This document shows positions 1-64,000 of a stretch of DNA of 64,000 nt, one piece after another. The notes under the pieces are model-generated. The model had not been told where the DNA came from and searched no databases. It saw nothing but the letters and a program-made list of their open reading frames with translations. Each line of letters starts with the position of its first letter. Position 1 is the first letter of the stretch. Both the position numbers and the translations under genes were made by a program. The stretch is from Oscillospiraceae bacterium (GTDB lineage Bacteria; Bacillota; Clostridia; Oscillospirales; Oscillospiraceae), in the NCBI GenBank assembly GCA_017458065.1, contig JAFTGD010000020.1:1-64000 (forward strand), given 5' to 3'.

Positions 1-57
1 GGTAAGGGCAGCTGTTTTGCAATCCATCTGGTCTGAGCATAGCCCGATTTGACGTTA

Positions 58-96
58 CAGGAAAGCGCGGCGCCCCCGCGCTTTCCTGTTTCTTTT
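58..96 (+). terminator. Rho-independent terminator
   Basis: A perfect 13-bp stem (58-70 with 76-88) closes a 5-base loop and is followed by a T-rich run (89-96). It probably ends a plus-strand gene lying left of the window. Bases 1-57 hold no recognisable gene. Confidence 0.8.
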
Positions 97-241
97 CGTG
101 GTCTTCGTCTCTCTTCCCTGTCAAGCCCGCAACTTGCACAAACTTTTCTTCGCCGAAGTAGGGATTTTCGCATTTTCTCAGCAGTTAGTGGTGTTTTCGC
201 CCCAAAACTACTACATCTTGTGGTTTTGGCGCTTCTGTCAA

Positions 242-270
242 TTGTCTTTTTCCCGGGGATCTGTTATAAT
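242..270 (+). promoter_or_regulatory. Sigma-A-like promoter for the zinc-ribbon gene
   Basis: TTGTCT (242-247), 17-base spacer, TATAAT (265-270). It lies 80 bases before the ATG at 351. A 15-base near-palindrome (210-224, ACTACATCTTGTGGT) sits just upstream and resembles an NrdR box. Confidence 0.6.
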
Positions 271-350
271 TCATACCAATCCAACTCCAGCACAGCGTAA
301 ACACGATGCAAGACAATGAGGACAGGGCGTTCTGCGCCGGGAGGAAACAC

Positions 351-557
351 ATGCTTACCTGTAAACTTTGCAGTACAAGGCTCGAGAAAAGGCATCTTCG
401 CCGCGACGGTTCTCTTCTCTGTCCGGAATGCGGACAGATCTATTGGAAAGAGGCCGTGGACAAAGCGATGGCCGACGGTTACCGTTTTGAGCCGGAGGTC
501 CGGAAAACCAGACGCCCGCAGCAGAGAGTGGCCTATTCCCGCCTCCGGAGAGCATGA
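351..557 (+). CDS. Small zinc-ribbon protein of unknown function
   Basis: A 68-residue protein with two CxxC pairs (CKLC at residues 4-7, CPEC at 24-27) spaced like a treble-clef or rubredoxin-type zinc ribbon, followed by a basic C-terminal tail. ATG 351 is chosen because GGGAGGAA lies seven bases upstream; an in-frame ATG at 306 has no such site. It has its own promoter (242-270) and a terminator (599-629), so it is probably monocistronic. No function can be assigned. The fold suggests nucleic-acid binding or a transcription or translation accessory role, but that is inference. Confidence 0.65.
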   Translation: MLTCKLCSTRLEKRHLRRDGSLLCPECGQIYWKEAVDKAMADGYRFEPEVRKTRRPQQRVAYSRLRRA

Positions 558-598
558 TTTCTCTCTGACAGCCTTCCTGTTTATAGCCGATATGCCTT

Positions 599-629
599 CG
601 AGCAGGTCAGACGACCTGCTCGATTTTTT
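599..629 (+). terminator. Rho-independent terminator
   Basis: A 10-bp perfect stem (599-608 with 613-622) with loop AGAC, followed by six Ts. It ends the zinc-ribbon transcript before the aldolase promoter. Confidence 0.85.
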
Positions 630-633
630 CCTC

Positions 634-662
634 TTGCCAAGTTCGGCCGTTCATAGTAAACT
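634..662 (+). promoter_or_regulatory. Probable promoter for the HpcH/HpaI aldolase
   Basis: TTGCCA (634-639), 17-base spacer, TAAACT (657-662), placed between the terminator at 599-629 and the start codon at 700. Confidence 0.45.
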
Positions 663-699
663 CTATTCATCCAAACAAACTGAAATGAGGTGGCACAGC

Positions 700-1452
700 A
701 TGGGCAAAACAACCTTCGGCACCTTCTTTGAACTCGGCGGCCGCGGCGCCATGGAGAGCCTCAGCCGCTCCGGTCTGGACTATGTGATCATCGACACCGA
801 GCACGGCTGCTTTTCGGAGGAGACCACGGCCGACTATATTCTCGCGGCTGAAAACGGCGGACTGCTCCCCTATGTGCGCATCGGCGACACCCGCCGCCCC
901 TATGTGCTCCGGATGCTGGACATCGGAGCGCGCGGACTGATTATCCCCAATATTCGCACGGTCGATCAGGTACGGGAGCTGGTCAGCCATGCCAAGTTTC
1001 CCCCGCTCGGGAACCGTGGCTATTGTCCCAACCGTACCAGCGGCTGGGGCGCTGACGAGTGGTCAAGCGACGTGTTCTCCTACATGGAGACATGCAACCG
1101 CCGCTGCAAGCTGATCCCCCAGTGCGAAACCAAAGAAGCGCTCGAGCAGATCGAAGAGATCGCGGCGATCCCCGGCGTGGATGGCATCTTTGTCGGCCCC
1201 TGTGATCTGTCCATCGCGCTCGATATTCCCCTGCAGTTCGACAATCCTATCCTGATCTCCGCGGTCGAGCGCATCCTCAAGGCCTGCCAGGACAACGGGA
1301 AAGAGTCCGTCATCTTCGCCGCCAACATGAAGGACGCGGTCAAATGGGCACGGAAGGGTTTCGACAGCATTGCCTACAGTCTGGACGCCTCTGTCTTCAT
1401 TCAGGCCTTCCAGGCCCTGACAAAGCAGTTCCACGAGGAGACCGAAGCCTAA
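700..1452 (+). CDS. HpcH/HpaI-family class II aldolase
   Basis: A 250-residue protein of the HpcH/HpaI family: metal-dependent retro-aldol enzymes that cleave or form 2-keto-3-deoxy acids such as 4-hydroxy-2-ketoheptanedioate, giving pyruvate and an aldehyde. Family residues are visible: DTEHG with the catalytic histidine, VRIGD with the substrate arginine, QCET with the metal glutamate and GPCDLS with the metal aspartate. The open frame runs further upstream, but ATG 700 has GAGGTGG six bases before it and starts at the family N-terminus. It stands alone between a terminator and the 1638-1682 hairpin, so no pathway context helps define the substrate. Family certain, substrate unknown. Confidence 0.85.
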   Translation: MGKTTFGTFFELGGRGAMESLSRSGLDYVIIDTEHGCFSEETTADYILAAENGGLLPYVRIGDTRRPYVLRMLDIGARGLIIPNIRTVDQVRELVSHAKFPPLGNRGYCPNRTSGWGADEWSSDVFSYMETCNRRCKLIPQCETKEALEQIEEIAAIPGVDGIFVGPCDLSIALDIPLQFDNPILISAVERILKACQDNGKESVIFAANMKDAVKWARKGFDSIAYSLDASVFIQAFQALTKQFHEETEA

Positions 1453-1637
1453 GCGCCGTCAGCAGTACGTCAAAGCTGCATATTTCAGATCTTTCGCAGC
1501 CCTGTCACACTCGATCTGCAGATTGAGCGGATCAATTTGCGCAAAATCGGTTCTCTTTCAAACATCTGAGTGAGCATTGCACTGCAGGACACAAACATAA
1601 TCATTCTATACCCCTGCTTCATTATGGTAAAAAATCC

Positions 1638-1682
1638 AGGAAGTCAGCAATCACCGCCTAAATCGATGATTGCTGACTTCCT
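1638..1682. terminator. Bidirectional terminator hairpin
   Basis: Perfect 16-bp arms (1638-1653 and 1667-1682) with a 13-base loop. A T-rich tract follows on the plus strand (GCTTGGTTTTCTTTATTTT) and an A-rich run precedes it, so it can serve the aldolase and the minus-strand island. The remainder of 1453-1690 shows no gene. Confidence 0.75.
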
Positions 1683-1694
1683 GCTTGGTTTTCT

Positions 1695-1907
1695 TTATTT
1701 TAACTGTGCCTTCAATTCCTGAAAGCTCTCCAGCGCACTCTGGAGGTTTTCGATGATGTCGTCGGCCAGTTCGTCGGGTGACGGCAGGCTGTCCAGATCA
1801 GCAAGAGATTTGTCCTTGATCCAAAAGAAATCGAGGCTTGTCTTGTCCCGCGCGAGGATATCCGCGATATCAAATTTGCGCCAGCGGCTGCTGCTGATAT
1901 TTCTCAT
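1695..1907 (-). pseudogene. hsdM: C-terminal remnant of type I restriction methylase HsdM
   Basis: This 70-codon frame matches the end of HsdM: WRKFDIADILARDKTSLDFFW, then SLADLDSLPSPDEL and a terminal helix. In intact HsdM proteins of about 500 residues these follow the methylase domain. The central part, including the SAM-binding and NPPF catalytic motifs, is absent here. The N-terminal part lies at 2685-3245, on the other side of a HEAT-repeat gene. No coherent start exists; the upstream bases belong to a different short gene start (1870-1932) joined at about 1885-1895. It is a non-functional fragment. Confidence 0.75.
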
Positions 1908-1932
1908 ATTCCTTATTCGATATCTGCTTCAT
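1870..1932 (-). pseudogene. Truncated start of an unknown gene coupled to the HEAT gene
   Basis: A 20-codon frame beginning MKQISNKEYEKYQQ, with its ATG overlapping the TGA of the HEAT-repeat gene (ATGA junction). That overlap suggests it was the next gene of an operon. After about 14 codons the sequence runs into the hsdM remnant and this frame stops. It therefore marks the deletion or insertion junction. The parent family is not recognised. Confidence 0.45.
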
Positions 1933-2549
1933 GGCATCCTCCGATCCTGTGATGCCGTTGCCTTAATTGCCCCCAAGCAGTGGATTCTCACGACACGGTT
2001 ATCATCGGTTTCTGATAATTGCCTCAGTAGCTCCACATATGGTCTTACGAACTCCGCCCTGCGTTTACCAAGAACGCGGAATATCTCCGGCGCTTCCATC
2101 CTTACTTTGTCATCTGTATCGTGCAGCAACTTCTCAAATATCGGCATGTGCTCCGCATAGATGTCTGGATTGTTTGTGGCGATGTTTTCAGATGCCCAAA
2201 TAAAACTCAATCTGACCTTCGGTTCCTCATCAGAGGCAAAGCGGAACAGATCTGTCCAGTACGGCTCAATCAAATGATAGCCACCCCGTCCGATCCTGCC
2301 GAGGGCATTCACTGTACGCTCCCGTATAAGCGCCACCGGACTGGCCAAGAAGGAAGCGATTACTGGAACAGCTTCCTTCACGGCCTGAGGATAGACAAGT
2401 CCCATCTCACCAAGCAGCCAGAGCGCCTTTGCCTGTATTTTTACAGATTCATGATTGAGGAGTGATGAAACATACGGGATGTTCGTTTCCCATTCGTCTT
2501 TTCTTTTTGTCAGTGCTCCAAGTTCTCTGTACAGCTCAAATTCAGTCAA
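1929..2549 (-). CDS. HEAT-repeat protein of unknown partner
   Basis: A 206-residue protein built from about five HEAT-like helical pairs, for example residues 24-55, 59-93, 97-131 and 134-195, with typical spacing and the recurring pattern of A-L-x-x-L-G and conserved Asp/Arg turns. No catalytic motif is visible; such solenoids usually bind protein or nucleic acid. The start is TTG (2547-2549) with a near-perfect GGAGGTGAT site seven bases upstream; no in-frame ATG fits. It occupies the place of the missing middle of hsdM and its TGA overlaps the ATG of a truncated next gene (1870-1932). It looks like part of a cassette that entered or was joined to the restriction locus. Confidence 0.7.
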   Translation of the reverse strand: MTEFELYRELGALTKRKDEWETNIPYVSSLLNHESVKIQAKALWLLGEMGLVYPQAVKEAVPVIASFLASPVALIRERTVNALGRIGRGGYHLIEPYWTDLFRFASDEEPKVRLSFIWASENIATNNPDIYAEHMPIFEKLLHDTDDKVRMEAPEIFRVLGKRRAEFVRPYVELLRQLSETDDNRVVRIHCLGAIKATASQDRRMP

Positions 2550-2684
2550 TCTATCATCACCTCCGCAAACACTGTATCCGTCTCATAAATATAGCCGGGA
2601 ACCTGCCCGACTTCAACATATTTCTGTTAACTTCACAAGAAGGCTCGAACGAGCCCTCCGAGCCCCAAAAACGAGCCCTCTTCA

Positions 2685-3245
2685 TTATGCCGCCGTTACC
2701 CGTATCAAAGACGTAGTGCAGATTTCCGCGATGGTTTTCATCGGCTTCGGACGGATGCAGGCGACCATAGCCTGGATCAGAGCACGGGGCGTAAAGTACT
2801 GGCCTGCGCCGGACTTCACATCTTCCGCGTTTTTCTGCAGCAGGCCCTCATGAATCTCGCCCTTCACGTCCGAGGACATGGAGACCCATTTTTCCCGGTC
2901 GATCATCTGCACGATCCGATAGAGGATCGCAGCGTTCGAGACCTTGTTGATCGCACCCCGGAAGATCTGTCCAAGAATACCGCCCTGCTCGCCCAGTGTT
3001 TCCAATGTAGCTTTGTACTGCTCTTCCAACGCCGCGCCCGTGAGGGTATTCATATTCGACCAGCCGTAGCCTTCCGGGATGCCGGTATCCCGCTTATACG
3101 GTGGCTTACTGTATTCGTCGGACATTTTAAGGAAGATCAGGTATGTAAGCTGTTCCAGATAATCGCCGTAGGAAACGCCGTCATCCCTCAAAGGGCCGCA
3201 CATGCCCCAGACTTTGGAAATGATAGATGATGTTTGTTCAGGCAT
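2685..3245 (-). pseudogene. hsdM: N-terminal fragment of type I restriction methylase HsdM
   Basis: 186 codons. Residues 1-120 match the HsdM N-terminal helical domain (SYGDYLEQLTYLIFLKM, GILGQIFRGAINK) and the frame reaches the start of the N6-adenine methylase domain (GAGQYFTPRALIQAMV). It then leaves the family after KPMKTIAEI, just before the SAM-binding DPACGTGG motif would appear, and ends in a short foreign tail. The ATG (3243-3245) overlaps the end of rhuM by 8 bases, showing the original operon order. The protein cannot methylate DNA because both catalytic motifs are missing. The C-terminal remnant is at 1695-1907. Confidence 0.8.
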
Positions 3246-4257
3246 TGTTCTTTCCTTTTCTTGTTTCGGTTTTGACTTCCTTCTCGGCAGCTCTCAAGCT
3301 CTGCAGATAGGCCTTCTCCACCGGGGTCAGGGTTTTCTGCTGATACTTGCGGTACTCGCTGTGCGCCTTTTCAATGGCGGCTGCATGAGAAACAGAGCCC
3401 GCGTCGCTCAGGAGCTTCCGCCCACCGGAGGACAGTATCGCGTCCAGCTGCTGAATATAGTCTTTCATATACATGGGCTTGTGCTCAATGGCGCTGATCT
3501 CGGCAAAGTCAAAGTACCCGGAGACCAGATTGTTAAGGACACGAAGTTCATCAGCATCCAGGTAATTCTTAGCGATTTCGGTGTCCTTCTTAACTGGAAA
3601 CTCTCCGGCAAAGCTGCGCAAGCCCATGAACTCCTGATCGGCGTCTGCCCGCTCGAAGATAACCTCCGCAGCGGTGTGGCCGTGAGCAGCATAGTGCAGC
3701 TTGTTCTGCACAATCTTGAAGAACTGCACGGACTCCGGACTGGAGGGATCATAGTCCTGGCTGGTGGCATAGAGATCCAGTACCTGCCGATACAGTACCT
3801 TTTCCGAGGAGCGAATGTCCCTTATGCGCTCAAGGAGTTCTTTCCAATAGTCCCCGCCGCCGTGGCCTTTCAGTCTCTCGTCATCCAGCGTAAAGCCCTT
3901 GATCATATACTCCTTCAAGCGCACGGTGGCCCACTGGCGAAAGCGCGTGGCCGTCAGGGATTTGACCCGGTAGCCGAGGGAAATGATCATGTCGAGGTTA
4001 TAGTACGGCAGTTCTCGCGAAACCTGTCGATTTCCTTCGGTGCGAACCTGTCGGAATTTCCGACAGGTTGCAGTCTCGTCCAGCTCGCCTTCCTCGTAGA
4101 TATGTTGAATATGCTCCACAATGTTGCTGCGGGAGGACTGGAATAGATCTGCCATCTGCTGCTGCGTCAGCCAGACTGTCTCGTCCTCAAAGCGCACATC
4201 AATTTTAGTCAGTCCATCCTCCGTTTGATAGAGGACGATTTCTCCATGTTCGTTCAT
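3238..4257 (-). CDS. RhuM-family protein
   Basis: 339 residues, full length for the RhuM family: an N-terminal part with VWLTQQQMADLFQSSRSNI resembling a winged-helix DNA-binding segment, the family signature YYNLDMIISLGYRV, then FRQWATVRLKEYMIKGF and a C-terminal helical half. RhuM-like genes are often found inside type I restriction-modification operons and pathogenicity islands; their biochemical role is not established. The ATG overlaps the stop of the upstream fragment (ATGA at 4254-4257) and its own stop overlaps the start of hsdM. It is the only intact ORF of the old restriction operon; whether it is still useful without HsdR, HsdM and HsdS is unknown. Confidence 0.8.
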   Translation of the reverse strand: MNEHGEIVLYQTEDGLTKIDVRFEDETVWLTQQQMADLFQSSRSNIVEHIQHIYEEGELDETATCRKFRQVRTEGNRQVSRELPYYNLDMIISLGYRVKSLTATRFRQWATVRLKEYMIKGFTLDDERLKGHGGGDYWKELLERIRDIRSSEKVLYRQVLDLYATSQDYDPSSPESVQFFKIVQNKLHYAAHGHTAAEVIFERADADQEFMGLRSFAGEFPVKKDTEIAKNYLDADELRVLNNLVSGYFDFAEISAIEHKPMYMKDYIQQLDAILSSGGRKLLSDAGSVSHAAAIEKAHSEYRKYQQKTLTPVEKAYLQSLRAAEKEVKTETRKGKNNA

Positions 4258-4658
4258 GTATTGTTATCCTTATTTACCTGCTCTTTTTCCTGAATATAAC
4301 TTTTAATGATATCAAGAACTACATATTTCATGTACTTAGCTGGATTGTCAGCTGTAATCTGATAATCTTCACCATGAGAATAGTTACTTCTGATTGTATA
4401 AGCTTCATTAGCAGAAAACTTCTCATACTTTTTCTTAGCATACCGCTCGCATAAGAGTTTGCATTTCTGCCTAGATGACATTTCCTTTCCGTTACATAGG
4501 TAATTCTTCAATTGATTTGTTTGGCCTTCACTAAGATTCATAGAATTGACTTGTTCAATCAGAGTATCTATGGCATCAAGAACAGCAAGTTTCTTTTTTC
4601 CTGCTGGTGAAAGGTGTTCAAGAAGGCCGCAGAGTAGGGTATTCCCGCACAGCAACAC
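4254..4658 (-). pseudogene. C-terminal fragment of an unidentified island protein, possibly HEPN-like
   Basis: An open frame of 134 codons. Its first ten or so codons are out-of-frame hsdR sequence; from about 4635 downward it reads as a distinct helical, lysine-rich domain ending in VLDIIKSYIQ. The segment TIRSNYSHG resembles the R-x4-6-H motif of abortive-infection or Apea-type HEPN domains, so it may be the tail of such a protein, but this is weak. It is more AT-rich than the chromosome around it. Its stop overlaps the rhuM start. Probably a truncated gene fused to the hsdR remnant by deletion. Confidence 0.5.
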
Positions 4659-4761
4659 CGAGAGATGCCATTGGATTAACTTTTTTCAGATCCTGCACAA
4701 TCCAGCCTGCTTGCTGCAATCTTGCGTCGATCTGCTGTCGAGCCTGTTGCTCCGGCATCAT
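4618..4761 (-). pseudogene. hsdR: N-terminal fragment of type I restriction endonuclease HsdR
   Basis: 47 codons: residues 3-43 (PEQQARQQIDARLQQAGW and on to LGVAVREYP) match the conserved start of HsdR, the restriction and translocation subunit normally 800-1,000 residues long. An in-frame TGA follows at 4618-4620 and the downstream sequence belongs to another protein. ATG 4759-4761 has GAGG eight bases upstream, so this is the original start. With it, the first gene of the restriction operon has lost more than 90 percent of its length. Confidence 0.75.
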
Positions 4762-4838
4762 GCTCTTCGCCTCTTTCTCTATGAATACTGAATTATCTTA
4801 TAACAGATAATTGTGTTTTACAATCGGCTGTCATCACT

Positions 4839-6053
4839 CTAAAGAGTCTTCCCGATCAGCCATTCCAGCGCGTTGATCCGGCGGATGCCTTCATAATCCG
4901 CTTCCGGGTCTTCATCCAGAGTCAGGATCATTTTTGGATAATTGTCGGATATTTTTTGCAGCGATGCAAGCTCCCTTGCGAGGGTGCTTTCATCCCGGAC
5001 GCTGGCTGCAACCTGGATATACTGCGCTCCCCTTGGCCCCCGGGCAACAAAATCGACTTCGAGGTCGTCTATCTTTCCGATATAGACATCGTACCCCCTG
5101 CGCAGCAGTTCCAGGTAAACAACGTTCTCCAGAATATGCCCGATATCTGTACCGCTTGTGCCCAGAAGCATATAGCGCATTCCGATATCGACCACATAGT
5201 ATTTTTCAAGCGTTTTCAGATATTGCTTACCTCGAATGTTATAGCGCTTGGCCTGGTAAATAATAAAGCTCTCCATCAGGCCTTCCAGATATCGTTCCAC
5301 TGTTTTTACATCGATCTTTCGGCCTGAAGTGGTCATGGTATCTGCAATCTTTTTCGTCGAAAGCTGACTGCCGATGCTGTCAAACACGAAGCGGGTCACG
5401 CTTTCCAGCATCATGGTATCTGCGATCTTTTTCCGCGCAGCGATATCTTTCACCACAATGGTGTTATATACGCCTTCCAGGTAATCGTGCACAGCGTTCG
5501 GCTGGTCTTGCAGTTCCAGCGCATAGGGGAAAGAGCTTCCTTGAATGTACGCTCGATATTTTGCTGCAAGATTGTTTTCATCCCCTGTTGAGAGCACGTA
5601 CTCGCGGAAAGACAGGGGCAGCATCTTGATCTCAACATATCTTCCGGATATCAGGGTCGCGATTTCGCTGGAAAGCATATAGGCATTGGATCCGGTGAGA
5701 TACAGATCAACATTCTTCCGGATATACAGACTGTCAATGACAGCAGGAAAATCTGCACAGTGCTGGATTTCATCAATGAAAACATAGGTCGTCTTCCCCG
5801 GAACAAGACGCTCTTTGACATAGGTATGCAGCACTGCAGGATCACGAAGGGGAAAGAAATCGAAATCCTCAAGATTGACGGATACAATCTGATCTTCCTC
5901 TACTCCGTCAGCACGCAAATAATCCTGGTAGATTTCCAGCAAAGTGGACTTTCCGCAGCGTCGCACTCCCGTTACCACTTTGATCAACTGCTTTTCCCGG
6001 AAACGGACCAGTTTATCCAGATATTCTTTTCGATCCAATCGCCGTAGTGCCAT
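4839..6053 (-). CDS. AAA ATPase with DUF4143 domain
   Basis: 404 residues of the AAA_14/DUF4143 family. Walker A (GVRRCGKS, residues 29-36) and Walker B (VFIDEIQ, 91-97) are intact. The C-terminal half is DUF4143, which has a PD-(D/E)xK-like region; DLEVDFVARG near residue 340 is the usual signature. These proteins are widespread in accessory regions of anaerobes, sometimes many copies per genome; their role is unknown. ATG 6053 has GGGAGGTG just upstream. A promoter (6080-6108) lies directly before it and its -35 box is inside a 42-bp perfect palindrome (6102-6143), which may be an autoregulatory operator. Confidence 0.85.
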   Translation of the reverse strand: MALRRLDRKEYLDKLVRFREKQLIKVVTGVRRCGKSTLLEIYQDYLRADGVEEDQIVSVNLEDFDFFPLRDPAVLHTYVKERLVPGKTTYVFIDEIQHCADFPAVIDSLYIRKNVDLYLTGSNAYMLSSEIATLISGRYVEIKMLPLSFREYVLSTGDENNLAAKYRAYIQGSSFPYALELQDQPNAVHDYLEGVYNTIVVKDIAARKKIADTMMLESVTRFVFDSIGSQLSTKKIADTMTTSGRKIDVKTVERYLEGLMESFIIYQAKRYNIRGKQYLKTLEKYYVVDIGMRYMLLGTSGTDIGHILENVVYLELLRRGYDVYIGKIDDLEVDFVARGPRGAQYIQVAASVRDESTLARELASLQKISDNYPKMILTLDEDPEADYEGIRRINALEWLIGKTL

Positions 6054-6079
6054 GACGCACCTCCCGTGTTTATGCTTGC

Positions 6080-6108
6080 ATTATAACCAAAAACATTCTA
6101 AATAGCAA
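6080..6108 (-). promoter_or_regulatory. Promoter of the AAA/DUF4143 gene
   Basis: Read on the minus strand: TTGCTA (6108-6103), 17-base spacer, TATAAT (6085-6080), 27 bases before the ATG at 6053. The -35 box lies at the end of the 42-bp palindrome. Confidence 0.65.
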
Positions 6109-6143
6109 GACTTTTTGGATTGCAATCCAAAAAGTCTTGCTAT
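6102..6143. repeat. 42-bp perfect palindrome
   Basis: Two 21-base arms (6102-6122 and 6123-6143) are exact reverse complements with no loop; the centre is GGATTGCAATCC. It overlaps the -35 box of the AAA gene. It could be an operator or a terminator-like cruciform. Bases 6144-6235 contain nothing recognisable. Confidence 0.85.
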
Positions 6144-6235
6144 CAGTTGCCTTGTGAGCTTTTCCAGCAGCATCTCGCCCCTGTCGTGCACAAGTTTTTC
6201 CTCTTGTCTGCTCACTCTGCGAAGAAATCCACTGC

Positions 6236-6277
6236 AAATAAAAACATGACTCCGACGAAATCAACATCAGAGTCATG
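6236..6277 (-). terminator. Terminator of tRNA-Arg
   Basis: On the minus strand a 13-bp stem with two G-U pairs (6277-6265 with 6257-6245) is followed by a T run (6244-6240), directly after the tRNA 3' end. Confidence 0.8.
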
Positions 6278-6280
6278 CAT

Positions 6281-6357
6281 TGGTACGGCCGACGGGATTC
6301 GAACCCACGACCTCCAGAGTCGGAGTCTGGCACTCTATCCAGCTGAGCTACGGCCGC
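6281..6357 (-). tRNA. tRNA-Arg (anticodon CCG)
   Basis: A 77-base cloverleaf on the minus strand. The acceptor arm GCGGCCG pairs with CGGCCGT, the anticodon stem CCAGA/TCTGG closes loop CTCCGAC giving anticodon CCG, the T loop is TTCGAAT and CCA is encoded. It reads CGG arginine codons. The accessory island lies on its 3' side, the usual side for integration, but no duplicated tRNA end was found at the far boundary. Confidence 0.95.
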
Positions 6358-6372
6358 ATATTCAGATAGTTG

Positions 6373-6401
6373 TTGCCATGAACCACCGAATTTGGTATAA
6401 T
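6373..6401 (+). promoter_or_regulatory. Promoter of the aldo/keto reductase operon
   Basis: TTGCCA (6373-6378), 17-base spacer, TATAAT (6396-6401), 90 bases before the ATG at 6492. It faces the tRNA promoter and both -10 boxes lie in an inverted repeat (6391-6401 with 6418-6428). Confidence 0.65.
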
Positions 6402-6417
6402 TCATGCAACGGATGGT

Positions 6418-6446
6418 ATTATACCAAAAACCATTTGTAAAGTAAA
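6418..6446 (-). promoter_or_regulatory. Promoter of tRNA-Arg
   Basis: On the minus strand TTTACT (6446-6441), 17-base spacer, TATAAT (6423-6418), 60 bases before the tRNA. It converges on the reductase promoter so the two initiation regions overlap. Confidence 0.65.
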
Positions 6447-6491
6447 GCCCCGATTTCGTATCGGTCATCATTTTTTGAGGGGATGAACTGT

Positions 6492-7520
6492 ATGAAAACC
6501 GTCGTTTTAGGGAAAAGCGGCCTTGTCGCGACAAAGCCCGCGCTGGGCTGTCTTCCGCTCCAGCGCTGTGAGAAGGACTACGCTGTAAAGCTGCTTCGCG
6601 CCGCCTATGAAGGCGGGATCCGCTTCTTCGACACGGCCAACGCCTATACCGACAGCGAGGAGAAAATCGGCCTCGCACTCCACGATGTGCGCGGCGATAT
6701 CGTTCTGGCCACCAAGAGCGCCGCTCAGGACAAGGCGGGTGTCCTCGCTCACATCGAGAACAGCCTGCGCATGTTGAAGACAGATTATATCGACCTGTTC
6801 CAGTTCCACCAGGTCCCGGCGGTCCCGGATCCGGATGATCCGAACGGCATCTACGCAGGCGCCCTGGAGGCGAAGGAGCGCGGTTGGATCGGGCATATCG
6901 GCGTCACGACCCACCGGGTCCGGGTCGCGGAAGAGTGCATTGCCTCCGGCCTCTTTGAGACCGTGCAGTTTCCCTTCAGCTATATCTCCGCCGAGCGCGA
7001 TCTCGCCCTTGCCGAGAAAGCCAAGGCGGCAAACGTCGGCTACATCGCGATGAAGGGTCTTGCCGGCGGCATGCTGACCAATGTCCGCGCCTGCCACGCT
7101 TTTATGAAGCAATATGACAACGTCGTCCCGATCTGGGGTATGCAGACGCTGGAGCAGCTGGATCAGTGGCTGCAGGCCGCGGAAGAGGACCCGGATATGG
7201 ATGACGAGCTGCAGGCCTTTATTGAGAAAGAGCGTCAGGAACTCTCCGGCAGCTTCTGCCGCAGCTGCGGCTACTGCATGCCCTGCCCCGTCGGGATCGA
7301 GATTCGCAACTGCGCCAGGATGAACATGCTGCTCCGCCGCTCTCCCTGGCAGCAGTATATGACCGACGAGTGGTACGCCAAGATGCACAAAATTGACGAC
7401 TGCATCGGCTGCCGCTCCTGCGCGTCGAAGTGTCCCTATCAGCTGGACACGCCGAATCTGCTGAAATACATGCTGAAGGATTATGATGAGTTCTATGAAT
7501 CGCACAAACATCTGGTCTAA
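6492..7520 (+). CDS. Aldo/keto reductase with C-terminal 4Fe-4S clusters
   Basis: 342 residues. The first 250 form the aldo/keto reductase barrel with the catalytic tetrad Asp47, Tyr52 (DTANAY), Lys75 (ATKS) and His106 (FQFHQ). The C-terminus adds eight cysteines in two sets, C256-C259-C262-C265 and C304-C307-C310-C314, a ferredoxin-like arrangement known from the Fe-S branch of this family in anaerobes. It probably transfers electrons between a carbonyl substrate and a ferredoxin pool; the substrate is unknown. ATG 6492 is preferred to 6483 because GAGGGG then has proper spacing. It overlaps the apbE gene by about 35 bases, so the two are translated together. Confidence 0.85.
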   Translation: MKTVVLGKSGLVATKPALGCLPLQRCEKDYAVKLLRAAYEGGIRFFDTANAYTDSEEKIGLALHDVRGDIVLATKSAAQDKAGVLAHIENSLRMLKTDYIDLFQFHQVPAVPDPDDPNGIYAGALEAKERGWIGHIGVTTHRVRVAEECIASGLFETVQFPFSYISAERDLALAEKAKAANVGYIAMKGLAGGMLTNVRACHAFMKQYDNVVPIWGMQTLEQLDQWLQAAEEDPDMDDELQAFIEKERQELSGSFCRSCGYCMPCPVGIEIRNCARMNMLLRRSPWQQYMTDEWYAKMHKIDDCIGCRSCASKCPYQLDTPNLLKYMLKDYDEFYESHKHLV

Positions 7521-8574
7521 GTCTTCGCGCTTCTCGGCAAGACGCACGGCGGCGCTGCTGCTCTGCATCGCGGCGCTGCTCGCGTTGACCGCCTGCGGCT
7601 CCGCCTCCACGATGGAGCAGAAGCAGATCTTTGCTATGGACACGGTCATGACGCTCACCGCCTACGGAAAGAACGCCTCAGCGGGTCTCGACGCCGCGAC
7701 CAGCGTTATCAGCTCGATGGAGGCGCTGCTGGATCCGGAGCTTCCCACCAGCACCACCTACGCCATCAATCACTCCGAAGGCGCCAACGTGGTCGTCAAC
7801 GCCCAGGTCGCCAAGATGCTGAGCACGGCCAAGACGGTGTATGAGCACTCCGACGGAGCGCTGGATCTCAGCGTCTATCCGATTGTCAAGCTCTGGGGCT
7901 TTGTCGACGGGCGCTATTACGTACCGCTCTACGACGAGGTCTCCCAGCAGCTGGCCCGCAGGGCCTTCGATCAGATGATTCTGACCAGCTATCCCGCAAC
8001 CGGGTCCTACTCCGTCTCCTTCCCTGCCGGGACCGAGATCAGCTTCGGCGCCATCGGCAAGGGCTGCGCCGCCGAGAACGCCGTCAGCGCCATGCGGCAG
8101 GCAGGGGTCAAGAGCGGTATCATCTCCCTGGGCGGGAACGTCCAGACGCTGGGTCTGAAGCCTGACGACAGCAAATGGACCGTAGCGATCCAGGATCCGA
8201 ACAACACCGCGGGCTGGGTCGGCACCGTCCAGGTCGGCGAGACTGCCGTTGTCACCAGCGGCAGCTACCAGCGCTTCTTCGAGTTTGACGGCAGCACCTA
8301 TCATCATATTCTGAATCCGCAGAGCGGCTACCCCGTCTCCAACAGTCTGGTCTCGGCGACCATCATCTGCGAGGACGGCACGATGGCCGACGCCCTCTCC
8401 ACTGCGATGTTCGTGCTGGGCGAGACCCGCGCGCTGAACTACTGGCGGCAGTACGGCGGCTTTGAGATGATCCTGATCAACAAGAGCAACCAGGTCATCT
8501 GTACCAAGGGCCTCATCGATATTTTCACCGCCAACGCCGCCGCGAGCAACTACAAGATCAGATTTGCGGAGTAA
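7486..8574 (+). CDS. apbE: ApbE-family FAD:protein FMN transferase, lipoprotein
   Basis: 362 residues. The N-terminus is a lipoprotein signal with hydrophobic stretch and LTAC lipobox (Cys37), so the enzyme sits on the outer face of the membrane. Family motifs are present: GKGCAAE, GGNVQTLG and SYQRFF followed by HHILNPQSGYPV. ApbE links FMN from FAD to a threonine in D-x-x-S/T-G-A-T-x-T motifs of exported flavoproteins. A protein with four such motifs is encoded at 51332-54415, a likely substrate. Starts at 7483, 7486 and 7495 are possible; 7486 fits AAGGA spacing best. It overlaps the aldo/keto reductase and is four bases before recG. Confidence 0.9.
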   Translation: MSSMNRTNIWSKSSRFSARRTAALLLCIAALLALTACGSASTMEQKQIFAMDTVMTLTAYGKNASAGLDAATSVISSMEALLDPELPTSTTYAINHSEGANVVVNAQVAKMLSTAKTVYEHSDGALDLSVYPIVKLWGFVDGRYYVPLYDEVSQQLARRAFDQMILTSYPATGSYSVSFPAGTEISFGAIGKGCAAENAVSAMRQAGVKSGIISLGGNVQTLGLKPDDSKWTVAIQDPNNTAGWVGTVQVGETAVVTSGSYQRFFEFDGSTYHHILNPQSGYPVSNSLVSATIICEDGTMADALSTAMFVLGETRALNYWRQYGGFEMILINKSNQVICTKGLIDIFTANAAASNYKIRFAE

Positions 8575-8578
8575 CGCA

Positions 8579-10687
8579 ATGGAACCCTTCCGTCAGAACA
8601 TTCGTACAATCAAAGGGATCGGAGAGAAAAGGGCGCAGGCTTTGAACAAGCTTGGCGTCTTTTCTCTGTTTGACCTGATTTCATTCTTCCCCCGCCGCTA
8701 TGAGGACCGCAGCACCGTGAAGCCGATCGCCCTCGTGCAGGACGGAGAGTCCGTTTGCATCACCGCCGTGGTGGCGGACGAGCCCCGGCTCTCCCACATC
8801 CGGAGAGGGCTGGACCTGGTGCGCCTGCGTGCCTATGACGACAGCGCCGAGGTAAGCATCACTTACTTCAACCAGAGCTATGTGAAGAACCAGCTCCACC
8901 GCGGACAGAGTTATCGCTTCTACGGCAGGATGGAGGTCCGGGGGCGTGCCCGCTCTCTCACCAATCCGGTTTTTGAGCCGGAGGAGGGGGCGAAGGACCG
9001 GATCTCTGTCACCGGACGGATCGTCCCGGTCTACCGCCTGAGCGCCGGCCTCCAGCAGAAAGGTCTCCGCCAGAGCGTCCGTTACGGACTGGACAGCTGC
9101 CGCGGCAGGATTCCCGAAGTGCTGCCTTTGAGCGTGAGAGAAGCCTTCGGCCTGCCGGAAGCGGAGGAAGCCTACAAGAGCATCCACTTTCCCGAAGATC
9201 TGTCTGCGCTTGAGCTGGCACGCAGACGCTTTGTGTTTGAGGAGCTGTTTGTCCTCTCCTGCGCGCTCGGCGCCCGCCAGCAGACAGACCGGGCGGGCAT
9301 TGTCCTGCCGAAGCTGGATTTCAATGCGTTTTTTGCATCGCTGCCCTTCTCCCCGACTGCCGCACAACGCCGCGCCATTGACGAGGCGGCAGCGGACCTG
9401 GCCTCCGGGAGGCGGATGAGCCGTCTGCTTCAGGGCGACGTCGGCAGCGGGAAAACGCTGGTCGCAGCGGCGCTCGTCTGGCAGTGTGTCCGCGCGGGCT
9501 GCCGAGCGGCCTTCATGGCGCCGACGGAGATTCTCGCAGAGCAGCATTATCGGACATTGAGCGGCTTTCTCGCCCCCCTGGGCGTGCGGGTCGGTCTGCT
9601 GACCGGCTCACTGCGGGCAAGTGAGAAGCGGCAGGTCCGCGAAGCGATGGAAAACGGCACGCTGGATCTTGTGATCGGCACTCACGCCCTGCTCAGCGAC
9701 GGGGTGCGTTTCCCGGGGCTTGCGCTGGCGATCACGGACGAGCAGCACCGTTTCGGCGTGGAGCAGCGCTCGCGCTTTGGGCAGGCAGCGGGAACCGATC
9801 CGGACAGCGATCTCTTTCCCCATGTCTATGTCATGTCGGCGACGCCGATCCCGCGCACGCTGGCACTGATCATCTATGGCGATCTCTCCCTCTCGGCGCT
9901 GGACGAGCTTCCCCCCGGCCGTCAGAAGGTCGACACCTTTTCGGTCGGCAGCGCCTATCACCCCCGGCTGCTCGCCTTTATCCGAAAGCTCTGCAATGAG
10001 GGGCGGCAGGTCTTTGTGGTCTGCCCGAAGGTGGAGGAAGAGGACGCAGATGCCGAAGCAGCTCCCGCTGCTGTCCCTGAAGGCCCTGCGCTTCTCTCCG
10101 CGGTGGAATACGCCGACAGGCTTCGCCGGGAGCTGCCGGAGCTTCGAATCGGCTGCGTCCACGGGAAAATGAAGTCCGCCGACAAGGACGCTGTCATGCA
10201 GCAGATGCTGTCGGGCGAGCTTGACGTGCTGGTGGCGACCACCGTGATCGAGGTCGGCGTCGATATCCCGAACGCCGCACTCATGCTGGTGGAGAACGCC
10301 GACCGCTTTGGCCTGAGCCAGCTGCATCAGCTCCGCGGCCGCGTGGGACGCGGTCAGCACAAAAGCTACTGTGTGCTGGTCACCGATTCAGAGAGTGAAG
10401 ACGCCCGCTCACGCATGAAGATCATGTGTGAAACGGGCGACGGATTCAAAATTGCGGAAGAGGATCTGCGGCTGCGCGGCCCCGGCGACTTTTTCGGTTC
10501 CCGCCAGCACGGCCTCCCGGAGATGCATGTGGCCGATCTCGGCACGGATACCGAGACGCTGTTAAAGAGCAAGGAAGCGGCAGACAGGCTCCTCGCGGAA
10601 GATCCCGCGCTCTCCCTCCCGGAGCACGCGGCGCTGCGGGAACGGGTCCTCCTGCTCACGGAAAAGATGGACGGAACGCTGAACTGA
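8579..10687 (+). CDS. recG: ATP-dependent DNA helicase RecG
   Basis: 702 residues, the normal length. It reverses stalled replication forks and branch-migrates Holliday junctions. An N-terminal helix-hairpin region (IKGIGEKRAQAL), the wedge OB-domain, Walker A GDVGSGKT (286-293), the DEQH box (387-390), SATPIPRTLAL and the helicase C motifs (TTVIEVGVD, QLRGRVGRG) are all visible. The frame extends upstream to a TTG, but ATG 8579 with GGAG before it matches the family start. It follows apbE by four bases and ends inside the stem of a terminator. Confidence 0.95.
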   Translation: MEPFRQNIRTIKGIGEKRAQALNKLGVFSLFDLISFFPRRYEDRSTVKPIALVQDGESVCITAVVADEPRLSHIRRGLDLVRLRAYDDSAEVSITYFNQSYVKNQLHRGQSYRFYGRMEVRGRARSLTNPVFEPEEGAKDRISVTGRIVPVYRLSAGLQQKGLRQSVRYGLDSCRGRIPEVLPLSVREAFGLPEAEEAYKSIHFPEDLSALELARRRFVFEELFVLSCALGARQQTDRAGIVLPKLDFNAFFASLPFSPTAAQRRAIDEAAADLASGRRMSRLLQGDVGSGKTLVAAALVWQCVRAGCRAAFMAPTEILAEQHYRTLSGFLAPLGVRVGLLTGSLRASEKRQVREAMENGTLDLVIGTHALLSDGVRFPGLALAITDEQHRFGVEQRSRFGQAAGTDPDSDLFPHVYVMSATPIPRTLALIIYGDLSLSALDELPPGRQKVDTFSVGSAYHPRLLAFIRKLCNEGRQVFVVCPKVEEEDADAEAAPAAVPEGPALLSAVEYADRLRRELPELRIGCVHGKMKSADKDAVMQQMLSGELDVLVATTVIEVGVDIPNAALMLVENADRFGLSQLHQLRGRVGRGQHKSYCVLVTDSESEDARSRMKIMCETGDGFKIAEEDLRLRGPGDFFGSRQHGLPEMHVADLGTDTETLLKSKEAADRLLAEDPALSLPEHAALRERVLLLTEKMDGTLN

Positions 10688-10708
10688 GAGCGTTCCGTCC
10701 GTCTTTTG
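10669..10708. terminator. Terminator shared by recG and the M18 peptidase gene
   Basis: A 12-bp perfect stem (10669-10680 with 10689-10700). The loop contains the recG stop codon and GTCTTTTG follows. The genes converge here. Confidence 0.75.
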
Positions 10709-10717
10709 TGACAGGTA

Positions 10718-12097
10718 TCAGTCCCGGTATGCCGCGAGGATGCCCTTATAGGTCATGTAGCAGTCAAGCTTTGCCACGGTCTCGAAGGGGGCGTGCATGC
10801 TCAGCACGGGAACGCCAGCGTCGATGGTGTCGATGTTGCGGTTGGCCATGTACTTGGCGATGGTTCCGCCGCCGCCCTGATCCACTTTGCCCATCTCGGC
10901 CATCTGCCAGACCACCTTCTCGCGGTCAAAAAGTCCGCGCAGATAGCCAACGATCTCCGCAGAGGCGTCGCTGGTGGAGGACTTGCCTCTCGCACCGGTG
11001 AACTTGCAGATTGCCATGCCGTGGTTCATCTTGGACTCGCTGCGCTTCTCGGCCACCTCCGGATACAGCGGATCGAAGGCCGCCGTGACATCCGCCGAGA
11101 GGCAGAAGCTGTTTTCCAGGCAGCGCCGGAGCGCTGCTCCCTGTGCGGCGCAGAGGTCCTCCATGAAGCAGTCGAACGCGGAGCTCTGCATCCCGCTGAC
11201 GCCTTCCGAGCCGATCTCTTCCTTGTCCGCGAGGATGCAGACGCAGGTCCGTCTGGGTTCCGTGACATCGAAAATGGCTCTCAGTTCCGCCCAGGCGCAG
11301 ACCCGGTCGTCGTGGCCGTAGCCGCCGATCATCGAGCGGTCCAGGCCGACCTCACAGACATCGTAAGCCGGTACCGCTGTGAGCTCGGCGGAGAGGAAGT
11401 CCTCTTCGGTAATGCCGTACGCGTCGTTCAGCAGGCTCATGACCGCAAGCTTGACCCGGTCCTTTCCGTCGTCTGCATAGGGCGTGCTGCCGATCAGGAG
11501 GTTCAGCCCCTCCCCGGTGATCCCTTCGGCCATGGTCTTCTTCATCTGGTCCGCGGCGAGATGCGGCAGCAGATCGGTGATCACAAACTTGGGCTCCTCC
11601 GGTCCGCGGCCGAGGCAGACCTCGACCAGTTCTCCGCTCTTGAGAGATACCACGCCGTGAAGCTCCAGCGGGATGGTCACCCACTGGTATTTTTTGATGC
11701 CGCCGTAGTAATGGGTGCGGAGATAGCAGAGCTCATCCTGCTCATAAAGCGGGATCTGTTTGAGGTCCAGCCGGGGCGAATCCACATGCGCTCCGGCGAT
11801 CACGCTTCCCTGTTCCAGCGGCTCGGTCCCGATCACCGCCAGCATCAGGGCCTTTCCCCGGTTGGAGCGGTAGACGCGGTCGCCCGCCTTCAGCGCCATC
11901 CCGGGCACATAAGGCTTGAAGCCGTTTTCTTCCGCTTTTTCGATGGCATAGCGGACTGCTTCCCGCTCGGTACGGGCCTCATTCAGGAAGTCCATATACT
12001 CCCGGCAGTAGCTCTCGACGGCCATGCGCTCTTCGGTGCCGATCCGATCATAGCCGTTTTTCGATTCATAGAACAGTTTTTCTCTCAGGTCATCCAT
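10718..12097 (-). CDS. M18-family aminopeptidase
   Basis: 459 residues of the M18 dinuclear-zinc aminopeptidase family, which removes N-terminal residues (typically acidic ones) from peptides in the cytoplasm. Zinc ligands and catalytic segments are clear: AHVDSPR, GYGHDDR, DKEEIGSEG, SADVTAAFD and VLSMHAPFE. Its ATG overlaps the end of the tsaC-coaE fusion by 8 bases, so it is the last gene of the DUF1002-prfA-tsaC/coaE-peptidase operon. The terminator at 10669-10708 follows. Confidence 0.9.
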   Translation of the reverse strand: MDDLREKLFYESKNGYDRIGTEERMAVESYCREYMDFLNEARTEREAVRYAIEKAEENGFKPYVPGMALKAGDRVYRSNRGKALMLAVIGTEPLEQGSVIAGAHVDSPRLDLKQIPLYEQDELCYLRTHYYGGIKKYQWVTIPLELHGVVSLKSGELVEVCLGRGPEEPKFVITDLLPHLAADQMKKTMAEGITGEGLNLLIGSTPYADDGKDRVKLAVMSLLNDAYGITEEDFLSAELTAVPAYDVCEVGLDRSMIGGYGHDDRVCAWAELRAIFDVTEPRRTCVCILADKEEIGSEGVSGMQSSAFDCFMEDLCAAQGAALRRCLENSFCLSADVTAAFDPLYPEVAEKRSESKMNHGMAICKFTGARGKSSTSDASAEIVGYLRGLFDREKVVWQMAEMGKVDQGGGGTIAKYMANRNIDTIDAGVPVLSMHAPFETVAKLDCYMTYKGILAAYRD

Positions 12098-13298
12098 GCT
12101 TCAGTCTTTCCTCCAATACATCATTCAGCTGCTTCTGAAACTGCTCCAGATCTCCGTCGTTGTGGAGCGTCACATCGCAGTTCTGTTCAAAATATTCATT
12201 CGGCCGCTGGGCGCGGATGCGCAGCTCCGCCCGCTCGCGGCTGATGCCGTCCCGGGCCATGATCCGCCGGATCCGCGTCTCGTCCGAGGCGACGACCGCC
12301 AAGGTGAAGTCACACCGGTCCGCGGTCCCGCTGCTTATGAGCTCGATGGCGTCCAGCGCGGCAAGCCTGCCGCCCTGCATGGCCCATTCTCTTAAACGCC
12401 TGTTGGTTTCGGCGCGGACATGGCGGTGCGTGATCTCATTGAGCTTCTTCAGCTTCTCCGCATCCCGGAAGACGATCTCTGACAGCAGGTCCCGCCGGAC
12501 CCTGCCCTCCGAAACGGTGCCGGTGAAAGCCGCATCCAGCTCGGCGATCATTGCCTTGTCCCCCTCCAGCAGTTCATGATAAACCGCGTCGCAGTCCAGG
12601 ATCAAGGCGCCGCGCTTCTCCAGCTCATAGAGCGCCGTCGTCTTGCCGCAGCCGCTGCCGCCCGTGATGCCGACAATGGTCATGGTGTCCGCCAGCGCGT
12701 CCATCAGCTTCTCCGCCGGGAGCGAGCCCTGGCGCAGAATGCGGTACGGCGTCCTGCTGAAGTCGGCCACGGTGGACTCGAGGCCCAGCTCGCACTCGCC
12801 GCCGTCGATAACAGCCTCGATCTTTCCGTCAAAGTACAGGAGCACCTGCTCGGTATTTTTGGGGCTCGACTCACCGGAAGGATTGGCCGAGGGCACCGCC
12901 AGCGGAAAGTCCAGCGTCTGCAGCAGGGCGAGGGTCTGCTCCTGACGCGGGCACCGCAGGCCGACGGTCTCGCCGCCGGCACGGAGGATCTCGGGCACCA
13001 GCGGTTTTGCTTTCAGCACGATGGTCAGCGGGCCGGGCCAGAAGCGGCCTGTGAGCGCCTTCACCGCCTCAGGGACATCCTCGCAGAGTCCGTCGATGGC
13101 CTCGCTCCCCGATACCATCAGCGAGATGGGCTTGACGGCGGGTCTTCCTTTGACCTCATAGATCTTTTCGATCACTGCGGCGTCCAGGCCGCAGCCGGCC
13201 AGGCCGTAGACCGTCTCCGTAGGGACAGCGACGAGGCCTCCCCTGCGCAGGAGCTCCGCCGCCGTCCCGATCTCTTCAGTAATGATTTTCGTTTTCAT
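12090..13298 (-). CDS. TsaC/Sua5-CoaE fusion: threonylcarbamoyl-AMP synthase and dephospho-CoA kinase
   Basis: 402 residues with two complete enzymes in one frame. Residues 1-203 are TsaC/YrdC ([30 protein letters not shown]), which makes threonylcarbamoyl-AMP for the t6A37 modification of ANN-reading tRNAs. Residues 206-402 are CoaE with P-loop GGSGCGKT (213-220) and [11 protein letters not shown], which phosphorylates dephospho-CoA in the last step of CoA synthesis. The join is only a few residues long and Met206 is where a free-standing CoaE would begin; only a weak GCGG lies before it. It may be a true bifunctional protein or two genes fused by a small indel. It sits four bases into prfA and 8 bases over the M18 gene. 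Confidence 0.85.
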
Positions 13299-14371
13299 GC
13301 TTCCCGTTCCCCCGCTGCCAGCTTCTCCGCCTGATCGGAGGCGATGAGAGCGTCGAGCAGCGGATCCAGATTGCCGTTGATGATGCTCTCGAGGTTGAAG
13401 CTGCGACCCTCGCCCGTGAGACGGTGGTCCGTCACCCGGTTCTGAGGGAAGTTGTAGGTCCGAATCCGGTCGCTGCGATCGCCGCTGCCGACCTGGCTTT
13501 TCCGTTCCGCCGCCAGTGCGGCGTGCTGCTTCTCCTGCTCCTGCTCATAGAGCTTGGCCCGCATAATGGAGAGCGCCCTGTCCTTGTTTTTATACTGGCT
13601 GCGCTCATCCTGACACTCGACCACCAGCCCTGTAGGCAGGTGCGTCACCCGGATCGCGCTCTCGGTTTTGTTGACATGCTGGCCGCCGGCACCGGAAGAG
13701 CGAAAGGTGTCGATTTTCAGCTCGTTCATGTTGAGCCGGAAGTCGACCTCCTCCACCTGCGGCAGCACCGCGACCGTAGCCGCGGAGGTGTGGATCCGCC
13801 CGCCGGATTCGGTCACCGGAACGCGCTGGACCCGGTGTCCGCCGCCCTCGTACTTGAGCCGGGAGAAGGCGCTCTCGCCCTCAACCACAAAGCTCATCTC
13901 CTTGATGCCGCCGAGCTCGGTCTCATTGAGGTTCACAACCTCGATGTTCCAGCGCCTGGTTTCCGCATAGAGGGCGTACATCCGGTAGAGGTCCGCTGCA
14001 AAAAGCGCGCCCTCTTCCCCGCCGACGCCGGCCCGGATCTCCATGATGACGTTCTTCCCGTCGTTCGGGTCCTTCGGCAGAAGCAGCAGCTTCAGACGGT
14101 GCTCCTGTTCCTCCCGCTGCCTCAGCAGGGCCTGCTTTTCCTCCCAGGCGATCTCACGCAGCTCGGGATCGGCGAGCATCTCTTCCAGCTCGCCGAGCTG
14201 TTGGCCGCTCTTCTCCCACGCAAGCGTTGCTTCCGCCACCGGGGCCAGCTCCTGCGCTTCCCGCTGCAGCTTTGCAAAAACCGCGGGGTCCTGCCAGGTT
14301 CCCGGTTCCTGCAGCCGCTGCTGCAGTTCCTCATACTGGCGTCTGATCTGTTTCAGTCGTTCTTCATTCAT
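13295..14371 (-). CDS. prfA: Peptide chain release factor 1
   Basis: 358 residues. It recognises UAA and UAG stop codons and triggers peptide release. The codon-recognition tripeptide PVT (in [12 protein letters not shown]) marks it as RF1, not RF2, and the GGQ motif ([10 protein letters not shown]) is intact. In many Clostridia prfA is beside prmC, which methylates its GGQ glutamine; here prmC is at 46577, over 30 kb away. It lies 26 bases after the DUF1002 gene and its stop overlaps the next ATG. Confidence 0.95.
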
Positions 14372-14397
14372 AGACGGTATTGTAGCACAGCTTCCGT

Positions 14398-15291
14398 TCA
14401 GCGTCCACCAAAAAGCGAGGACAGCCTGTCAAAAAAGTCCTTCACTGCCGCAAACGCATTCCGGATCGTCTGGAAAAAGCCCACCACCTGGTCCTTTGCC
14501 TCCGACACCTTCTCCAGCGTGCTCTGGATGTCCTCCACCCGCTGGGTCAGCGTGCCGGCGTCCAGTTTCTCGAGCGAGCGGCAGAGATCCACCAGCTGCT
14601 GCACCTGGGTTTCCGTCAGCGTGACATGATAGGTCCCGGCGATGCGGCGGATGGTGCTGCGGAGCTCCTCGTCGCTCATGTTGACCGTTTCGTTCAGCAT
14701 CAGCTTCAGATCGTTGACAATCGAGGTGGAGTCCGCACTGCCGATCTCGTTGGCGAGCTCTCCGGTGATGGTGAGCTCCTGCGTGCTGACGTCCTTTGCG
14801 ACGGCATCCAGCTTCTGCCCGGTCATATCCTCATACGCCTTATAGATCCCTGCCAGCGCCGCCGTTCCGCTCACGGCGAAGGGCGCCACCACCGCAATGC
14901 GCGCATCTGTGATCCCGGCGGTAGAAAGTGCGTTGATGTACATCTCCGGCGTGCACCAGCTGATGTTCTTGACCGTGACGTTCATGCCGCTCCCCTGTCC
15001 CAGCAGCTCCAGATAGACGCAGGACATGGAGCGCGTGCCGATGATGGCGGCGTCCACATAGCCGTCAAGAGCCGCATGCTCCTCCGCGTTAGTCAGCCGC
15101 AGTTCCGGGACGTCACCCCTTCGGATGCCGTATTCCGTGTAAACGCTCGCGATCTGCTCTTCCGTCAGGTCGGCGCCAACCACAACGCGGCGCATCTCCG
15201 CATCGGCGAAAGCGCCTGGAGAACAGAGTCCGCACAGCAAAAAAAGCGATAAGAAGGCAGCGGCAGCTCGCCGCCAGAGCGTGTATTTCAT
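14398..15291 (-). CDS. Exported DUF1002 protein
   Basis: 297 residues. Residues 1-29 are a signal peptide ending GAFADA; the rest is DUF1002, a family of secreted or cell-wall proteins of Firmicutes with unknown role. The C-terminus has long amphipathic helices with heptad-like spacing (about 225-290). The frame extends upstream, but ATG 15291 has GGAGG six bases before it and begins the signal peptide. It is the first gene of a run ending with the M18 peptidase. No strong promoter was found for it. Confidence 0.8.
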
Positions 15292-15427
15292 GCAAGGCCT
15301 CCATATTCTCAGAAGGATTCTGCCTGTTATATCAATGGACAAGGGCATGGTATCACAGTTTTCAGGGGATGAAAAGGCTGTAATTATTAAGAATTCCTCA
15401 ATTTGGCCCAATTCCGGTCCCTTTGTC

Positions 15428-15456
15428 TTGACGGATATTCCGAAAACTCGTATACT
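15428..15456 (+). promoter_or_regulatory. Upstream promoter of the SH3 lipoprotein gene
   Basis: TTGACG (15428-15433), 17-base spacer, TATACT (15451-15456). Confidence 0.5.
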
Positions 15457-15502
15457 GAGGCCGCAAAAGGCGTGAAATGTATGAGTTTTCTCGTTTCTTG
15501 CA

Positions 15503-15529
15503 TTGACAAATATTACATTTTGGTATAAT
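15503..15529 (+). promoter_or_regulatory. Proximal promoter of the SH3 lipoprotein gene
   Basis: TTGACA (15503-15508) and TATAAT (15524-15529) with a 15-base spacer, or TAATAT two bases on with a 17-base spacer. With the element at 15428 it forms a tandem pair. Confidence 0.55.
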
Positions 15530-15580
15530 ATAAGTTACGCAAAATTACATTTGCCTGATTTTTCCCATGAGGAGGAAGCC

Positions 15581-16354
15581 ATGAATAAGCTGATTCGTTC
15601 TGCAGGATTGTTCCTGCTCGTCGCTGTTCTTGTTTTTTCTCTGGCCGCCTGCGGCCAGCGTACGGTTACGGAAACGCCCGCCGTGGAAGAGACGAAAGAG
15701 ATCGTCGTGGAAACCCCGCCCGCTTCTCCGACCCCGACCCCCACGCCGACTCCGTCCGTCCCGCCTGTGGCTGTGACGACGGTTCCGATGCCGATGCCTT
15801 CGGTCTCCCCGACCGTGGCTATCACCAACACGCCTGAGCCCGAGGCCACGGATGCCGCCGGAACGGGTGCCGCGGTTCCTGCGGTCTCGCCGAGCCCCTC
15901 CGCTTCTCCGAGCCCGACGCCGACGCCCTATTCCTATGACGCAGAGTTTGCCTCCACCATCCGGCCGGACGGCGTCACCGCTGCAGAGAATGCCGTGGAC
16001 GGTTATGTGAACGCCAACGGCGTGAGCTTCCGCGGCGGTCCCAGCACCAGCGCCCGGATCATCGACACCTTTGACAGCGGCACCCGCGTGAGCATCCTCG
16101 GCACCGAGGGCGGCTGGACCGAGGTTCTCATCAACGGTGTATCCGGTTACATCAAGAGCGAGTATGTCACCCGCGGTGCGGTTGTCGGCAGCAACGCCGC
16201 CAGCAACGTCAGCACTCCCACTGTCGTGAATGACGGCTCCGGGATCGGTCTGGTGATCGTGCCCGACGGGCAGGTTGTCCCCGGCAACAGCTCCGCTGCT
16301 GTAACGCCCGCCACCCCGACGCCCACCTACTTCCTCGGCATCATGCCCGACTGA
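15581..16354 (+). CDS. SH3b-domain lipoprotein
   Basis: 257 residues. A lipoprotein signal with lipobox LAAC (Cys24) anchors it outside the membrane. Residues about 45-120 are a Pro/Thr/Ser-rich linker with repeated TPTP units typical of a wall-spanning spacer. A single bacterial SH3 domain follows (about 145-205: GVSFRGGPSTSARI, GGWTEVLINGVSGYI), a fold that usually binds peptidoglycan. A further Pro/Thr tail ends the protein. No catalytic domain is present, so a structural or cell-wall sensing role is likely. ATG 15581 follows GAGGAGGAAG. A terminator comes right after. Confidence 0.8.
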   Translation: MNKLIRSAGLFLLVAVLVFSLAACGQRTVTETPAVEETKEIVVETPPASPTPTPTPTPSVPPVAVTTVPMPMPSVSPTVAITNTPEPEATDAAGTGAAVPAVSPSPSASPSPTPTPYSYDAEFASTIRPDGVTAAENAVDGYVNANGVSFRGGPSTSARIIDTFDSGTRVSILGTEGGWTEVLINGVSGYIKSEYVTRGAVVGSNAASNVSTPTVVNDGSGIGLVIVPDGQVVPGNSSAAVTPATPTPTYFLGIMPD

Positions 16355-16369
16355 TTGCAGAAGGGCTTC

Positions 16370-16398
16370 AACGGCACCCATTCGGGTGCCGTTTTTTG
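16370..16398 (+). terminator. Terminator of the SH3 lipoprotein gene
   Basis: A 10-bp perfect stem (16370-16379 with 16384-16393), loop ATTC, then a T run. Confidence 0.9.
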
Positions 16399-16414
16399 TT
16401 AGAGGATGCTTTTT

Positions 16415-16524
16415 CTATAACAAAGGCCCGCAGGCTTTTACCTCGGGATCCGTTTCCGGTGTCTCCGCCCACGGCGGAGGATACCATCTTATAACAAAGG
16501 CCCGCAGGCTTTCACCTGCGGGCC
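16415..16524 (-). repeat. Duplicated htrA terminator
   Basis: The second copy (about 16489-16524) is a 10-bp stem GGCCCGCAGG/CCTGCGGGCC that on the minus strand is followed by TTTGTTAT and terminates htrA. A first, decayed copy of the same sequence lies at 16415-16448, about 74 bases away. Between them is a third small hairpin (TCCGCC CAC GGCGGA). Confidence 0.6.
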
Positions 16525-16576
16525 TCCGTTAAAGGGAGAAAAGAGAGGATAAGGAGTAGAAAAGTATCAGTGTGAT

Positions 16577-17959
16577 TCAGCTGTTTTCGGGCGTCGCCTC
16601 GTCAAAGGTGATGGGGACTTGGATTTCTTCCCCGGCCCGGTACACGCTCACTTCTGTCGAATCAAAGGCCGAGAAGTGGCGCAGGGCCTGCTTCAGCTCG
16701 TCATACGCGCCGACCGGGTACTCGCCCACCGCCGTGATAATGTCCCCGATCCGGAGCCCGGCTCTGTCCGCCGCACTGCCGGCGGTGACCTCGGCGATAT
16801 ACGCGCCGAGAGGCATCCCGTAATACTGGCTGTACATGGAGTTATAGCGGTTATCAAGGCTCACGCCCATAAAGGCTTTCCCGGTGACATAGCCTTTGGT
16901 GATCAGATCGTCCGCGATATCGGCCGCGTCATTGATGGGGATCGCAAAGCCCAGGCCCTCCACACCGGAGGAGGAATACTTTGCGGTGACGATCCCGACG
17001 ACTCTTCCATTGGCATCATACACCGGTCCGCCGGAGTTGCCCTCGTTTACCGCGGCGTCGACCTGGAACATGTTGATCGACTCGCTCTCCTTGGTGTTGA
17101 TCACCCGGTCCAGTGCGCTGACATGGCCGGTCGACATGCTGAATTCCAGCTCGCCGAGCGGGTTGCCCACCGCGTAGACCGCGTCGCCGACGCGGAGCTG
17201 ATCGCTGTTGCCGAACACGGCGGGATTCAGTCCGTCCGCTTCGATCTTCAGAATTGCGATGTCGTTCTGTGCTTCGACCCCGACGATCGAGGCGCTGTAC
17301 TTGGTCCCGTCATAGGTCATCACTTCGATTTCAAAGCGGCCGTTATAAGCGTCTTCCACGACATGGAAGTTGGTCATGATGTAGCCGTCGTCCGAGATGA
17401 GAAAGCCGGAACCGCTGACCGCGCCGGAACTGGTCATCCCGAAGAAGTTGGTCCTCGTGACCTCGGTCCGGATGCCGACCACCTGGTTCTTGGCCTGCTC
17501 ATAGATGTCAGCCGGATTCATCCCGGCCGCGAGCATCGACGCGCCCGCATCTCTGTCGCCCATTGCCCCGGATGCGGCCGCCGCCTCGGCTTCCTGCCGC
17601 TCCGTCTCATAGGCCGTGATACTGCTCTCGAGCGCCTCAAGACGCCCGTTCAGGCGCGCACCTGTCCACGCGGCGCCGCAGGCGCCGCCCAGCAGCCCCG
17701 CTGCCAGGATGGCGCAGATAATCGCAGCGGTATGGCCCCCGGCCTTCTTCTGATGTCTCGGCCGGGCTTCTCTCGCCGTGCGCTCGGGAGGCGTATAGTA
17801 GCGGGGAGGGACCGTACTCTCCCCGACGGGTTCATAGTGTGCGTCGGAATAATCCTCACGCTGAAAACCGGTCCGATAATCGGAGGCTTCAGTTCTTCCG
17901 GACCGTCCTGTAACAGGATCGCTCTCACGGGAGTAGACCTTCACATCCTGTTCATCCAT
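16577..17959 (-). CDS. htrA: HtrA/DegP-family serine protease
   Basis: 460 residues. A hydrophilic cytoplasmic N-terminus of about 75 residues, one membrane segment (77-99), then a trypsin-like domain with triad His199 (NFHVVED), Asp233 (QNDIAIL) and Ser309 (NEGNSGGP), and a C-terminal PDZ domain (about 365-450, GSAADRAGLRIGDIIT). HtrA proteases degrade or refold damaged proteins at the outer membrane face. The layout matches Gram-positive HtrA. It is monocistronic, with terminator at 16489-16524. No clear promoter was picked out. Confidence 0.9.
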   Translation of the reverse strand: MDEQDVKVYSRESDPVTGRSGRTEASDYRTGFQREDYSDAHYEPVGESTVPPRYYTPPERTAREARPRHQKKAGGHTAAIICAILAAGLLGGACGAAWTGARLNGRLEALESSITAYETERQEAEAAAASGAMGDRDAGASMLAAGMNPADIYEQAKNQVVGIRTEVTRTNFFGMTSSGAVSGSGFLISDDGYIMTNFHVVEDAYNGRFEIEVMTYDGTKYSASIVGVEAQNDIAILKIEADGLNPAVFGNSDQLRVGDAVYAVGNPLGELEFSMSTGHVSALDRVINTKESESINMFQVDAAVNEGNSGGPVYDANGRVVGIVTAKYSSSGVEGLGFAIPINDAADIADDLITKGYVTGKAFMGVSLDNRYNSMYSQYYGMPLGAYIAEVTAGSAADRAGLRIGDIITAVGEYPVGAYDELKQALRHFSAFDSTEVSVYRAGEEIQVPITFDEATPENS

Positions 17960-18041
17960 GGTGACTGCCCTCTTTCCGTTTTCTGATCATACAATACAGA
18001 GCAATTATGACACCGGAATGAACAAATATAAAAAGAAATAT

Positions 18042-18076
18042 GAAAAATCACCATGGTCTTTCCATGGTGATTTTTC
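18042..18076. terminator. Bidirectional terminator
   Basis: A perfect 15-bp stem (18042-18056 with 18062-18076), A-rich on one side and T-rich on the other, after the ABC permease stop. Confidence 0.85.
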
Positions 18077-18090
18077 CTGGTTTTTCTGCT

Positions 18091-19998
18091 TCAGGCGAGG
18101 GGCAGAGCGGCGTCGGTTCTTGCTTCATACACATCCGCCATATTCTCCCATTCCAGGTCGCAGTGCTCCTCGATCCACTCGAGGCAGCGTTCGGAGAAGG
18201 TGAACACACGATAGCTGTGATACCAGTAATGAGGATCGTGCAGGCGCAGCTGGTCGAAGAGATTGATGTCGATCCGGAGATTGGTCTGCGTTTTGAGGTT
18301 CTCCTCCGTGTCCGCAATGGTAAAGAGGCTGAGATTGCCGTCCGCCGCGTCGGGCAGCATGGCGGTGTTCCAGAGCTCCACGGTCTCTTCCGGTGTCAGA
18401 CGGTAGGAATGCTCGACGCCGCCGTCCGCGGTCTCCTTCTCGATCACGGCGTAGTTGATAAACTGTTCCTCCATGGGGAGATCGGGCTTCATCCGGCTCT
18501 GGATCCCCTCGGCCGTGTTCAGCAGCGCTCTCACCTGTCCCATGACGCTCTCCGGCCGGTCCACATCCTCGGCGCGGAAATGGAGCGTGTACATCCTTGT
18601 GAGACTTCTCCCGTCCTTCATGACGTATCGGATCGGCAGCCAGTAGCTGAACACCTGTTGGGGGTCCAGTCCTCCCCACGCATCGCCTGTCGCGTCATAT
18701 TCGGTAGTCGCGAAAGCCGTTTCCCCGCTGTAGAGGATCATGTAGTCGCTGTTCCCGTCGTAAAGCGCCTTGTTCTCGATGATCCGTCGGTGCAGTTCGG
18801 CGGCAGCGTGGATATTCGCCGGGTCAGAAAAGACCGTATTGTCATTGCTGAGCTCCACTTTTTCGACCTTATCCAAATCCGGGATTCTCCGCTCGAACCC
18901 CGTGAGATCGCTCTCCGCGGCCACAACCGTCAGGATGCAGACCGCGCAGACAATGACGAGTCCCTTCCACGGCAGCGGGAGAACACGGACCGAACGCCGG
19001 ATCATCATCTCCGCTATCAGCCATCCCAGGAATGCGCCGATCTGCAGCAGCGCCGCCATCATCCAGGCCGCTTTTGCGCCGGATACCGTAATGCGAAAGA
19101 AATTGGAGTTCATCACGGCTGCGAACACGAACGCTGCGCCAAAACCCATGCAGTAGCGGAAAACCGGTTTCAGGATCGGGATTGCCACGAAGTCGGATAC
19201 CGCCTCCATACGGCGCTTCCGGTAGAGCAGCACCGCAAGCACAGAAAACACAAGACCCGCAGCCGCGTATGCCGCAAGCACTCCCATTCCCTCCAGGCGG
19301 ACTTCCACCGGGTAGTTTCGGGTCACGTTAAGCTTATCGGCGATGTTTGCAATCGGCGAGAGAAAGTAAAACTGCATTTTCTCGGTGGTCATCCCGTAAA
19401 TCAGCGTCGCCAGACAGTTCCTCACGCACGTCTCAAACACGATTGCGGTCAGATTCAGCACCGCGTAGACCAGAGGCAGGATGATAATATTGCCTGTAAG
19501 CTGAGCGCAGAAGACCGCAAAGCCGTAGAAGGCCAGAAGGCCCAGCGCCGCGCAGGCCAGCCACTCCAGGAAACACGCCGGGCTGATCCCGCTCTTCAGA
19601 GACAGCAGCAGCGTGATGCCCGCTACCAGCACCTGGCAGGCCAGCATGGGGATCAGCCCCGTCAGGTATACCGTCAGGAACAGGCTCTCCCGCTTCACAG
19701 GAAGGCTGTTCATCAACGTGTTGCCGCGGCTGTTGTACATATAGCCAAAGAGCACCATCACCGCCAGAATGCCGACCACAACGCTGGCCCGCGCCTGGAA
19801 TACCGCGTTATTATAGATCAGTTCCTTTGCATTGTAGAGAAAACTCTCGGTATCCCAGCGGCTTCTCTGGACAAAACTCAGCACGTTGACGGTAAAGGTC
19901 ACGATCAGATAGCCCAGATACACCGCCCACAGGGGCCAGCAGCGCCGAATGGCGTTTCGGAATACAGGCCGGTTAAAGGACAAAGTTCTTGAATTCAT
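18091..19998 (-). CDS. ABC transporter permease (GntR-linked, YtrA-type operon)
   Basis: 635 residues. Residues about 15-390 contain roughly ten hydrophobic helices; about 400-635 form a large soluble domain. This is the layout of DUF6449-type permeases encoded with YtrA-like regulators. The substrate is unknown; relatives respond to cell-envelope stress. ATG 19998 follows GGGAGGG and overlaps the ATPase gene by 26 bases; the longer open frame upstream is ATPase coding sequence. It is the last gene of the gntR-ATPase-permease operon and ends at the terminator 18042-18076. Confidence 0.75.
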   Translation of the reverse strand: MNSRTLSFNRPVFRNAIRRCWPLWAVYLGYLIVTFTVNVLSFVQRSRWDTESFLYNAKELIYNNAVFQARASVVVGILAVMVLFGYMYNSRGNTLMNSLPVKRESLFLTVYLTGLIPMLACQVLVAGITLLLSLKSGISPACFLEWLACAALGLLAFYGFAVFCAQLTGNIIILPLVYAVLNLTAIVFETCVRNCLATLIYGMTTEKMQFYFLSPIANIADKLNVTRNYPVEVRLEGMGVLAAYAAAGLVFSVLAVLLYRKRRMEAVSDFVAIPILKPVFRYCMGFGAAFVFAAVMNSNFFRITVSGAKAAWMMAALLQIGAFLGWLIAEMMIRRSVRVLPLPWKGLVIVCAVCILTVVAAESDLTGFERRIPDLDKVEKVELSNDNTVFSDPANIHAAAELHRRIIENKALYDGNSDYMILYSGETAFATTEYDATGDAWGGLDPQQVFSYWLPIRYVMKDGRSLTRMYTLHFRAEDVDRPESVMGQVRALLNTAEGIQSRMKPDLPMEEQFINYAVIEKETADGGVEHSYRLTPEETVELWNTAMLPDAADGNLSLFTIADTEENLKTQTNLRIDINLFDQLRLHDPHYWYHSYRVFTFSERCLEWIEEHCDLEWENMADVYEARTDAALPLA

Positions 19999-20866
19999 GT
20001 TCTGTCCCTCCCAGTTCATAGATAAAGATTTCCTCCAGCGTAAGCGGCAGCACATCCTGATAGATCGGCTCGCTGGCCGCAAGTCTTTCAGTCAGTTCCT
20101 CCGCCTTTCCCCGCAGGATCAGCTGCTGCAGTCTGCCGCTCATGCTTTGATGCAGGATCTCCAGCCCTTCCGGCAGGCTTTTGTCCTCCGGCAGGACCAG
20201 CTGGATCTTGACGATGTTCTCCTGCAGTTCGCTGAGACTGCGCTCCAGCAGCATCCTGCCCCGGTTCATGATCCCCACATGGTCGCAGACGTCTTCCAGC
20301 TCTCGCAGGTTATGCGAAGAGACCAGCACCGTCACACCGCGTTCCGCAACATCATCCAGCAGCAGACTCCAGACCTTTCTCCGGTTCACCGGATCGAGAC
20401 CGTCGACCGGTTCGTCCAGGATGACGATTTCCGGCCGCTGCGCCAGCGCAAAGTGAAACGCGGCCAGCTTCTGCTCGCCTTTGGAGAGCTTGCGCATCAT
20501 CTGCTTCCCGTCCAGAGCAAACTGTTTGGAGAGCGCGTCGTAATAGGCCCGGTCGAAGCGGGGATACACCGCCTCATAAAAGCGCCGCATATCGTCCACG
20601 GTGGATTGGCTCCAATACGGGATCTCATCGGGGATATAGGCGATTTTTTCTTTCACGGCGGGGTTTTCAAACACGGGCTCGCCGTCGATGCGGATCTCGC
20701 CCGCATCCTGCCGATAAATCCCCGTGAGGTGACGGATCAGGGTGCTCTTTCCCGCGCCGTTCGGGCCGACCAGTCCGTAGACGGCGGCTTTCGGAACAGA
20801 CAGGTTCAATCCGTCCAGCGCCTTTGTCTGCTCAAAACTCTTTACCAGATCAGTGACCTGAATCAT
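19973..20866 (-). CDS. ABC transporter ATPase subunit
   Basis: 297 residues. Walker A is GPNGAGKST, Walker B VILDEPVDGLD, and the H-loop SSHNL is present. The signature reads LSKGEQ in place of LSGGQ, as is common in this exporter subfamily. It powers the permease encoded directly downstream. ATG 20866 follows GGAGG; the first nine codons of the longer frame overlap the gntR gene and are not needed. The last 26 bases overlap the permease start, so the two are coupled. Confidence 0.85.
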   Translation of the reverse strand: MIQVTDLVKSFEQTKALDGLNLSVPKAAVYGLVGPNGAGKSTLIRHLTGIYRQDAGEIRIDGEPVFENPAVKEKIAYIPDEIPYWSQSTVDDMRRFYEAVYPRFDRAYYDALSKQFALDGKQMMRKLSKGEQKLAAFHFALAQRPEIVILDEPVDGLDPVNRRKVWSLLLDDVAERGVTVLVSSHNLRELEDVCDHVGIMNRGRMLLERSLSELQENIVKIQLVLPEDKSLPEGLEILHQSMSGRLQQLILRGKAEELTERLAASEPIYQDVLPLTLEEIFIYELGGTEHEFKNFVL

Positions 20867-21224
20867 TTTCCGGTCCTCCTTCCACACATGCAATCATGGT
20901 CTCTCTGTCCACGCCCAGCTGTCGCAGCTCCCGGCTGATCTGCCCAAGCTGCTGCAGAAGCTCCTGACGCCGGGCAGCCGCGGCGCCGCTGGCGTCCGTC
21001 ACAAAGCTGCCCTTTCCGGGAACGGAACAGATATATCCCTCCTGCTCCAGCTCCCGATAAGCGCGCTGAATGGTATTCGGGTTGATGGCCAGGCTGGTCG
21101 CAAGCTCCCTCACGGAGGGCATGCGCTCATCCGGACGGAGTACCCCGGTGAAGATCAGCTTGCGAAAGCCGTCTTTGACCTGCTCATAGATGGGGCGTGG
21201 GTCGCGATAGTTGAGTTGGATCAA
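20850..21224 (-). CDS. GntR-family regulator, YtrA subfamily
   Basis: 124 residues. Residues 1-75 are a GntR winged helix (PIYEQVKDGF, MPSVRELATSLAINPNTI) and the short helical tail is typical of the YtrA subfamily, which represses its own ABC operon. The start is TTG 21224 with AAAGGGTGA before it; no suitable ATG exists. A consensus promoter (21274-21302) and a perfect 7+7 inverted repeat (21247-21273), fitting a YtrA operator, lie directly upstream. The gene overlaps the ATPase start by 17 bases. Confidence 0.85.
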   Translation of the reverse strand: MIQLNYRDPRPIYEQVKDGFRKLIFTGVLRPDERMPSVRELATSLAINPNTIQRAYRELEQEGYICSVPGKGSFVTDASGAAAARRQELLQQLGQISRELRQLGVDRETMIACVEGGPENDSGH

Positions 21225-21246
21225 ACAGATCACCCTTTCGGATTTC

Positions 21247-21273
21247 AACCGTATTAGCACTATTAGTACGGTT
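21247..21273. promoter_or_regulatory. Probable GntR/YtrA operator
   Basis: Inverted repeat AACCGTA (21247-21253) and TACGGTT (21267-21273) with a 13-base centre, placed between the -10 box and the gntR start. Confidence 0.6.
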
Positions 21274-21302
21274 AATATAGCAAAATTGCTGCCCATTGTC
21301 AA
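21274..21302 (-). promoter_or_regulatory. Promoter of the gntR-ABC operon
   Basis: On the minus strand TTGACA (21302-21297), 17-base spacer, TATATT (21279-21274). The -35 box is part of one copy of the 21296-21510 repeat. Confidence 0.7.
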
Positions 21303-21510
21303 GAGCAGCAATTCTTAATATTTGTACTCATGTCAAGAGCAGCTGTTCTACATTTAATATCCCCCGCCGGAGGCGGGGATACTGTATTCAGATCAAGAAC
21401 AGCTTTTCTTAATTCTTGTGTTCAGGTCAAGGGTAGCTTTCTAATATTAAGATCCCCCGCCGGAGGCGGGGGAACCTGTACTCATGTCAGAAGCAGCAAT
21501 TCTTAATAGG
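21296..21510. repeat. Local array of five degenerate ~33-bp repeats with two GC-rich palindromes
   Basis: Five copies of a unit with core TCAAGAGCAGCTNTTCTTAA start near 21296, 21324, 21384, 21418 and 21478. Two identical palindromes (CCCCGCCGGAGGCGGGG) are interspersed at about 21361-21378 and 21454-21471. It fills the gap between plsY and the GntR operon. A possible further copy is at 1-20. Not a CRISPR: units vary and there are no uniform spacers. Confidence 0.7.
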
Positions 21511-21530
21511 AACAGAACTTCAAAGATCTG

Positions 21531-22139
21531 TTATTGTTTTTTCTCCGGGTCGGCCGCGCGGAAGTCCGGCTCTGTCCCGGACTGGAGACGCTTGATATTC
21601 GCATCATGGCGGCTGATCGCCAGCACGGCTGAGTATACAGCCAGCGCAATCATCGGCGCCTTCGGCGCAAAGATCCAGGTCGCGATGACGATTGCCACCG
21701 CCGCCGAGATCGACCCGACAGAGACCTTCCTGCTGATGAGAGCGCCGATCAGGAACACCGCGACAATCGCCGCACCGACCCGCCAGTCGATCATGAAGCC
21801 GACCGCAGCGCCGGTGGCGATCCCCTTTCCGCCCTTGAAGTTATGGAAGAGCGGGAAGCAATGCCCCGACATCACCGCGATACCGCCAAGACAGACGCCC
21901 ATATCGCCGAGGAGACGACGTCCGATCCACATTGCCGCAAAGGCCTTCAGCACATCGAAGGCCAGCGTCGCGACGCCTGCCGCCCAGCCGAACACCCTCG
22001 TCATGTTGGTAGCGCCTGCGTTGCCGCTCCCCTGCTTGCGGATATCGCGGCCGAGCAGCCTGGAGAGAATAATGGAAAAATTCAAAGAACCGAGCAGATA
22101 TCCGCCTGCAAGAACGATGAGCCAATACAGGATCTTCAT
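21531..22139 (-). CDS. plsY: Glycerol-3-phosphate acyltransferase PlsY
   Basis: 202 residues, polytopic membrane protein. It transfers acyl from acyl-phosphate to glycerol-3-phosphate, the first step of phospholipid synthesis in Gram-positives. The three family motifs are clear: GSGNAGATNMTR near residue 38, HCFPLFHNFKGGKG near 95-108 and a third near 140-150. Five or so hydrophobic helices are visible. It lies 12 bases after the COG2426 gene and is probably cotranscribed with it from 22758. Confidence 0.93.
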   Translation of the reverse strand: MKILYWLIVLAGGYLLGSLNFSIILSRLLGRDIRKQGSGNAGATNMTRVFGWAAGVATLAFDVLKAFAAMWIGRRLLGDMGVCLGGIAVMSGHCFPLFHNFKGGKGIATGAAVGFMIDWRVGAAIVAVFLIGALISRKVSVGSISAAVAIVIATWIFAPKAPMIALAVYSAVLAISRHDANIKRLQSGTEPDFRAADPEKKQ

Positions 22140-22151
22140 AAGTCACCCCTG

Positions 22152-22631
22152 TCAGAAGATATGAATCACTCCATACGTCAGTCCGGTAACGATAAGGCCG
22201 GCGATGCAGACCCCGATCAGAATAATCGGGACAGCCTGTTTCAGCCGCATGTTCATCAGCGCTGCAATCAGAGCGCCCGTCCAGGCACCGGTTCCGGGGG
22301 CGGGGATTGCGACAAAGAGCAGCAGGCCCCAGGGGCCGTAGCGCTCCACGGTACCGCTCTTCGACTCCGCGCGATTTTCCAGCTTCGTGACAACACGGTC
22401 CATCCAGGGCCAGTGCTTCCGGAGCCAGGCAAAAATCTTCTTGATAAAAATGATGATGAATGGGACCGGCAGCATGTTTCCCAGCACCGTGGCCAGATAG
22501 GCGAGCGGCCATGAGAGGCCGGAAGTGATCGCGACAGGAAGACCTCCGCGCAGTTCCACGACCGGAACCATGGAGATCAGCATTGCCCATATGAACTTGC
22601 CGGCCGTTGTGCCGGTCAGCCATTCCATCAT
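22152..22631 (-). CDS. Small multidrug-export-family (COG2426) membrane protein
   Basis: 159 residues with four to five hydrophobic helices. It carries the family signature ELRGGLPVAI near residue 25 and PAPGTGAWTGALIAAL near 105-120. The family is named for putative drug export, but its substrate is unproven; it is distantly like DedA proteins. ATG 22631 is chosen (GTGAGG six bases upstream) over a GTG at 22643. It is 12 bases upstream of plsY. Confidence 0.75.
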   Translation of the reverse strand: MMEWLTGTTAGKFIWAMLISMVPVVELRGGLPVAITSGLSWPLAYLATVLGNMLPVPFIIIFIKKIFAWLRKHWPWMDRVVTKLENRAESKSGTVERYGPWGLLLFVAIPAPGTGAWTGALIAALMNMRLKQAVPIILIGVCIAGLIVTGLTYGVIHIF

Positions 22632-22729
22632 CTCAAACCTCACGCTGCCAAAACTGCCTTCTTCGGGGTATTCTGAAACCGAAAGCCGACTTTCAGCTTC
22701 GCAATATCCCTGCGAAACGCTTATTTGTT

Positions 22730-22758
22730 AATATAACATATGCCGTCGCAAGAAGCAA
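22730..22758 (-). promoter_or_regulatory. Promoter of the COG2426-plsY operon
   Basis: On the minus strand TTGCTT (22758-22753), 17-base spacer, TATATT (22735-22730). It overlaps a hairpin (22738-22746 with 22758-22766) that may be the end of the regulator gene transcript or an operator. Confidence 0.5.
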
Positions 22759-22809
22759 CGGCATATCATGTAAAGAAGTTTTAAATATTTTTTTGTCAGG
22801 GCGTGAACA

Positions 22810-23472
22810 TCAGCCGTCAATCGGCTCCATATGCTCCATCCGGTCCATGGCGTTTCTCACATGCGTGATCACCGCCGCCTCCGCCCGGTCCGGGTCGTGG
22901 GCGGCCAGCGCTTCATAGATCGCCATATGCTCGTCATTGGACTGCAGCGCCCGGCTCTGCTTGCTGATCGAGGCCATGCGGAACTTGGTCATCTTTTTAT
23001 GCAGGCGGATCAGCACGTCCATATAGGCCTTGCTCCCACAGGAGCGGTAAAGCAGCTCGTGAAACTGCGAATCCAGATTCTTGGTATGCTCGGAACTGCT
23101 GTTCCCCTGCTTGTCGATGTAATAGCGCTGCAGCTCGGTCAGCTCCAGCAGTTCGGAGAGCTGCTCGTCGGTGATGTTCATGGCGGCGCGCCGCGCGGCC
23201 TCTCCCTCCAGATGCAGGCGGATATCGTACATATCCAGCATGTCGCCGCTGGAGATGCCGATCACCTCCATGCCGCGTCCGCTCTCCGCCAGCAGATTCT
23301 CCTGCTCCAGGCGCAGCAGCGCCTCACGGATCGGCGTGCGGCTGACATCCAGCTCTTTGGAGAGCCTAAGCTCGCTCAGCACCTCTCCCCGCCTGTACTT
23401 GCCTGAGAGAATGTCCCGCTCCAGCTGGTCGAAGATCTGGTCCGCGATGGAGATATTCCGGTGTTCTTTCAT
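22810..23472 (-). CDS. GntR-family regulator with FCD domain
   Basis: 220 residues: winged helix at 1-75 (GEVLSELRLSKEL, RTPIREALLRLEQENLL) and a C-terminal FCD ligand domain with metal-binding residues (D-x3-R in DIRLHLEG, the later FHELL and H-x3 segments). FCD regulators usually sense a small carboxylate and control its catabolism, but no such operon is adjacent. ATG 23472 is used because the promoter -10 box lies at 23523-23528, which excludes the longer frame. A perfect TTGTATACAA operator overlaps the promoter, so it likely represses itself. Confidence 0.85.
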   Translation of the reverse strand: MKEHRNISIADQIFDQLERDILSGKYRRGEVLSELRLSKELDVSRTPIREALLRLEQENLLAESGRGMEVIGISSGDMLDMYDIRLHLEGEAARRAAMNITDEQLSELLELTELQRYYIDKQGNSSSEHTKNLDSQFHELLYRSCGSKAYMDVLIRLHKKMTKFRMASISKQSRALQSNDEHMAIYEALAAHDPDRAEAAVITHVRNAMDRMEHMEPIDG

Positions 23473-23512
23473 GCCTCTGTACTTCCCTGTTGATTTGATC
23501 GCATTTTGTATG

Positions 23513-23524
23513 ATTGTATACAAT
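23513..23524. promoter_or_regulatory. FCD/GntR operator
   Basis: Perfect 12-base palindrome ATTGTATACAAT, matching the TNGT-N2-ACNA type recognised by FadR-like regulators, overlapping the -10 box of the regulator gene. Confidence 0.6.
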
Positions 23525-23551
23525 TATAGCGCTGTAAGATATGCCTGTCAA
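23523..23551 (-). promoter_or_regulatory. Consensus promoter of the FCD regulator
   Basis: On the minus strand TTGACA (23551-23546), 17-base spacer, TATAAT (23528-23523): both boxes match consensus exactly. Confidence 0.8.
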
Positions 23552-23561
23552 GAGAAAATTG

Positions 23562-23606
23562 ACAGAAAAAGCACAGAGCAGGCGGTCGTTTCGGGCCGTC
23601 TGCTCT
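23562..23606 (-). terminator. Terminator of the gdpP-ftsH operon
   Basis: An 11-bp stem with one G-U pair (23575-23585 with 23596-23606); on the minus strand GTGCTTTTTC follows. Confidence 0.8.
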
Positions 23607-23624
23607 TGTCACTGGAATGGTTTT

Positions 23625-25730
23625 TTATTCTTCAGCGGGTTCTGTTTTCTCCGTCTGTGCTTCTTCTGCGTCCGGAGCGGGCGCCGCTTCCGGGGCCGCC
23701 TGCACAGTCTCTTCAGGCTGAGCCGCGGTCTCTGCAGCCGGTTCCGTTTGGGCTGCCGCTTCGTCAGGCGCTTCCGCCGGCTTTTCCTCGGCGTAGCCGT
23801 CTGTCATGGAGATCTTGCGGGCGGGGCGCTCGATGGTGCTGTCATGGCGCGCCTGCTTCCCGGCCTTGACCGACTCGGGCATGAACTCGCCGTGTTCGAA
23901 GTAGTAGTTGAACTCTTCCGCCTCGATGGTCTCGTGTACCAGCAGATACTCCGCGAGACCGCGCAGCTGGTCGGCGTGCTCATTCAGGATCGCCTCGCAG
24001 CGCTTTGCCGCTTCGTCGAATATGGCCTTGACCTCTTCGTCAATGATGGCGGCGGTCTCTTCGGAATAGCTCTTCGTCTGGCCGAAGTCACGTCCGATGA
24101 AGATGCTGTGTCCGGAGGTATCGTAGAGGATGGGTCCAAGACGTTCGCTCATGCCGTAGCGCATCACCATGTCGCGGGCAAGCGAGCTCGCCTGCTGGAT
24201 ATCGCCGGAAGCGCCGGTGGAGATGTCGTCCAGGAACAGCTTTTCCGCGGTTCTGCCACCGAGTGAGACCACGATGTTCTCAAACATCTCTTCCTTGGAA
24301 GTGAAGTTTTCCAGATCCTCCTGGGGACGGAACAGGGTAAAGCCGCCCGCGGGACCGCGCGGAATGATCGTGATATAGTGGACCGGGTCCACGTGCTCGC
24401 AGAACCTGGCAGCCACCGCGTGACCGGACTCGTGATAGGCCGTGAGGCGCTTTGCCTTGTCGCTCATCTTACGGCTCTTCTTCTCCGGGCCCATCTGGAC
24501 CTTCAGGATCGCCTCGTCGATGTCGTCCATGGTGATGAAGCGGTGCTTTCTCCGGACGGCGAGCAGGGCCGCCTCGTTCATGAGGTTCTCAAGATCCGCG
24601 CCGGCAAAGCCGGGAGTTCCCTTTGCAATGGAGTTGAGGTCCACATCGTCGCCGAGCTGTTTGTCTCTGGAGTGGATCTTCAGGATGGCCTCTCTGCCGC
24701 GGATATCCGGCAGGCCGACATAGACCTGGCGGTCAAAGCGTCCGGGACGCAGCAGGGCGTTGTCCAGGATATCGGCACGGTTCGTAGCCGCCATGACAAT
24801 GACGCCCTCGTTGGTGCCGAAGCCGTCCATCTCGACAAGCAGCTGGTTCAACGTCTGCTCTCTCTCATCGTGGCCGCCGCCGAGGCCGCTGCCTCTCTGG
24901 CGTCCCACCGCGTCGATCTCATCGATGAAAATGATGGCCGGGGCCGCTTTCTTGGCCTGCTCGAACAGGTCTCTCACACGGCCGGCACCGACGCCGACAT
25001 AGAGCTCGACAAAGTCAGAGCCCGAGATGGAGAGGAACTGTACGCCCGCCTCTCCGGCGACCGCCTTGGCAAGCAGGGTCTTACCGGTGCCCGGAGGGCC
25101 GACCAGCAGGACGCCTTTCGGGATCCTGGCGCCCATGGCCGTATAGGCCTTCGGGTCTTTCAGAAAGTCGACAATCTCCGAGAGTTCTTCCTTTTCCTCG
25201 TCGCAGCCTGCGACATCGGCAAAGGTCTTCTTGTTCTTCTCATCGCTGCCGAGTCTGGTTCTGGCCTTGCTGAAGCGGGCCACGCCGCCGGCGCCGCCGC
25301 CCATACGGTTCATCATGACGTACCACAGCGCCATGGCGCCGCCCATCAGGATGAGATATGGGACGATGCTGGCCCACCAGGGGACGACAAAGCCTTCGTT
25401 GTAATCATAGCTCTTCAGGACGCCCTTCTCGTGCTGCTCCATGATGAGCTCGTTAAAATCGTTGTAGAAGACGTTGAAGCTGTAGAGGTCATAGCTCTTC
25501 TCTTCGGTGGGATTCGCCGAGTCTCCGGTACGGAGCTGGAGAATGATCTTGCTGCCTTCGGTCGTGAAGGACTCTACCTTTTCCTGCTTGAAGAGGTCCA
25601 CCAGTTCCGAGTAGGTCTCGACCTGATCGGGTTCCGTGTCCTTGGTCATGGTAAAGATCACGGCAACCAGAATCAGCAGGAGAAGTACGTAAAAACCGAT
25701 GTCCCGCGCTCGATTGCGTTTAGGGTTCAA
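23625..25730 (-). CDS. ftsH: ATP-dependent zinc metalloprotease FtsH
   Basis: 701 residues. Two membrane segments (about 12-28 and 119-140) enclose an extracytoplasmic domain, then the AAA domain with Walker A GPPGTGKT (211-218) and Walker B IIFIDEID (266-273), and the protease with zinc site HESGH (433-437). It extracts and degrades membrane and short-lived cytosolic proteins. The C-terminus has an unusual 75-residue Ala/Pro/Glu-rich acidic tail (about 625-701). The start is TTG 25730: the frame is closed by TGA just upstream and GGATGTGA precedes it. It is last in the tilS-hpt-ftsH set. Confidence 0.95.
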
Positions 25731-25778
25731 ATAAGTTCACATCCGTTCTAAAACTGCTTGCTGGGAATATGCTGTGGG

Positions 25779-26312
25779 TCAGGAATAAACCTCCGGTTTC
25801 AAAATCCCGATATACGGGAGATTCCGGTAGCATTCGTTATAATCCAGTCCGTATCCGACGACGAAGGCATCCGGCACTTCAAAGCAGGAATAATCCGCAT
25901 GGATATCCGCTTTTCTGCGGGCAGGCTTGTCCAGCAGCGTCGCGATATGGACGGAGGCGGGCTGCCGTACCTGGAGATAGTTCTTCAGATAGTTCAGCGT
26001 CACGCCGGAGTCCAGGATATCCTCCACAAGGATCAGATGCCGCCCGGCGATGTCCTGGTTCAGGTCCTTGTTGATCTTGACCGCGCCGGTCGAACTGGTG
26101 CCGCTGTAGGAGGAAACCGCCATAAAGTCCATTGAACACCGTATGTCCACATTCCGCATCAGGTCCGCCATAAAGATGAAGCAGCCCTTCAGAACCCCGA
26201 TGAAAATCGGGTTTTTATCCGCAAAGTCTTCCGTGATCTGCTTTCCGATCTCTGCGACCTTGCTCTGAATCTCTTCCCGCGAGAGCAGTACGCGTTCAAT
26301 GTCTTTTGTCAT
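25779..26312 (-). CDS. hpt: Hypoxanthine phosphoribosyltransferase
   Basis: 177 residues. It salvages hypoxanthine (and often guanine) to IMP/GMP using PRPP. The PRPP loop [11 protein letters not shown] is near residues 98-108, with [10 protein letters not shown] and the C-terminal [13 protein letters not shown]. The neighbourhood tilS-hpt-ftsH is conserved in Firmicutes, and in Bacillus TilS and Hpt interact to control ftsH. An 85-base gap separates it from tilS. Confidence 0.95.
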
Positions 26313-26397
26313 ATTTTTCCTTTCCGCCGTCAGGCACGTGAGAGTAATCTTACCACAATAATCTTATCTTTTGAAGAGAGAAGTTTTGAACAAGCCG

Positions 26398-27333
26398 TTA
26401 ATCTTTTACGCCGAAAAACAGCCTTCCTTTCTCCCTTCGGATTTTCTGACCGGGAATCTCGAGCACGCCGCGCTCCGTCCCCTTCGCAAAGTTCAGCAGC
26501 GCGTAGGTCCGTTCCATGCTGACCCCGCTTCCGCACAGGCTGCGCAGCACCCGCGAGGCAACCGCCGGTTCCAGGCGCAAAAGCGCCTTCGCCGGGATCG
26601 CGTTGTCCCTGCAGTGCTCCCGCAGAAAAGCCTCCGCCTCCCGGCAGAGACAGTCGTCATCCTCCCGCAGCAGTTCCGCCGTTCTGCCGACGCCTCTGAG
26701 AAAGGAAGGATTTTCCTCCTTCAGCAGAGGGATCACCTGGTGGCGGATGCGGTTGCGGGTGTAGTCGTCTGTTTGATTGCTGCTGTCCTCCACATGGGCG
26801 ATCCCGTGTTCCGTCAGGTAGGCTGTGATCTCGCTTCGCTCCGTTGCGAGCAGCGGCCGGATCAGGCGGCCGCGGACCGGCGGGATCCCTGCAAGGCCGC
26901 GGGTCCCCGCGCCCCGGCAGAGATTCATAAGCACCGTCTCGGCATTGTCGTCGAGGGTGTGCGCCGTCGCGATCCGGTCGCAGCCGCAGGCCTCCGCCGT
27001 CTCCTCCAGGAAGCGATAGCGCAGCGTCCTCGCGGCGTCCTCGGTCCCAAGCTTCCGGGCAGCGGCAAACGACGCGACATCGCCGTGTCCGACCCGACAG
27101 GGAATCCCGAGCGCCGCGCACTGCGCTTCGGTGAACCTGGCATCCCGGAGGGACTCCTCCCCCCGCAGGCCGTGCTCATAATGCGCGGCGAAAAGCGTGA
27201 TCCCGTATTCCTCCCGGAGCGAGAACAGCCAGTGCAGCAGGCACATGCTGTCCGCTCCGCCGGAGACCGCGCAGAGCACCCGGCTCCCGCTGGGCAGCAT
27301 ATTGTATTTGCGGATCAGGTCATCCTTCATCAT
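26398..27333 (-). CDS. tilS: tRNA(Ile)-lysidine synthase, short form
   Basis: 311 residues. It converts C34 of tRNA-Ile(CAU) to lysidine with ATP. The PP-loop motif AVSGGADSM is at 22-30, with HGLRGEES and RNRIRHQVIPLL. The usual proteins are 430-460 residues; here the core and the linker domain are present but the C-terminal TilS_C tRNA-binding domain is reduced to a short stub after about residue 275. Short forms exist in other lineages, so it is probably functional. Start is ATG 27333 or 27330; it overlaps dnaB by 14 bases. Confidence 0.9.
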   Translation of the reverse strand: MMKDDLIRKYNMLPSGSRVLCAVSGGADSMCLLHWLFSLREEYGITLFAAHYEHGLRGEESLRDARFTEAQCAALGIPCRVGHGDVASFAAARKLGTEDAARTLRYRFLEETAEACGCDRIATAHTLDDNAETVLMNLCRGAGTRGLAGIPPVRGRLIRPLLATERSEITAYLTEHGIAHVEDSSNQTDDYTRNRIRHQVIPLLKEENPSFLRGVGRTAELLREDDDCLCREAEAFLREHCRDNAIPAKALLRLEPAVASRVLRSLCGSGVSMERTYALLNFAKGTERGVLEIPGQKIRREKGRLFFGVKD

Positions 27334-28663
27334 AACGCCTCTCCACAGAGGAGAAGGAGGTATATTCCGGCAGCCAGTTCAGCGGGACGGTTCCGGTGGC
27401 GCCCTTGCGGTTTTTCAGGACGATGGCCTCGGCAAGATTCGGGTTCTCGGTCTCTTTGTTATAATACCCGTCGCGGTACAGGCCGATCACAACGTCGGCG
27501 TCCTGTTCAATGGCGCCGGATTCACGCAGGTCGGAGAGCATCGGCCGCTTATCCTGGCGCGATTCGTTGGCACGGGACAGCTGCGACAGACAGACGACCG
27601 GCACGTTCAGCTCCTTGGCCATGATTTTCAGCATACGGCTGATGTCGCTGACGGCCTGGGTACGGCTCTCGTTGGACCAGCTGTGTCCGCTGCCGGCGGA
27701 CTGCATCAACTGCAGATAGTCGATGACCACCAGGTCCAGGTTCTGGATCCGGCGGCATTGCGCGTTCATGTCCGACACCGTAAGCGTCGGATTGTCGTCA
27801 ATGCGGATATCCGTCGTGCTGAGCGACTGGGCTGCGTCGGAAACGTCCCGCCACTGGCGATCGGTCAATTGGCCGGTCATCAGATTCTGCGACGGGATCA
27901 GCGCCGCGCGGGAGAGCAGGCGCGAGACAAGCTGTTCTCTGGACATCTCCAGAGAGAAGATCGCGACGGTTTTCCCAAGATTCAGCCCGGCATAAAGGGC
28001 CATATTGAGCGCGATACTGGTCTTGCCCATGCCGGGGCGGGCGGCGACCAGGATGAGCTCCGACTTATTGAGTCCGAGGATCATCCGGTCCAGGTCCGGG
28101 AGCCCGGTCGAGATGCCGGGGAACTTGTTGCCGGAATTGGCCGCCTCGGACATCTGGTCAAAGACCGTCTGTACTACGGAGGAAACCGGCATCAGCCCTC
28201 CGACGTTTCTTCCCTGCCGCAGGGCATAGATCTTCCGCTCGGCCGCCTCCAGGGAGGCTTCCGCCTCGCCGCTTCCCTCGTAGACCATGTTGTTGATCTC
28301 GTCCGCGGCCTCCCCGAGGCGGCGAAGGAGCGCGCGGTCCCTCACGATGGCCGCGTATTCCAGCACGTTCGCCGCAGTCGGCGTCATGCGCATGACTTCG
28401 GCCAGATACTGCTCGCAATTGTCCTGATAGACGCCGCGGCTGCGCATCTGGTCCAGTACCGTCACCGGGTCCACCGTCATCCCGTATGAGAACATGCTGT
28501 AGACGGTGTCGTAGATGTCCCGGTTCAGCTTGCCGTAGAACTCCTCCGCGCGGATCTTGTCCACCACGGCGGGGATACAGTCCGGATCGATCAGGATCGA
28601 GCCGATGACCGCCTGTTCCGCCTGGGCCGAGTACGGTACCTTTCTCCCGAGAAGCTCGTCCAT
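27320..28663 (-). CDS. dnaB: Replicative DNA helicase DnaB
   Basis: 447 residues, the hexameric 5'-3' helicase that opens the replication fork. N-terminal helical domain (1-105, PYSAQAEQAVIGSIL), then the RecA-like core with Walker A ARPGMGKT (about 208-215), Walker B VVIDYLQLM and arginine-finger region LSRANESR. In Bacillus the homologue is called dnaC. It sits three bases after rplI and overlaps tilS. The GdpP-L9-DnaB order is conserved in Firmicutes. Confidence 0.96.
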   Translation of the reverse strand: MDELLGRKVPYSAQAEQAVIGSILIDPDCIPAVVDKIRAEEFYGKLNRDIYDTVYSMFSYGMTVDPVTVLDQMRSRGVYQDNCEQYLAEVMRMTPTAANVLEYAAIVRDRALLRRLGEAADEINNMVYEGSGEAEASLEAAERKIYALRQGRNVGGLMPVSSVVQTVFDQMSEAANSGNKFPGISTGLPDLDRMILGLNKSELILVAARPGMGKTSIALNMALYAGLNLGKTVAIFSLEMSREQLVSRLLSRAALIPSQNLMTGQLTDRQWRDVSDAAQSLSTTDIRIDDNPTLTVSDMNAQCRRIQNLDLVVIDYLQLMQSAGSGHSWSNESRTQAVSDISRMLKIMAKELNVPVVCLSQLSRANESRQDKRPMLSDLRESGAIEQDADVVIGLYRDGYYNKETENPNLAEAIVLKNRKGATGTVPLNWLPEYTSFSSVERRYDEG

Positions 28664-28666
28664 CGG

Positions 28667-29113
28667 TTATCCTTCGACGACCAGGACGCTGATGTTCCCG
28701 CTCACCTCATAGCCGAGTTTGGCCTTGACGGTATAGCTGCCGTAGCTCTTGATGGGCTCGGCCTGGACGATCTTGTTCTTCTCGATGTCCATGTCAAACT
28801 GCTCCTTGAGCGCCTTGCTGATGGCCTCGGAAGTCACCGCGCCAAAGAGCTTGCCGTTGCTGCCCGCTTTCGCGCGCACCGTCACCTGAACCGCCTCCAG
28901 CTTCTTGGCATACTCCAGTGCCAGCGCCTTCTCTTTCGCTGCCTGAGCGGCCTTTGCCTTCTCCTTCAGCTTGATGGCGTTGATGGCATCGGTGGTCGCC
29001 TCAGAGGCAAGCTTCCTCGGAAGCAGATAGTTGCGGGCATAGCCGTCGGAGACGTCCTTGATTTCGCCCTTTCTGCCCTGTCCTCTGACATCTTCGTTAA
29101 ATACAACCTTCAT
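28667..29113 (-). CDS. rplI: 50S ribosomal protein L9
   Basis: 148 residues, typical length. N-terminal domain (MKVVFNEDVRGQGRKG, NYLLPRKLA) binds 23S rRNA; a long charged helix (about 45-75) joins the C-terminal domain (KLFGAVTSEAI). Eleven bases downstream of gdpP and three before dnaB. Confidence 0.97.
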   Translation of the reverse strand: MKVVFNEDVRGQGRKGEIKDVSDGYARNYLLPRKLASEATTDAINAIKLKEKAKAAQAAKEKALALEYAKKLEAVQVTVRAKAGSNGKLFGAVTSEAISKALKEQFDMDIEKNKIVQAEPIKSYGSYTVKAKLGYEVSGNISVLVVEG

Positions 29114-29124
29114 TGTTCTGTCTC

Positions 29125-31119
29125 CTATCCAAGATAATCATCAATCGCAGCGCGGATCTTCTCCTCCGCCTGCGCCGGTGTGGTGTTTTCCAGTTTTACC
29201 GCTGCAGCGCTGCGGTTTCCGCCGCCGCCCAGCTTCTCCATCAGGATCTGCACGTTCATGTTGCCGATGGAACGCGCCGAGGCATAGACGCCGCCCTCTC
29301 CGTCCGGAGAAGTGACGACCGAGGCCTCCACCCCCGAGATATTCAGCAGCTCGTCCGCCGCCTGTGCCGTGACGATGCGCTCCTGCACCTCGTCCGGGAC
29401 CACGATGGCGACGCCGCGGTACAGCTTTGCATTCTGCATCAGCTTATAGCGGGCCACGGTGGTGTCCATGTCGATCTGGAAGAGCTTCTTGACCTCGGAA
29501 GTTTCCGCTCCGCAGCGGCGCAGCCAGGAAGCCGCATCAAAGGTCCGCTCACCGGTCCGCAGGGAGAAGCTCTTGGTATCGAGCACGATGCCCGCAAGCA
29601 GGGCTTCTGCTTCGATCTTCTTCACTTCTGAGGTCTCCGACAGCTCCTGCAGGATCTCGGTCACAAGCTCGGAAGCGGAGGATGCGTAAGGCTCGATGAA
29701 GCCGAGCGCAGCGTTCTGGATATAGGTCGCGCCGACACGGTGGTGGTCGATGACCGCGACGCGGTTGCAGGCGCTCAGCAGGCCGGAATCCTCGACCTGC
29801 TCCGGACGGTTGGTATCCACAACCACCAGCAGCGTCCTCGCATCGGCGGAAATCAGCGCTTCCTGCGGGGTCATGAAGACGTCCTTGTAGTCCGGGTCCT
29901 TCTTCATACGGTCGATAAGCGCCCTCGCGGCGTTGTGGTTCGGCTCGATCACGATTTGCGCCCGGATCCCGTACTTCCGCGCCAGGCAGCAAATGCCGAC
30001 ATCCGCGCCGACCGCGTCCAGATCCGCAAACTTGTGGCCCATGACATAGACCTTGGAGGAGTCGCGGATCAGCTCGGAGAGCGTGTTCGCCATGACGCGG
30101 GATTTGACCTTGGTGCGCTTCTCGATCTCAAAGCCGCGTCCGCCGAAGAAGTCGAAGCTGAGCCGGTTCTTGATCACGGCCTGGTCGCCGCCGCGCGAAA
30201 GCGCAAGCTCTGTCCCGAGGTCGGCGTACTGCAGCCCCTCTTCCAGGGTGGCCCCCTCTTCGCCGAAACCGATGCTGATGCTCGCGGGGATGCCGTTGGG
30301 GTTCTCCACCTCGTGCATCTCTTCGATGATGTCAAACTTGTCTTTCCGCATCTCGTCGACGTCCTTTTTCTCAACAAAGACGAGATAGCGGTCGCGGTCA
30401 TAACGGCGCAGAATGCCGTGGTAATATCCGACCCAGCGCTGCAGCCGTTCCTCGACGGCGTCGCGGATCTCATTCTTGACGCGCTCCGGGTAGTTGCGGG
30501 TCATCTCCTCCAGGTTGTCGATGATGATCACGCCCGGGACCGGTCTCGACTGCTCATAGAGGATCCTGGTGTTGTCGTAATCCGTGACATCCATCCAGTA
30601 GGTAATCCCCATGATGGCGCTCTCGTCGTCATCCTGCTCCGAGCGGATCAGGTTGCCGAACATCTGATACTTGTGGTCCTTGATCTCCACAAGTCTCGGA
30701 TAGCGGGTCTGTCCTTCCAGCAGCCAGTTTCCGGAGAAATCCGGCACCATCGCCGCCAGTTCCGCGTCCACGCGCGCCCCGGTCACGCCGAACATCTGGA
30801 AGAATGCGTCGTTGCCCCAAACCACGCTGGAATCCGAAAGGCGGAAGACCGCCATCGGCAGCGGGAAGCTCAGAAGCGTGCTGTTCTTCGCGCTCTCGGT
30901 GTCGTAGGCGATGGACTCGATATACGCGGTCAGCTGTTTGGCCTTCCGCCGCCTCGCCACAATCGCCACAATCGCCAGAACCAGCGTGACGGCACCTTCC
31001 GCGGCCGCCAGAATATTCTGGCGGAAGTACAGCGACGCCAGTGCAAACGCGGCCATAACCACCAGATAGAGGGTATAGGCCGGTTCTGCGAGCGGCTTAT
31101 AGTTCTTGTTTGATTTCAC
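29125..31119 (-). CDS. gdpP: Cyclic-di-AMP phosphodiesterase GdpP
   Basis: 664 residues. Two membrane helices (about 15-32 and 37-55), a PAS-like domain (about 85-150), a degenerate GGDEF domain (about 180-320, no GGDEF signature), then DHH/DHHA1 (about 355-664) with GHKFADLDAVGAD (361-373), the DHHR box and GGGNRSAAA. It hydrolyses c-di-AMP to pApA, tuning potassium and wall homeostasis. It heads the operon with rplI and dnaB. A TTGCAT-N17-TATAAT promoter lies inside a long inverted repeat (31141-31197). Confidence 0.95.
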   Translation of the reverse strand: MKSNKNYKPLAEPAYTLYLVVMAAFALASLYFRQNILAAAEGAVTLVLAIVAIVARRRKAKQLTAYIESIAYDTESAKNSTLLSFPLPMAVFRLSDSSVVWGNDAFFQMFGVTGARVDAELAAMVPDFSGNWLLEGQTRYPRLVEIKDHKYQMFGNLIRSEQDDDESAIMGITYWMDVTDYDNTRILYEQSRPVPGVIIIDNLEEMTRNYPERVKNEIRDAVEERLQRWVGYYHGILRRYDRDRYLVFVEKKDVDEMRKDKFDIIEEMHEVENPNGIPASISIGFGEEGATLEEGLQYADLGTELALSRGGDQAVIKNRLSFDFFGGRGFEIEKRTKVKSRVMANTLSELIRDSSKVYVMGHKFADLDAVGADVGICCLARKYGIRAQIVIEPNHNAARALIDRMKKDPDYKDVFMTPQEALISADARTLLVVVDTNRPEQVEDSGLLSACNRVAVIDHHRVGATYIQNAALGFIEPYASSASELVTEILQELSETSEVKKIEAEALLAGIVLDTKSFSLRTGERTFDAASWLRRCGAETSEVKKLFQIDMDTTVARYKLMQNAKLYRGVAIVVPDEVQERIVTAQAADELLNISGVEASVVTSPDGEGGVYASARSIGNMNVQILMEKLGGGGNRSAAAVKLENTTPAQAEEKIRAAIDDYLG

Positions 31120-31140
31120 TGCGCACCTCTATTAGATAAA

Positions 31141-31197
31141 ACAGAGCCTACTTTGGCATAATAAATCAAAGTTTATTATACCAGAACAGGCTCTGTT
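31141..31197. repeat. Nested inverted repeat carrying the gdpP promoter
   Basis: Outer arms ACAGAGCCT/AGGCTCTGT (31141-31149 and 31189-31197) and inner arms ATAATAAA/TTTATTAT around a 6-base loop, with few mismatched bases. It may terminate hisG, act as an operator, or both. Confidence 0.7.
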
Positions 31198-31203
31198 ATG
31201 CAA
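31175..31203 (-). promoter_or_regulatory. Promoter of the gdpP-rplI-dnaB operon
   Basis: On the minus strand TTGCAT (31203-31198), 17-base spacer, TATAAT (31180-31175). Confidence 0.65.
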
Positions 31204-31234
31204 GTGTAAGAATTGAGATACAATTTGTAACTTT

Positions 31235-31855
31235 TTACCGGATCTGATCAGCCAGTCTCTCGGTCAGACGGCGGATTTCATCGGTCCGGAAGCGGTAGCT
31301 GGCGGGGTTTGCAACCAGACGGGCGCTGATGGGGCAGACGTTCTCCAGAACGGTCAGTCCGTTTTCCGCCAGAGTCTTCCCGGTCTCGACAATGTCCACG
31401 ATCACGTCCGAGAGGCCGAGGATCGGGGCGAGCTCGATGGAGCCGTTGAGCTTGATGAGTTCCACATCTCTCGCCTTCTCGGCATAGAAGCCGCCGGCAA
31501 TGTGCGGGAACTTGGTCGCGACACGCAGCGTCCGCTCTCTCGTGTCCCGGAAGCCCTCGGGACCCGCCACTGCCATGCGGCAGACCCCGGTTTTCAGGTC
31601 CAGCAGTTCATAGAGCTCCGGTCGGTTCTCCAGCAGGATGTCCTTCCCCGCGATGCCGATGTCGGCCGCGCCGCGCTCGACATAGATCGTCACATCCGAA
31701 GGCTTCACCCAGAAATAGCGTACGCCTGTTTCCGGGTTCTCGAAGATCAGGCGGCGGTCCGGCTGCTCGATGGAGGGGCACTCATAGCCGGCCTGTTTGA
31801 GCATGCCGTAGACACGGTCGCCCAGGCGGCCTTTCGGCAGGGCAATGTTAAGCAT
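31235..31855 (-). CDS. hisG: ATP phosphoribosyltransferase catalytic subunit, short form
   Basis: 206 residues of the HisG short class, which lacks the C-terminal regulatory domain and works in an octamer with HisZ. It joins PRPP and ATP, the first and regulated step of histidine synthesis. Visible: IALPKGRLGDRVY, GIAGKDILLE and the PRPP loop region DVIVDIVETGKTLAENGL. ATG 31855 follows GGGAGG; the longer frame overlaps hisZ. Its start overlaps the hisZ stop by 8 bases. Other his genes are not in the window. Confidence 0.95.
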   Translation of the reverse strand: MLNIALPKGRLGDRVYGMLKQAGYECPSIEQPDRRLIFENPETGVRYFWVKPSDVTIYVERGAADIGIAGKDILLENRPELYELLDLKTGVCRMAVAGPEGFRDTRERTLRVATKFPHIAGGFYAEKARDVELIKLNGSIELAPILGLSDVIVDIVETGKTLAENGLTVLENVCPISARLVANPASYRFRTDEIRRLTERLADQIR

Positions 31856-32939
31856 GCTTCTCCCCTCCCCGAAGATCACAGATTTCGCGATAGCGTCCTT
31901 CCGTGCAGCGCTGGGCGCTGACAGACCGTCCGCTCTCACGCAGGCGCTTTACGGCGTCCTGAACCTCTGTCACAGGCACAGACCTGTCATAGAGCACCAG
32001 CACGTCGGCGTCAAACTCCTCCGCCCTGCGCAGGACCTGCTCCAGCAGACCGACGTAGATGGCAAAACCGATCGCCCTGCCGCGGCGGTTCATCCGCTCC
32101 AGCAGGCTGTCGTACCGGCCGCCGGAGAGCACCTTCTCCGCGACGCTCTGAATAAAGCCCTGAAACACAATGCCGTTATAATAATGGATGTCGTTGATAA
32201 CGGAGAGATCGAAACGCGCCAGGCTCTGTCTGCCCCGCGAGAGAAGGCTCAGTTCCTCCAGCTCTTTCCAGACCGCCTGATCCAGCCACTGCGGCTCCAG
32301 CGCTCTCAGCTTTCCGGGCAGCTCTTCCAGGCTGCAGGACAGCCCGAGCAGGGCGCGCAGATCCGCAAGCAGCTTTCTGTCCCATCCCCGGCTTTCGAAG
32401 AGGGCGGCGAGCTCGTGCTCATTGCGGGCGGCGACCAGGCGCAGCAGTTCCCTCCGCTGTTCCTCCTCGGCCCCCAGGGCGTTCAGCAGGCTCCGCAGGA
32501 TGCCCAGGTGCGAGACGCTCAGGATGCAGTTATCCGAGATCAGGCGCAGGCTCTGCTCCGCCAGATCCAGCACCTCACAGACGTCATAGCTGTCCAGATC
32601 CCCGATGCACTCAAGACCGCACTGCATGATCTCGCGGAAACGGTTGTCGCTCCCGGAGGGGCGGTAGACATTCTCATGGTAATAGAGCTTCTGCTTCCAG
32701 CCCGGTCGGAACGAGGCGTTTCGGACGATGGACAGGGTGACGTCAGGCTTCAGCGCCAGCAGATCACCGTTGGTGTCAGTAAAGGTAATCACCCGGTCGC
32801 TGACCAGGAAGTCCTTGTTGCGGGCATAAAGCTCGTATTTTTCAAACTTGCTCATCCGGAAGCTCCGGTAGCCGTACTGCCGGTACAGGGCGCGGAGAGA
32901 ATAGAGCAGTTTTTCGTCTTCTTTTAAGTTCAGGTCCAT
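31848..32939 (-). CDS. hisZ: ATP phosphoribosyltransferase regulatory subunit HisZ
   Basis: 363 residues, a class II histidyl-tRNA synthetase-like protein without aminoacylation activity. Motifs of the fold remain (LLALKPDVTLSIVR, YYHENVYRPSG, GGRYDSLLERM). It activates HisG and mediates histidine feedback. A strong promoter (32978-33006) precedes it and hisG follows with overlap, so hisZ-hisG form an operon. Confidence 0.95.
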   Translation of the reverse strand: MDLNLKEDEKLLYSLRALYRQYGYRSFRMSKFEKYELYARNKDFLVSDRVITFTDTNGDLLALKPDVTLSIVRNASFRPGWKQKLYYHENVYRPSGSDNRFREIMQCGLECIGDLDSYDVCEVLDLAEQSLRLISDNCILSVSHLGILRSLLNALGAEEEQRRELLRLVAARNEHELAALFESRGWDRKLLADLRALLGLSCSLEELPGKLRALEPQWLDQAVWKELEELSLLSRGRQSLARFDLSVINDIHYYNGIVFQGFIQSVAEKVLSGGRYDSLLERMNRRGRAIGFAIYVGLLEQVLRRAEEFDADVLVLYDRSVPVTEVQDAVKRLRESGRSVSAQRCTEGRYREICDLRGGEKHA

Positions 32940-32977
32940 ACTTCACCACATTATCTGAATAAAGAATTGCACAGTGG

Positions 32978-33006
32978 ATTATATGCGCTCCCCTGCTGTT
33001 TGTCAA
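32978..33006 (-). promoter_or_regulatory. Promoter of hisZ-hisG
   Basis: On the minus strand TTGACA (33006-33001), 17-base spacer, TATAAT (32983-32978): both consensus. No T-box or leader peptide fits in the short leader. Confidence 0.8.
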
Positions 33007-33030
33007 GCGCAAGCGGTATTTGCCCAGCCG

Positions 33031-33062
33031 CAAAAGAAAAGGCACCGGAGCGCTCCGATGCC
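33031..33062 (-). terminator. Terminator of the tpiA-gpmI-tmk operon
   Basis: Self-complementary stem 33041-33062 with one G-U or mismatch, followed on the minus strand by TTTTCTTTTG (33040-33031). Confidence 0.8.
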
Positions 33063-33097
33063 CTGTGAATTTGCTGTTTGGGTTATGTCTGACCCGG

Positions 33098-33763
33098 TCA
33101 GAGGATCCTGCCGGCTGCTTCCAGCACGTCCGCCCCGATGTCCTCGATGCTGCGGAGCTCTCCGTTCTCGGCGCAGCCGATGGTCCGCCACCCAAACTGA
33201 TCCGCACAGTAATCCGCCGCCTCGTGGGCATGATAGAGATACTCCATATTGCTTTCATGGATATCCTTTTTCTTTTCGTCGCCGTGATAGCGGCCGCTCA
33301 TCAGCTTCTGGCTGGTCTCGATCTCAAGGCGGAGATAGATCACCAGCGCCGGTGTGGGGAGACCCAGCTTTCCGTATTCAAACTCGAAAAGCCAGTCGAG
33401 GTAGCGGTCCCAGTCTTCACGGAGCAGCTTGCAGCACTGGTGCACAGCGTTGGAGGTCGTGTAGCGGTCCGCGATCAGGATGCCGCCCTCCTCGTAGAAG
33501 GCGCCCCAGTCCTGCTTCATGCCGGCATACCGGTCCACGGCGTAGAAGCTGGAAGCGGCGTAGGCGTTCACATCGCCCGGTTCCCGGCCGAAGGCCCCTG
33601 CCAGGTACATCCTGACCAGGGCGGAAGAATCGCTCTCGTAGTTTGGGAAGGAAATCTCTCGTACCTTTCTCCCCTGATCGGAGAGAGCAGCGGCAAGGCG
33701 CTTTGCCTGTGTCGCCTTGCCGCTGCCGTCGAGTCCTTCTATGACAATCAGTTTTCCTGCCAT
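33098..33763 (-). CDS. tmk: Thymidylate kinase-like protein
   Basis: 221 residues. P-loop GLDGSGKAT (10-18), the DR-Y/W segment AVDRYAGM, and ADRYTTSNAVHQ fit dTMP kinases, which make dTDP for DNA synthesis. Compared with standard Tmk it lacks a clear LID arginine cluster and has KAT in place of KST, placing it in a divergent thymidylate-kinase group common in Clostridia. It is four bases after gpmI, at the end of the tpiA-gpmI run. Confidence 0.85.
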   Translation of the reverse strand: MAGKLIVIEGLDGSGKATQAKRLAAALSDQGRKVREISFPNYESDSSALVRMYLAGAFGREPGDVNAYAASSFYAVDRYAGMKQDWGAFYEEGGILIADRYTTSNAVHQCCKLLREDWDRYLDWLFEFEYGKLGLPTPALVIYLRLEIETSQKLMSGRYHGDEKKKDIHESNMEYLYHAHEAADYCADQFGWRTIGCAENGELRSIEDIGADVLEAAGRIL

Positions 33764-33767
33764 CGGA

Positions 33768-35297
33768 TCACTCGTGCAGGAGGGATCTGCCGGTCATCTC
33801 CGCGGGCTGTTCCAGACCCATGATCTGGAGGATCGTCGGGGAGATGTCCGCGAGACGTCCGCTTTCCACCGTCGCGCCTTCCCGTGTCACCAGGAAGGGC
33901 ACAGGGTTGGTGGTGTGGGCGGTATTGACTTTGCCGGTCTCATCAAACATGCAGTCGGCGTTGCCGTGGTCCGCCGTCACCAGCAGCACCGTGCCGGGAT
34001 GCTTCTCCACTTCAGCGGCGATGCGGCCCATGCAGGCGTCTACGGTCTCAACAGCCTTGACTGCGGCTTCCATCACGCCGGTGTGCCCGACCATGTCGCA
34101 GTTGGCGAAATTGCAGACGATCAGGTCGTACTGCTCGGACTGAAGCGCTTCCACAACCTTGTCGCAGACCTTCTCCGCGCTCATCTGCGGGATCAGGTCA
34201 TAGGTGGCGTACTCCTTCGGAGACGGGACCAGGCAGCGGTCCTCGCCCTCGATCTGTTTTTCCACGCCGCCGTTGAAGAAGAAGGTCACATGGGCGTACT
34301 TCTCGGTCTCGGCCACACGGAACTGCCTGAGGCCGTGCTCGCTGATCAGGTCGCCGATGGTGTTGACGATTTCCTCGGGCGGGTATGCGATGGGAAGGGT
34401 CAGGTTCTCGTCGTACTGCGCGGTGCAGACATAGGAGAGCGGATAGACCTTCTTGCTTCTCTCAAAGCCGTCGAAGTCGGGTAGATTCAGCGCCCAGGTC
34501 ATCTCACGGGCCCGGTCCGGGCGGAAGTTCATAAAGATCACGCTGTCCCCCTGATGGATGACACCTTCCGGGCAAACAACGATGGGCTTTACGAACTCAT
34601 CCGTCACGTTCTCGGCATAGCTGGCCTCCACTGCGTGGACGGCATCCGGGTCCTGGACGCCGATGCCGGAGACGATGGCGTCATAACCGGCCTGAACACG
34701 ATCCCAGCGTTTATCACGGTCCATACCCCAGAAGCGGCCCTGGACTGTCGCGATCTTCGCGTTGCCGAGCTCGTCGCACTTCTCCTGCAGTTGGCGGACA
34801 AAGCCCGCGCCGCTGGTGGGGGGTACATCGCGCCCGTCGAGGAAGCAGTGGACATAGACCTTCTCCAGCCCGTTCCGCTTCGCCATGTCCAGCATGGCGA
34901 AGATATGGGTCAGATGGCTGTGCACGCCGCCGTCGGAGAGAAGGCCCATCACATGCAGGGCTTTCCCGTTCTGTTTGGCGTCGTTGATGGCCTTGAGATA
35001 AACGGCGTTTTCAAAGAAGCGCCCTTCCCGGATCTCCTTGGAGATCTTCGGGAGGATCTGGAAGACCACGCGGCCGGCGCCGATGTTGGTGTGGCCGACT
35101 TCAGAGTTGCCCATCTGGCCGGCGGGAAGGCCGACATCCAGACCGGAGGCCTGAAGCTGGGCATTCGGATACCTGGCGAAGAGCGCGTCGAGGTTGGGCT
35201 TCTTCGCCTGGGCGATGGCATTGCCCGCTGTGGGAGGGGCAATGCCGTAACCATCGAGAATAATAAGGACTGCGCGGTTTTTAATCGGAGCCTTCAT
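33768..35297 (-). CDS. gpmI: 2,3-bisphosphoglycerate-independent phosphoglycerate mutase
   Basis: 509 residues, normal length. It interconverts 3- and 2-phosphoglycerate with two Mn ions. Seen: LIILDGYGIAP (metal Asp), GNSEVGHTNIGAGR with the phosphoserine, FLDGRDVPP, and C-terminal TADHGNADCM and AHTTNPVPF. ATG 35297 with AAGGCGAG before it is used. It lies seven bases after tpiA and ends four bases before tmk. Confidence 0.96.
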   Translation of the reverse strand: MKAPIKNRAVLIILDGYGIAPPTAGNAIAQAKKPNLDALFARYPNAQLQASGLDVGLPAGQMGNSEVGHTNIGAGRVVFQILPKISKEIREGRFFENAVYLKAINDAKQNGKALHVMGLLSDGGVHSHLTHIFAMLDMAKRNGLEKVYVHCFLDGRDVPPTSGAGFVRQLQEKCDELGNAKIATVQGRFWGMDRDKRWDRVQAGYDAIVSGIGVQDPDAVHAVEASYAENVTDEFVKPIVVCPEGVIHQGDSVIFMNFRPDRAREMTWALNLPDFDGFERSKKVYPLSYVCTAQYDENLTLPIAYPPEEIVNTIGDLISEHGLRQFRVAETEKYAHVTFFFNGGVEKQIEGEDRCLVPSPKEYATYDLIPQMSAEKVCDKVVEALQSEQYDLIVCNFANCDMVGHTGVMEAAVKAVETVDACMGRIAAEVEKHPGTVLLVTADHGNADCMFDETGKVNTAHTTNPVPFLVTREGATVESGRLADISPTILQIMGLEQPAEMTGRSLLHE

Positions 35298-35304
35298 ACT
35301 CGCC

Positions 35305-36078
35305 TTACTCCTGAGCCGTCGCCGCCACGATGGTGGCAAAGTCGACCGGCTTCAGAGAAGCGCCGCCGATCAGTCCGCCATCGATATCGGGCTGTGCGAG
35401 CAGCTCGGCGGCATTCTTGGCGTTCATGCTGCCGCCGTAGAGGATGCTGACGGCACGGGCGCTTCTGGCGCCGTAGAGTTTGCGGATGACGGCACGGATC
35501 TCGCAGCAGACTTCTTCTGCCTGCTCCGCGGTCGCGGTCTTGCCGGTGCCGATGGCCCAGATGGGCTCATAGGCGATGACGCAGCGGCGGACCTGGGACC
35601 CGTCGATGCCGGAGAGGGCGGCGCAGACCTGATAGGCGATGTACTCCATGGTGAGGTTCTTCTCACGCTGCTCCAGGCTCTCACCGACGCAGATGATGGG
35701 GACGATGCCCTTGGCGAGCAGAGCCTTGGCCTTCTCGTTGACAAGGCTGTCGCTCTCATGATGGTACTCTCTGCGCTCGGAGTGGCCGACGATGCAGTAC
35801 TTGGCGCCGGCATCGACGAGCATATCAGCGGAGATCTCACCGGTATAAGCGCCCTTTTCGTACTTGGAGACGTCCTGGCCACCGGCGGCGATACGGCACT
35901 CTTTGCCTGCCTTCACCATTGCGGGGATCATCAGGGCCGGGGTGCAGAGAACGACGTCGCAGTTGCGGGTCTTTGGCAGGTTGGCTTTCAGTTCCTCAAT
36001 AAAGGGCTTCACGCCGGAGGCCAGCTGGTTCATCTTCCAGTTGCCGGCGATAACGGTCTTGCGGTATTTTCTGTTCAT
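35305..36078 (-). CDS. tpiA: Triosephosphate isomerase
   Basis: 257 residues. It interconverts dihydroxyacetone phosphate and glyceraldehyde-3-phosphate. Active site: NWKMN (Asn, Lys), GHSERR (His), AYEPIWAIGTG (Glu and flexible loop) and LYGGSM. ATG 36078 has GGAG eight bases upstream; a GTG at 36087 is less likely. A TATAAT at 36099-36094 lies just before it. Upstream is the pgk-derived repeat array (36125-36391). Confidence 0.97.
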   Translation of the reverse strand: MNRKYRKTVIAGNWKMNQLASGVKPFIEELKANLPKTRNCDVVLCTPALMIPAMVKAGKECRIAAGGQDVSKYEKGAYTGEISADMLVDAGAKYCIVGHSERREYHHESDSLVNEKAKALLAKGIVPIICVGESLEQREKNLTMEYIAYQVCAALSGIDGSQVRRCVIAYEPIWAIGTGKTATAEQAEEVCCEIRAVIRKLYGARSARAVSILYGGSMNAKNAAELLAQPDIDGGLIGGASLKPVDFATIVAATAQE

Positions 36079-36124
36079 AGCAATCACTCCTGTATTATAT
36101 CCTTATAGTTGTTTCATCATTCGT

Positions 36125-36391
36125 CAGGCAGCATCCGGGAGCTCTTTGCCTGTCTCTGTTCTTTCCACCCGCCGGGAGGCGGGTGGAAACTGTTTTTGGC
36201 TTGTCCAGCAGGCAGGCAGCATCCGGAGCTCTTTGCCTGTTTCTGTTCTTTCCACCCGCCGGGAAGGCGGGTGGAAACCGTTTTTTTTACTTGTCCAGCA
36301 GGCAGGCAGCATCCGGGAGCTCTTTGCCTGTCTCTGTTCTTTCCACCCGCCGGGAGGCGGGTGGAAACCGTTTTTTTACTTGTCCAGCAGG
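36125..36391. repeat. Three tandem ~89-bp copies of the pgk 3' end plus hairpin
   Basis: Units start at 36125, 36213 and 36303, with the parent sequence in pgk from 36392. Each contains a copy of the last codons and stop region of pgk and a 12-bp stem (36162-36189, 36249-36277, 36340-36367). A T run follows each stem on the plus strand, so they are terminators for plus-strand RNA; on the minus strand there is no T run. The copies differ by single-base indels. Confidence 0.9.
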
Positions 36392-37566
36392 CAGGCAACA
36401 CCCGGGAGCTCTTTGCCTTCCAGGAACTCCAGCGAAGCGCCGCCGCCGGTGGAGATGTGGGTCACCTTGTCGGCAAAGCCGAGCTTCTCGACTGCGGAAG
36501 CGGAGTCGCCGCCGCCGACGATGGTCACAGCGCCGGACTCGGCCAGAGCCTTGGCCATGGCCTTGGTGCCGCCGGCGAAAGCGTCAAACTCGAACACGCC
36601 CATGGGTCCGTTCCAGACGATGGTCCCGGCGCCCTTGACAGCCGCGGCATAGAGCTCAGCGGTCTTGGGGCCGATGTCCATGCCCATCAGGTCGGCGGGA
36701 ATATCGCCCTCGGCGAGAACCGGCTCGGCGGTGGCGGAAAATTCAGCCGCGCAGAGGTGATCCACCGGCAGAAGGAACTTTACGCCCTTGTCGGCAGCCT
36801 TCTGAATCATGTCACGGGCATAGTCCAGTCTGTCTTCCTCGAGAAGGGACTTGCCGATTTCCTTACCCTGGGCCTTCAGGAAGGTATAGGCCATGCCGCC
36901 GCCGATGATGATAGTGTCGGCCTTCTCAAGCAGGTTGTTGATGACAGCGATCTTGTCAGAGACCTTGGCGCCGCCGAGCACCGCGACGAAGGGGCGCTTC
37001 GGATCATCAAGGGCCTTGCCCATGATGCTGAGCTCTTTGTCTACCAGCAGACCGGAATAGGCGGGCAGATAGGCCGCGACTCCGGCGGTGGAGGCGTGGG
37101 CGCGATGGACGGTACCGAAAGCGTCGGAGACGAAGATCTCCGCCATGTCGGCCAGAGCCTTGGCAAAGTCCGCGCCGTTCTTCTCCTCGCGGATATCAAA
37201 GCGCAGGTTCTCAAGCAGCATGATCTGACCGGGCTGGAGCGCAGCAGCCTTCGCCTGAGCATCCTCGCCGATGATATCGGTGGCGAAAATGACTTCCTGG
37301 CCGAGCAGCTCGGAGAGGCGCTTTGCAACCGGAGCGAGGGTCAGCTTGGTCTTCCACTCGCCCTTGGGCTTTCCGAGGTGAGAGCAGGCGATCACGGCAG
37401 CGCCGTTGTCAAGCAGGTAGCGGATCGTAGGGATCGCAGCGACAATGCGCTTGTTGCTGGTGATCTCGCCGGTCTCTTTGTTCTGCGGGACGTTGAAGTC
37501 GCAGCGGAGAAGGACTTTCTTTCCCTTTACGTCGACATCGTAAACAGTCTTCTTGTTGTAATTCAT
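36376..37566 (-). CDS. pgk: Phosphoglycerate kinase
   Basis: 396 residues. It transfers phosphate from 1,3-bisphosphoglycerate to ADP. Visible: [35 protein letters not shown] and the C-terminal nucleotide loop [13 protein letters not shown] with [16 protein letters not shown] 37566 follows AGGAGG. An extended -10 (TGTTAAAAT near 37641-37649) is the best promoter candidate. Its last codons are the source of the downstream tandem repeat. Confidence 0.97.
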
Positions 37567-37695
37567 TGCAGTTCCTCCTAATGGTAACAGATACAGATTT
37601 TTAAAAAGGAATGTTGCTGGATTGGTTGCTTTTCGTTCGTATTTTAACACATTTTCCAGAAAAATATACTGTTTTTTCTAACTTTTTTACGATTC

Positions 37696-37724
37696 TTGCA
37701 TAATGTACAAAAGCGGGGTATAAT
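37696..37724 (+). promoter_or_regulatory. Promoter of the radical-SAM gene
   Basis: TTGCAT (37696-37701), 17-base spacer, TATAAT (37719-37724). Confidence 0.7.
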
Positions 37725-37791
37725 TGCAAGCGCCAAAAATATTTTTTTGTCATTTTGCCCATGCAGATCATTGGGATTTCGGAGGATGCAC

Positions 37792-38685
37792 ATGCAACAG
37801 TTCTGTTCGGATTGTCCGCGTCAGTGCGGTGTTCTGCGAAGCGATAACGGTGCGGGCGGCATCTGTCTCAGTCCCCTGCTGCCGCGGGTCGTCCGCGCTG
37901 CGCCGCATTACGGGGAAGAGCCATGTATCAGCGGAAAGCGCGGCGCCGGGACGATCTTCTTTTCCGGCTGCAATCTCCGCTGCGTGTTCTGTCAGAACCG
38001 CGAGATCAGCCGCAAGAGCGTCGGCCGCACGCTCACGGTCGCGGAACTGCGCGATTTGATGCTGCGCATGCGGGATGAGGGTGTACACAACATCGAGCTC
38101 GTCACGCCGACCCACTTCACCCGTGTGATCGCCGAAGCGCTGAGCTCTTTGGAGCTCGGCATTCCGGTGGTCTGGAACAGCTCGGCCTATGAGAGTGTAG
38201 AGGCGCTCCGCCTGCTGGATGGTCTTGTTCAGGTTTATATGCCCGACCTCAAATATCTGCATCCGGAGACTGCAAAACGCTACTCCGCTGCGGAAGACTA
38301 CCCCGCGGTCGCCGCCGCCGCGATTGAGGAGATGTTCCGCCAGCGCGGCGCGTACCGGCTGGATAGCGATGGCCTGCTGCAGAGCGGCGTCCTGATCCGC
38401 CACCTGATTCTGCCTGGGCATTCGGAAGAGAGCATGGACGCAATCGATTATGTGGCCGATACCTTCCCTCAGGGGAGCGTCCTCTTCTCGCTGATGAGCC
38501 AGTATACCCCCATCCCCGGACTGGAGAAGTACCCGGAGCTCTGCCGTGAGGTGAGCCCGGAGGAAAACCGCAATCTGATCCATTATATGCTGGCCCGCCG
38601 CCTCTCGGACGGCTTCTGGCAGGAGCTCTCCTCGGTCGGGGAAGAAAACATCCCTCTTTTTGACGGAACCGGGCTTGACTTTTAG
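37792..38685 (+). CDS. PflA-like radical-SAM protein (COG1313)
   Basis: 297 residues. The radical-SAM cluster motif is C60-x3-C64-x2-C67 (SGCNLRCVFCQN). An extra N-terminal cysteine set (C5, C8, C12, C25) is typical of the PflX/COG1313 group, annotated as putative pyruvate-formate-lyase-activating enzymes with unknown targets. No glycyl-radical enzyme is adjacent, so the substrate is open. ATG 37792 follows GGAGG by six bases; an ATG at 37786 touches the site. The FMN dehydrogenase gene follows 57 bases later on the same strand. Confidence 0.8.
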   Translation: MQQFCSDCPRQCGVLRSDNGAGGICLSPLLPRVVRAAPHYGEEPCISGKRGAGTIFFSGCNLRCVFCQNREISRKSVGRTLTVAELRDLMLRMRDEGVHNIELVTPTHFTRVIAEALSSLELGIPVVWNSSAYESVEALRLLDGLVQVYMPDLKYLHPETAKRYSAAEDYPAVAAAAIEEMFRQRGAYRLDSDGLLQSGVLIRHLILPGHSEESMDAIDYVADTFPQGSVLFSLMSQYTPIPGLEKYPELCREVSPEENRNLIHYMLARRLSDGFWQELSSVGEENIPLFDGTGLDF

Positions 38686-38742
38686 GACGCTATGCCTGAT
38701 AATGAGTCTGCTTCAACCTACAAACTTACTATGAGGTGATCC

Positions 38743-39765
38743 ATGATGAACTACAATGAAGTGTTAGCCGCCGCACGCGACTGCGTCGGTCCGTACTGCA
38801 AGGCATGTCCTGTCTGCAACGGCCGCGCCTGCGCCAATTCGATGCCCGGTCCCGGCAGCAAGGTTCCCGGCAACGTCGCCGCGCGCAACTTTGACAAATG
38901 GCAGGAGATCTGTGTCAATATGGACACGCTCTGTCCCAACGCCGATCCGGACGTCTCCTTCGAGATGTTCGGCCGGAAGTTCACCGCGCCGATCTTTATG
39001 GCTCCGCTCGGCGCTATCGACATGCACTACGGTCCCAAGTACAACGACATCGCCTACAACACGATTCTGATCAAGGCCGCCTATGAGTACGGTCTGCTCG
39101 CTCTGACCGGCGACGGCGTCAACCCCGAGATCATGAAAGCCTCAGTACAGGACATGATCAAAGTCGGCGGCATCGGCATCCCCACCATCAAGCCCTGGAA
39201 CAAGGAAGCCGTGTTCGAAAAGCTGGATATTCTCAATGCAAACGGTATTTTCGCCGCCGCGATGGACGTTGACGGCGCGGGTCTCCCCTTCCTGAAGGCG
39301 ATGAACCCCAACGCCGGCAGCAAGTCCGTGGAGGAGATGCGTGAGATCGTCGAGTACGCGAAGATGCCCTTTGTCATCAAGGGGATCATGACCCCGGCCG
39401 GCGCGCAGAAGGCCGTCGATGCCGGCGCTGCGGCCATCGTCGTCTCCAACCACGGCGGGCGCGTGCAGGGCGGCGTTCCCTCCACAGCCGAGGTCCTTCC
39501 CTCCATCGTGAGACAAGTCAAGGGCAAAATCACAATCCTGGTGGACGGCGGGATCCGTTCCGGTCTGGATGTGTTCCGCGCCATTGCGCTCGGCGCAGAC
39601 GGCGTGCTGATCGGCCGTCCGATCCTCACCGCCATCTACGGTGCCGGGGAAGATGGCTATAAGATCTACATGGACAAGATCATCGGCGAGCTCAAAGGCA
39701 CGATGACCATGTGTGGCGCCGCCACTTTGAAGGACATCACATCCGACAAGATCTGGCAGGGCTGA
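38743..39765 (+). CDS. FMN-dependent alpha-hydroxyacid dehydrogenase with N-terminal cysteine cluster
   Basis: 340 residues of the glycolate/lactate oxidase superfamily. FMN and catalytic features: FMAPLGAI, FVIKGI with the FMN lysine, SNHGGR with the catalytic His and Arg, and LVDGGIRSGLDV, GADGVLIGRP. The catalytic tyrosine of the N-terminal part is not obvious. Residues 14-30 hold five cysteines (C14, C19, C22, C25, C30), absent from classical oxidases, which could bind an Fe-S cluster. In an anaerobe it more likely passes electrons to an acceptor than to oxygen. Start ATG 38743 follows GAGGTGA. A strong terminator follows. Confidence 0.8.
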   Translation: MMNYNEVLAAARDCVGPYCKACPVCNGRACANSMPGPGSKVPGNVAARNFDKWQEICVNMDTLCPNADPDVSFEMFGRKFTAPIFMAPLGAIDMHYGPKYNDIAYNTILIKAAYEYGLLALTGDGVNPEIMKASVQDMIKVGGIGIPTIKPWNKEAVFEKLDILNANGIFAAAMDVDGAGLPFLKAMNPNAGSKSVEEMREIVEYAKMPFVIKGIMTPAGAQKAVDAGAAAIVVSNHGGRVQGGVPSTAEVLPSIVRQVKGKITILVDGGIRSGLDVFRAIALGADGVLIGRPILTAIYGAGEDGYKIYMDKIIGELKGTMTMCGAATLKDITSDKIWQG

Positions 39766-39792
39766 GACGCATTTTCTTATTGACCGCATTGA

Positions 39793-39830
39793 GCAGGGCC
39801 GCTCCCGAGGGAGCGGCCCTGCCGTTTTAT
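39793..39830. terminator. Terminator between convergent genes
   Basis: Perfect 14-bp stem (39793-39806 with 39809-39822), loop of two bases, followed by CGTTTTAT on the plus strand. Confidence 0.85.
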
Positions 39831-39852
39831 CGTATTGCTATGATCGGTTTCC

Positions 39853-41068
39853 TCAGCAGTCCGTGACCAGATTGACGAGGATCTCCGTCACCTTGTCCAT
39901 GTTCTCCGCGGAGATGTGCTCATACGGTCCGTGGAAGCCCTCGCCGCCGGTGCCCAGGTTCGGGCACGGGAGGCCGCGGAAGGAGAGCTGGGATCCGTCC
40001 GTTCCGCCCCGCACCGGAACATGCTTCGGCTCGAGACCGGCTTTCCGGAGCGCCCGTTCGGCGCGCTCGATGATCCGGGGCTGCGCTCTCAGCACCTCCG
40101 CCATGTTCCGGTACTGCTCCCGGAGGCTCAGCTCTGCGCTGCCCTCGCCGTATTTTTCATTAAGGAAACGCACCGCCTGCCGCAGGATGGCCTTCCTCGC
40201 CTCAAAGCGCGCGGCGTCGTGGTCGCGGATAATATAGCTGAGCTCGGCTTTCTCCACATCGCCCTTCATGGACACCAGGTGGAAGAAGCCCTCCCGGTCC
40301 TCCGTCGTCTCTGGCCGCTCCGCGCCGGGCAGCAGGGCATTGAACTCCATCGCCACAAGCATTGCGTTGCGCATCTTGTTCTTCGCGTCGCCGGGATGAA
40401 CGTTGATGCCGTGGAAGCTGAGATCTGCCGCCGCCGCGTTGAAGGTCTCGTCGTTGAGTTCCGCAGGGTCTCCCCCGTCCACCGTAAAAGCGAAGTCCGC
40501 GCCCAGCCGCTTAAGATCGAGCAGCTCGGCGCCGTGGCCGATCTCTTCATCCGGCGTAAAGCAGACGGCGATCCTGCCGTGAGGCAGCTTCTCCCGCTGC
40601 AGTCTCTCACAGGCGGTCAGGATCTCCGCAATGCCCGCCTTGTCGTCGGCGCCCAGAACCGTGGTCCCGTCCGTGGTGATGAGGGTGTGGCCCCGCATCG
40701 TCTTCAGCCGGGGGAACATCTCCGGTGAGAGTACCCTTCCGCTCTCGCCGAGCGGCAGCTCGCCCCCGTCATAATCCGGTACCAGCTGCGGCTGTACGTT
40801 CCCCCGGGAAATCCTCATCCGGGATCGTATCCAGGTGGGCGATCAGGCCGATGCATGGCCGTTCCTCCATCCCTTCGGACGCGGGCAGCCTGCCGTAGAC
40901 ATAGGCGTGTTCGTCCACGAACACGTCCTGCAGGCCGAGCTTTATCATTTCCTCCGCCAGCACCTCGCTGAGGTCTCTCTGCCGGGCTGTCGACGGAGTC
41001 TCTTCCGCCCCCTCTCTGCTGGATGTGTGGATCTTCGCATAGCGGATCAGTCTCTCGTAAGCTCTCAT
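39853..41068 (-). pseudogene. pepT: Peptidase T with a single-base frameshift
   Basis: Two frames together give a complete tripeptide aminopeptidase of about 405 residues. The first (from ATG 41068) contains GLIAHLDTIP with zinc ligands; the second (to 39853) contains VLGADDKAGIAEI, DEEIGHGAE, HGINVHPGDAKNKM and the final RGGTDGS and GPYEH ligands. The break is at a run of five Cs (40801-40805, G5 on the coding strand). With four Gs the reading would pass smoothly from DEDFPG into NVQPQLV. This may be a sequencing error, a real mutation or slippage. The ATG overlaps the stop of the GTPase-nuclease gene (ATGA). Confidence 0.88.
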
Positions 41069-43680
41069 TCTGTTCTTTCCTCTTTTCTGTATACAATCGC
41101 GTCTTCTCCGCGGGTCTGGTGCGCCTGATCGTTGCTCCTTGCGAGAACGGCGGAGAGCTGCTTTTCCGCCTCCGCCAGCTCACGCCCGAATTCCTCCGGA
41201 GAGATTCTCAGCACGCCGGAGCGCATGGCCGAGATCCGGATCATCGTATCCGCTGTGACGACCGAAACCCGGTCGTTCTTCCCGATCTGCGATGCAAGCC
41301 GCTCAATATAGGCATCAGCGCTCTCCCCTTCGGGCGTATAGACCACATGGATGTTCGTATGCAAATCGCGGGAGCCGGGGTTTCCGGCGGTGCGGAAACC
41401 GTCGAACACCAGGACCATCTCCTGACCGGTGAACGCGCAGTAGTTGGACAGGCGGTCCATCAGGTATTCCCGGGCCGCGCTCAGACTCTCCCGGGCCAGC
41501 CGCTTCAGCTCCGACTCAGCAAAGATGAAGTTATATCCGTCGACCACCAGGGTGTGCTTTCCCTGCTGCTTCTCCTTTCCGGCGGAAGCGTCCGCCGCCT
41601 CACGGCGCTGAGTGATCTGCGGACGCTTGACCGGGCCGAACTCCCGCAGCATGATGGCTTCCAGTTCGCGGTCCTCGATGCGCTGCACCCGGTGAACCGC
41701 AATCTCGCTCTGCTGCCGTCTGGTCTGTTCTTCCAGAACGGAGGGCAGGTGCATATAGTCCTTCACTTCCCGCCAGGGGACGACGGTTCCCGCACCGTGA
41801 GAACAGAAAACCGAGTCTGCGGGCCACTCGGTGTCCCGCTCCGCCTGATAATCCGTCGCTGCGAGGACCTCCTGCGCGTTGTGGCAGGGCCGGTATCCCG
41901 CCGGGTGTACGGTGATCTTGCCGAGTCCATGGGTGTAGGAGAGCAGCGTCTCCGGATAATCTGCTAATTCCCCCGCCGGAACAGTTCCCGTGAGCCGGGC
42001 GGTCTCTCCCTCTTGCTCCGGGGTCTCCAGTTCGGCGTGCATGCTTCTCAAATCGCTGATGGCGCGGCCAAGCTGCTCCGCAGGCAGCGTTATGGCAAAG
42101 CGGTAGAGCGGCTCCAACAGCACGCACTCGGCCTGCATCAGGCCGTGTCTCAGGGCTCTGCGCGTCGCCTCCCGGAAGTCGCCTCCCTCGGTGTGCTTCG
42201 GATGCGCCCGTCCGGAAGCCAGACGGATCCTCACATCCGTGAGCTCCGCTCCCGTCAATACGCCGGGCAGGGTGACGCCCCGCAGGGCGTCCAGAATCAG
42301 GTTCTGCCAGTTGCGGTCCAGCGCGTCCTCCGGACAGACCGATTCCAACACTACGCCGCTGCCCGCTTCTCCCGGCTCCAGGATCAGATGGACCTCCGCA
42401 TAATGGCGCAGCGGCTCAAAGTGCCTGATCCCCTCGACTCGTTTCGTGACAGTCTCTTTATAGATCAGGCGGCCTTCCTCCAGCCAGGCCTTCACGCCAA
42501 AGCGCTCCAGCAGCAGCGCCCTCAGCATCTCCGCCTGGATTTTACCGGAGAGGCAGACGCTGATCCCCTTCCGGTCGGCGTCCGGCTGCAGTTCGGGCAG
42601 CTCCTCACTGAGCTGGCGAAGCTGGGTCAGCAACACGACGGGGTCCTGTTTGCCCTCCGTCCGAAGGGAAAAGCGGCGCACCGCCTCCGTGCTCTCTTCC
42701 CGCAGCGTTGTCTCCTCGCCGAGCAGGCAGCCTGCCGCGGTCTCCGTGAGGCCAAGCAGGCAGCAGACCTGTCCCGCTTCGACACGGTCCGTCATATCAT
42801 ACCGTGCTCCGGAATAGATCCGGATCCCGGTGACCTTTTCCTCTTTCAGATTTCCGTTTGCGCCGCGGTAGCGCACCGTCTCGCGGACCGAGAGACTGCC
42901 GCCGGTGATCTTCACCTGGGTCATGCGCTGACCGCGGGCGTCCCGGCTGATTTTATAGCAGAGTGCAGAGAAGGTCTCCGTCCTGACCGGCGCCTCGGTC
43001 CAGCGGTCCAGTCCCTCCAGGAAGGGGCGGATCCCGTCCAGCTTCAAGCCGGAGCCGAAAAAGCACGGGAACACGCTTCTGGCCGAAATCGCCCGCTTCA
43101 GCGTGTGATCCGTAACGCTTCCCGTCCCCAGATATTCCTCCAGGCAGGCCTCGTCCAGCTCTGCCGCGGCTTCTCCGATCCGCTCTTCGGAGAGCGTGAA
43201 ATCTGTCACTCCGTCCGAGAGCTTCTCTTTCAGTTCCCTCAGTATTTTTTCTTTGTCACTGGCGACGAGGTCCATCTTCGAGACAAAAATCCAGGTTGGG
43301 ATCTTTTGCCGCTCCAGCAGTTCCCAGATCGTCCCGGTGTCCGCCTGTACGCCCTCGCTCCCGCTGACGACCAGAACCGCCGCGTCCGGGACCTTCAGGC
43401 CTCGCTTCGTCTCGGCAAACAGGTCCGTGTGTCCCGGCGTGTCGATGAGGCTGAAATCCGTGTTCCCGTAGGAAAACACCGCCTGTTTGGAAAAAGCCGT
43501 GATGCCGCGGGCGCGCTCAAAGTCCTCATAGTCCAGGCTCGAATCTCTGTGGTCGACGCATCCGCGCTTCTTGAGTTCGCCCGCCTCATAGAGCAGGGCC
43601 TCGGCGAGCGTGGTTTTCCCCGCGTCCACATGGGCAGTGATACTGAGACATATTCTTTTTTTGTCCGTCCTGTCCTTCAT
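41065..43680 (-). CDS. TetM/EF-G-like translational GTPase fused to a Rae1/YacP-like NYN ribonuclease
   Basis: 871 residues. Residues 1 to about 680 are a translational GTPase of the ribosomal-protection (TetM/TetO) clade: G1 AHVDAGKTT (16-24), RGIT switch I (58-61), DTPGH (80-84), then OB, III, IV and V domains. The G4 motif is SKMD (134-137) in place of NKxD. A charged linker (about 680-707) leads to an NYN domain (708-850) with acidic residues Asp714 (VDGYN), Asp760 (VFDGF), Asp789/Glu793 (ADAYIE) and Asp811 (TADT), matching YacP/Rae1, the Bacillus endoribonuclease that cuts mRNA in the ribosomal A site. TetM-type GTPases bind beside that site. Inference: a ribosome-targeted mRNA-cleaving or rescue factor. 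It should not be called a tetracycline resistance gene on this evidence. Confidence 0.85.
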   Translation of the reverse strand: MKDRTDKKRICLSITAHVDAGKTTLAEALLYEAGELKKRGCVDHRDSSLDYEDFERARGITAFSKQAVFSYGNTDFSLIDTPGHTDLFAETKRGLKVPDAAVLVVSGSEGVQADTGTIWELLERQKIPTWIFVSKMDLVASDKEKILRELKEKLSDGVTDFTLSEERIGEAAAELDEACLEEYLGTGSVTDHTLKRAISARSVFPCFFGSGLKLDGIRPFLEGLDRWTEAPVRTETFSALCYKISRDARGQRMTQVKITGGSLSVRETVRYRGANGNLKEEKVTGIRIYSGARYDMTDRVEAGQVCCLLGLTETAAGCLLGEETTLREESTEAVRRFSLRTEGKQDPVVLLTQLRQLSEELPELQPDADRKGISVCLSGKIQAEMLRALLLERFGVKAWLEEGRLIYKETVTKRVEGIRHFEPLRHYAEVHLILEPGEAGSGVVLESVCPEDALDRNWQNLILDALRGVTLPGVLTGAELTDVRIRLASGRAHPKHTEGGDFREATRRALRHGLMQAECVLLEPLYRFAITLPAEQLGRAISDLRSMHAELETPEQEGETARLTGTVPAGELADYPETLLSYTHGLGKITVHPAGYRPCHNAQEVLAATDYQAERDTEWPADSVFCSHGAGTVVPWREVKDYMHLPSVLEEQTRRQQSEIAVHRVQRIEDRELEAIMLREFGPVKRPQITQRREAADASAGKEKQQGKHTLVVDGYNFIFAESELKRLARESLSAAREYLMDRLSNYCAFTGQEMVLVFDGFRTAGNPGSRDLHTNIHVVYTPEGESADAYIERLASQIGKNDRVSVVTADTMIRISAMRSGVLRISPEEFGRELAEAEKQLSAVLARSNDQAHQTRGEDAIVYRKEERTE

Positions 43681-43687
43681 GCTGCAG

Positions 43688-43716
43688 ATTCTAACAGGTT
43701 TCCCTTTGTTCTGCAA
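43688..43716 (-). promoter_or_regulatory. Promoter implying a leaderless mRNA for the GTPase-nuclease gene
   Basis: On the minus strand TTGCAG (43716-43711), 17-base spacer ending TGT, TAGAAT (43693-43688), an extended -10. Transcription would begin near 43681, at the ATG 43680 itself, and no Shine-Dalgarno sequence fits that ATG. Confidence 0.6.
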
Positions 43717-43783
43717 GCGTGCAAAGATTTTTCAACGGAATTTCTATTTTTTGAAACTTTGACTACCATTTTTGAATTAACTA

Positions 43784-43792
43784 TGTTATAAT
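43784..43792 (+). promoter_or_regulatory. Extended -10 promoter of the two-component operon
   Basis: TGTTATAAT at 43784-43792 (TG-N-TATAAT); no good -35 at 17 bases, though TTGACT lies at 43759-43764. Confidence 0.5.
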
Positions 43793-43845
43793 TGCTTGTC
43801 AGATTGTAACCAAGTCTCTTTTGACACTTCAGGAGGGAACGCCAT

Positions 43846-44535
43846 ATGAAAAAAATACTGGTCATGGAAGACGAGAGCAATATCCGCAGCTTTGTTGTCA
43901 TCAACCTGCGCCGCAGCGGATATGAGCCCATTGAGGCCGCCACCGGTACCGAGGCTCTGGAGAAGGTCAAGGCCAATCCGGACATCTGTCTGGCACTGCT
44001 GGATGTGATGCTGCCGGATATCGACGGCTTTGAAGTCTGCCGCAGGATCCGCGCTTCCGGCTCGAAGATGGGTATTATCATGCTCACCGCCAAGAGCCAG
44101 GAGATCGACAAGGTCACCGGGCTGATGACCGGTGCGGACGACTATGTGACCAAGCCTTTCTCTCCTGCCGAACTCACCGCCCGTGTGGACGCGCTGGTGC
44201 GCCGTCTCAGTTCAGACGAAGAGGAAGCCGCCAGCAGCGAGCTGGTCAGCGGTCCCTTCATTCTGAATCCGCGCAACCGCACCCTGGAAAAGGACGGACA
44301 GCGCCTGAAGCTGACGCAGATCGAGTATCAGCTGATGAAGCTGTTCATGGAGAACCCCGGCAAGGCCATGAGCCGCGAGGACATTCTCAGTTCCGTATGG
44401 GGTTCCGATTTCAGCGGCGAGCTCAAGACCGTCGACGTCAACATTCGCCGGCTTCGCATCAAGATCGAATCTGATCCGACCGAGCCGGAGTTCATCACCA
44501 CAGTCTGGGGCTACGGCTACAAGTGGGGTTACTGA
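43846..44535 (+). CDS. OmpR/PhoB-family response regulator
   Basis: 229 residues. Receiver domain 1-120 with acidic pocket (MEDE), phosphoacceptor Asp in LLDVMLPD (near 52-55), LTAKSQ and the TKPFSP lysine. C-terminal winged helix 130-229 (LTQIEYQLMKLFMENPG, VNIRRLRIKIE, TVWGYGYKWG). It works with the kinase 38 bases downstream. The signal and regulon are not evident; the genes downstream are housekeeping. AGGAGGGAACGCCAT precedes the ATG. Confidence 0.93.
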   Translation: MKKILVMEDESNIRSFVVINLRRSGYEPIEAATGTEALEKVKANPDICLALLDVMLPDIDGFEVCRRIRASGSKMGIIMLTAKSQEIDKVTGLMTGADDYVTKPFSPAELTARVDALVRRLSSDEEEAASSELVSGPFILNPRNRTLEKDGQRLKLTQIEYQLMKLFMENPGKAMSREDILSSVWGSDFSGELKTVDVNIRRLRIKIESDPTEPEFITTVWGYGYKWGY

Positions 44536-44573
44536 TCCCGCTCTTACCCTTAGGTGTCAGGAAGTAAGCTTTT

Positions 44574-45569
44574 ATGTTTAAGAATCTTCGGACACAGCTG
44601 ACAGTTTCGGTGATCGCCGCACTGATCCTGATGCTGCTGAGCATCTGGGCAGTCACACGCGAGTACATGATTCTGGCAGTCTGTGTCCTCGTACTGATCT
44701 GTTTCTACATGATCTATCTGCTCTTCTGGTTCTGGAAGAACGTCTCCGAGCCGATCGACCGGCTGACGGAGTTTGCCGCCGAGATCGCATCCGGAAGCTA
44801 CGGCAGCCAGCTGGAGGAGAGCAGCGACAACGAAATCGGCCAGCTGACCGACGCCATCAACGACATGTCCGAAAAGGTCGCCCTCGCCGAAAAGGCCAGG
44901 ACCGACTTCATTTCGCAGGTGTCGCATGAACTGCGTACGCCGCTGACGGCCATCACCGGCTGGAGTGAGACCATCGCCTTCGATCCCGCGGTGCAGGGCG
45001 ATTCGCTCCGCGGCATCAACATCATCTCCAAAGAGGCCGAACGCCTCACCGGCATGGTGACGGAGCTGCTGGAGTTCACAAGGATCCAGGACGGGCGCTT
45101 CAACCTGCGCGTCGAGATGATCGACATTGCCGAGGAACTCGAAGATGCGCTCTTCACCTACGGCAAGCTGATGAAGCAGGCCGGCATGGATGTCAACTAC
45201 CAACCGCCCGATAAGGACATCCCCATGATCCCCGGGGATTCGGAGCGCCTCAAACAGGTGTTCCTGAACCTGCTGGATAACGCGATGATCCACGGCGGCG
45301 ACGGCAAGATCATCGATGTGATCCTCGACCGGGACGGCAACTATGTCAAAATCACCTTCCGTGATTACGGCAGCGGCATCCCGGAGGCGGAGCTCCCGCA
45401 TGTGAAGGAAAAGTTTTATAAAGGCAGCTCGAAGAACCGGGGAACCGGGATCGGGCTCGCCGTTTGTGATGAAATCATCACCAGGCACAAGGGCAAGATG
45501 GATATCCGCAACGCCGACGGCGGCGGCTGCATGGTCATTCTCTCCCTGCCCATCAGCACAAGATCTTAA
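44574..45569 (+). CDS. Membrane sensor histidine kinase
   Basis: 331 residues. Two adjacent membrane helices (about 9-28 and 32-54) with almost no outside loop, a HAMP domain (about 55-107), HisKA with SHELRTPL (His near 117) and HATPase_c (LDNAMIHG, FRDYGSGIP, GTGIGLAV). The lack of an extracytoplasmic sensor points to sensing within or at the membrane, as in intramembrane-sensing kinases. Partner of the upstream regulator. Confidence 0.92.
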   Translation: MFKNLRTQLTVSVIAALILMLLSIWAVTREYMILAVCVLVLICFYMIYLLFWFWKNVSEPIDRLTEFAAEIASGSYGSQLEESSDNEIGQLTDAINDMSEKVALAEKARTDFISQVSHELRTPLTAITGWSETIAFDPAVQGDSLRGINIISKEAERLTGMVTELLEFTRIQDGRFNLRVEMIDIAEELEDALFTYGKLMKQAGMDVNYQPPDKDIPMIPGDSERLKQVFLNLLDNAMIHGGDGKIIDVILDRDGNYVKITFRDYGSGIPEAELPHVKEKFYKGSSKNRGTGIGLAVCDEIITRHKGKMDIRNADGGGCMVILSLPISTRS

Positions 45570-45587
45570 TTACTGGAGCAATTTTCT

Positions 45588-46544
45588 ATGGCTGGAAAAC
45601 ATGAAAAAACCTGTGGTTTCAGAACTTCGATCGGCGGTCAGGCCCTGATCGAAGGCATCCTGATGCGCGGTCCCAAAAGGCAGGCCATCGTCTGCCGCAC
45701 TGAGGACGGCCTCGTCGAGAAGGTGGAGGATCTGCACCTGCTTCGTGAAAAGTACCCCTTTTTCGGCTGGCCGCTGGTTCGCGGCTGTGTGACCTTTCTT
45801 GACTCGATGATCAAGGGCATGCAGGCCCTGACCTACTCGGCAAGCCTGATCCCTCTGGATCAGCAGGAGGAACCGGACAAAATCGACAAATGGATCAATG
45901 AGCACTTCTCCGCAGAGAAAGCGGAAAAACTCATTATCTACGTGGCTGTTGTGCTCGGCATCGCGCTGAGCGTGTTCCTGTTCATCTTCCTGCCGACCTT
46001 CATTGTGTCGGCGATCAAGCCGCTGATCAAGACTTATCTTCTGCGCAATCTCTCGGAAGGCGCGGTCAAGGTGGCAATTCTGCTGCTGTATATGTGGCTG
46101 GTATCACATATGGGCGATGTCAGGCGGCTCTTCTCCTATCACGGGGCCGAGCATAAAACAATCTTCTGCTATGAGCACGGCAAGGCGCTGACGGTAGAGA
46201 ACGTACGTCCGGAGTCCCGTTTCCATCCCCGCTGCGGGACCAGCTTCCTGCTGGTCGTCGTGCTGGTGAGCATCCTCGTCAACGCCACCGTCCGCGTGGC
46301 AAATCCCTTTGCCCGTGTCGGCGTGCACCTGCTGCTTCTGCCCGTGGTGGTCGGGATCAGCTATGAGATCAACCGCTGGTGTGGCCTGCACGACAACAAG
46401 CTGTCGGCTTTTCTGTCAGCGCCGGGCAAATGGCTTCAGCGGATCACGACCAACGAGCCGGATGATGATATGATCGAATGTGCGATCCGCGCCATGGAAC
46501 TGGTCATCCCCGACGAGAAGGGTCTGGATGCCTGGGGCAGCTGA
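45588..46544 (+). CDS. yqhQ: YqhQ-family (DUF1385) membrane protein
   Basis: 318 residues. The N-terminal signature GGQALIEGILMRGP (16-29), several membrane helices between about 120 and 270, and AEHKTIFCYE match DUF1385. The role is unknown, but in Clostridia and Bacilli it commonly lies beside prmC and prfA, hinting at a translation or envelope link. Here prmC follows by 33 bases. GGAGCAA precedes the ATG. Confidence 0.85.
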   Translation: MAGKHEKTCGFRTSIGGQALIEGILMRGPKRQAIVCRTEDGLVEKVEDLHLLREKYPFFGWPLVRGCVTFLDSMIKGMQALTYSASLIPLDQQEEPDKIDKWINEHFSAEKAEKLIIYVAVVLGIALSVFLFIFLPTFIVSAIKPLIKTYLLRNLSEGAVKVAILLLYMWLVSHMGDVRRLFSYHGAEHKTIFCYEHGKALTVENVRPESRFHPRCGTSFLLVVVLVSILVNATVRVANPFARVGVHLLLLPVVVGISYEINRWCGLHDNKLSAFLSAPGKWLQRITTNEPDDDMIECAIRAMELVIPDEKGLDAWGS

Positions 46545-46576
46545 GAACTACAACAAGAACAGAAGAGGGATAGTGT

Positions 46577-47437
46577 GTGAGAACTTACAATGACCTGACC
46601 TTGATGACCCGCAAACGGCTGATGCAGGAGGACATTCCCGGGTTTCAGCTGGAGGCGCGGATTCTGGTGGCACATGCCGCCGGCAAGACCGTCGCGGAGC
46701 TGCTGCGGGATCTGAATCTCTATACCACGGAAGAAGTTGCCGACCGGGTCCGCGGCTATGTGGACCGCCGCCTTGCGGGAGAGCCTGTGGCTTATATCAC
46801 CGGTACCTGGGAGTTTTACGGACTGCCGATGACCATCACGCCGGATGTCCTGATCCCCCGTATGGACACGGAAGTGCTCATCGACGCGGTGAAGGAATTC
46901 CTCACCGGGCGGAAGATGGATGCACGGGTTCTGGACCTTTGCTGCGGCAGCGGCTGTATCGCCTGTGCGATCGCCAAAGAGTTGCCGGCCACCAAGCTGG
47001 TTGCGGTAGACATCAGTGCGCGTGCTCTGCAGGTCTGCCGGGAGAACATAGCGTTGAACCGCCTGAATTCCCGCGTACTCTGCATGCAGGCCGACGCCCT
47101 CGCCTCTCCCCCTCTGGGAATCGGGCAGTTTGACGTGGTGGTCTCCAACCCCCCGTATATCCCCAGCGGCGAGATCATGGGGCTGGACCCCTCGGTCCGC
47201 GATCACGAGCCCATCTGGGCCCTGGATGGCGGCGAGGACGGACTGAAGTTTTATAAAGGCATTGTCAAGCATTGGAAAACCGTCCTGAAGCCCGGCGGTC
47301 TGATCTTCTTCGAGGTCGGCGAGGGCGAAGCGGAGGCGGTGCGCGGAATGCTGCTGGAAGGCGGCTTTGCCGAGGCGGAATTCCGCCAGGACAGCGGCGG
47401 AACAGACCGTGTTGTGATCGGTCGTCTTGAGGAGTGA
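46577..47437 (+). CDS. prmC: Release factor glutamine methyltransferase PrmC
   Basis: 286 residues. It methylates the GGQ glutamine of RF1 and RF2. N-terminal helical domain (1-75, LEARILVAHAAG, GEPVAYITG), SAM-binding LDLCCGSGCIA and the catalytic NPPYIP. The start is GTG 46577 with AGAGGGA seven bases upstream. Its target RF1 is encoded at 13295-14371. It runs into recX without a gap. Confidence 0.94.
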   Translation: MRTYNDLTLMTRKRLMQEDIPGFQLEARILVAHAAGKTVAELLRDLNLYTTEEVADRVRGYVDRRLAGEPVAYITGTWEFYGLPMTITPDVLIPRMDTEVLIDAVKEFLTGRKMDARVLDLCCGSGCIACAIAKELPATKLVAVDISARALQVCRENIALNRLNSRVLCMQADALASPPLGIGQFDVVVSNPPYIPSGEIMGLDPSVRDHEPIWALDGGEDGLKFYKGIVKHWKTVLKPGGLIFFEVGEGEAEAVRGMLLEGGFAEAEFRQDSGGTDRVVIGRLEE

Positions 47438-47444
47438 GCGGCGG

Positions 47445-47897
47445 ATGAACACCGCACTGCGGGACAAGGCTCTGCAGCTGCTCTCCTATCGCGCCCATTC
47501 CCGGAAAGAGCTTCGGGACAAGCTGCGCAGGAAAGCGAATCCGGATGAGGCCGAGATGGAAGAAATCCTTGACTGGCTCACGGAGATGGGCTTTCTGGAT
47601 GACAGAAGCTATGCCGCTTCGGTCGTGTGTCACTGCGGGGGCAAGGGCTACGGCAGACAGCGTGCCGTCTCGGAACTCAACCGGCGCGGGATCGACCGGA
47701 CGCTCTGGGAAGAGGCTTTGCAGGAACTTCCCGAGACGGACGAAGCGCTGGACCGTTTGATCCGCGCCAAACTGCGCGATCCCGGAGACCGGGACGAGGT
47801 CCGGAAGGTCTACGCTTCGATGATGCGGCGCGGCTACTCGCACGAGGATGTGCGGAAGGCGCTGGAACGTCTGCAGGCACTGGAGGAATACGATTGA
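47445..47897 (+). CDS. recX: Regulatory protein RecX
   Basis: 150 residues with three RecX three-helix repeats (SYRAHSRKELRDKL, LTEMGFLDDRSYA, YGRQRAVSELNRRGI and a fourth similar segment). RecX binds and modulates RecA filaments. recA is not in the window. ATG 47445 is used; the frame starts a little earlier within prmC. Its TGA overlaps the TTG start of rimO. Confidence 0.88.
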   Translation: MNTALRDKALQLLSYRAHSRKELRDKLRRKANPDEAEMEEILDWLTEMGFLDDRSYAASVVCHCGGKGYGRQRAVSELNRRGIDRTLWEEALQELPETDEALDRLIRAKLRDPGDRDEVRKVYASMMRRGYSHEDVRKALERLQALEEYD

Positions 47898-49210
47898 CAT
47901 TTTCATTGACATCGCTCGGCTGCGCCAAGAATCTGGTGAACAGCGAGCAGATGCATCATCTGATGCGGGAGGCCGGGTTTACGCCTGTGGCGGATGCAGA
48001 CGGGGCGGACCTGGCCATCATCAACACCTGCGGCTTTATTGACGCAGCAAAGAGCGAAGCCATCGACTGTATCCTGGAGCATGCCAGGCTGAAAGAAGAA
48101 GGCCGGCTTGGCGGGATCATCGTGACCGGCTGTCTGTCTGAGCGCTATCAGGACGAGATCCAGAAGGAACTTCCGGAGATCGACGCGGTGCTCGGCGTAG
48201 GCAGCTTTGGCGAGATCGTCCGGGCGGCGGAGGCCGTGCTCGCGAAGAAAGCCTATCGCGCTTTCGGCGATATCAGCGCTCCGGTCGAAGAGCTGGAACG
48301 TGATGTCTCCACCGGGCCGGGCTGGGCCTGGCTGCGGATTGCGGAGGGCTGTGACAACTTCTGTGCCTTCTGTGCGATCCCCTTTATCCGGGGTCGCTAT
48401 CGCTCCCGGGATCTGGACGCCATCGTCCGCGAAGCCGAAGAACTTGCTGCAAACGGTGTGAAAGAACTGATCGTCATCGCCCAGGACATCACCCGTTACG
48501 GCACGGAGCACGGCGGAAAGCGCCGGCTCGCGGAGCTCTGCAGACGTTTGTCGGCAATCGAAGGCGTACAGTGGATCCGGCTGCATTACCTGTATCCGGA
48601 CCAGTTCGACGATGAGCTGATTGACGAGATTGCCGGGAACGACAAGATCGTCAAGTATCTGGACATTCCGATCCAGCACATCAACAACGCAATCCTGAAG
48701 CGGATGAATCGCCGGGGTACCGGCGACGAGATCCGGACGCTGCTGAACGAGCTCCGTTCCCGCATCCCCGATCTGGTTCTCCGCACCAGCCTGATCACCG
48801 GGCTTCCCGGCGAGAGCGAAGCGGAGTTCGAGGAACTGTTGAACTTTCTCAGGGAAGCCCGTATCGAGCGGGTCGGCGTGTTCCCCTTCTCGCCGGAGGA
48901 GGGAACCCCTGCAGCGGCGATGCCGCACTGTGATGCGGATGAGGCCGCCCGTCGGGCCGATCTGATCCTTGAGCTGCAGGGCAGGATCCTGGACGACTTC
49001 GCCGATGCCCAGGTCGGGCGTGAGCTTGATGTCCTGATCGAAAGCCGAAACGAAGAAGAGGACGCCTGGATCGGGCGGAGCTGGGCTGATTCCCCTGAGG
49101 TTGACTCCTTTGTCGTGGTCTCCGGCGACGCCCAGCCCGGAGAGATCGTCCGGGTGCGGATGGAACGCGCCGAGAACGGCGTGCTGTACGGGAGCGTGGT
49201 ACGATGTTGA
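47894..49210 (+). CDS. rimO: Ribosomal protein S12 methylthiotransferase RimO
   Basis: 438 residues. N-terminal UPF0004 domain with three cysteines (SLGCAKN, NTCGFI, TGCLSE), the radical-SAM domain with C-x3-C-x2-C (DNFCAFCAIP) and a C-terminal TRAM domain. It adds a methylthio group to Asp89 of ribosomal protein S12. The start is TTG 47894, with GGAGGAA seven bases upstream; the open frame upstream is recX sequence. It overlaps recX by four bases and pgsA by seven. Confidence 0.95.
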   Translation: MTFSLTSLGCAKNLVNSEQMHHLMREAGFTPVADADGADLAIINTCGFIDAAKSEAIDCILEHARLKEEGRLGGIIVTGCLSERYQDEIQKELPEIDAVLGVGSFGEIVRAAEAVLAKKAYRAFGDISAPVEELERDVSTGPGWAWLRIAEGCDNFCAFCAIPFIRGRYRSRDLDAIVREAEELAANGVKELIVIAQDITRYGTEHGGKRRLAELCRRLSAIEGVQWIRLHYLYPDQFDDELIDEIAGNDKIVKYLDIPIQHINNAILKRMNRRGTGDEIRTLLNELRSRIPDLVLRTSLITGLPGESEAEFEELLNFLREARIERVGVFPFSPEEGTPAAAMPHCDADEAARRADLILELQGRILDDFADAQVGRELDVLIESRNEEEDAWIGRSWADSPEVDSFVVVSGDAQPGEIVRVRMERAENGVLYGSVVRC

Positions 49211-49725
49211 AGACTACCGCAAACAAAATTACGTTGCTCCGCATTGTTCTGATTCCCGTGTGGCTGATTCTGGCCTATCTCGGGAAGCCGGGAGCTGCGC
49301 TCGCCGTGTATATCATCGCCTGTCTCTCGGACATGGCAGACGGCTATATTGCCCGACATTATAACCAGATCACAAAGTTCGGCAAATTCATGGATCCCCT
49401 TGCAGATAAGATGCTGGTTCTGGCGGCAATGTGCTTTTTTGTCGAGAACGGACAGATGCCCGGCTGGGTCGTGGCGATCGTCCTGTTCCGGGAGTTCGCC
49501 GTGTCCGGTTTGCGGCTTATCGCTGTGGAGCAGCAGCGGGTAATCGCCGCAGCATGGTCCGGCAAGGTCAAAACAGCGGTCACCATGGTGGCGCTGTGTG
49601 TGATGACCGTCTTCCCGCTCCCGGCGGTAAATCTGATCTGTACCGTTCTGATTCTCGTGACGACGGTATACAGCGGTGTCGAGTATTTTGTAAAAAATAG
49701 GGACGTGTTTCAGGACATCGACTGA
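49204..49725 (+). CDS. pgsA: CDP-diacylglycerol-glycerol-3-phosphate 3-phosphatidyltransferase
   Basis: 173 residues, about four membrane helices. It makes phosphatidylglycerol phosphate. The CDP-alcohol phosphotransferase motif D-x2-D-G-x2-A-R-x8-G-x3-D-x3-D is complete from DMADGYIAR to FMDPLADK (about 43-68). In many Firmicutes cinA and recA follow; here cysS does. Confidence 0.94.
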   Translation: MLKTTANKITLLRIVLIPVWLILAYLGKPGAALAVYIIACLSDMADGYIARHYNQITKFGKFMDPLADKMLVLAAMCFFVENGQMPGWVVAIVLFREFAVSGLRLIAVEQQRVIAAAWSGKVKTAVTMVALCVMTVFPLPAVNLICTVLILVTTVYSGVEYFVKNRDVFQDID

Positions 49726-49769
49726 AACACGCCACAACGCAATAGAAGCAAGAAAGGATGCGTTCACTT

Positions 49770-51236
49770 ATGTATTTGTATAACTCCGCCAGCAGAAAGA
49801 AAGAGCTGTTTGTTCCGAATCATCCCGACATCGTCAAGATGTATACCTGCGGCCCGACGGTCTACCACTTTGCCCACATCGGCAACCTGCGTTCTTATAT
49901 CATGGAGGACGTGCTCGAAAAGTACCTGCGCTATGTCGGCTACCCGGTCAAGCGCGTCATGAATATCACCGACGTCGGACACCTGACCTCTGACGCGGAC
50001 GAGGGCGAGGACAAGATGCTGAAGGGCGCCCGGCGCGAACACAAGACCGTCATGGAGATTGCAAAGTTCTACACCGACGCCTTCTTTGACGACTGCGGCA
50101 AGCTCAACATCAAGCGCCCTGACGTGGTGGAGCCGGCAACCAACTGCATCGATGAATATATCAAGATCATCTCCGAACTGATGGACACCGGCTATGCCTA
50201 TTTTGCCGGCGGCAATGTTTACTTTGACACCTCCAAGCTTGACCGCTATTATGTCTTTAACGACTTCAATGCCGATGACCTGGACGTCGGTGTGCGCGAG
50301 GGTGTTGAAGAAGACACCAACAAGCGCAACAAGAACGACTTTGTCCTCTGGTTCACCAAATCCAAGTTTGAGGACCAGGCGCTGAAATGGGATTCCCCCT
50401 GGGGCGTCGGCTATCCCGGCTGGCACATCGAGTGCAGCGGCATCTCCATGAAGCATCTCGGTGAGGACCTGGACATCCACTGCGGCGGCATCGACAACGC
50501 CTTCCCCCATCACACCAATGAAATCGCCCAGAGCGAGAGCTATCTCGGACACAAGTGGTGCAACTGGTGGATGCATGTTCTGCATCTGAACACCACTTCC
50601 GGTAAGATGTCCAAGAGCTCCGGCGAGTTCCTGACCGTTTCCCTGCTGGAGGAAAAGGGTTATGACCCGCTGAGCTACCGCTTCTTCTGCCTGCAGAGCC
50701 ATTACCGCAAGTCCCTCGTCTTCACCTGGGAGAATCTGGACAACGCCCAGGGCGCGTATCGCAAGCTGATCGCCCGTATCGCCGGTTTGAAGCCCGGCGA
50801 CGGTGCAGTCGATCAGGCGGTATTTGAAGAGCTGACCGGCAAGTTCAAGGCCGCAATGGATAACGACCTCAACACCTCCCTTGCCGTCACCGCTCTCTAT
50901 GATGTGCTCAAGGCCAAGACCAACGACGAGACCAAGCTCGCCCTGATCGCGGATCTTGACCGCGTGCTGAGTCTCAGTCTCATTGAGAAGGCCGACGCCA
51001 AGCGCGAGGAGCTGAAGAAGGCTGAAGCGGCCAAAGCGTCCGGCGCTGCCGGCAGCTTCGCGATCATCTCAGAGAGCGGCGAAGATGACCCCGAGGTCAC
51101 AGCCAAGATCGAAGCCCGCCGTGCCGCCAAAAAGGCTAAGGATTTTGCCCTTGCCGACCAGATCCGTGAAGAGCTCCGCGCCGCCGGCATCGAGCTCACC
51201 GACCTCCCCACCGGCGTCACCTGGAAGCGCGTGTAA
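49770..51236 (+). CDS. cysS: Cysteinyl-tRNA synthetase
   Basis: 488 residues. HIGH-like motif with zinc cysteine (MYTCGPTVYHFAHIGN), zinc ligands in GWHIECSGIS and HHTNE, KMSKSSGEF for ATP, and a C-terminal helical domain. ATG 49770 matches the family N-terminus; ATG 49758 abuts the AAGG site. There is no room for a T-box in the 44 bases before it. Last gene of the plus-strand run, ended by a strong terminator. Confidence 0.96.
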   Translation: MYLYNSASRKKELFVPNHPDIVKMYTCGPTVYHFAHIGNLRSYIMEDVLEKYLRYVGYPVKRVMNITDVGHLTSDADEGEDKMLKGARREHKTVMEIAKFYTDAFFDDCGKLNIKRPDVVEPATNCIDEYIKIISELMDTGYAYFAGGNVYFDTSKLDRYYVFNDFNADDLDVGVREGVEEDTNKRNKNDFVLWFTKSKFEDQALKWDSPWGVGYPGWHIECSGISMKHLGEDLDIHCGGIDNAFPHHTNEIAQSESYLGHKWCNWWMHVLHLNTTSGKMSKSSGEFLTVSLLEEKGYDPLSYRFFCLQSHYRKSLVFTWENLDNAQGAYRKLIARIAGLKPGDGAVDQAVFEELTGKFKAAMDNDLNTSLAVTALYDVLKAKTNDETKLALIADLDRVLSLSLIEKADAKREELKKAEAAKASGAAGSFAIISESGEDDPEVTAKIEARRAAKKAKDFALADQIREELRAAGIELTDLPTGVTWKRV

Positions 51237-51262
51237 AAGGAAAAGCTTTCTATTCTGAACTT

Positions 51263-51301
51263 GCAAACAGCGCCTGTCCGATACGGACAGGCGCTGTTTG
51301 C
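51263..51301. terminator. Terminator between cysS and the flavoprotein gene
   Basis: Perfect 18-bp stem (51263-51280 with 51284-51301) and 3-base loop. The genes converge. Confidence 0.85.
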
Positions 51302-51331
51302 TGTTATATTGGCGTTAACGATAGTCGCTGA

Positions 51332-54300
51332 TCAGGCGGCTGCGTCAAAAGCTGTCAGATCAAAGCCGGCGGATTCCAGCGCTTCCTTGACCGCGTCGCG
51401 GATGGCCGTGCTGGTAATGGTCGCACCGGATACGCCGTCGACATTGTAAGTATTAGCCTCTACAATAACGCCGGGAAGCTGCTCTACCGCAACCGAGCCG
51501 ATACCCGGAGTCTCATTCTGCGTCAGGACTTCAACAGAATAGATCGTCGTCGCATCCGCCACAACCTGGACCTCGACGTCGCCGCCGATGCCCTGCTTGG
51601 TTGCCGAGACGGTAACCTGACCGCCTTCGGCCGCCGGGGCTTCTTCCGCCTCGGCTTCGGCTGCTTCCTCAGCAACCGGAAGGGCTTCGCCATTCACAAA
51701 AACCGCAGCGCTGGATCCTGCGATACGGCCGAAGATCGTGAAGTCTGCCACGGCGTTGCCGCCCAGACGGTTGTTGCCGTGCACGCCGCCGGTGACTTCG
51801 CCCGCAGCGAAGAGACCTTCGATCACATTGCCTTCGGTGTTGATGACCTGGGCGTTGCTGTTGATCTTAACACCGCCCATGGTGTGGTGGATGCCGGGCT
51901 GAACCTTAATGGCATAATACGGCGCCTGATCCAGAGGATTGGCAAAGGACACACGGCCAAAGTCCGCGTCTTCCTTCGCTGCGACACAGGCATTCCACTG
52001 TTCCATCGTCGCGGCAAACACGTCTGCGGGAGCGCCGATGGCTTCAGCCAGAGCTTCGTAAGTATCGCCGGTCTCGGCGTAGCCCTTGGTAATGTAGCCC
52101 TGAATGACGTTGGAAGCATCGCTCATGCGGCTGTCCACGATCAGCCAGGCATAGCCGCCGGTCTGCTCGAACTCGGCAGCGGAGACCTTGTCGCGGGTGG
52201 AGACCTCGTCGAAGAAGCGCTCGCCCTCCTGGTTGACCAGGATCGCGCCGTCACCGCGGAGGCCTTCCGTGATCAAAACCGCACTGCTTCCCTCCACATG
52301 GACGGTCGGGTGCAGCTGGATCTGTTCCAGATCCACCGTATCGGCCCCAATGGCCTGGGCCATCCGGATGCCCTGGCCCTGGATGCCGGGCGCATTGGTG
52401 GTGATAAAGCCGTCGAGCTCAGGACGGATTGAGGCAATCATGTCGTTGTTTGCGCCGAAACCGCCGCTCGCAATCACGACCGCCTTAGCATTGACCGTAA
52501 CCTTGGCTCCGTCAGCGGTTTCCGCCAGAACACCGACTGCCGTGCCGTCTTCGGTCAGGATCTCAGTCGCGGTGGTATTGAGAAGGACTTCAACCCCGCG
52601 CTTTTCGAGGTTCTGCTGCAGAAGCGGAACAACATACGCACCGACAGAGAGCACCTTCCCGTCCGCGTCCACCGGGCGGTGGATACGCTTGACAGAAGCG
52701 CCGCCGAACTGGGCCACATTGTGCAGGACAATTTCCGGATCCAGCTGGTCCAGCCATGCAATCGCGCTCTCACTGTTCTCTACCAGTGTCTTGACCAGTG
52801 CGGGGTCGTTCATTGCGCCGCCGCCGATCAGGGTATCGAGCTGGAAGAGCTCGACAGAATCAAAGTATCCTTCCGGATTTTCCTGATAGGCTGCCCACTG
52901 CTCCGCAACGATCGCACCCAGCTCCTGAATACGCTCATTGTCGGCATAGTTTGCGACCTTCGCCAGAGTGCTCTCCACGCCGGCGCTCTCACCAAACTCA
53001 TTGGCCTGCTGCCATTCGGTCGTACCGGCGTTCATACCGCCGGTGGAGCGGACGGAGTTGCCGCCCACCATCGCCTGGCTCTCGAGAACCAGAACGGTTT
53101 TTCCCTCATCGGAGGCGGTGATCGCAGCGGTCATACCGGCGCCGCCGGCGCCGACCACAACGACATCCACATCATAGACCACGTCCTCCGGCACTGCTTC
53201 CTCAGCAGGCGCCGCAGCAGCTGCGCCCGCCACATAGGCTGCCGGATCAAAGCCGGCGGATTCCAGCGCTTCCTTGACCGCATCGCGGATCGCCGTGCTG
53301 GTGATGGTCGCACCGGACACGCCGTCGATATCGAAGGTGTTGGCCGCAACAATGGCCGCAGGCAGCTGCTCAACCGCGATGGAGCCGATGCCCGGAGTCT
53401 CATTCTGCGTCAGCACTTCGACAGAATAGATCGTCGTCGCATCCGCCACAACCTGGACCTCGACGTCGCCGCCGATGCCCTGCTTGGTTGCGGAGACGGT
53501 AACCTGGCCGCCTTCCGCCGCCGGGGCTTCTTCCGCCTCGGGTTCGGCAGTCTCCTCCGCTTTTTCCTCTTCCGGAGCTGCTTCCGGCTCTTCAGCAGGC
53601 GCTGCTTCCTCTGCCGGGGCCTCTTCCTCGGCAGGCGCCGCATCGCTTGTCGCCTCGGCAAGTGCCGCCGCAACAGCCGTACGGACCGCGTTGCTTGTCA
53701 GGGTCGCACCGGCAACGCCATCGATCTCCGCACCCTGCGCCGCCATGACCTGATCGGTCAGGGTACCGACTGCGGCACCGCCGATCTCAGGCGTCTCACC
53801 GGAGCCGTCGATCTCTACGGCAGTGATCGTGCCTTCGTCAACTGTCACATTGACAATCACCTTACCCATGCCGGCCGCTTCCGCGGAATAGGTTCCGGGT
53901 ACATAGGACGCATCCCCTGCTTCTGCGGGAGCTGCAGCTTCGGCCGGCGCTTCCGCCTTCTCCTCCACAGGAGCAGGTGCAGCTTCTTCCGCGGGGGCTT
54001 CTTCGGCCGGCGCCTCATAACCAAAAGCTGCGGGATCGATGCCGCCCTCTGTCATTGCCGCTGCAATGGCGTTCTTGATCGCTTCCGAAGTCACAGTGGC
54101 TCCGCTGACCGAATCCACTGCAAGACTCTGGGCCTCCATAATCGCACCGGGCAGCTGATCCACTGCATTGGTGCCGATGCCCTCTGTCTCGTTATGGCTG
54201 ACAACACGTACCTTGAAGATCTCAGTCGGGCTGGCGATTACCTCGACCTCTACCGGACCTTCTTTGCCCTCTGCCGAGGCAACCAGCGTCTGTGCATCAC

Positions 54301-54415
54301 CGGGCAGGTCAAGCTTCTGGCTGTTGTTTGCCTGAACATGGCTCACAATCAGAACGAGAAGCAGAATGATGCCGCAGACGATGCCGATGATGTCATACAG
54401 TTTCTTCTTTCCCAT
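51332..54415 (-). CDS. Exported flavoprotein reductase with four FMN-binding domains
   Basis: 1,027 residues. An N-terminal membrane anchor (9-27) places the rest outside. FMN-binding domains end in ApbE attachment motifs at Thr109, Thr240, Thr372 and Thr1001 (D-x-V-x-G-A-T-x-T). Between domains 3 and 4 is a fumarate-reductase/urocanate-reductase type flavin domain (about 415-915): FAD site VVGAGGAGMTAA, TEGLRGDGAIL, HHTMGG and NNRLGGNA, keeping the catalytic Arg and His residues. Ala/Pro/Glu-rich linkers join the domains. It likely moves electrons along the FMNs to reduce an external enoate-type acceptor; the acceptor is unknown. ATG 54415 follows GGAGGAAG. ApbE at 7486 is a candidate maturase. 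Confidence 0.85.
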   Translation of the reverse strand: MGKKKLYDIIGIVCGIILLLVLIVSHVQANNSQKLDLPGDAQTLVASAEGKEGPVEVEVIASPTEIFKVRVVSHNETEGIGTNAVDQLPGAIMEAQSLAVDSVSGATVTSEAIKNAIAAAMTEGGIDPAAFGYEAPAEEAPAEEAAPAPVEEKAEAPAEAAAPAEAGDASYVPGTYSAEAAGMGKVIVNVTVDEGTITAVEIDGSGETPEIGGAAVGTLTDQVMAAQGAEIDGVAGATLTSNAVRTAVAAALAEATSDAAPAEEEAPAEEAAPAEEPEAAPEEEKAEETAEPEAEEAPAAEGGQVTVSATKQGIGGDVEVQVVADATTIYSVEVLTQNETPGIGSIAVEQLPAAIVAANTFDIDGVSGATITSTAIRDAVKEALESAGFDPAAYVAGAAAAAPAEEAVPEDVVYDVDVVVVGAGGAGMTAAITASDEGKTVLVLESQAMVGGNSVRSTGGMNAGTTEWQQANEFGESAGVESTLAKVANYADNERIQELGAIVAEQWAAYQENPEGYFDSVELFQLDTLIGGGAMNDPALVKTLVENSESAIAWLDQLDPEIVLHNVAQFGGASVKRIHRPVDADGKVLSVGAYVVPLLQQNLEKRGVEVLLNTTATEILTEDGTAVGVLAETADGAKVTVNAKAVVIASGGFGANNDMIASIRPELDGFITTNAPGIQGQGIRMAQAIGADTVDLEQIQLHPTVHVEGSSAVLITEGLRGDGAILVNQEGERFFDEVSTRDKVSAAEFEQTGGYAWLIVDSRMSDASNVIQGYITKGYAETGDTYEALAEAIGAPADVFAATMEQWNACVAAKEDADFGRVSFANPLDQAPYYAIKVQPGIHHTMGGVKINSNAQVINTEGNVIEGLFAAGEVTGGVHGNNRLGGNAVADFTIFGRIAGSSAAVFVNGEALPVAEEAAEAEAEEAPAAEGGQVTVSATKQGIGGDVEVQVVADATTIYSVEVLTQNETPGIGSVAVEQLPGVIVEANTYNVDGVSGATITSTAIRDAVKEALESAGFDLTAFDAAA

Positions 54416-54450
54416 AGCTTCCTCCATCAATTGACGTTCCGTTTCACTCT

Positions 54451-54465
54451 ACATGTTAAACATGT
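54451..54465. promoter_or_regulatory. Possible operator of the flavoprotein gene
   Basis: Inverted repeat ACATGTT-A-AACATGT located just after the predicted start of transcription of the flavoprotein gene. Confidence 0.4.
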
Positions 54466-54473
54466 CTCTTGTC

Positions 54474-54502
54474 ATTTTACACGATTTATTCCTTGAATGC
54501 AA
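54474..54502 (-). promoter_or_regulatory. Promoter of the flavoprotein gene
   Basis: On the minus strand TTGCAT (54502-54497), 17-base spacer, TAAAAT (54479-54474). Confidence 0.6.
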
Positions 54503-54605
54503 CAGAATATTTGTTGTCATATGTTTAAAAAATCCCCTGTCTTTGCTTCTCTCTTCCGCGGATCTGTGGTATACTGTCTTCATTCAAAAATGGGAGGTCT
54601 GCGTC

Positions 54606-54989
54606 ATGATTCGAGGCATCGGGATTGATCTCTGCATGATTTCCAGAATACAGCGCATATTGGACCGGGAGGGCGAGACCGGCTCTTTTTTCCGGCTGGC
54701 CTTCACCGACGCCGAGAATGCCGAAGCCCGGGAAAGGCATAACAAAGCTGCCTTTTACGCGGCGCGCTTTGCCGTGAAGGAGGCCGTCTTCAAAGCGGTG
54801 GCTCCGAGCCTGGCGGAGAGCTTTGATTTTCGGCTCGTGGAAAGCCTTCACCGGCCGGACGGAAGCCCTTATGTATCGATCACAGAGGCTCTTCAGCCTT
54901 ACCTGGATGCTGCCGGGATACAGATGCTCCACCTCTCCGTGACGACGGAAGGCGACTTTGCCCAGGCCATCGTCATTGCTGAAAGCTGA
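54606..54989 (+). CDS. acpS: Holo-[acyl-carrier-protein] synthase
   Basis: 127 residues. It moves 4'-phosphopantetheine from CoA to ACP. The family motifs GIGIDLCMISRI (metal Asp) and ARFAVKEAVFKA are clear. ATG 54606 follows GGGAGG; the frame upstream is intergenic. An extended -10 (TGGTATACT near 54568-54576) may drive it. A strong terminator follows. Confidence 0.92.
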   Translation: MIRGIGIDLCMISRIQRILDREGETGSFFRLAFTDAENAEARERHNKAAFYAARFAVKEAVFKAVAPSLAESFDFRLVESLHRPDGSPYVSITEALQPYLDAAGIQMLHLSVTTEGDFAQAIVIAES

Positions 54990-55009
54990 CGCGGCCAAAA
55001 AGCCGAATG

Positions 55010-55055
55010 ATACGCATACCCCCGCCGATCGCATGGTCGGCGGGGGTATGCGTAT
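55010..55055. terminator. Terminator between acpS and the ABC exporter
   Basis: Perfect 19-bp stem (55010-55028 with 55037-55055) and 8-base loop, between convergent genes. Confidence 0.85.
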
Positions 55056-55068
55056 TGTTGATTTGTTT

Positions 55069-56979
55069 TTATTCTAGTTCGAAGGCGCCGGTATAGAGCT
55101 TGTAGTAGGTTCCCTTTTCGGCAATCAGCTTGTCATGGCTGCCTCTTTCGATGATGCGCCCATGATCCAACACCATGATGACATCCGAGTTCATGACCGT
55201 CGAAAGCCTGTGGGCAATCACAAACACGGTTCTTCCCTCCATCAGCTTGTCCATGCCTCTCGACACGATTGCTTCCGTACGGGTGTCGATCGACGAAGTT
55301 GCCTCATCGAGGATCATAACCGGAGGATCTGCGACTGCGGCCCTGGCAATTGCGATCAGCTGGCGCTGGCCCTGGGAGAGATTGGCGCCGTTGTTGGTCA
55401 GGACTGTGTCATAGCCCTTTGGCAGACGGGTGATAAAATCATCCGCACCTGCCAGTTTTGCCGCGCTGCGGCACTCTTCCTCGGTCGCGTCCAGACGTCC
55501 GTAACGGATATTCTCAAGCACCGTCCCGGTAAACAGGTTCGTGTCCTGCAGCACCAGACCGAGCGATCGACGCAGATCCTTTTTGCGAATTTTGTTGACA
55601 TTAATACCGTCATACCGGATTTTGCCATCGGCGATGTCATAAAAGCGGTTGATCAGATTTGTAATTGTCGTTTTCCCCGCGCCGGTTGCGCCGACAAAAG
55701 CAACCTTCTGGCCGGGTTCAGCATAGACCGTCACATCGTGCAGGACGTCTTTCCCCTCTTCATAGGCGAAATCCACATTCATCATACGCACGTCGCCCCG
55801 TAGCGGCGTATAGGTCAGCGTACCGTCGGTATGGGGATGGCGCCAGGCCCAGTGTCCGGTGCGCTCAGCGGTCTCCGTGAGCGTGCCGTCGGCTTCCTCC
55901 TTCACGTTGACCAGGGTCACGTAGCCTTCGTCCGCTTCGGGCTTTTCATCAATCAGGCTGAAGACACGCGCAGCCCCTGCGCCGGCCATGACAATGGCGT
56001 TAAACTGCTGGGACAGGTTGTTGACGTTGCCGGTGAACTGTTTGGCCATGTTCAGGAAGGGCACCAGAATGGAGATGCTGAAAGGCATGCCGGACAGGCT
56101 GATGTTCTTCAGGCCTGCCAGCAGGAACACGCCGCCTGCCAGCGCCAGGAGAACATAGAGGACATTGCCGATATTCTGCATAATCGGCCCGAGGACGCTG
56201 GCATAGGCGTTTGCGCGGCGGCTCACATCATAGAGCTCATCATTCACCGCGTCAAAGTCGTGCATGCTCGCCTGCTCGTGGTTGAAGACTTTGATGACCT
56301 TCTGGCCATTCATCATCTCCTGCGCGAAGCCCTCCATGGCGCCGGTGGCTTTCTGCTGACGCATGAAGTACTTGGCCGAGCCGCCGCCGACCACCCTGAT
56401 GACAAAGAACATCGCTACAATGCCGAGCGCCAGGACGAGCGTCATCCAGATGCTGAAGTACAGCATGATGGCAAACACCACCAGCACGATCGCCCCCGAC
56501 TGGATCAGCGCCGGCAAGGCCTGGGACACCAGCTGGCGCAGTGTGTCAATGTCATTGGTATAGTGGGACATGATGTCCCCGTGTTTGTGCGTGTCAAAAT
56601 AGCCGATCGGCAGATCCTGCATCCCGTCGAACATCTCCCGGCGCATCTTGTCCAGGAAGCCCTGCGTCATATAGGCCATGATCTGCGTGTACGTAATGAG
56701 CGACAGCAGCGACAGCACATACAGCACCACGAGAATTGTGAGATAGTGGATGATCTCCGGTCTTGCCGAAGCCCAGTCCCCGCTCTTGTACCAGTTCTCA
56801 ATCACCGCCAGGATGTTCTGCACAAACAGAGACGGAATGGACGAAACCGCTGAGGAAAAGAGGATCAGCACCACTGTAAGCGGCGCAAGGCGCGGATAGA
56901 AACGGAAAAGCTTTCTTACGACCCGTCCGAGAGAGGCAAAATTCTGCTTCAGCATCGCACCGGAATTGCGCTTATTCAT
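55069..56979 (-). CDS. ABC exporter half-transporter, canonical Walker B subunit
   Basis: 636 residues: six membrane helices (about 35-330) and a nucleotide-binding domain (about 400-636). Walker A GATGAGKTT and Walker B MILDEATSSID are canonical, but the signature is LSQGQ, where the usual sequence is LSGGQ. An insertion of about 40 residues precedes the NBD. With the partner upstream it forms a heterodimeric exporter of the BmrCD/TM287-288 type for drugs, lipids or peptides. ATG 56979 follows GAGGTG and overlaps the partner stop by 8 bases. Confidence 0.9.
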   Translation of the reverse strand: MNKRNSGAMLKQNFASLGRVVRKLFRFYPRLAPLTVVLILFSSAVSSIPSLFVQNILAVIENWYKSGDWASARPEIIHYLTILVVLYVLSLLSLITYTQIMAYMTQGFLDKMRREMFDGMQDLPIGYFDTHKHGDIMSHYTNDIDTLRQLVSQALPALIQSGAIVLVVFAIMLYFSIWMTLVLALGIVAMFFVIRVVGGGSAKYFMRQQKATGAMEGFAQEMMNGQKVIKVFNHEQASMHDFDAVNDELYDVSRRANAYASVLGPIMQNIGNVLYVLLALAGGVFLLAGLKNISLSGMPFSISILVPFLNMAKQFTGNVNNLSQQFNAIVMAGAGAARVFSLIDEKPEADEGYVTLVNVKEEADGTLTETAERTGHWAWRHPHTDGTLTYTPLRGDVRMMNVDFAYEEGKDVLHDVTVYAEPGQKVAFVGATGAGKTTITNLINRFYDIADGKIRYDGINVNKIRKKDLRRSLGLVLQDTNLFTGTVLENIRYGRLDATEEECRSAAKLAGADDFITRLPKGYDTVLTNNGANLSQGQRQLIAIARAAVADPPVMILDEATSSIDTRTEAIVSRGMDKLMEGRTVFVIAHRLSTVMNSDVIMVLDHGRIIERGSHDKLIAEKGTYYKLYTGAFELE

Positions 56980-58714
56980 CCTGCGCACCTCCTCTCGTCT
57001 GCTGCTCGTAGATCTCACGGTAGATCTCGCTCTCCCGCATCAGGCTTTCATGCGTTCCGGAAGCGGAGATCCGGCCGTTATCCAGTACAATAATGAGGTC
57101 CGCATCTTCAACGGAAGCGACACGCTGGGCAATGATGATTTTTGTCGTATCCGGGATATAGCTTCTGAAGCCTGCGCGGATCAGCGCGTCCGTATGGGTA
57201 TCCACGGCGCTGGTGGAGTCGTCCAGGATGAGTATTTTCGGTTTTTTCAGCAGGGCTCTTGCAATACACAGCCTCTGCCGCTGTCCGCCCGAGACATTCG
57301 TCCCGCCCTGCTCGATATGCGTATCATATCCGTCCGGGAAGCTGAGGATAAACTCCTCCGCCTGTGCCAGCCGGCAGGCCTCAGCAAGCTCTTCCTCGGT
57401 CGCGTTCGGGTTTCCCCAGCGCAGGTTCTCGCTGATGGTGCCGGAAAAAAGCATGTTCTTCTGTAGCACCACTGCCACCGCGTCGCGCAGCTTCACCAGA
57501 TCGTATTCCCTTACATCACGGCCCCCGACAAATACGCTTCCATCCGTCACATCATAAAGCCGGGGAATCAGCTGAATGAGGGTGGATTTCCCCGTACCGG
57601 TGCCGCCGAGGATGCCAACCGTTGCACCGGAGGGGATATGGAGGTCGATATCGTCCAGCGTGTTCCTCTCCGCCGTCGCGGAATACTTGAAGGTGACATG
57701 GTTAAAGTCGATGGAACCGTCCGCAATCTCAGTCACCGGCTTCTCCGGATTTTTCAGAGATGGCTCCGTCTGCAGGACCTCGGCAATGCGGCGCATGGAC
57801 TCCACGGACATTGTCAGCATGACATAGATCATGGAGATCATCATCAGGCTCATCAGGATCTGGAAGCCGTAGGTGAGCATCGCCGAAATCTGTCCGACAT
57901 CGATGGTGCTGCCTTGATTGCTGATGATGATTTTGGAGGCGACATACAGCACAAACACCATGTTGAAGTTCAGGCACAGCTGCATCAGCGGGCTGTTCAG
58001 CGCCACGATCCGCTCGGCATAGGTAAAATCTTTGCGGATGTTGTTGGAAGCCGCGGAGAATTTTTCCTTCTCGTATTCCTCTCTGGCAAAACCTTTTACA
58101 ACGCGCATGGCGCGGACATTTTCCTCGATGGACTCGTTCATCCGGTCATACTTTTTAAACACCGCGCGGAACGCCGGCAAAGCCTTCCTCGCTATCATAA
58201 TCAGACCGAATAACAGGACCGGGATAACAATGACAAACGTCATTGCAAGCCTGCCCCCCATGAAAAAAGCCATCACCACCGAGAAGACCAGCATCAGCGG
58301 AGACCGCACTGCCGCCCGGATCGTCATCATAAACGCCATCTGGACGTAAGAGATGTCTGTCGTCATGCGTGTCACAAGCGACGGTGTAGAAAAATGGTCA
58401 ATATTCTGGAACGAGAAGCTTTGAACCCGCTCGAAGATATCCCTGCGCAGATTTCTCGCAAAGCCTGCGGATGCTCTTGCGCCGGCGAACCCCGCCAGTG
58501 CGCCGCAGCCGAGGGACAGGACGGCCATCAGCACCAGGATCAGTCCAAGCTTCACAACCGAGCTCATCTCCACTCCCGCCTTGATGCGGTTTACAAGCTC
58601 CGCCGTATAAAACGGAATCAGGACCTCGATGAATACCTCTCCGATGATCAGCAGCAGTGTCAGGATCGTCGGCTTTTTAAACTCCCGCACGCTGCCAAGA
58701 ATGGTTTTTATCAA
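56972..58714 (-). CDS. ABC exporter half-transporter, degenerate-site subunit
   Basis: 580 residues: six membrane helices (about 15-310) and NBD (about 335-580). Walker A GGTGTGKST and signature NVSGGQRQ are canonical, but Walker B reads ILDDSTSAVD, with Asp where the catalytic Glu should be, and the H-loop histidine is replaced (IIAQRV). Together with LSQGQ in the partner this builds one hydrolysis-deficient site, the hallmark of heterodimeric exporters. The start is TTG 58714 with GAGGGATAA before it. First gene of the pair. Confidence 0.9.
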   Translation of the reverse strand: MIKTILGSVREFKKPTILTLLLIIGEVFIEVLIPFYTAELVNRIKAGVEMSSVVKLGLILVLMAVLSLGCGALAGFAGARASAGFARNLRRDIFERVQSFSFQNIDHFSTPSLVTRMTTDISYVQMAFMMTIRAAVRSPLMLVFSVVMAFFMGGRLAMTFVIVIPVLLFGLIMIARKALPAFRAVFKKYDRMNESIEENVRAMRVVKGFAREEYEKEKFSAASNNIRKDFTYAERIVALNSPLMQLCLNFNMVFVLYVASKIIISNQGSTIDVGQISAMLTYGFQILMSLMMISMIYVMLTMSVESMRRIAEVLQTEPSLKNPEKPVTEIADGSIDFNHVTFKYSATAERNTLDDIDLHIPSGATVGILGGTGTGKSTLIQLIPRLYDVTDGSVFVGGRDVREYDLVKLRDAVAVVLQKNMLFSGTISENLRWGNPNATEEELAEACRLAQAEEFILSFPDGYDTHIEQGGTNVSGGQRQRLCIARALLKKPKILILDDSTSAVDTHTDALIRAGFRSYIPDTTKIIIAQRVASVEDADLIIVLDNGRISASGTHESLMRESEIYREIYEQQTRGGAQDE

Positions 58715-58840
58715 ATGTTATCCCTCTTTTACTATATAGATCGCAATGCTGTTATTTTCATAGAAACGAACGGCAAAGTCAAGTCACAAATAATAACAAA
58801 GCGTGAACTTTCCTTTCTTTCAAAAAAGCAAAACTGAAAA

Positions 58841-58880
58841 CACAGCCCGGCAGGATCGGTCTCCCGTCCGCCGGGCTGTG
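58841..58880 (-). terminator. Terminator of the liv operon
   Basis: An 11-bp perfect stem (58841-58851 with 58870-58880), then TTTTCAGTTTTG on the minus strand. Confidence 0.8.
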
Positions 58881-58907
58881 CTGTGTTGATTATTATTCCC
58901 GAATGGA

Positions 58908-59612
58908 TTATTCGCCCAGATAGGCGCGTTTGACCGCCTCGTTGGAGAGGAGCTCCGCTCCCGTGCCGTGGAGTGTGATTTCGCCCGTCTCCAGCACATA
59001 GGCGAGGTCTGCCGTCTTCAGCGCCATGTTGGCGTTCTGCTCAATCAGCAGGACGGTAACGCCCTGTCTGTTGATCTCACGGATAATCTCAAAAATCCCC
59101 TTTACCACCAGCGGTGCAAGACCGAGGGACGGCTCGTCCATCATCATGAGCTTTGGTCTGCTCATCAGGGCGCGGCCGACCGCAAGCATCTGCTGTTCAC
59201 CGCCGGAGAGCGTCCCTGCCATCTGCCAGGAGCGCTCCTGCAGACGGGGGAAGAGCTCGTAGACCCATTCGATGTCCTTCTGGATCCCGGCCTTGTCCTT
59301 GCGCAGATAGGCGCCGATCTTCAGGTTTTCCTGCACGGTGAGATTGGTGAACACACGCCGTCCTTCCGGCACCATGGCGATCCCCTGCTCCAGGATCTTG
59401 TTGATGGGCATACCGATGAGTTCTTTGCCGTTATAGGTGACGGAACCGCTCTCTGCCTTCACCAGTCCGGAGATGGTGCGCAGCAGGGTGGACTTTCCTG
59501 CACCGTTTGCACCGATGAGCGTGACGATCTTACTGTCAGGCACTTCCAGGTTCACGCCGCGGAGCGCGCGGATGCCGCCGTAGGATACATGCAGATCTTT
59601 CACTTCAAGCAT
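58908..59612 (-). CDS. livF: Branched-chain amino acid ABC transporter ATPase LivF
   Basis: 234 residues. Walker A GANGAGKST (34-42), Q-loop region with MVPEGRRVF typical of LivF, signature LSGGEQQ, Walker B LMMMDEPSLGL. Pairs with LivG on the LivHM channel to import leucine, isoleucine, valine or related amino acids. Last gene of the operon, overlapping livG by 8 bases. Confidence 0.93.
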   Translation of the reverse strand: MLEVKDLHVSYGGIRALRGVNLEVPDSKIVTLIGANGAGKSTLLRTISGLVKAESGSVTYNGKELIGMPINKILEQGIAMVPEGRRVFTNLTVQENLKIGAYLRKDKAGIQKDIEWVYELFPRLQERSWQMAGTLSGGEQQMLAVGRALMSRPKLMMMDEPSLGLAPLVVKGIFEIIREINRQGVTVLLIEQNANMALKTADLAYVLETGEITLHGTGAELLSNEAVKRAYLGE

Positions 59613-60456
59613 CGTCCGTCACCCCCAGATATGCGTCGATAACCTTCTCATTTGCCTGGATCTCAGCCGGTGTGCCGCTCGCGATCATGCTGCCGAAATC
59701 CAGCACATAGATCCGCTCCGAGATATCCATGACGAGGTCCATATGGTGCTCGATCAGCAGGATGCTGACATGGAACTGGTCGCGGATCTCCCCGATGAAC
59801 CGAGTGAGTTCCACCGTCTCCTGCGGGTTCATACCGGCCGCCGGTTCATCCAGGAGCAGCAGCTTCGGCTCGGTGGCGAGCGCACGGGCGATCTCCAGCC
59901 TTCTCTGCTTGCCGTAGGGCAGGCTGGTGGCCAGTTCGTCGCGCACATCCGCAAGGCCGACAGTCTCGATGAGGGCGCTTGCCTCCTCGCGCTGGGCCTG
60001 CTCCTCCGCCCGGTTGCCGCCAAAGGTGGCGGAGAAGAGATTGCTGGTACGCTTGAGGTGCTTTGCGATCAGGACGTTGTCGAACACCGTCATGCTCTTC
60101 CACAGGCGGATGTTCTGGAAGGTGCGGGCCATTCCCAGGGCCGTAAGCCTGTCGGGCGTCGGCTCCAGATGTCCGGTGTATTTCCCGGCGTTCTGGCCGA
60201 GATAGGCCTTCTTCATCTTGCCGCGGGGGAAGTTTTCAATCACGCGCTCCCCGTTAAAGGTGACCCGCCCGTTCGTCGGAGCATAGACGCCGGTGATCAC
60301 GTTGAAGGCTGTCGTCTTTCCCGCCCCGTTGGGGCCGATGATGGCGACGATCTCGCCCTCATATTCCTCCATGCTGAAGTTGTTGACGGCAACGACGCCG
60401 CCGAACTGCATCGTAATATCCTCTACTTTGAGGACACAGGGCTTGTCTTTTCTCAT
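59605..60456 (-). CDS. livG: Branched-chain amino acid ABC transporter ATPase LivG
   Basis: 283 residues. Walker A GPNGAGKTT, the LivG insertion and GMARTFQNIRLW, signature LPYGKQRRLEIARAL and Walker B LLLLDEPAAGMNP. The signature SGGQ is replaced by PYGKQ as usual for LivG. Overlaps livM by 4 bases. Confidence 0.93.
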   Translation of the reverse strand: MRKDKPCVLKVEDITMQFGGVVAVNNFSMEEYEGEIVAIIGPNGAGKTTAFNVITGVYAPTNGRVTFNGERVIENFPRGKMKKAYLGQNAGKYTGHLEPTPDRLTALGMARTFQNIRLWKSMTVFDNVLIAKHLKRTSNLFSATFGGNRAEEQAQREEASALIETVGLADVRDELATSLPYGKQRRLEIARALATEPKLLLLDEPAAGMNPQETVELTRFIGEIRDQFHVSILLIEHHMDLVMDISERIYVLDFGSMIASGTPAEIQANEKVIDAYLGVTDDA

Positions 60457-61619
60457 TGTGCTGCCCCCTTTGCCTTTTTCTTCCGGCTCCGGAAGAGATC
60501 GGAGATCTCCCTCTCACCCATGATGCCCTTGCGGAAGAAGAGCACCACGATCATGATGATAATGGAGAAGACGACAAGGCGGAAACCATTTCGGAAAACG
60601 CCGGGTGCGTTGATGCCGAGGAAGGTGCCGGAATCCAGGCCGCGCAGCCACCACTCGGATGCCGCCACAAAGAGGAAGGAGCCGATGACCGATCCGGAGG
60701 TGGAGCCGATACCGCCAAGAACCACCATGAGCAGAATCTCATAGGTCATCGCGGACTTAAAGTTGCTGGCCTGGGCAATGGAGAGCACCATGGCCATCAT
60801 GGCGCCGGAAACCCCTGCGAAGAAGGAACTCACTGTGAAGGAGATCATCTTGTGTCTGGCGAGGTTGATGCCCATGGCCTCCGCCGCAACCTCGTCGTCA
60901 CGGATGGCCTTGAATGCGCGGCCATAGGTGGAGTTGACGAGCTTGACAATGATGATGATGGATACCGTGGCGATCAGGACCGGGACAAAGGTGGACAGGA
61001 CCAGCTTTGTATCGCCGACCTCCAGTTTGAACTTGCTCGTACGGGCAAAGCTTTTCAGCAGGTTGGACCCGTTGGTGATCGGGCCAAGCTTCTGCCACTG
61101 GAACACCGCACGGATAATCTCGGCAAACCCAAGCGTCGCGATTGCCAGGTAGTCCGACTTGAGTCTCAGCACCGGAAGGCCGATCAGGTAGGCGAAGAAC
61201 GCCGCGAGCAGACCGGCAAGAATGACCGCCACAAGCACGCCCAGCGCGGTGCCGGCAGGCCCCATCACATTGGAAAACGCTTCCGGGAACGAAAAACGAA
61301 TTGCCGCGTCAAAGTACTGATAGACCGTGTCTCTTGCACTGGAAGGGATGGTGAAGATGGCGTAGGTGTACGCCCCGATCAGCATAAAGCCCGCGTGCCC
61401 CAGCGAGAACAGTCCCGTATAGCCGTTCAGCAGGTTCATCGAAACCGCCGCCAGCGCGTAGACCGAGCCTTTCTGCAGCACGGTCATCAGCATGTACATC
61501 TTGTTGGTGGGCTTGATAATCTGATCAAGATAGAACACCAGCGCCAGAAAAGCCAGGACCAGAAGGAAGGAAACCCAGGAAGACTGCTTGCTGTTTGGAA
61601 GTTCGTTCTGCTTTTTCAA
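60453..61619 (-). CDS. livM: Branched-chain amino acid ABC transporter permease LivM
   Basis: 388 residues with eight or more membrane helices; family motifs GYTGLFSLGHAGFM and the EAA-like loop AIRDDEVAAEAMGIN. The start is TTG 61619 with AGGAGGGG before it; the longer frame upstream is livH sequence. It lies 16 bases after livH. Confidence 0.93.
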   Translation of the reverse strand: MKKQNELPNSKQSSWVSFLLVLAFLALVFYLDQIIKPTNKMYMLMTVLQKGSVYALAAVSMNLLNGYTGLFSLGHAGFMLIGAYTYAIFTIPSSARDTVYQYFDAAIRFSFPEAFSNVMGPAGTALGVLVAVILAGLLAAFFAYLIGLPVLRLKSDYLAIATLGFAEIIRAVFQWQKLGPITNGSNLLKSFARTSKFKLEVGDTKLVLSTFVPVLIATVSIIIIVKLVNSTYGRAFKAIRDDEVAAEAMGINLARHKMISFTVSSFFAGVSGAMMAMVLSIAQASNFKSAMTYEILLMVVLGGIGSTSGSVIGSFLFVAASEWWLRGLDSGTFLGINAPGVFRNGFRLVVFSIIIMIVVLFFRKGIMGEREISDLFRSRKKKAKGAAQ

Positions 61620-61635
61620 ATTGCTTCCCCTCCTT

Positions 61636-62556
61636 TCAGACCTTGTCGGTGGTTTTCTCCCCGAACAGCCCGGTCGGCTTGAAGACCAGAACAATGATCA
61701 GGAGAATGAAGGTAAAGGCATCAGAGAAGGTGGCAAAGCCGATCTGTTCCGCAATGGTCCCGTGTACGATCAGGATCGTATCGAGGCCCTTGATCAAGCT
61801 CTCGGCAATGCCGATGATAAAGGCGCCGATGACCGCGCCGGGGATCGAGCCGATACCGCCGAAAACCGCAGCAACGAAGGCCTTCAGGCCGGGCATGGCG
61901 CCGGAAGTCGGCACAACGCCGGGATAGTTTGTGAAAAACAGCATCGAGCCCACAGCCGCCAGGAAGGTGCCGATGATGAAGGTGGCGGAGATGACGTTGT
62001 TGATGCGGATGCCCATCAGCTGTGAAGTTTCAAAGTTCAGAGACACTGCTCTCATTGCCATGCCGATCTTGGTATGGTTGATGAGCAGCACCAGAAGCAC
62101 CACCAGAACGATGGTGAGGAACGGCGTGATGATCGTGACCCGAGAGGTCTCCATGCCGAGGACTGTCACCCGGTCGGAGATCCAGGGGATCTGCGGGTAG
62201 TTCTTGTTCAGTCCGCCGGTGATGTAGAGCGCCAGGTTCTGCAGCAGATAGCTCACACCGATGGCCGAGATCATGACGGACATGCGCGGCGCGGTGCGCA
62301 GCGGCCGGTAGGCCACACGCTCGATGGTGAAGCCCAGCAGCACCGTCAGCAGAATGACCAGCGGGATCGACACATACAGCGGCAGAGACGCCGCCAGATA
62401 GACCATCAGAAGACCCGCGACCATAAACACGTCGCCGTGTGCAAAGTTGATGAGGCGAAGAATGCCATATACCATCGTGTAGCCGATGGCAATCAGAGCG
62501 TACTGTCCGCCTACCGAGATTCCGGAAATCACATAAGGCAGTATGGTTTTTGCCAT
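61636..62556 (-). CDS. livH: Branched-chain amino acid ABC transporter permease LivH
   Basis: 306 residues, about eight membrane helices; motifs GYTMVYGILRLINFAHGD and AMRAVSLNFETSQLMGI. ATG 62556 follows AAGGAGGATT. It is 144 bases after livJ, separated by a stem-loop (62622-62656). Confidence 0.94.
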   Translation of the reverse strand: MAKTILPYVISGISVGGQYALIAIGYTMVYGILRLINFAHGDVFMVAGLLMVYLAASLPLYVSIPLVILLTVLLGFTIERVAYRPLRTAPRMSVMISAIGVSYLLQNLALYITGGLNKNYPQIPWISDRVTVLGMETSRVTIITPFLTIVLVVLLVLLINHTKIGMAMRAVSLNFETSQLMGIRINNVISATFIIGTFLAAVGSMLFFTNYPGVVPTSGAMPGLKAFVAAVFGGIGSIPGAVIGAFIIGIAESLIKGLDTILIVHGTIAEQIGFATFSDAFTFILLIIVLVFKPTGLFGEKTTDKV

Positions 62557-62621
62557 GGAGGAATCCTCCTTAAAGAATTGGTTGATACCACAGAGAAAAC
62601 GCTTTCAGCATTTTACCACGA

Positions 62622-62656
62622 AGTGGAGTGTAGAGCAAGATGCTCTGCACTCCACT
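62622..62656 (-). promoter_or_regulatory. Intercistronic stem-loop between livJ and livH
   Basis: Arms of 16 bases (62622-62637 and 62641-62656) with one mismatch and a 3-base loop. No T run follows on the minus strand, so it is more likely an mRNA-stabilising or partial attenuator element that keeps the binding protein in excess. Confidence 0.5.
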
Positions 62657-62700
62657 CGTTATGATCTGTTTGACTGCGGAACAAATCCCGCGGTACAGAC

Positions 62701-63855
62701 TCAGCCGACGGTAGCGACCGTGACGAAGTCCCAAACACCGGTCTCGGTGTTGCACTCCTTGACGAAAGCGCTGTCGCGAAGGGCATCGCCGATATCGTCA
62801 AAGGCGATATTGCCGGTGACACCGACGACTTCCAGGGACGGGATCGCCTCGAGGACATCTTCCGGATCGGTGGAACCGGCTGCCTTCAGGGCTTCCAGTG
62901 CAACATAGTAGGCGTCATAGCCCATGACCGTGACAGCGGCCAGCTCGTCGTTGCCGCCGTTGTTGGCAAGCGCGGTAGCGTCGGAGTTGATCCACGCCTT
63001 AATGCCCTTATCGAACTCTTCATCCGCGCCTTCCTGATAGAAGGTGGTAACGCAGATCCGGACATCGGTGCCCTTCGCTGCGTTCAGGATGACGTTGGAG
63101 TCCCAGGTATCGCCGGCCAGGATCGGCATACCGAGGGCCTGGGTGTCGGCCTTGGCGATGATCTGCGCGGCGGCTTCGGTGCTCACCGGGGAGAAGAAGA
63201 CGTCGCAGCCCTGGTTCTGGGCGTTGGTGATGTAGGTGGAGAAGTCAGAGGTGCCTTCCGGGAACTGCTCGTATACGCAGTTGTCCTTGCCGAAGGCTTC
63301 GATGAAGAAGTTGCAGAGACCGCCGGAATAGTCGTCGCCGAGCTTGGCAAGGCAGTAAGCTTTCGTTGCGCCGAGCTCACTCTTGGCAAAGTTTGCAAGG
63401 ACCGTGCCCTGGAACGGATCCAGGAAGCAGATGCGGAAGTAGACTTCGCAATCCGCCGTGACCTGCGGGTTGGTGCAGGTGACGCCGATGGCCGGGACAC
63501 CGGCATTGGCAAAGGTGTCGCTTGCTGCGATGGAAACGCCGGAACCGTAGGAGCCAAGCACCAGAGAAACGCCGTTGGAGATCAGATCCTGAGCGGCGGT
63601 CGGGGCCTTATCGTTGGAAGAGGCGTTGTCGGCATAGACCAGCTCGACGTCATACTCGACGCCGTCGATCTCAACCGTCGGGGTCAGGGTGTTGGCATAC
63701 TGCATGCCAAGCACTTCCTGCTTGCCGCCGGCGCCGTTGTCGCCGGACTGCGGCTCAAACACGCCGATCTTGACGACCGGGTTATCTGCAAAGGCCATGG
63801 GAGCCAGTGCAAGCACCAGACAGAGAACCAGTGCAACTGCGAGAATCTTTTTCAT
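62701..63855 (-). CDS. livJ: Branched-chain amino acid ABC transporter substrate-binding protein
   Basis: 384 residues. A signal peptide (1-23, AFA-DNP cleavage) with no lipobox cysteine, then a periplasmic-binding-protein type 1 fold (KIGVFEPQSGDNGAGG, LVLGSYGSGVSIAASD, DDYSGGLCNFF). Gram-positive binding proteins are usually lipid-anchored, so the missing cysteine is unusual and suggests a secreted or uncleaved signal-anchored form. First gene of the liv operon. GGAGGAAAAC precedes the ATG. Confidence 0.92.
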   Translation of the reverse strand: MKKILAVALVLCLVLALAPMAFADNPVVKIGVFEPQSGDNGAGGKQEVLGMQYANTLTPTVEIDGVEYDVELVYADNASSNDKAPTAAQDLISNGVSLVLGSYGSGVSIAASDTFANAGVPAIGVTCTNPQVTADCEVYFRICFLDPFQGTVLANFAKSELGATKAYCLAKLGDDYSGGLCNFFIEAFGKDNCVYEQFPEGTSDFSTYITNAQNQGCDVFFSPVSTEAAAQIIAKADTQALGMPILAGDTWDSNVILNAAKGTDVRICVTTFYQEGADEEFDKGIKAWINSDATALANNGGNDELAAVTVMGYDAYYVALEALKAAGSTDPEDVLEAIPSLEVVGVTGNIAFDDIGDALRDSAFVKECNTETGVWDFVTVATVG

Positions 63856-63931
63856 TGGTTTTCCTCCATATTGTTTTGTATTCGGAATTGTCCGTCATAT
63901 GAAGACGGGTGTATTCCGTTGCAACACAAGC

Positions 63932-63960
63932 ATTATACTACAAACAGTCTGAAATTGCAC
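63932..63960 (-). promoter_or_regulatory. Promoter of the liv operon
   Basis: On the minus strand GTGCAA (63960-63955), 17-base spacer, TATAAT (63937-63932), 77 bases before livJ. Bases 63961-64000 show no gene. Confidence 0.55.
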
Positions 63961-64000
63961 TTGCGCATTTTGACGAAATATACCGATGAATCTGCTTCTT

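Follow-up and report, generated by a model that had tools for sequence, protein, structure and literature searches.

A TetM/EF-G-type GTPase fused to a Rae1-type NYN nuclease in Clostridia: a candidate GTPase-docked nuclease for A-site mRNA

How bacteria clear ribosomes that become stuck midway along a message is only partly understood. For the nuclease Rae1 (YacP) of Bacillus subtilis, cleavage of mRNA at the A site of the ribosome has been reported (PMC12320835, PMC6613710). Among the ribosomal protection proteins, TetM is described as contacting C1054 in the drug site through Pro509 (PMC8161019). A Tet-type GTPase joined to a YacP-like NYN domain was reported in ten clostridial species by Atkinson 2015 (PMC4342817) and read there as possible antibiotic resistance; the architecture analyzed below is thus already published. 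By the published description, the proteins of that report have the same domain order and the same kind of host, clostridial, as the protein considered here.

In the window, that is, the whole stretch of 64,000 nucleotides of Oscillospiraceae DNA that was analyzed, a single open frame (41065..43680) encodes a protein of 871 residues, counted from an ATG at 43680, in which a GTPase of the TetM/EF-G type is followed by a tether and by an NYN nuclease domain of the YacP/Rae1 type. The frame could also begin at an in-frame upstream TTG (43716..41065), which would give 883 residues. A preliminary description of this DNA had claimed such a one-frame protein; to this we add the strand, which is minus for the gene and for all features given below. 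The claim was borne out by Pfam matches, each above its cut-off, to GTP_EFTU (G domain, residues 9 to 228, 42997..43656; 146.7 bits, together with motif conservation), EFG_IV (domain IV, residues 405 to 517, 42130..42468; 65.8 bits), EFG_C (domain V, residues 520 to 602, 41875..42123; 62.3 bits), and NYN_YacP (PF05991, residues 711 to 856, 41113..41550; 127.2 bits versus a gathering cut-off of 24.6). Domains II and III gave no separate Pfam match in the window protein; alignment to NCBIfam tet_protect runs across model positions 2 to 614 of 614, indicating that the GTPase is complete, with the EF-G-like five-domain organization of the Tet-type ribosomal protection proteins. The fusion gene is real, and conservation of the two-domain protein is far above chance.

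The GTPase shares its fold with TetM and TetO (PDB 3j9y, 3j25, and 4v6v), and structural alignment to TetM 3j9y extends over the whole TetM length with 27% identity. In sequence, the PDB entries matched best are those of TetO and TetM; among curated families, the Tet-type protection proteins come closest (NF012153, 379 bits); and the NCBI names of relatives are divided between "TetM/TetW/TetO/TetS family" and "translation factor GTPase family protein." These likenesses speak for the suggestion of Atkinson 2015 that the GTPase of a ribosomal protection protein ejects the drug and that the added RNase provides a second resistance activity. We nevertheless regard tetracycline resistance as distinctly unlikely. 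The NF012153 score has to be set against a curated cut-off of 775. The tip of domain IV, HPKHTEGGDF in the window protein (residues 493 to 502, 42175..42204), follows a consensus of the fusions, HxKHTxGGDF, that is unlike the YYSPVSTPADF of TetM and TetW, and 154 of 161 fusions have Lys at the position of TetM Pro509 (K495 in the window). The drug-blocked ribosomes invoked in the preliminary description as a target are accordingly not supported, since the residue with which TetM displaces tetracycline is a conserved Lys here and the curated resistance cut-off is far from being reached. Resistance also fits poorly with a fusion carried by roughly one-third of the genomes sampled from the class (see below) and with the lack of a conserved gene partner among the fusion loci, where the commonest neighbor cluster reaches just 18 of 161. 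Some commensal proteins labeled as tetracycline-resistance GTPases are probably something else, a point that matters when resistance is counted in metagenomes.

The G domain of the window protein contains the P-loop AHVDAGKT, the DTPGH motif, and SKMD at G4. This alteration of G4, previously pointed out as a hint to function, is present but is the variant of a small subgroup and no feature of the family, the Asn position being N in 151, T in 8, and S in 2 of the 161 fusions (S or T in 10 of 161). PADLOC gave nothing beyond a weak match to LeoA in the G domain (21 bits), which was rejected. TetB(P) was considered as a possible closer relative; no record of that name was present among 38 plasmid records at E 1e-48.

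Domain V is followed by a conserved GTPase C-terminal end (residues 616 to 648, 41737..41835), which reads DSVFCxHGAG...V.YMH in most fusions. The same end and the tip motif are found in sister GTPases of 638 to 687 residues (17 rows) from several Clostridia and from megaplasmids of Ligilactobacillus salivarius, although the L. salivarius row keeps the tip only partly. Unlike the fusions, these sisters have no nuclease and end just past SVFC...MH, where the tether of the fusions begins. Their existence shows that, even with no nuclease attached, the GTPase does work of its own, which counts against the reading preferred below.

The NYN domain is homologous to B. subtilis Rae1/YacP (PDB 5mq8 and 5mq9, E 1.8e-16), with which it shares the DGYN, VFD, TAD..IE, and T.D residues. 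The four acidic positions named in the preliminary description, Asp714, Asp760, Asp789, and Asp811, were found in the window protein, and mapping across relatives showed that they are retained in 161 of 161 aligned fusions. The predicted catalytic residues of both halves are intact. The NYN domain of the window is otherwise divergent, with replacements (W722→E and Q815→R) at two positions that are invariant in 42 free-standing NYN domains; this likewise speaks against the reading preferred below. B. subtilis Rae1 differs from the window protein in being free-standing, in its size of about 170 residues, in its co-transcription with rlmB (yacO), and in its tail motif around R166. This basic C-terminal motif, which we defined from the 42 free-standing rows, is present in 36 of 42 free-standing Rae1 proteins versus 8 of 159 fusions, the latter proportion being near chance, and it is missing from the window protein. 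Rae1 R166 falls inside the motif, and R166P was reported among loss-of-function suppressors in B. subtilis (PMC6613710), an effect that might result from mere unfolding of the last Rae1 helix. We infer that the GTPase substitutes for the Rae1 tail in ribosome binding.

Of 291 genomes sampled from the class in a search for the two-domain architecture across Clostridia, about 106, or approximately one-third, carry the fusion. A separate YacP above the Pfam cut-off was found in 0 of 106 fusion genomes versus 83 of 185 fusion-less genomes, although P values exaggerate such lineage-wide contrasts, which go back to essentially a single event in evolution. The fusion appears to stand in place of free-standing Rae1. 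The trees are compatible with essentially one fusion event, and signs of break-up are few, namely, one free-standing NYN domain on the fusion side of the NYN tree and one NYN-less GTPase inside the fusion node. In comparison to the ten species of Atkinson 2015 (PMC4342817), the proteins surveyed here extend across the genomes counted above, have a tip that is not TetM-like, and occur without a separate YacP. Judged from sequence comparisons, the breadth across the class, the apparent single origin, the absence of a separate YacP, and the loss of the tail motif are new, PMC4342817 being the one paper found to name the fusion in a search of open-licence literature.

The two halves are joined by a tether (residues 649 to 708, 41557..41736) predicted to form a helix (residues 648 to 681) followed by a low-confidence stretch. 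The predicted model of the fusion (pTM 0.61) has low confidence in the tether and gives no usable placement of the NYN domain, and its list of structure matches is filled by the GTPase part. Across the fusions, the tether varies in length from 67 to 126 residues. This variability would agree with an accidental join of an EF-G-like factor and Rae1, two independent activities kept together for co-expression and involving no GTP-driven delivery. Both partners also exist separately, and NYN-less GTPases and free-standing YacP did not co-occur preferentially among fusion-less genomes (10 of 17 versus 73 of 168, counting YacP matches above the cut-off; Fisher P = 0.31). Such an accidental join is unlikely in our view, given that the fusions have lost the tail motif of Rae1, that break-up is rare, and that a linker motif within the tether, ELEAIMLREFG (residues 672 to 682 of the window protein), was detected in 110 of 161 fusions versus a mean of 4.8 for shuffled sequences.

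The best reading, which we hold to be somewhat more likely than not from the sequence evidence, is that the fusion is a GTPase-docked Rae1 cutting A-site mRNA and not a tetracycline-resistance protein. A translation factor would have taken up the Rae1 nuclease as a domain. Its EF-G/TetM-like GTPase would dock on a ribosome with an open or stuck A site, domain IV facing the decoding center, and docking would carry to the same site the NYN domain tethered behind the conserved GTPase C-terminal end. Upon departure of domain IV, the NYN domain would cut the A-site mRNA, and the truncated complex would then be cleared, most simply by tmRNA, which is encoded in the window genome. A-site cleavage by the NYN domain, GTP dependence, the order of the steps, and the use of tmRNA are all proposed here by inference, and the order is a guess because domain IV would vie with a docked Rae1 for the A site. 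If the GTPase places the nuclease at the A site, GTP hydrolysis, and not the chance entry of a small enzyme, would set the timing of the step; such a GTP-timed step would, if true, act in a considerable part of the Clostridia, many of them from gut samples according to their titles. More tentatively, the ribosome-binding role of the Rae1 tail may have passed to the GTPase; the product would be an A-site mRNA nuclease timed by GTP, with no other Rae1-type enzyme beside it in the roughly one-third of sampled class genomes that carry it. The HxKHTxGGDF tip and the linker motif would then possibly define a factor for ribosome clearance that differs from EF-G, TetM, and Rae1.

The gene neighborhood of free-standing YacP, which adjoins rlmB in 30 of 43 cases, offers another reading, in which the GTPase delivers to ribosomes a nuclease for rRNA or tRNA maturation. 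Atkinson 2015 (PMC4342817) cites an earlier prediction of such a role for YacP, and loss of yacO (rlmB) and of rae1 was placed in one B. subtilis pathway (PMC6613710), where loss of rae1 suppresses the efp swarming phenotype. However, A-site mRNA is the substrate reported for B. subtilis Rae1, and the fusion gene is no longer in the rlmB neighborhood; the frame behind rlmB in the window genome is not an NYN gene. A maturation nuclease is for these reasons improbable in comparison to an A-site mRNA nuclease docked by its GTPase.

Terminator-like hairpins were found upstream of 31 of 153 fusions versus 25 of 300 other frames, an excess that supports no claim because the control set includes operon-internal genes. 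The coupling to a peptidase gene described earlier was only partly upheld. The stop codon of the fusion does overlap the start of a peptidase T-like frame by 4 nucleotides (ATGA, 41065..41068), but pepT-like frames were found near the fusion in just 2 of 161 loci within the flanking stretches examined, and the pathway of peptide turnover proposed on this basis is not sustained by so poorly conserved a link. The two loci are the window and L095; in the latter, the pepT-like gene begins about 740 nucleotides past the fusion, so that the overlap is confined to the window. We also observed that the peptidase T-like gene downstream of the fusion in the window is broken and lies in two frames that overlap each other (41068..40769 and 40818..39853, minus strand), an addition to the preliminary description.

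Atkinson 2015 (PMC4342817) describes the gain of a YacP-like NYN domain by Tet proteins in ten clostridial species and proposes a role in resistance. A search of open-licence literature found no further paper on the fusion. In view of this description and of the low identity of the window protein (871 aa, 41065..43680, minus strand) to its relatives (40-47% with the 60 other proteins of alignment A1 and up to 52-53% with the fusion from locus L092), this protein is a divergent new member of an already published architecture. New for the fusion are its breadth, its essentially single origin, the absence of a separate YacP alongside, a Rae1 tail motif that has been lost, and a tip that is not of the TetM type.

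Fusion loci were obtained from sampled class genomes (n = 60), from named records (the 80 best matches listed), and from elsewhere (20 loci), leading to an aligned set of 161 proteins of >780 aa, including the window protein. Rows entered this set through a match to either the NYN profile or the fusion alignment; the presence of the domain was thus selected, and the identity of single residues was not. Asp714, Asp760, Asp789, and Asp811, which the preliminary description had named as the acidic residues of the NYN domain and proposed for conservation mapping, were invariant in 161/161 fusions, as were Asn717 and the GTPase residues D80, G83, K135, and D137. P-loop residues G21 and K22 were kept in 160/161, the remaining row having an incomplete start. 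The Asn position of the G4 motif was occupied by Asn in 151 fusions, Thr in 8, and Ser in 2, the exceptions including rows close to the window protein (loci L092-L097, L101, and L104).

The search for the two-domain architecture across the class, also proposed at that stage, was positive in 106 of 291 genomes, as classified by a search with the fusion alignment and sorting of the matches by hand. Seven of these fusions were incomplete or split, and in genome G224 the GTPase and NYN parts sat at the ends of two contigs. The same search revealed two in-frame TAG codons inside the fusion frame of locus L235 (genome G221), which reflect either a broken gene or recoded TAG. Matches to PF05991 were found in 189/291 class genomes at E 0.001 (188 above the cut-off). 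Besides the fusion genomes, 84 had an NYN match, comprising one below the cut-off and 83 frames of 160-217 aa (14 + 69 lengths, from two match lists). A second NYN match occurred in four fusion genomes, one with two fusions and three with a 21-bit fragment below the cut-off. Thus, a separate YacP above the Pfam cut-off was found in 0/106 fusion genomes versus 83/185 other genomes (Fisher 7e-21, relatedness being ignored), and the profile search of the window's genome detected no PF05991 match besides the fusion. Among the matches listed for the phylum, most were free-standing frames, and at least some were fusions outside the class. An NYN-less GTPase of the fusion's kind was present in 17 class genomes, 10 with a separate YacP and 7 without a PF05991 match; this co-occurrence was not in excess (10/17 versus 73/168, p 0.31), a result that argues against the two genes acting as partners when separate.

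In a GTPase tree built by a quick method from 84 rows (63 fusions, 17 NYN-less, and 4 outgroup), one node (SH-aLRT 98) held all fusions plus a single NYN-less row, that of a Ligilactobacillus salivarius megaplasmid, in which the NYN domain was probably lost; the 16 remaining NYN-less rows fell outside. In the NYN tree (47 fusion and 42 free-standing rows), a branch with support 100/99 separated all fusion NYNs and the free-standing L017 (genome G243) from the rest. Since a fusions-only clade was not rejected (p-AU 0.36), L017 may either derive from the break-up of a fusion or be sister to the donor. L017 has an LEKIR tail, and no rlmB-like frame was found upstream of it. In B. subtilis, yacO (rlmB) and rae1 are described as co-transcribed (PMC6613710), and an rlmB-like gene, recognized by a simple C-terminal motif, preceded 30/43 free-standing YacP genes. 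Behind the rlmB-like frame of the window's genome lies an unrelated frame of 1168 aa. The trees, the distribution, and the rlmB site together indicate that YacP joined the GTPase essentially once, with no separate copy left.

All 42 free-standing NYNs had 51-57 residues past the G822 position, with a median net charge of +5, versus 16 to 76 residues and a median charge of -1 in fused NYNs, 54/159 of which had tails of <32 residues. A terminal motif of the (L/F)EK(W/I/L)RR type was found in 36/42 free-standing versus 8/159 fused NYNs (shuffled fused tails: mean 2, maximum 7). This contrast represents essentially one evolutionary event, and the search pattern was defined after inspection of the free-standing tails. 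The corresponding stretch of B. subtilis Rae1, FEKWRRGD, includes R166, and the R166P substitution, recovered among efp suppressors, was read as belonging to a loss-of-function class by Hummels and Kearns 2019 (PMC6613710). The simplest reading of these findings is that the Rae1 tail would serve in ribosome binding or activation, a role taken over by the GTPase in the fusions, although R166P might merely unfold the Rae1 helix.

With some exceptions, fusions and NYN-less sisters carry HxKHTxGGDF at the domain IV tip, unlike the YYSPVSTPADF of TetM and TetW. TetM Pro509 lies within the tetracycline site and touches C1054 (PMC8161019); the equivalent position was Lys in 154/161 fusions. Some relatives are labelled as tetracycline-protection proteins by NCBI, but this Lys, the non-TetM tip, and the failure of the window protein to reach the curated tetracycline-resistance cut-off argue against that identity. 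The NYN-less sisters (L172-L187 and L193; 638-687 aa), translation factors that are at times labelled as tetracycline-resistance proteins, stop directly past a conserved SVFC...MH stretch, approximately where the TetM alignment ends. Doenhoefer 2012 reportedly describes the C-terminal extension of TetM as reaching the decoding centre.

The spacing between H644 and D714 ranged from 67 to 126 residues in the fusions (median 81), and a tether of such length would not in itself bar the NYN domain from A-site mRNA. The predicted structure contained a helix up to residue 681 followed by a low-confidence stretch. A linker motif, ExxxIxxxTYG, located ahead of the NYN domain (window 41635-41667), was present in 110/161 fusion linkers versus a shuffled mean of 4.8 (maximum 12), i.e., >20 times the shuffled rate, and in 1/17 NYN-less GTPase ends; it may be a docking element. 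In B. subtilis, Rae1 is reported to cut mRNA within the ribosomal A site (PMC12320835 and PMC6613710). Because a TetM-like GTPase and docked Rae1 would share one site, we propose an ordered action, in which the GTPase would first enter an open or stuck A site, GTP hydrolysis and GTPase departure would allow the tethered NYN domain to move in and cut the mRNA, and tmRNA would clear the cut product. The sequence features are shown; the activity, its timing, and its site are inferred. A tmRNA was found in the window's genome (161 bits).

Downstream of the fusion, the peptidase T-like gene (39853-41068, minus strand) is split into two overlapping frames (41068..40769 and 40818..39853), due to a real frameshift or an assembly error. 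Terminator-like hairpins were detected in the 250 nt upstream of fusion genes at 31/153 loci versus 25/300 other frames, an impure control, and are a possible attenuation leader. Two tandem arrays, at 36125-36418 (89-bp unit, 3.3 copies) and 21299-21508 (94-bp unit, 2.2 copies), both contain, by eye, a GC-rich inverted repeat per unit (CCCGCCGGGAGGCGGG type).
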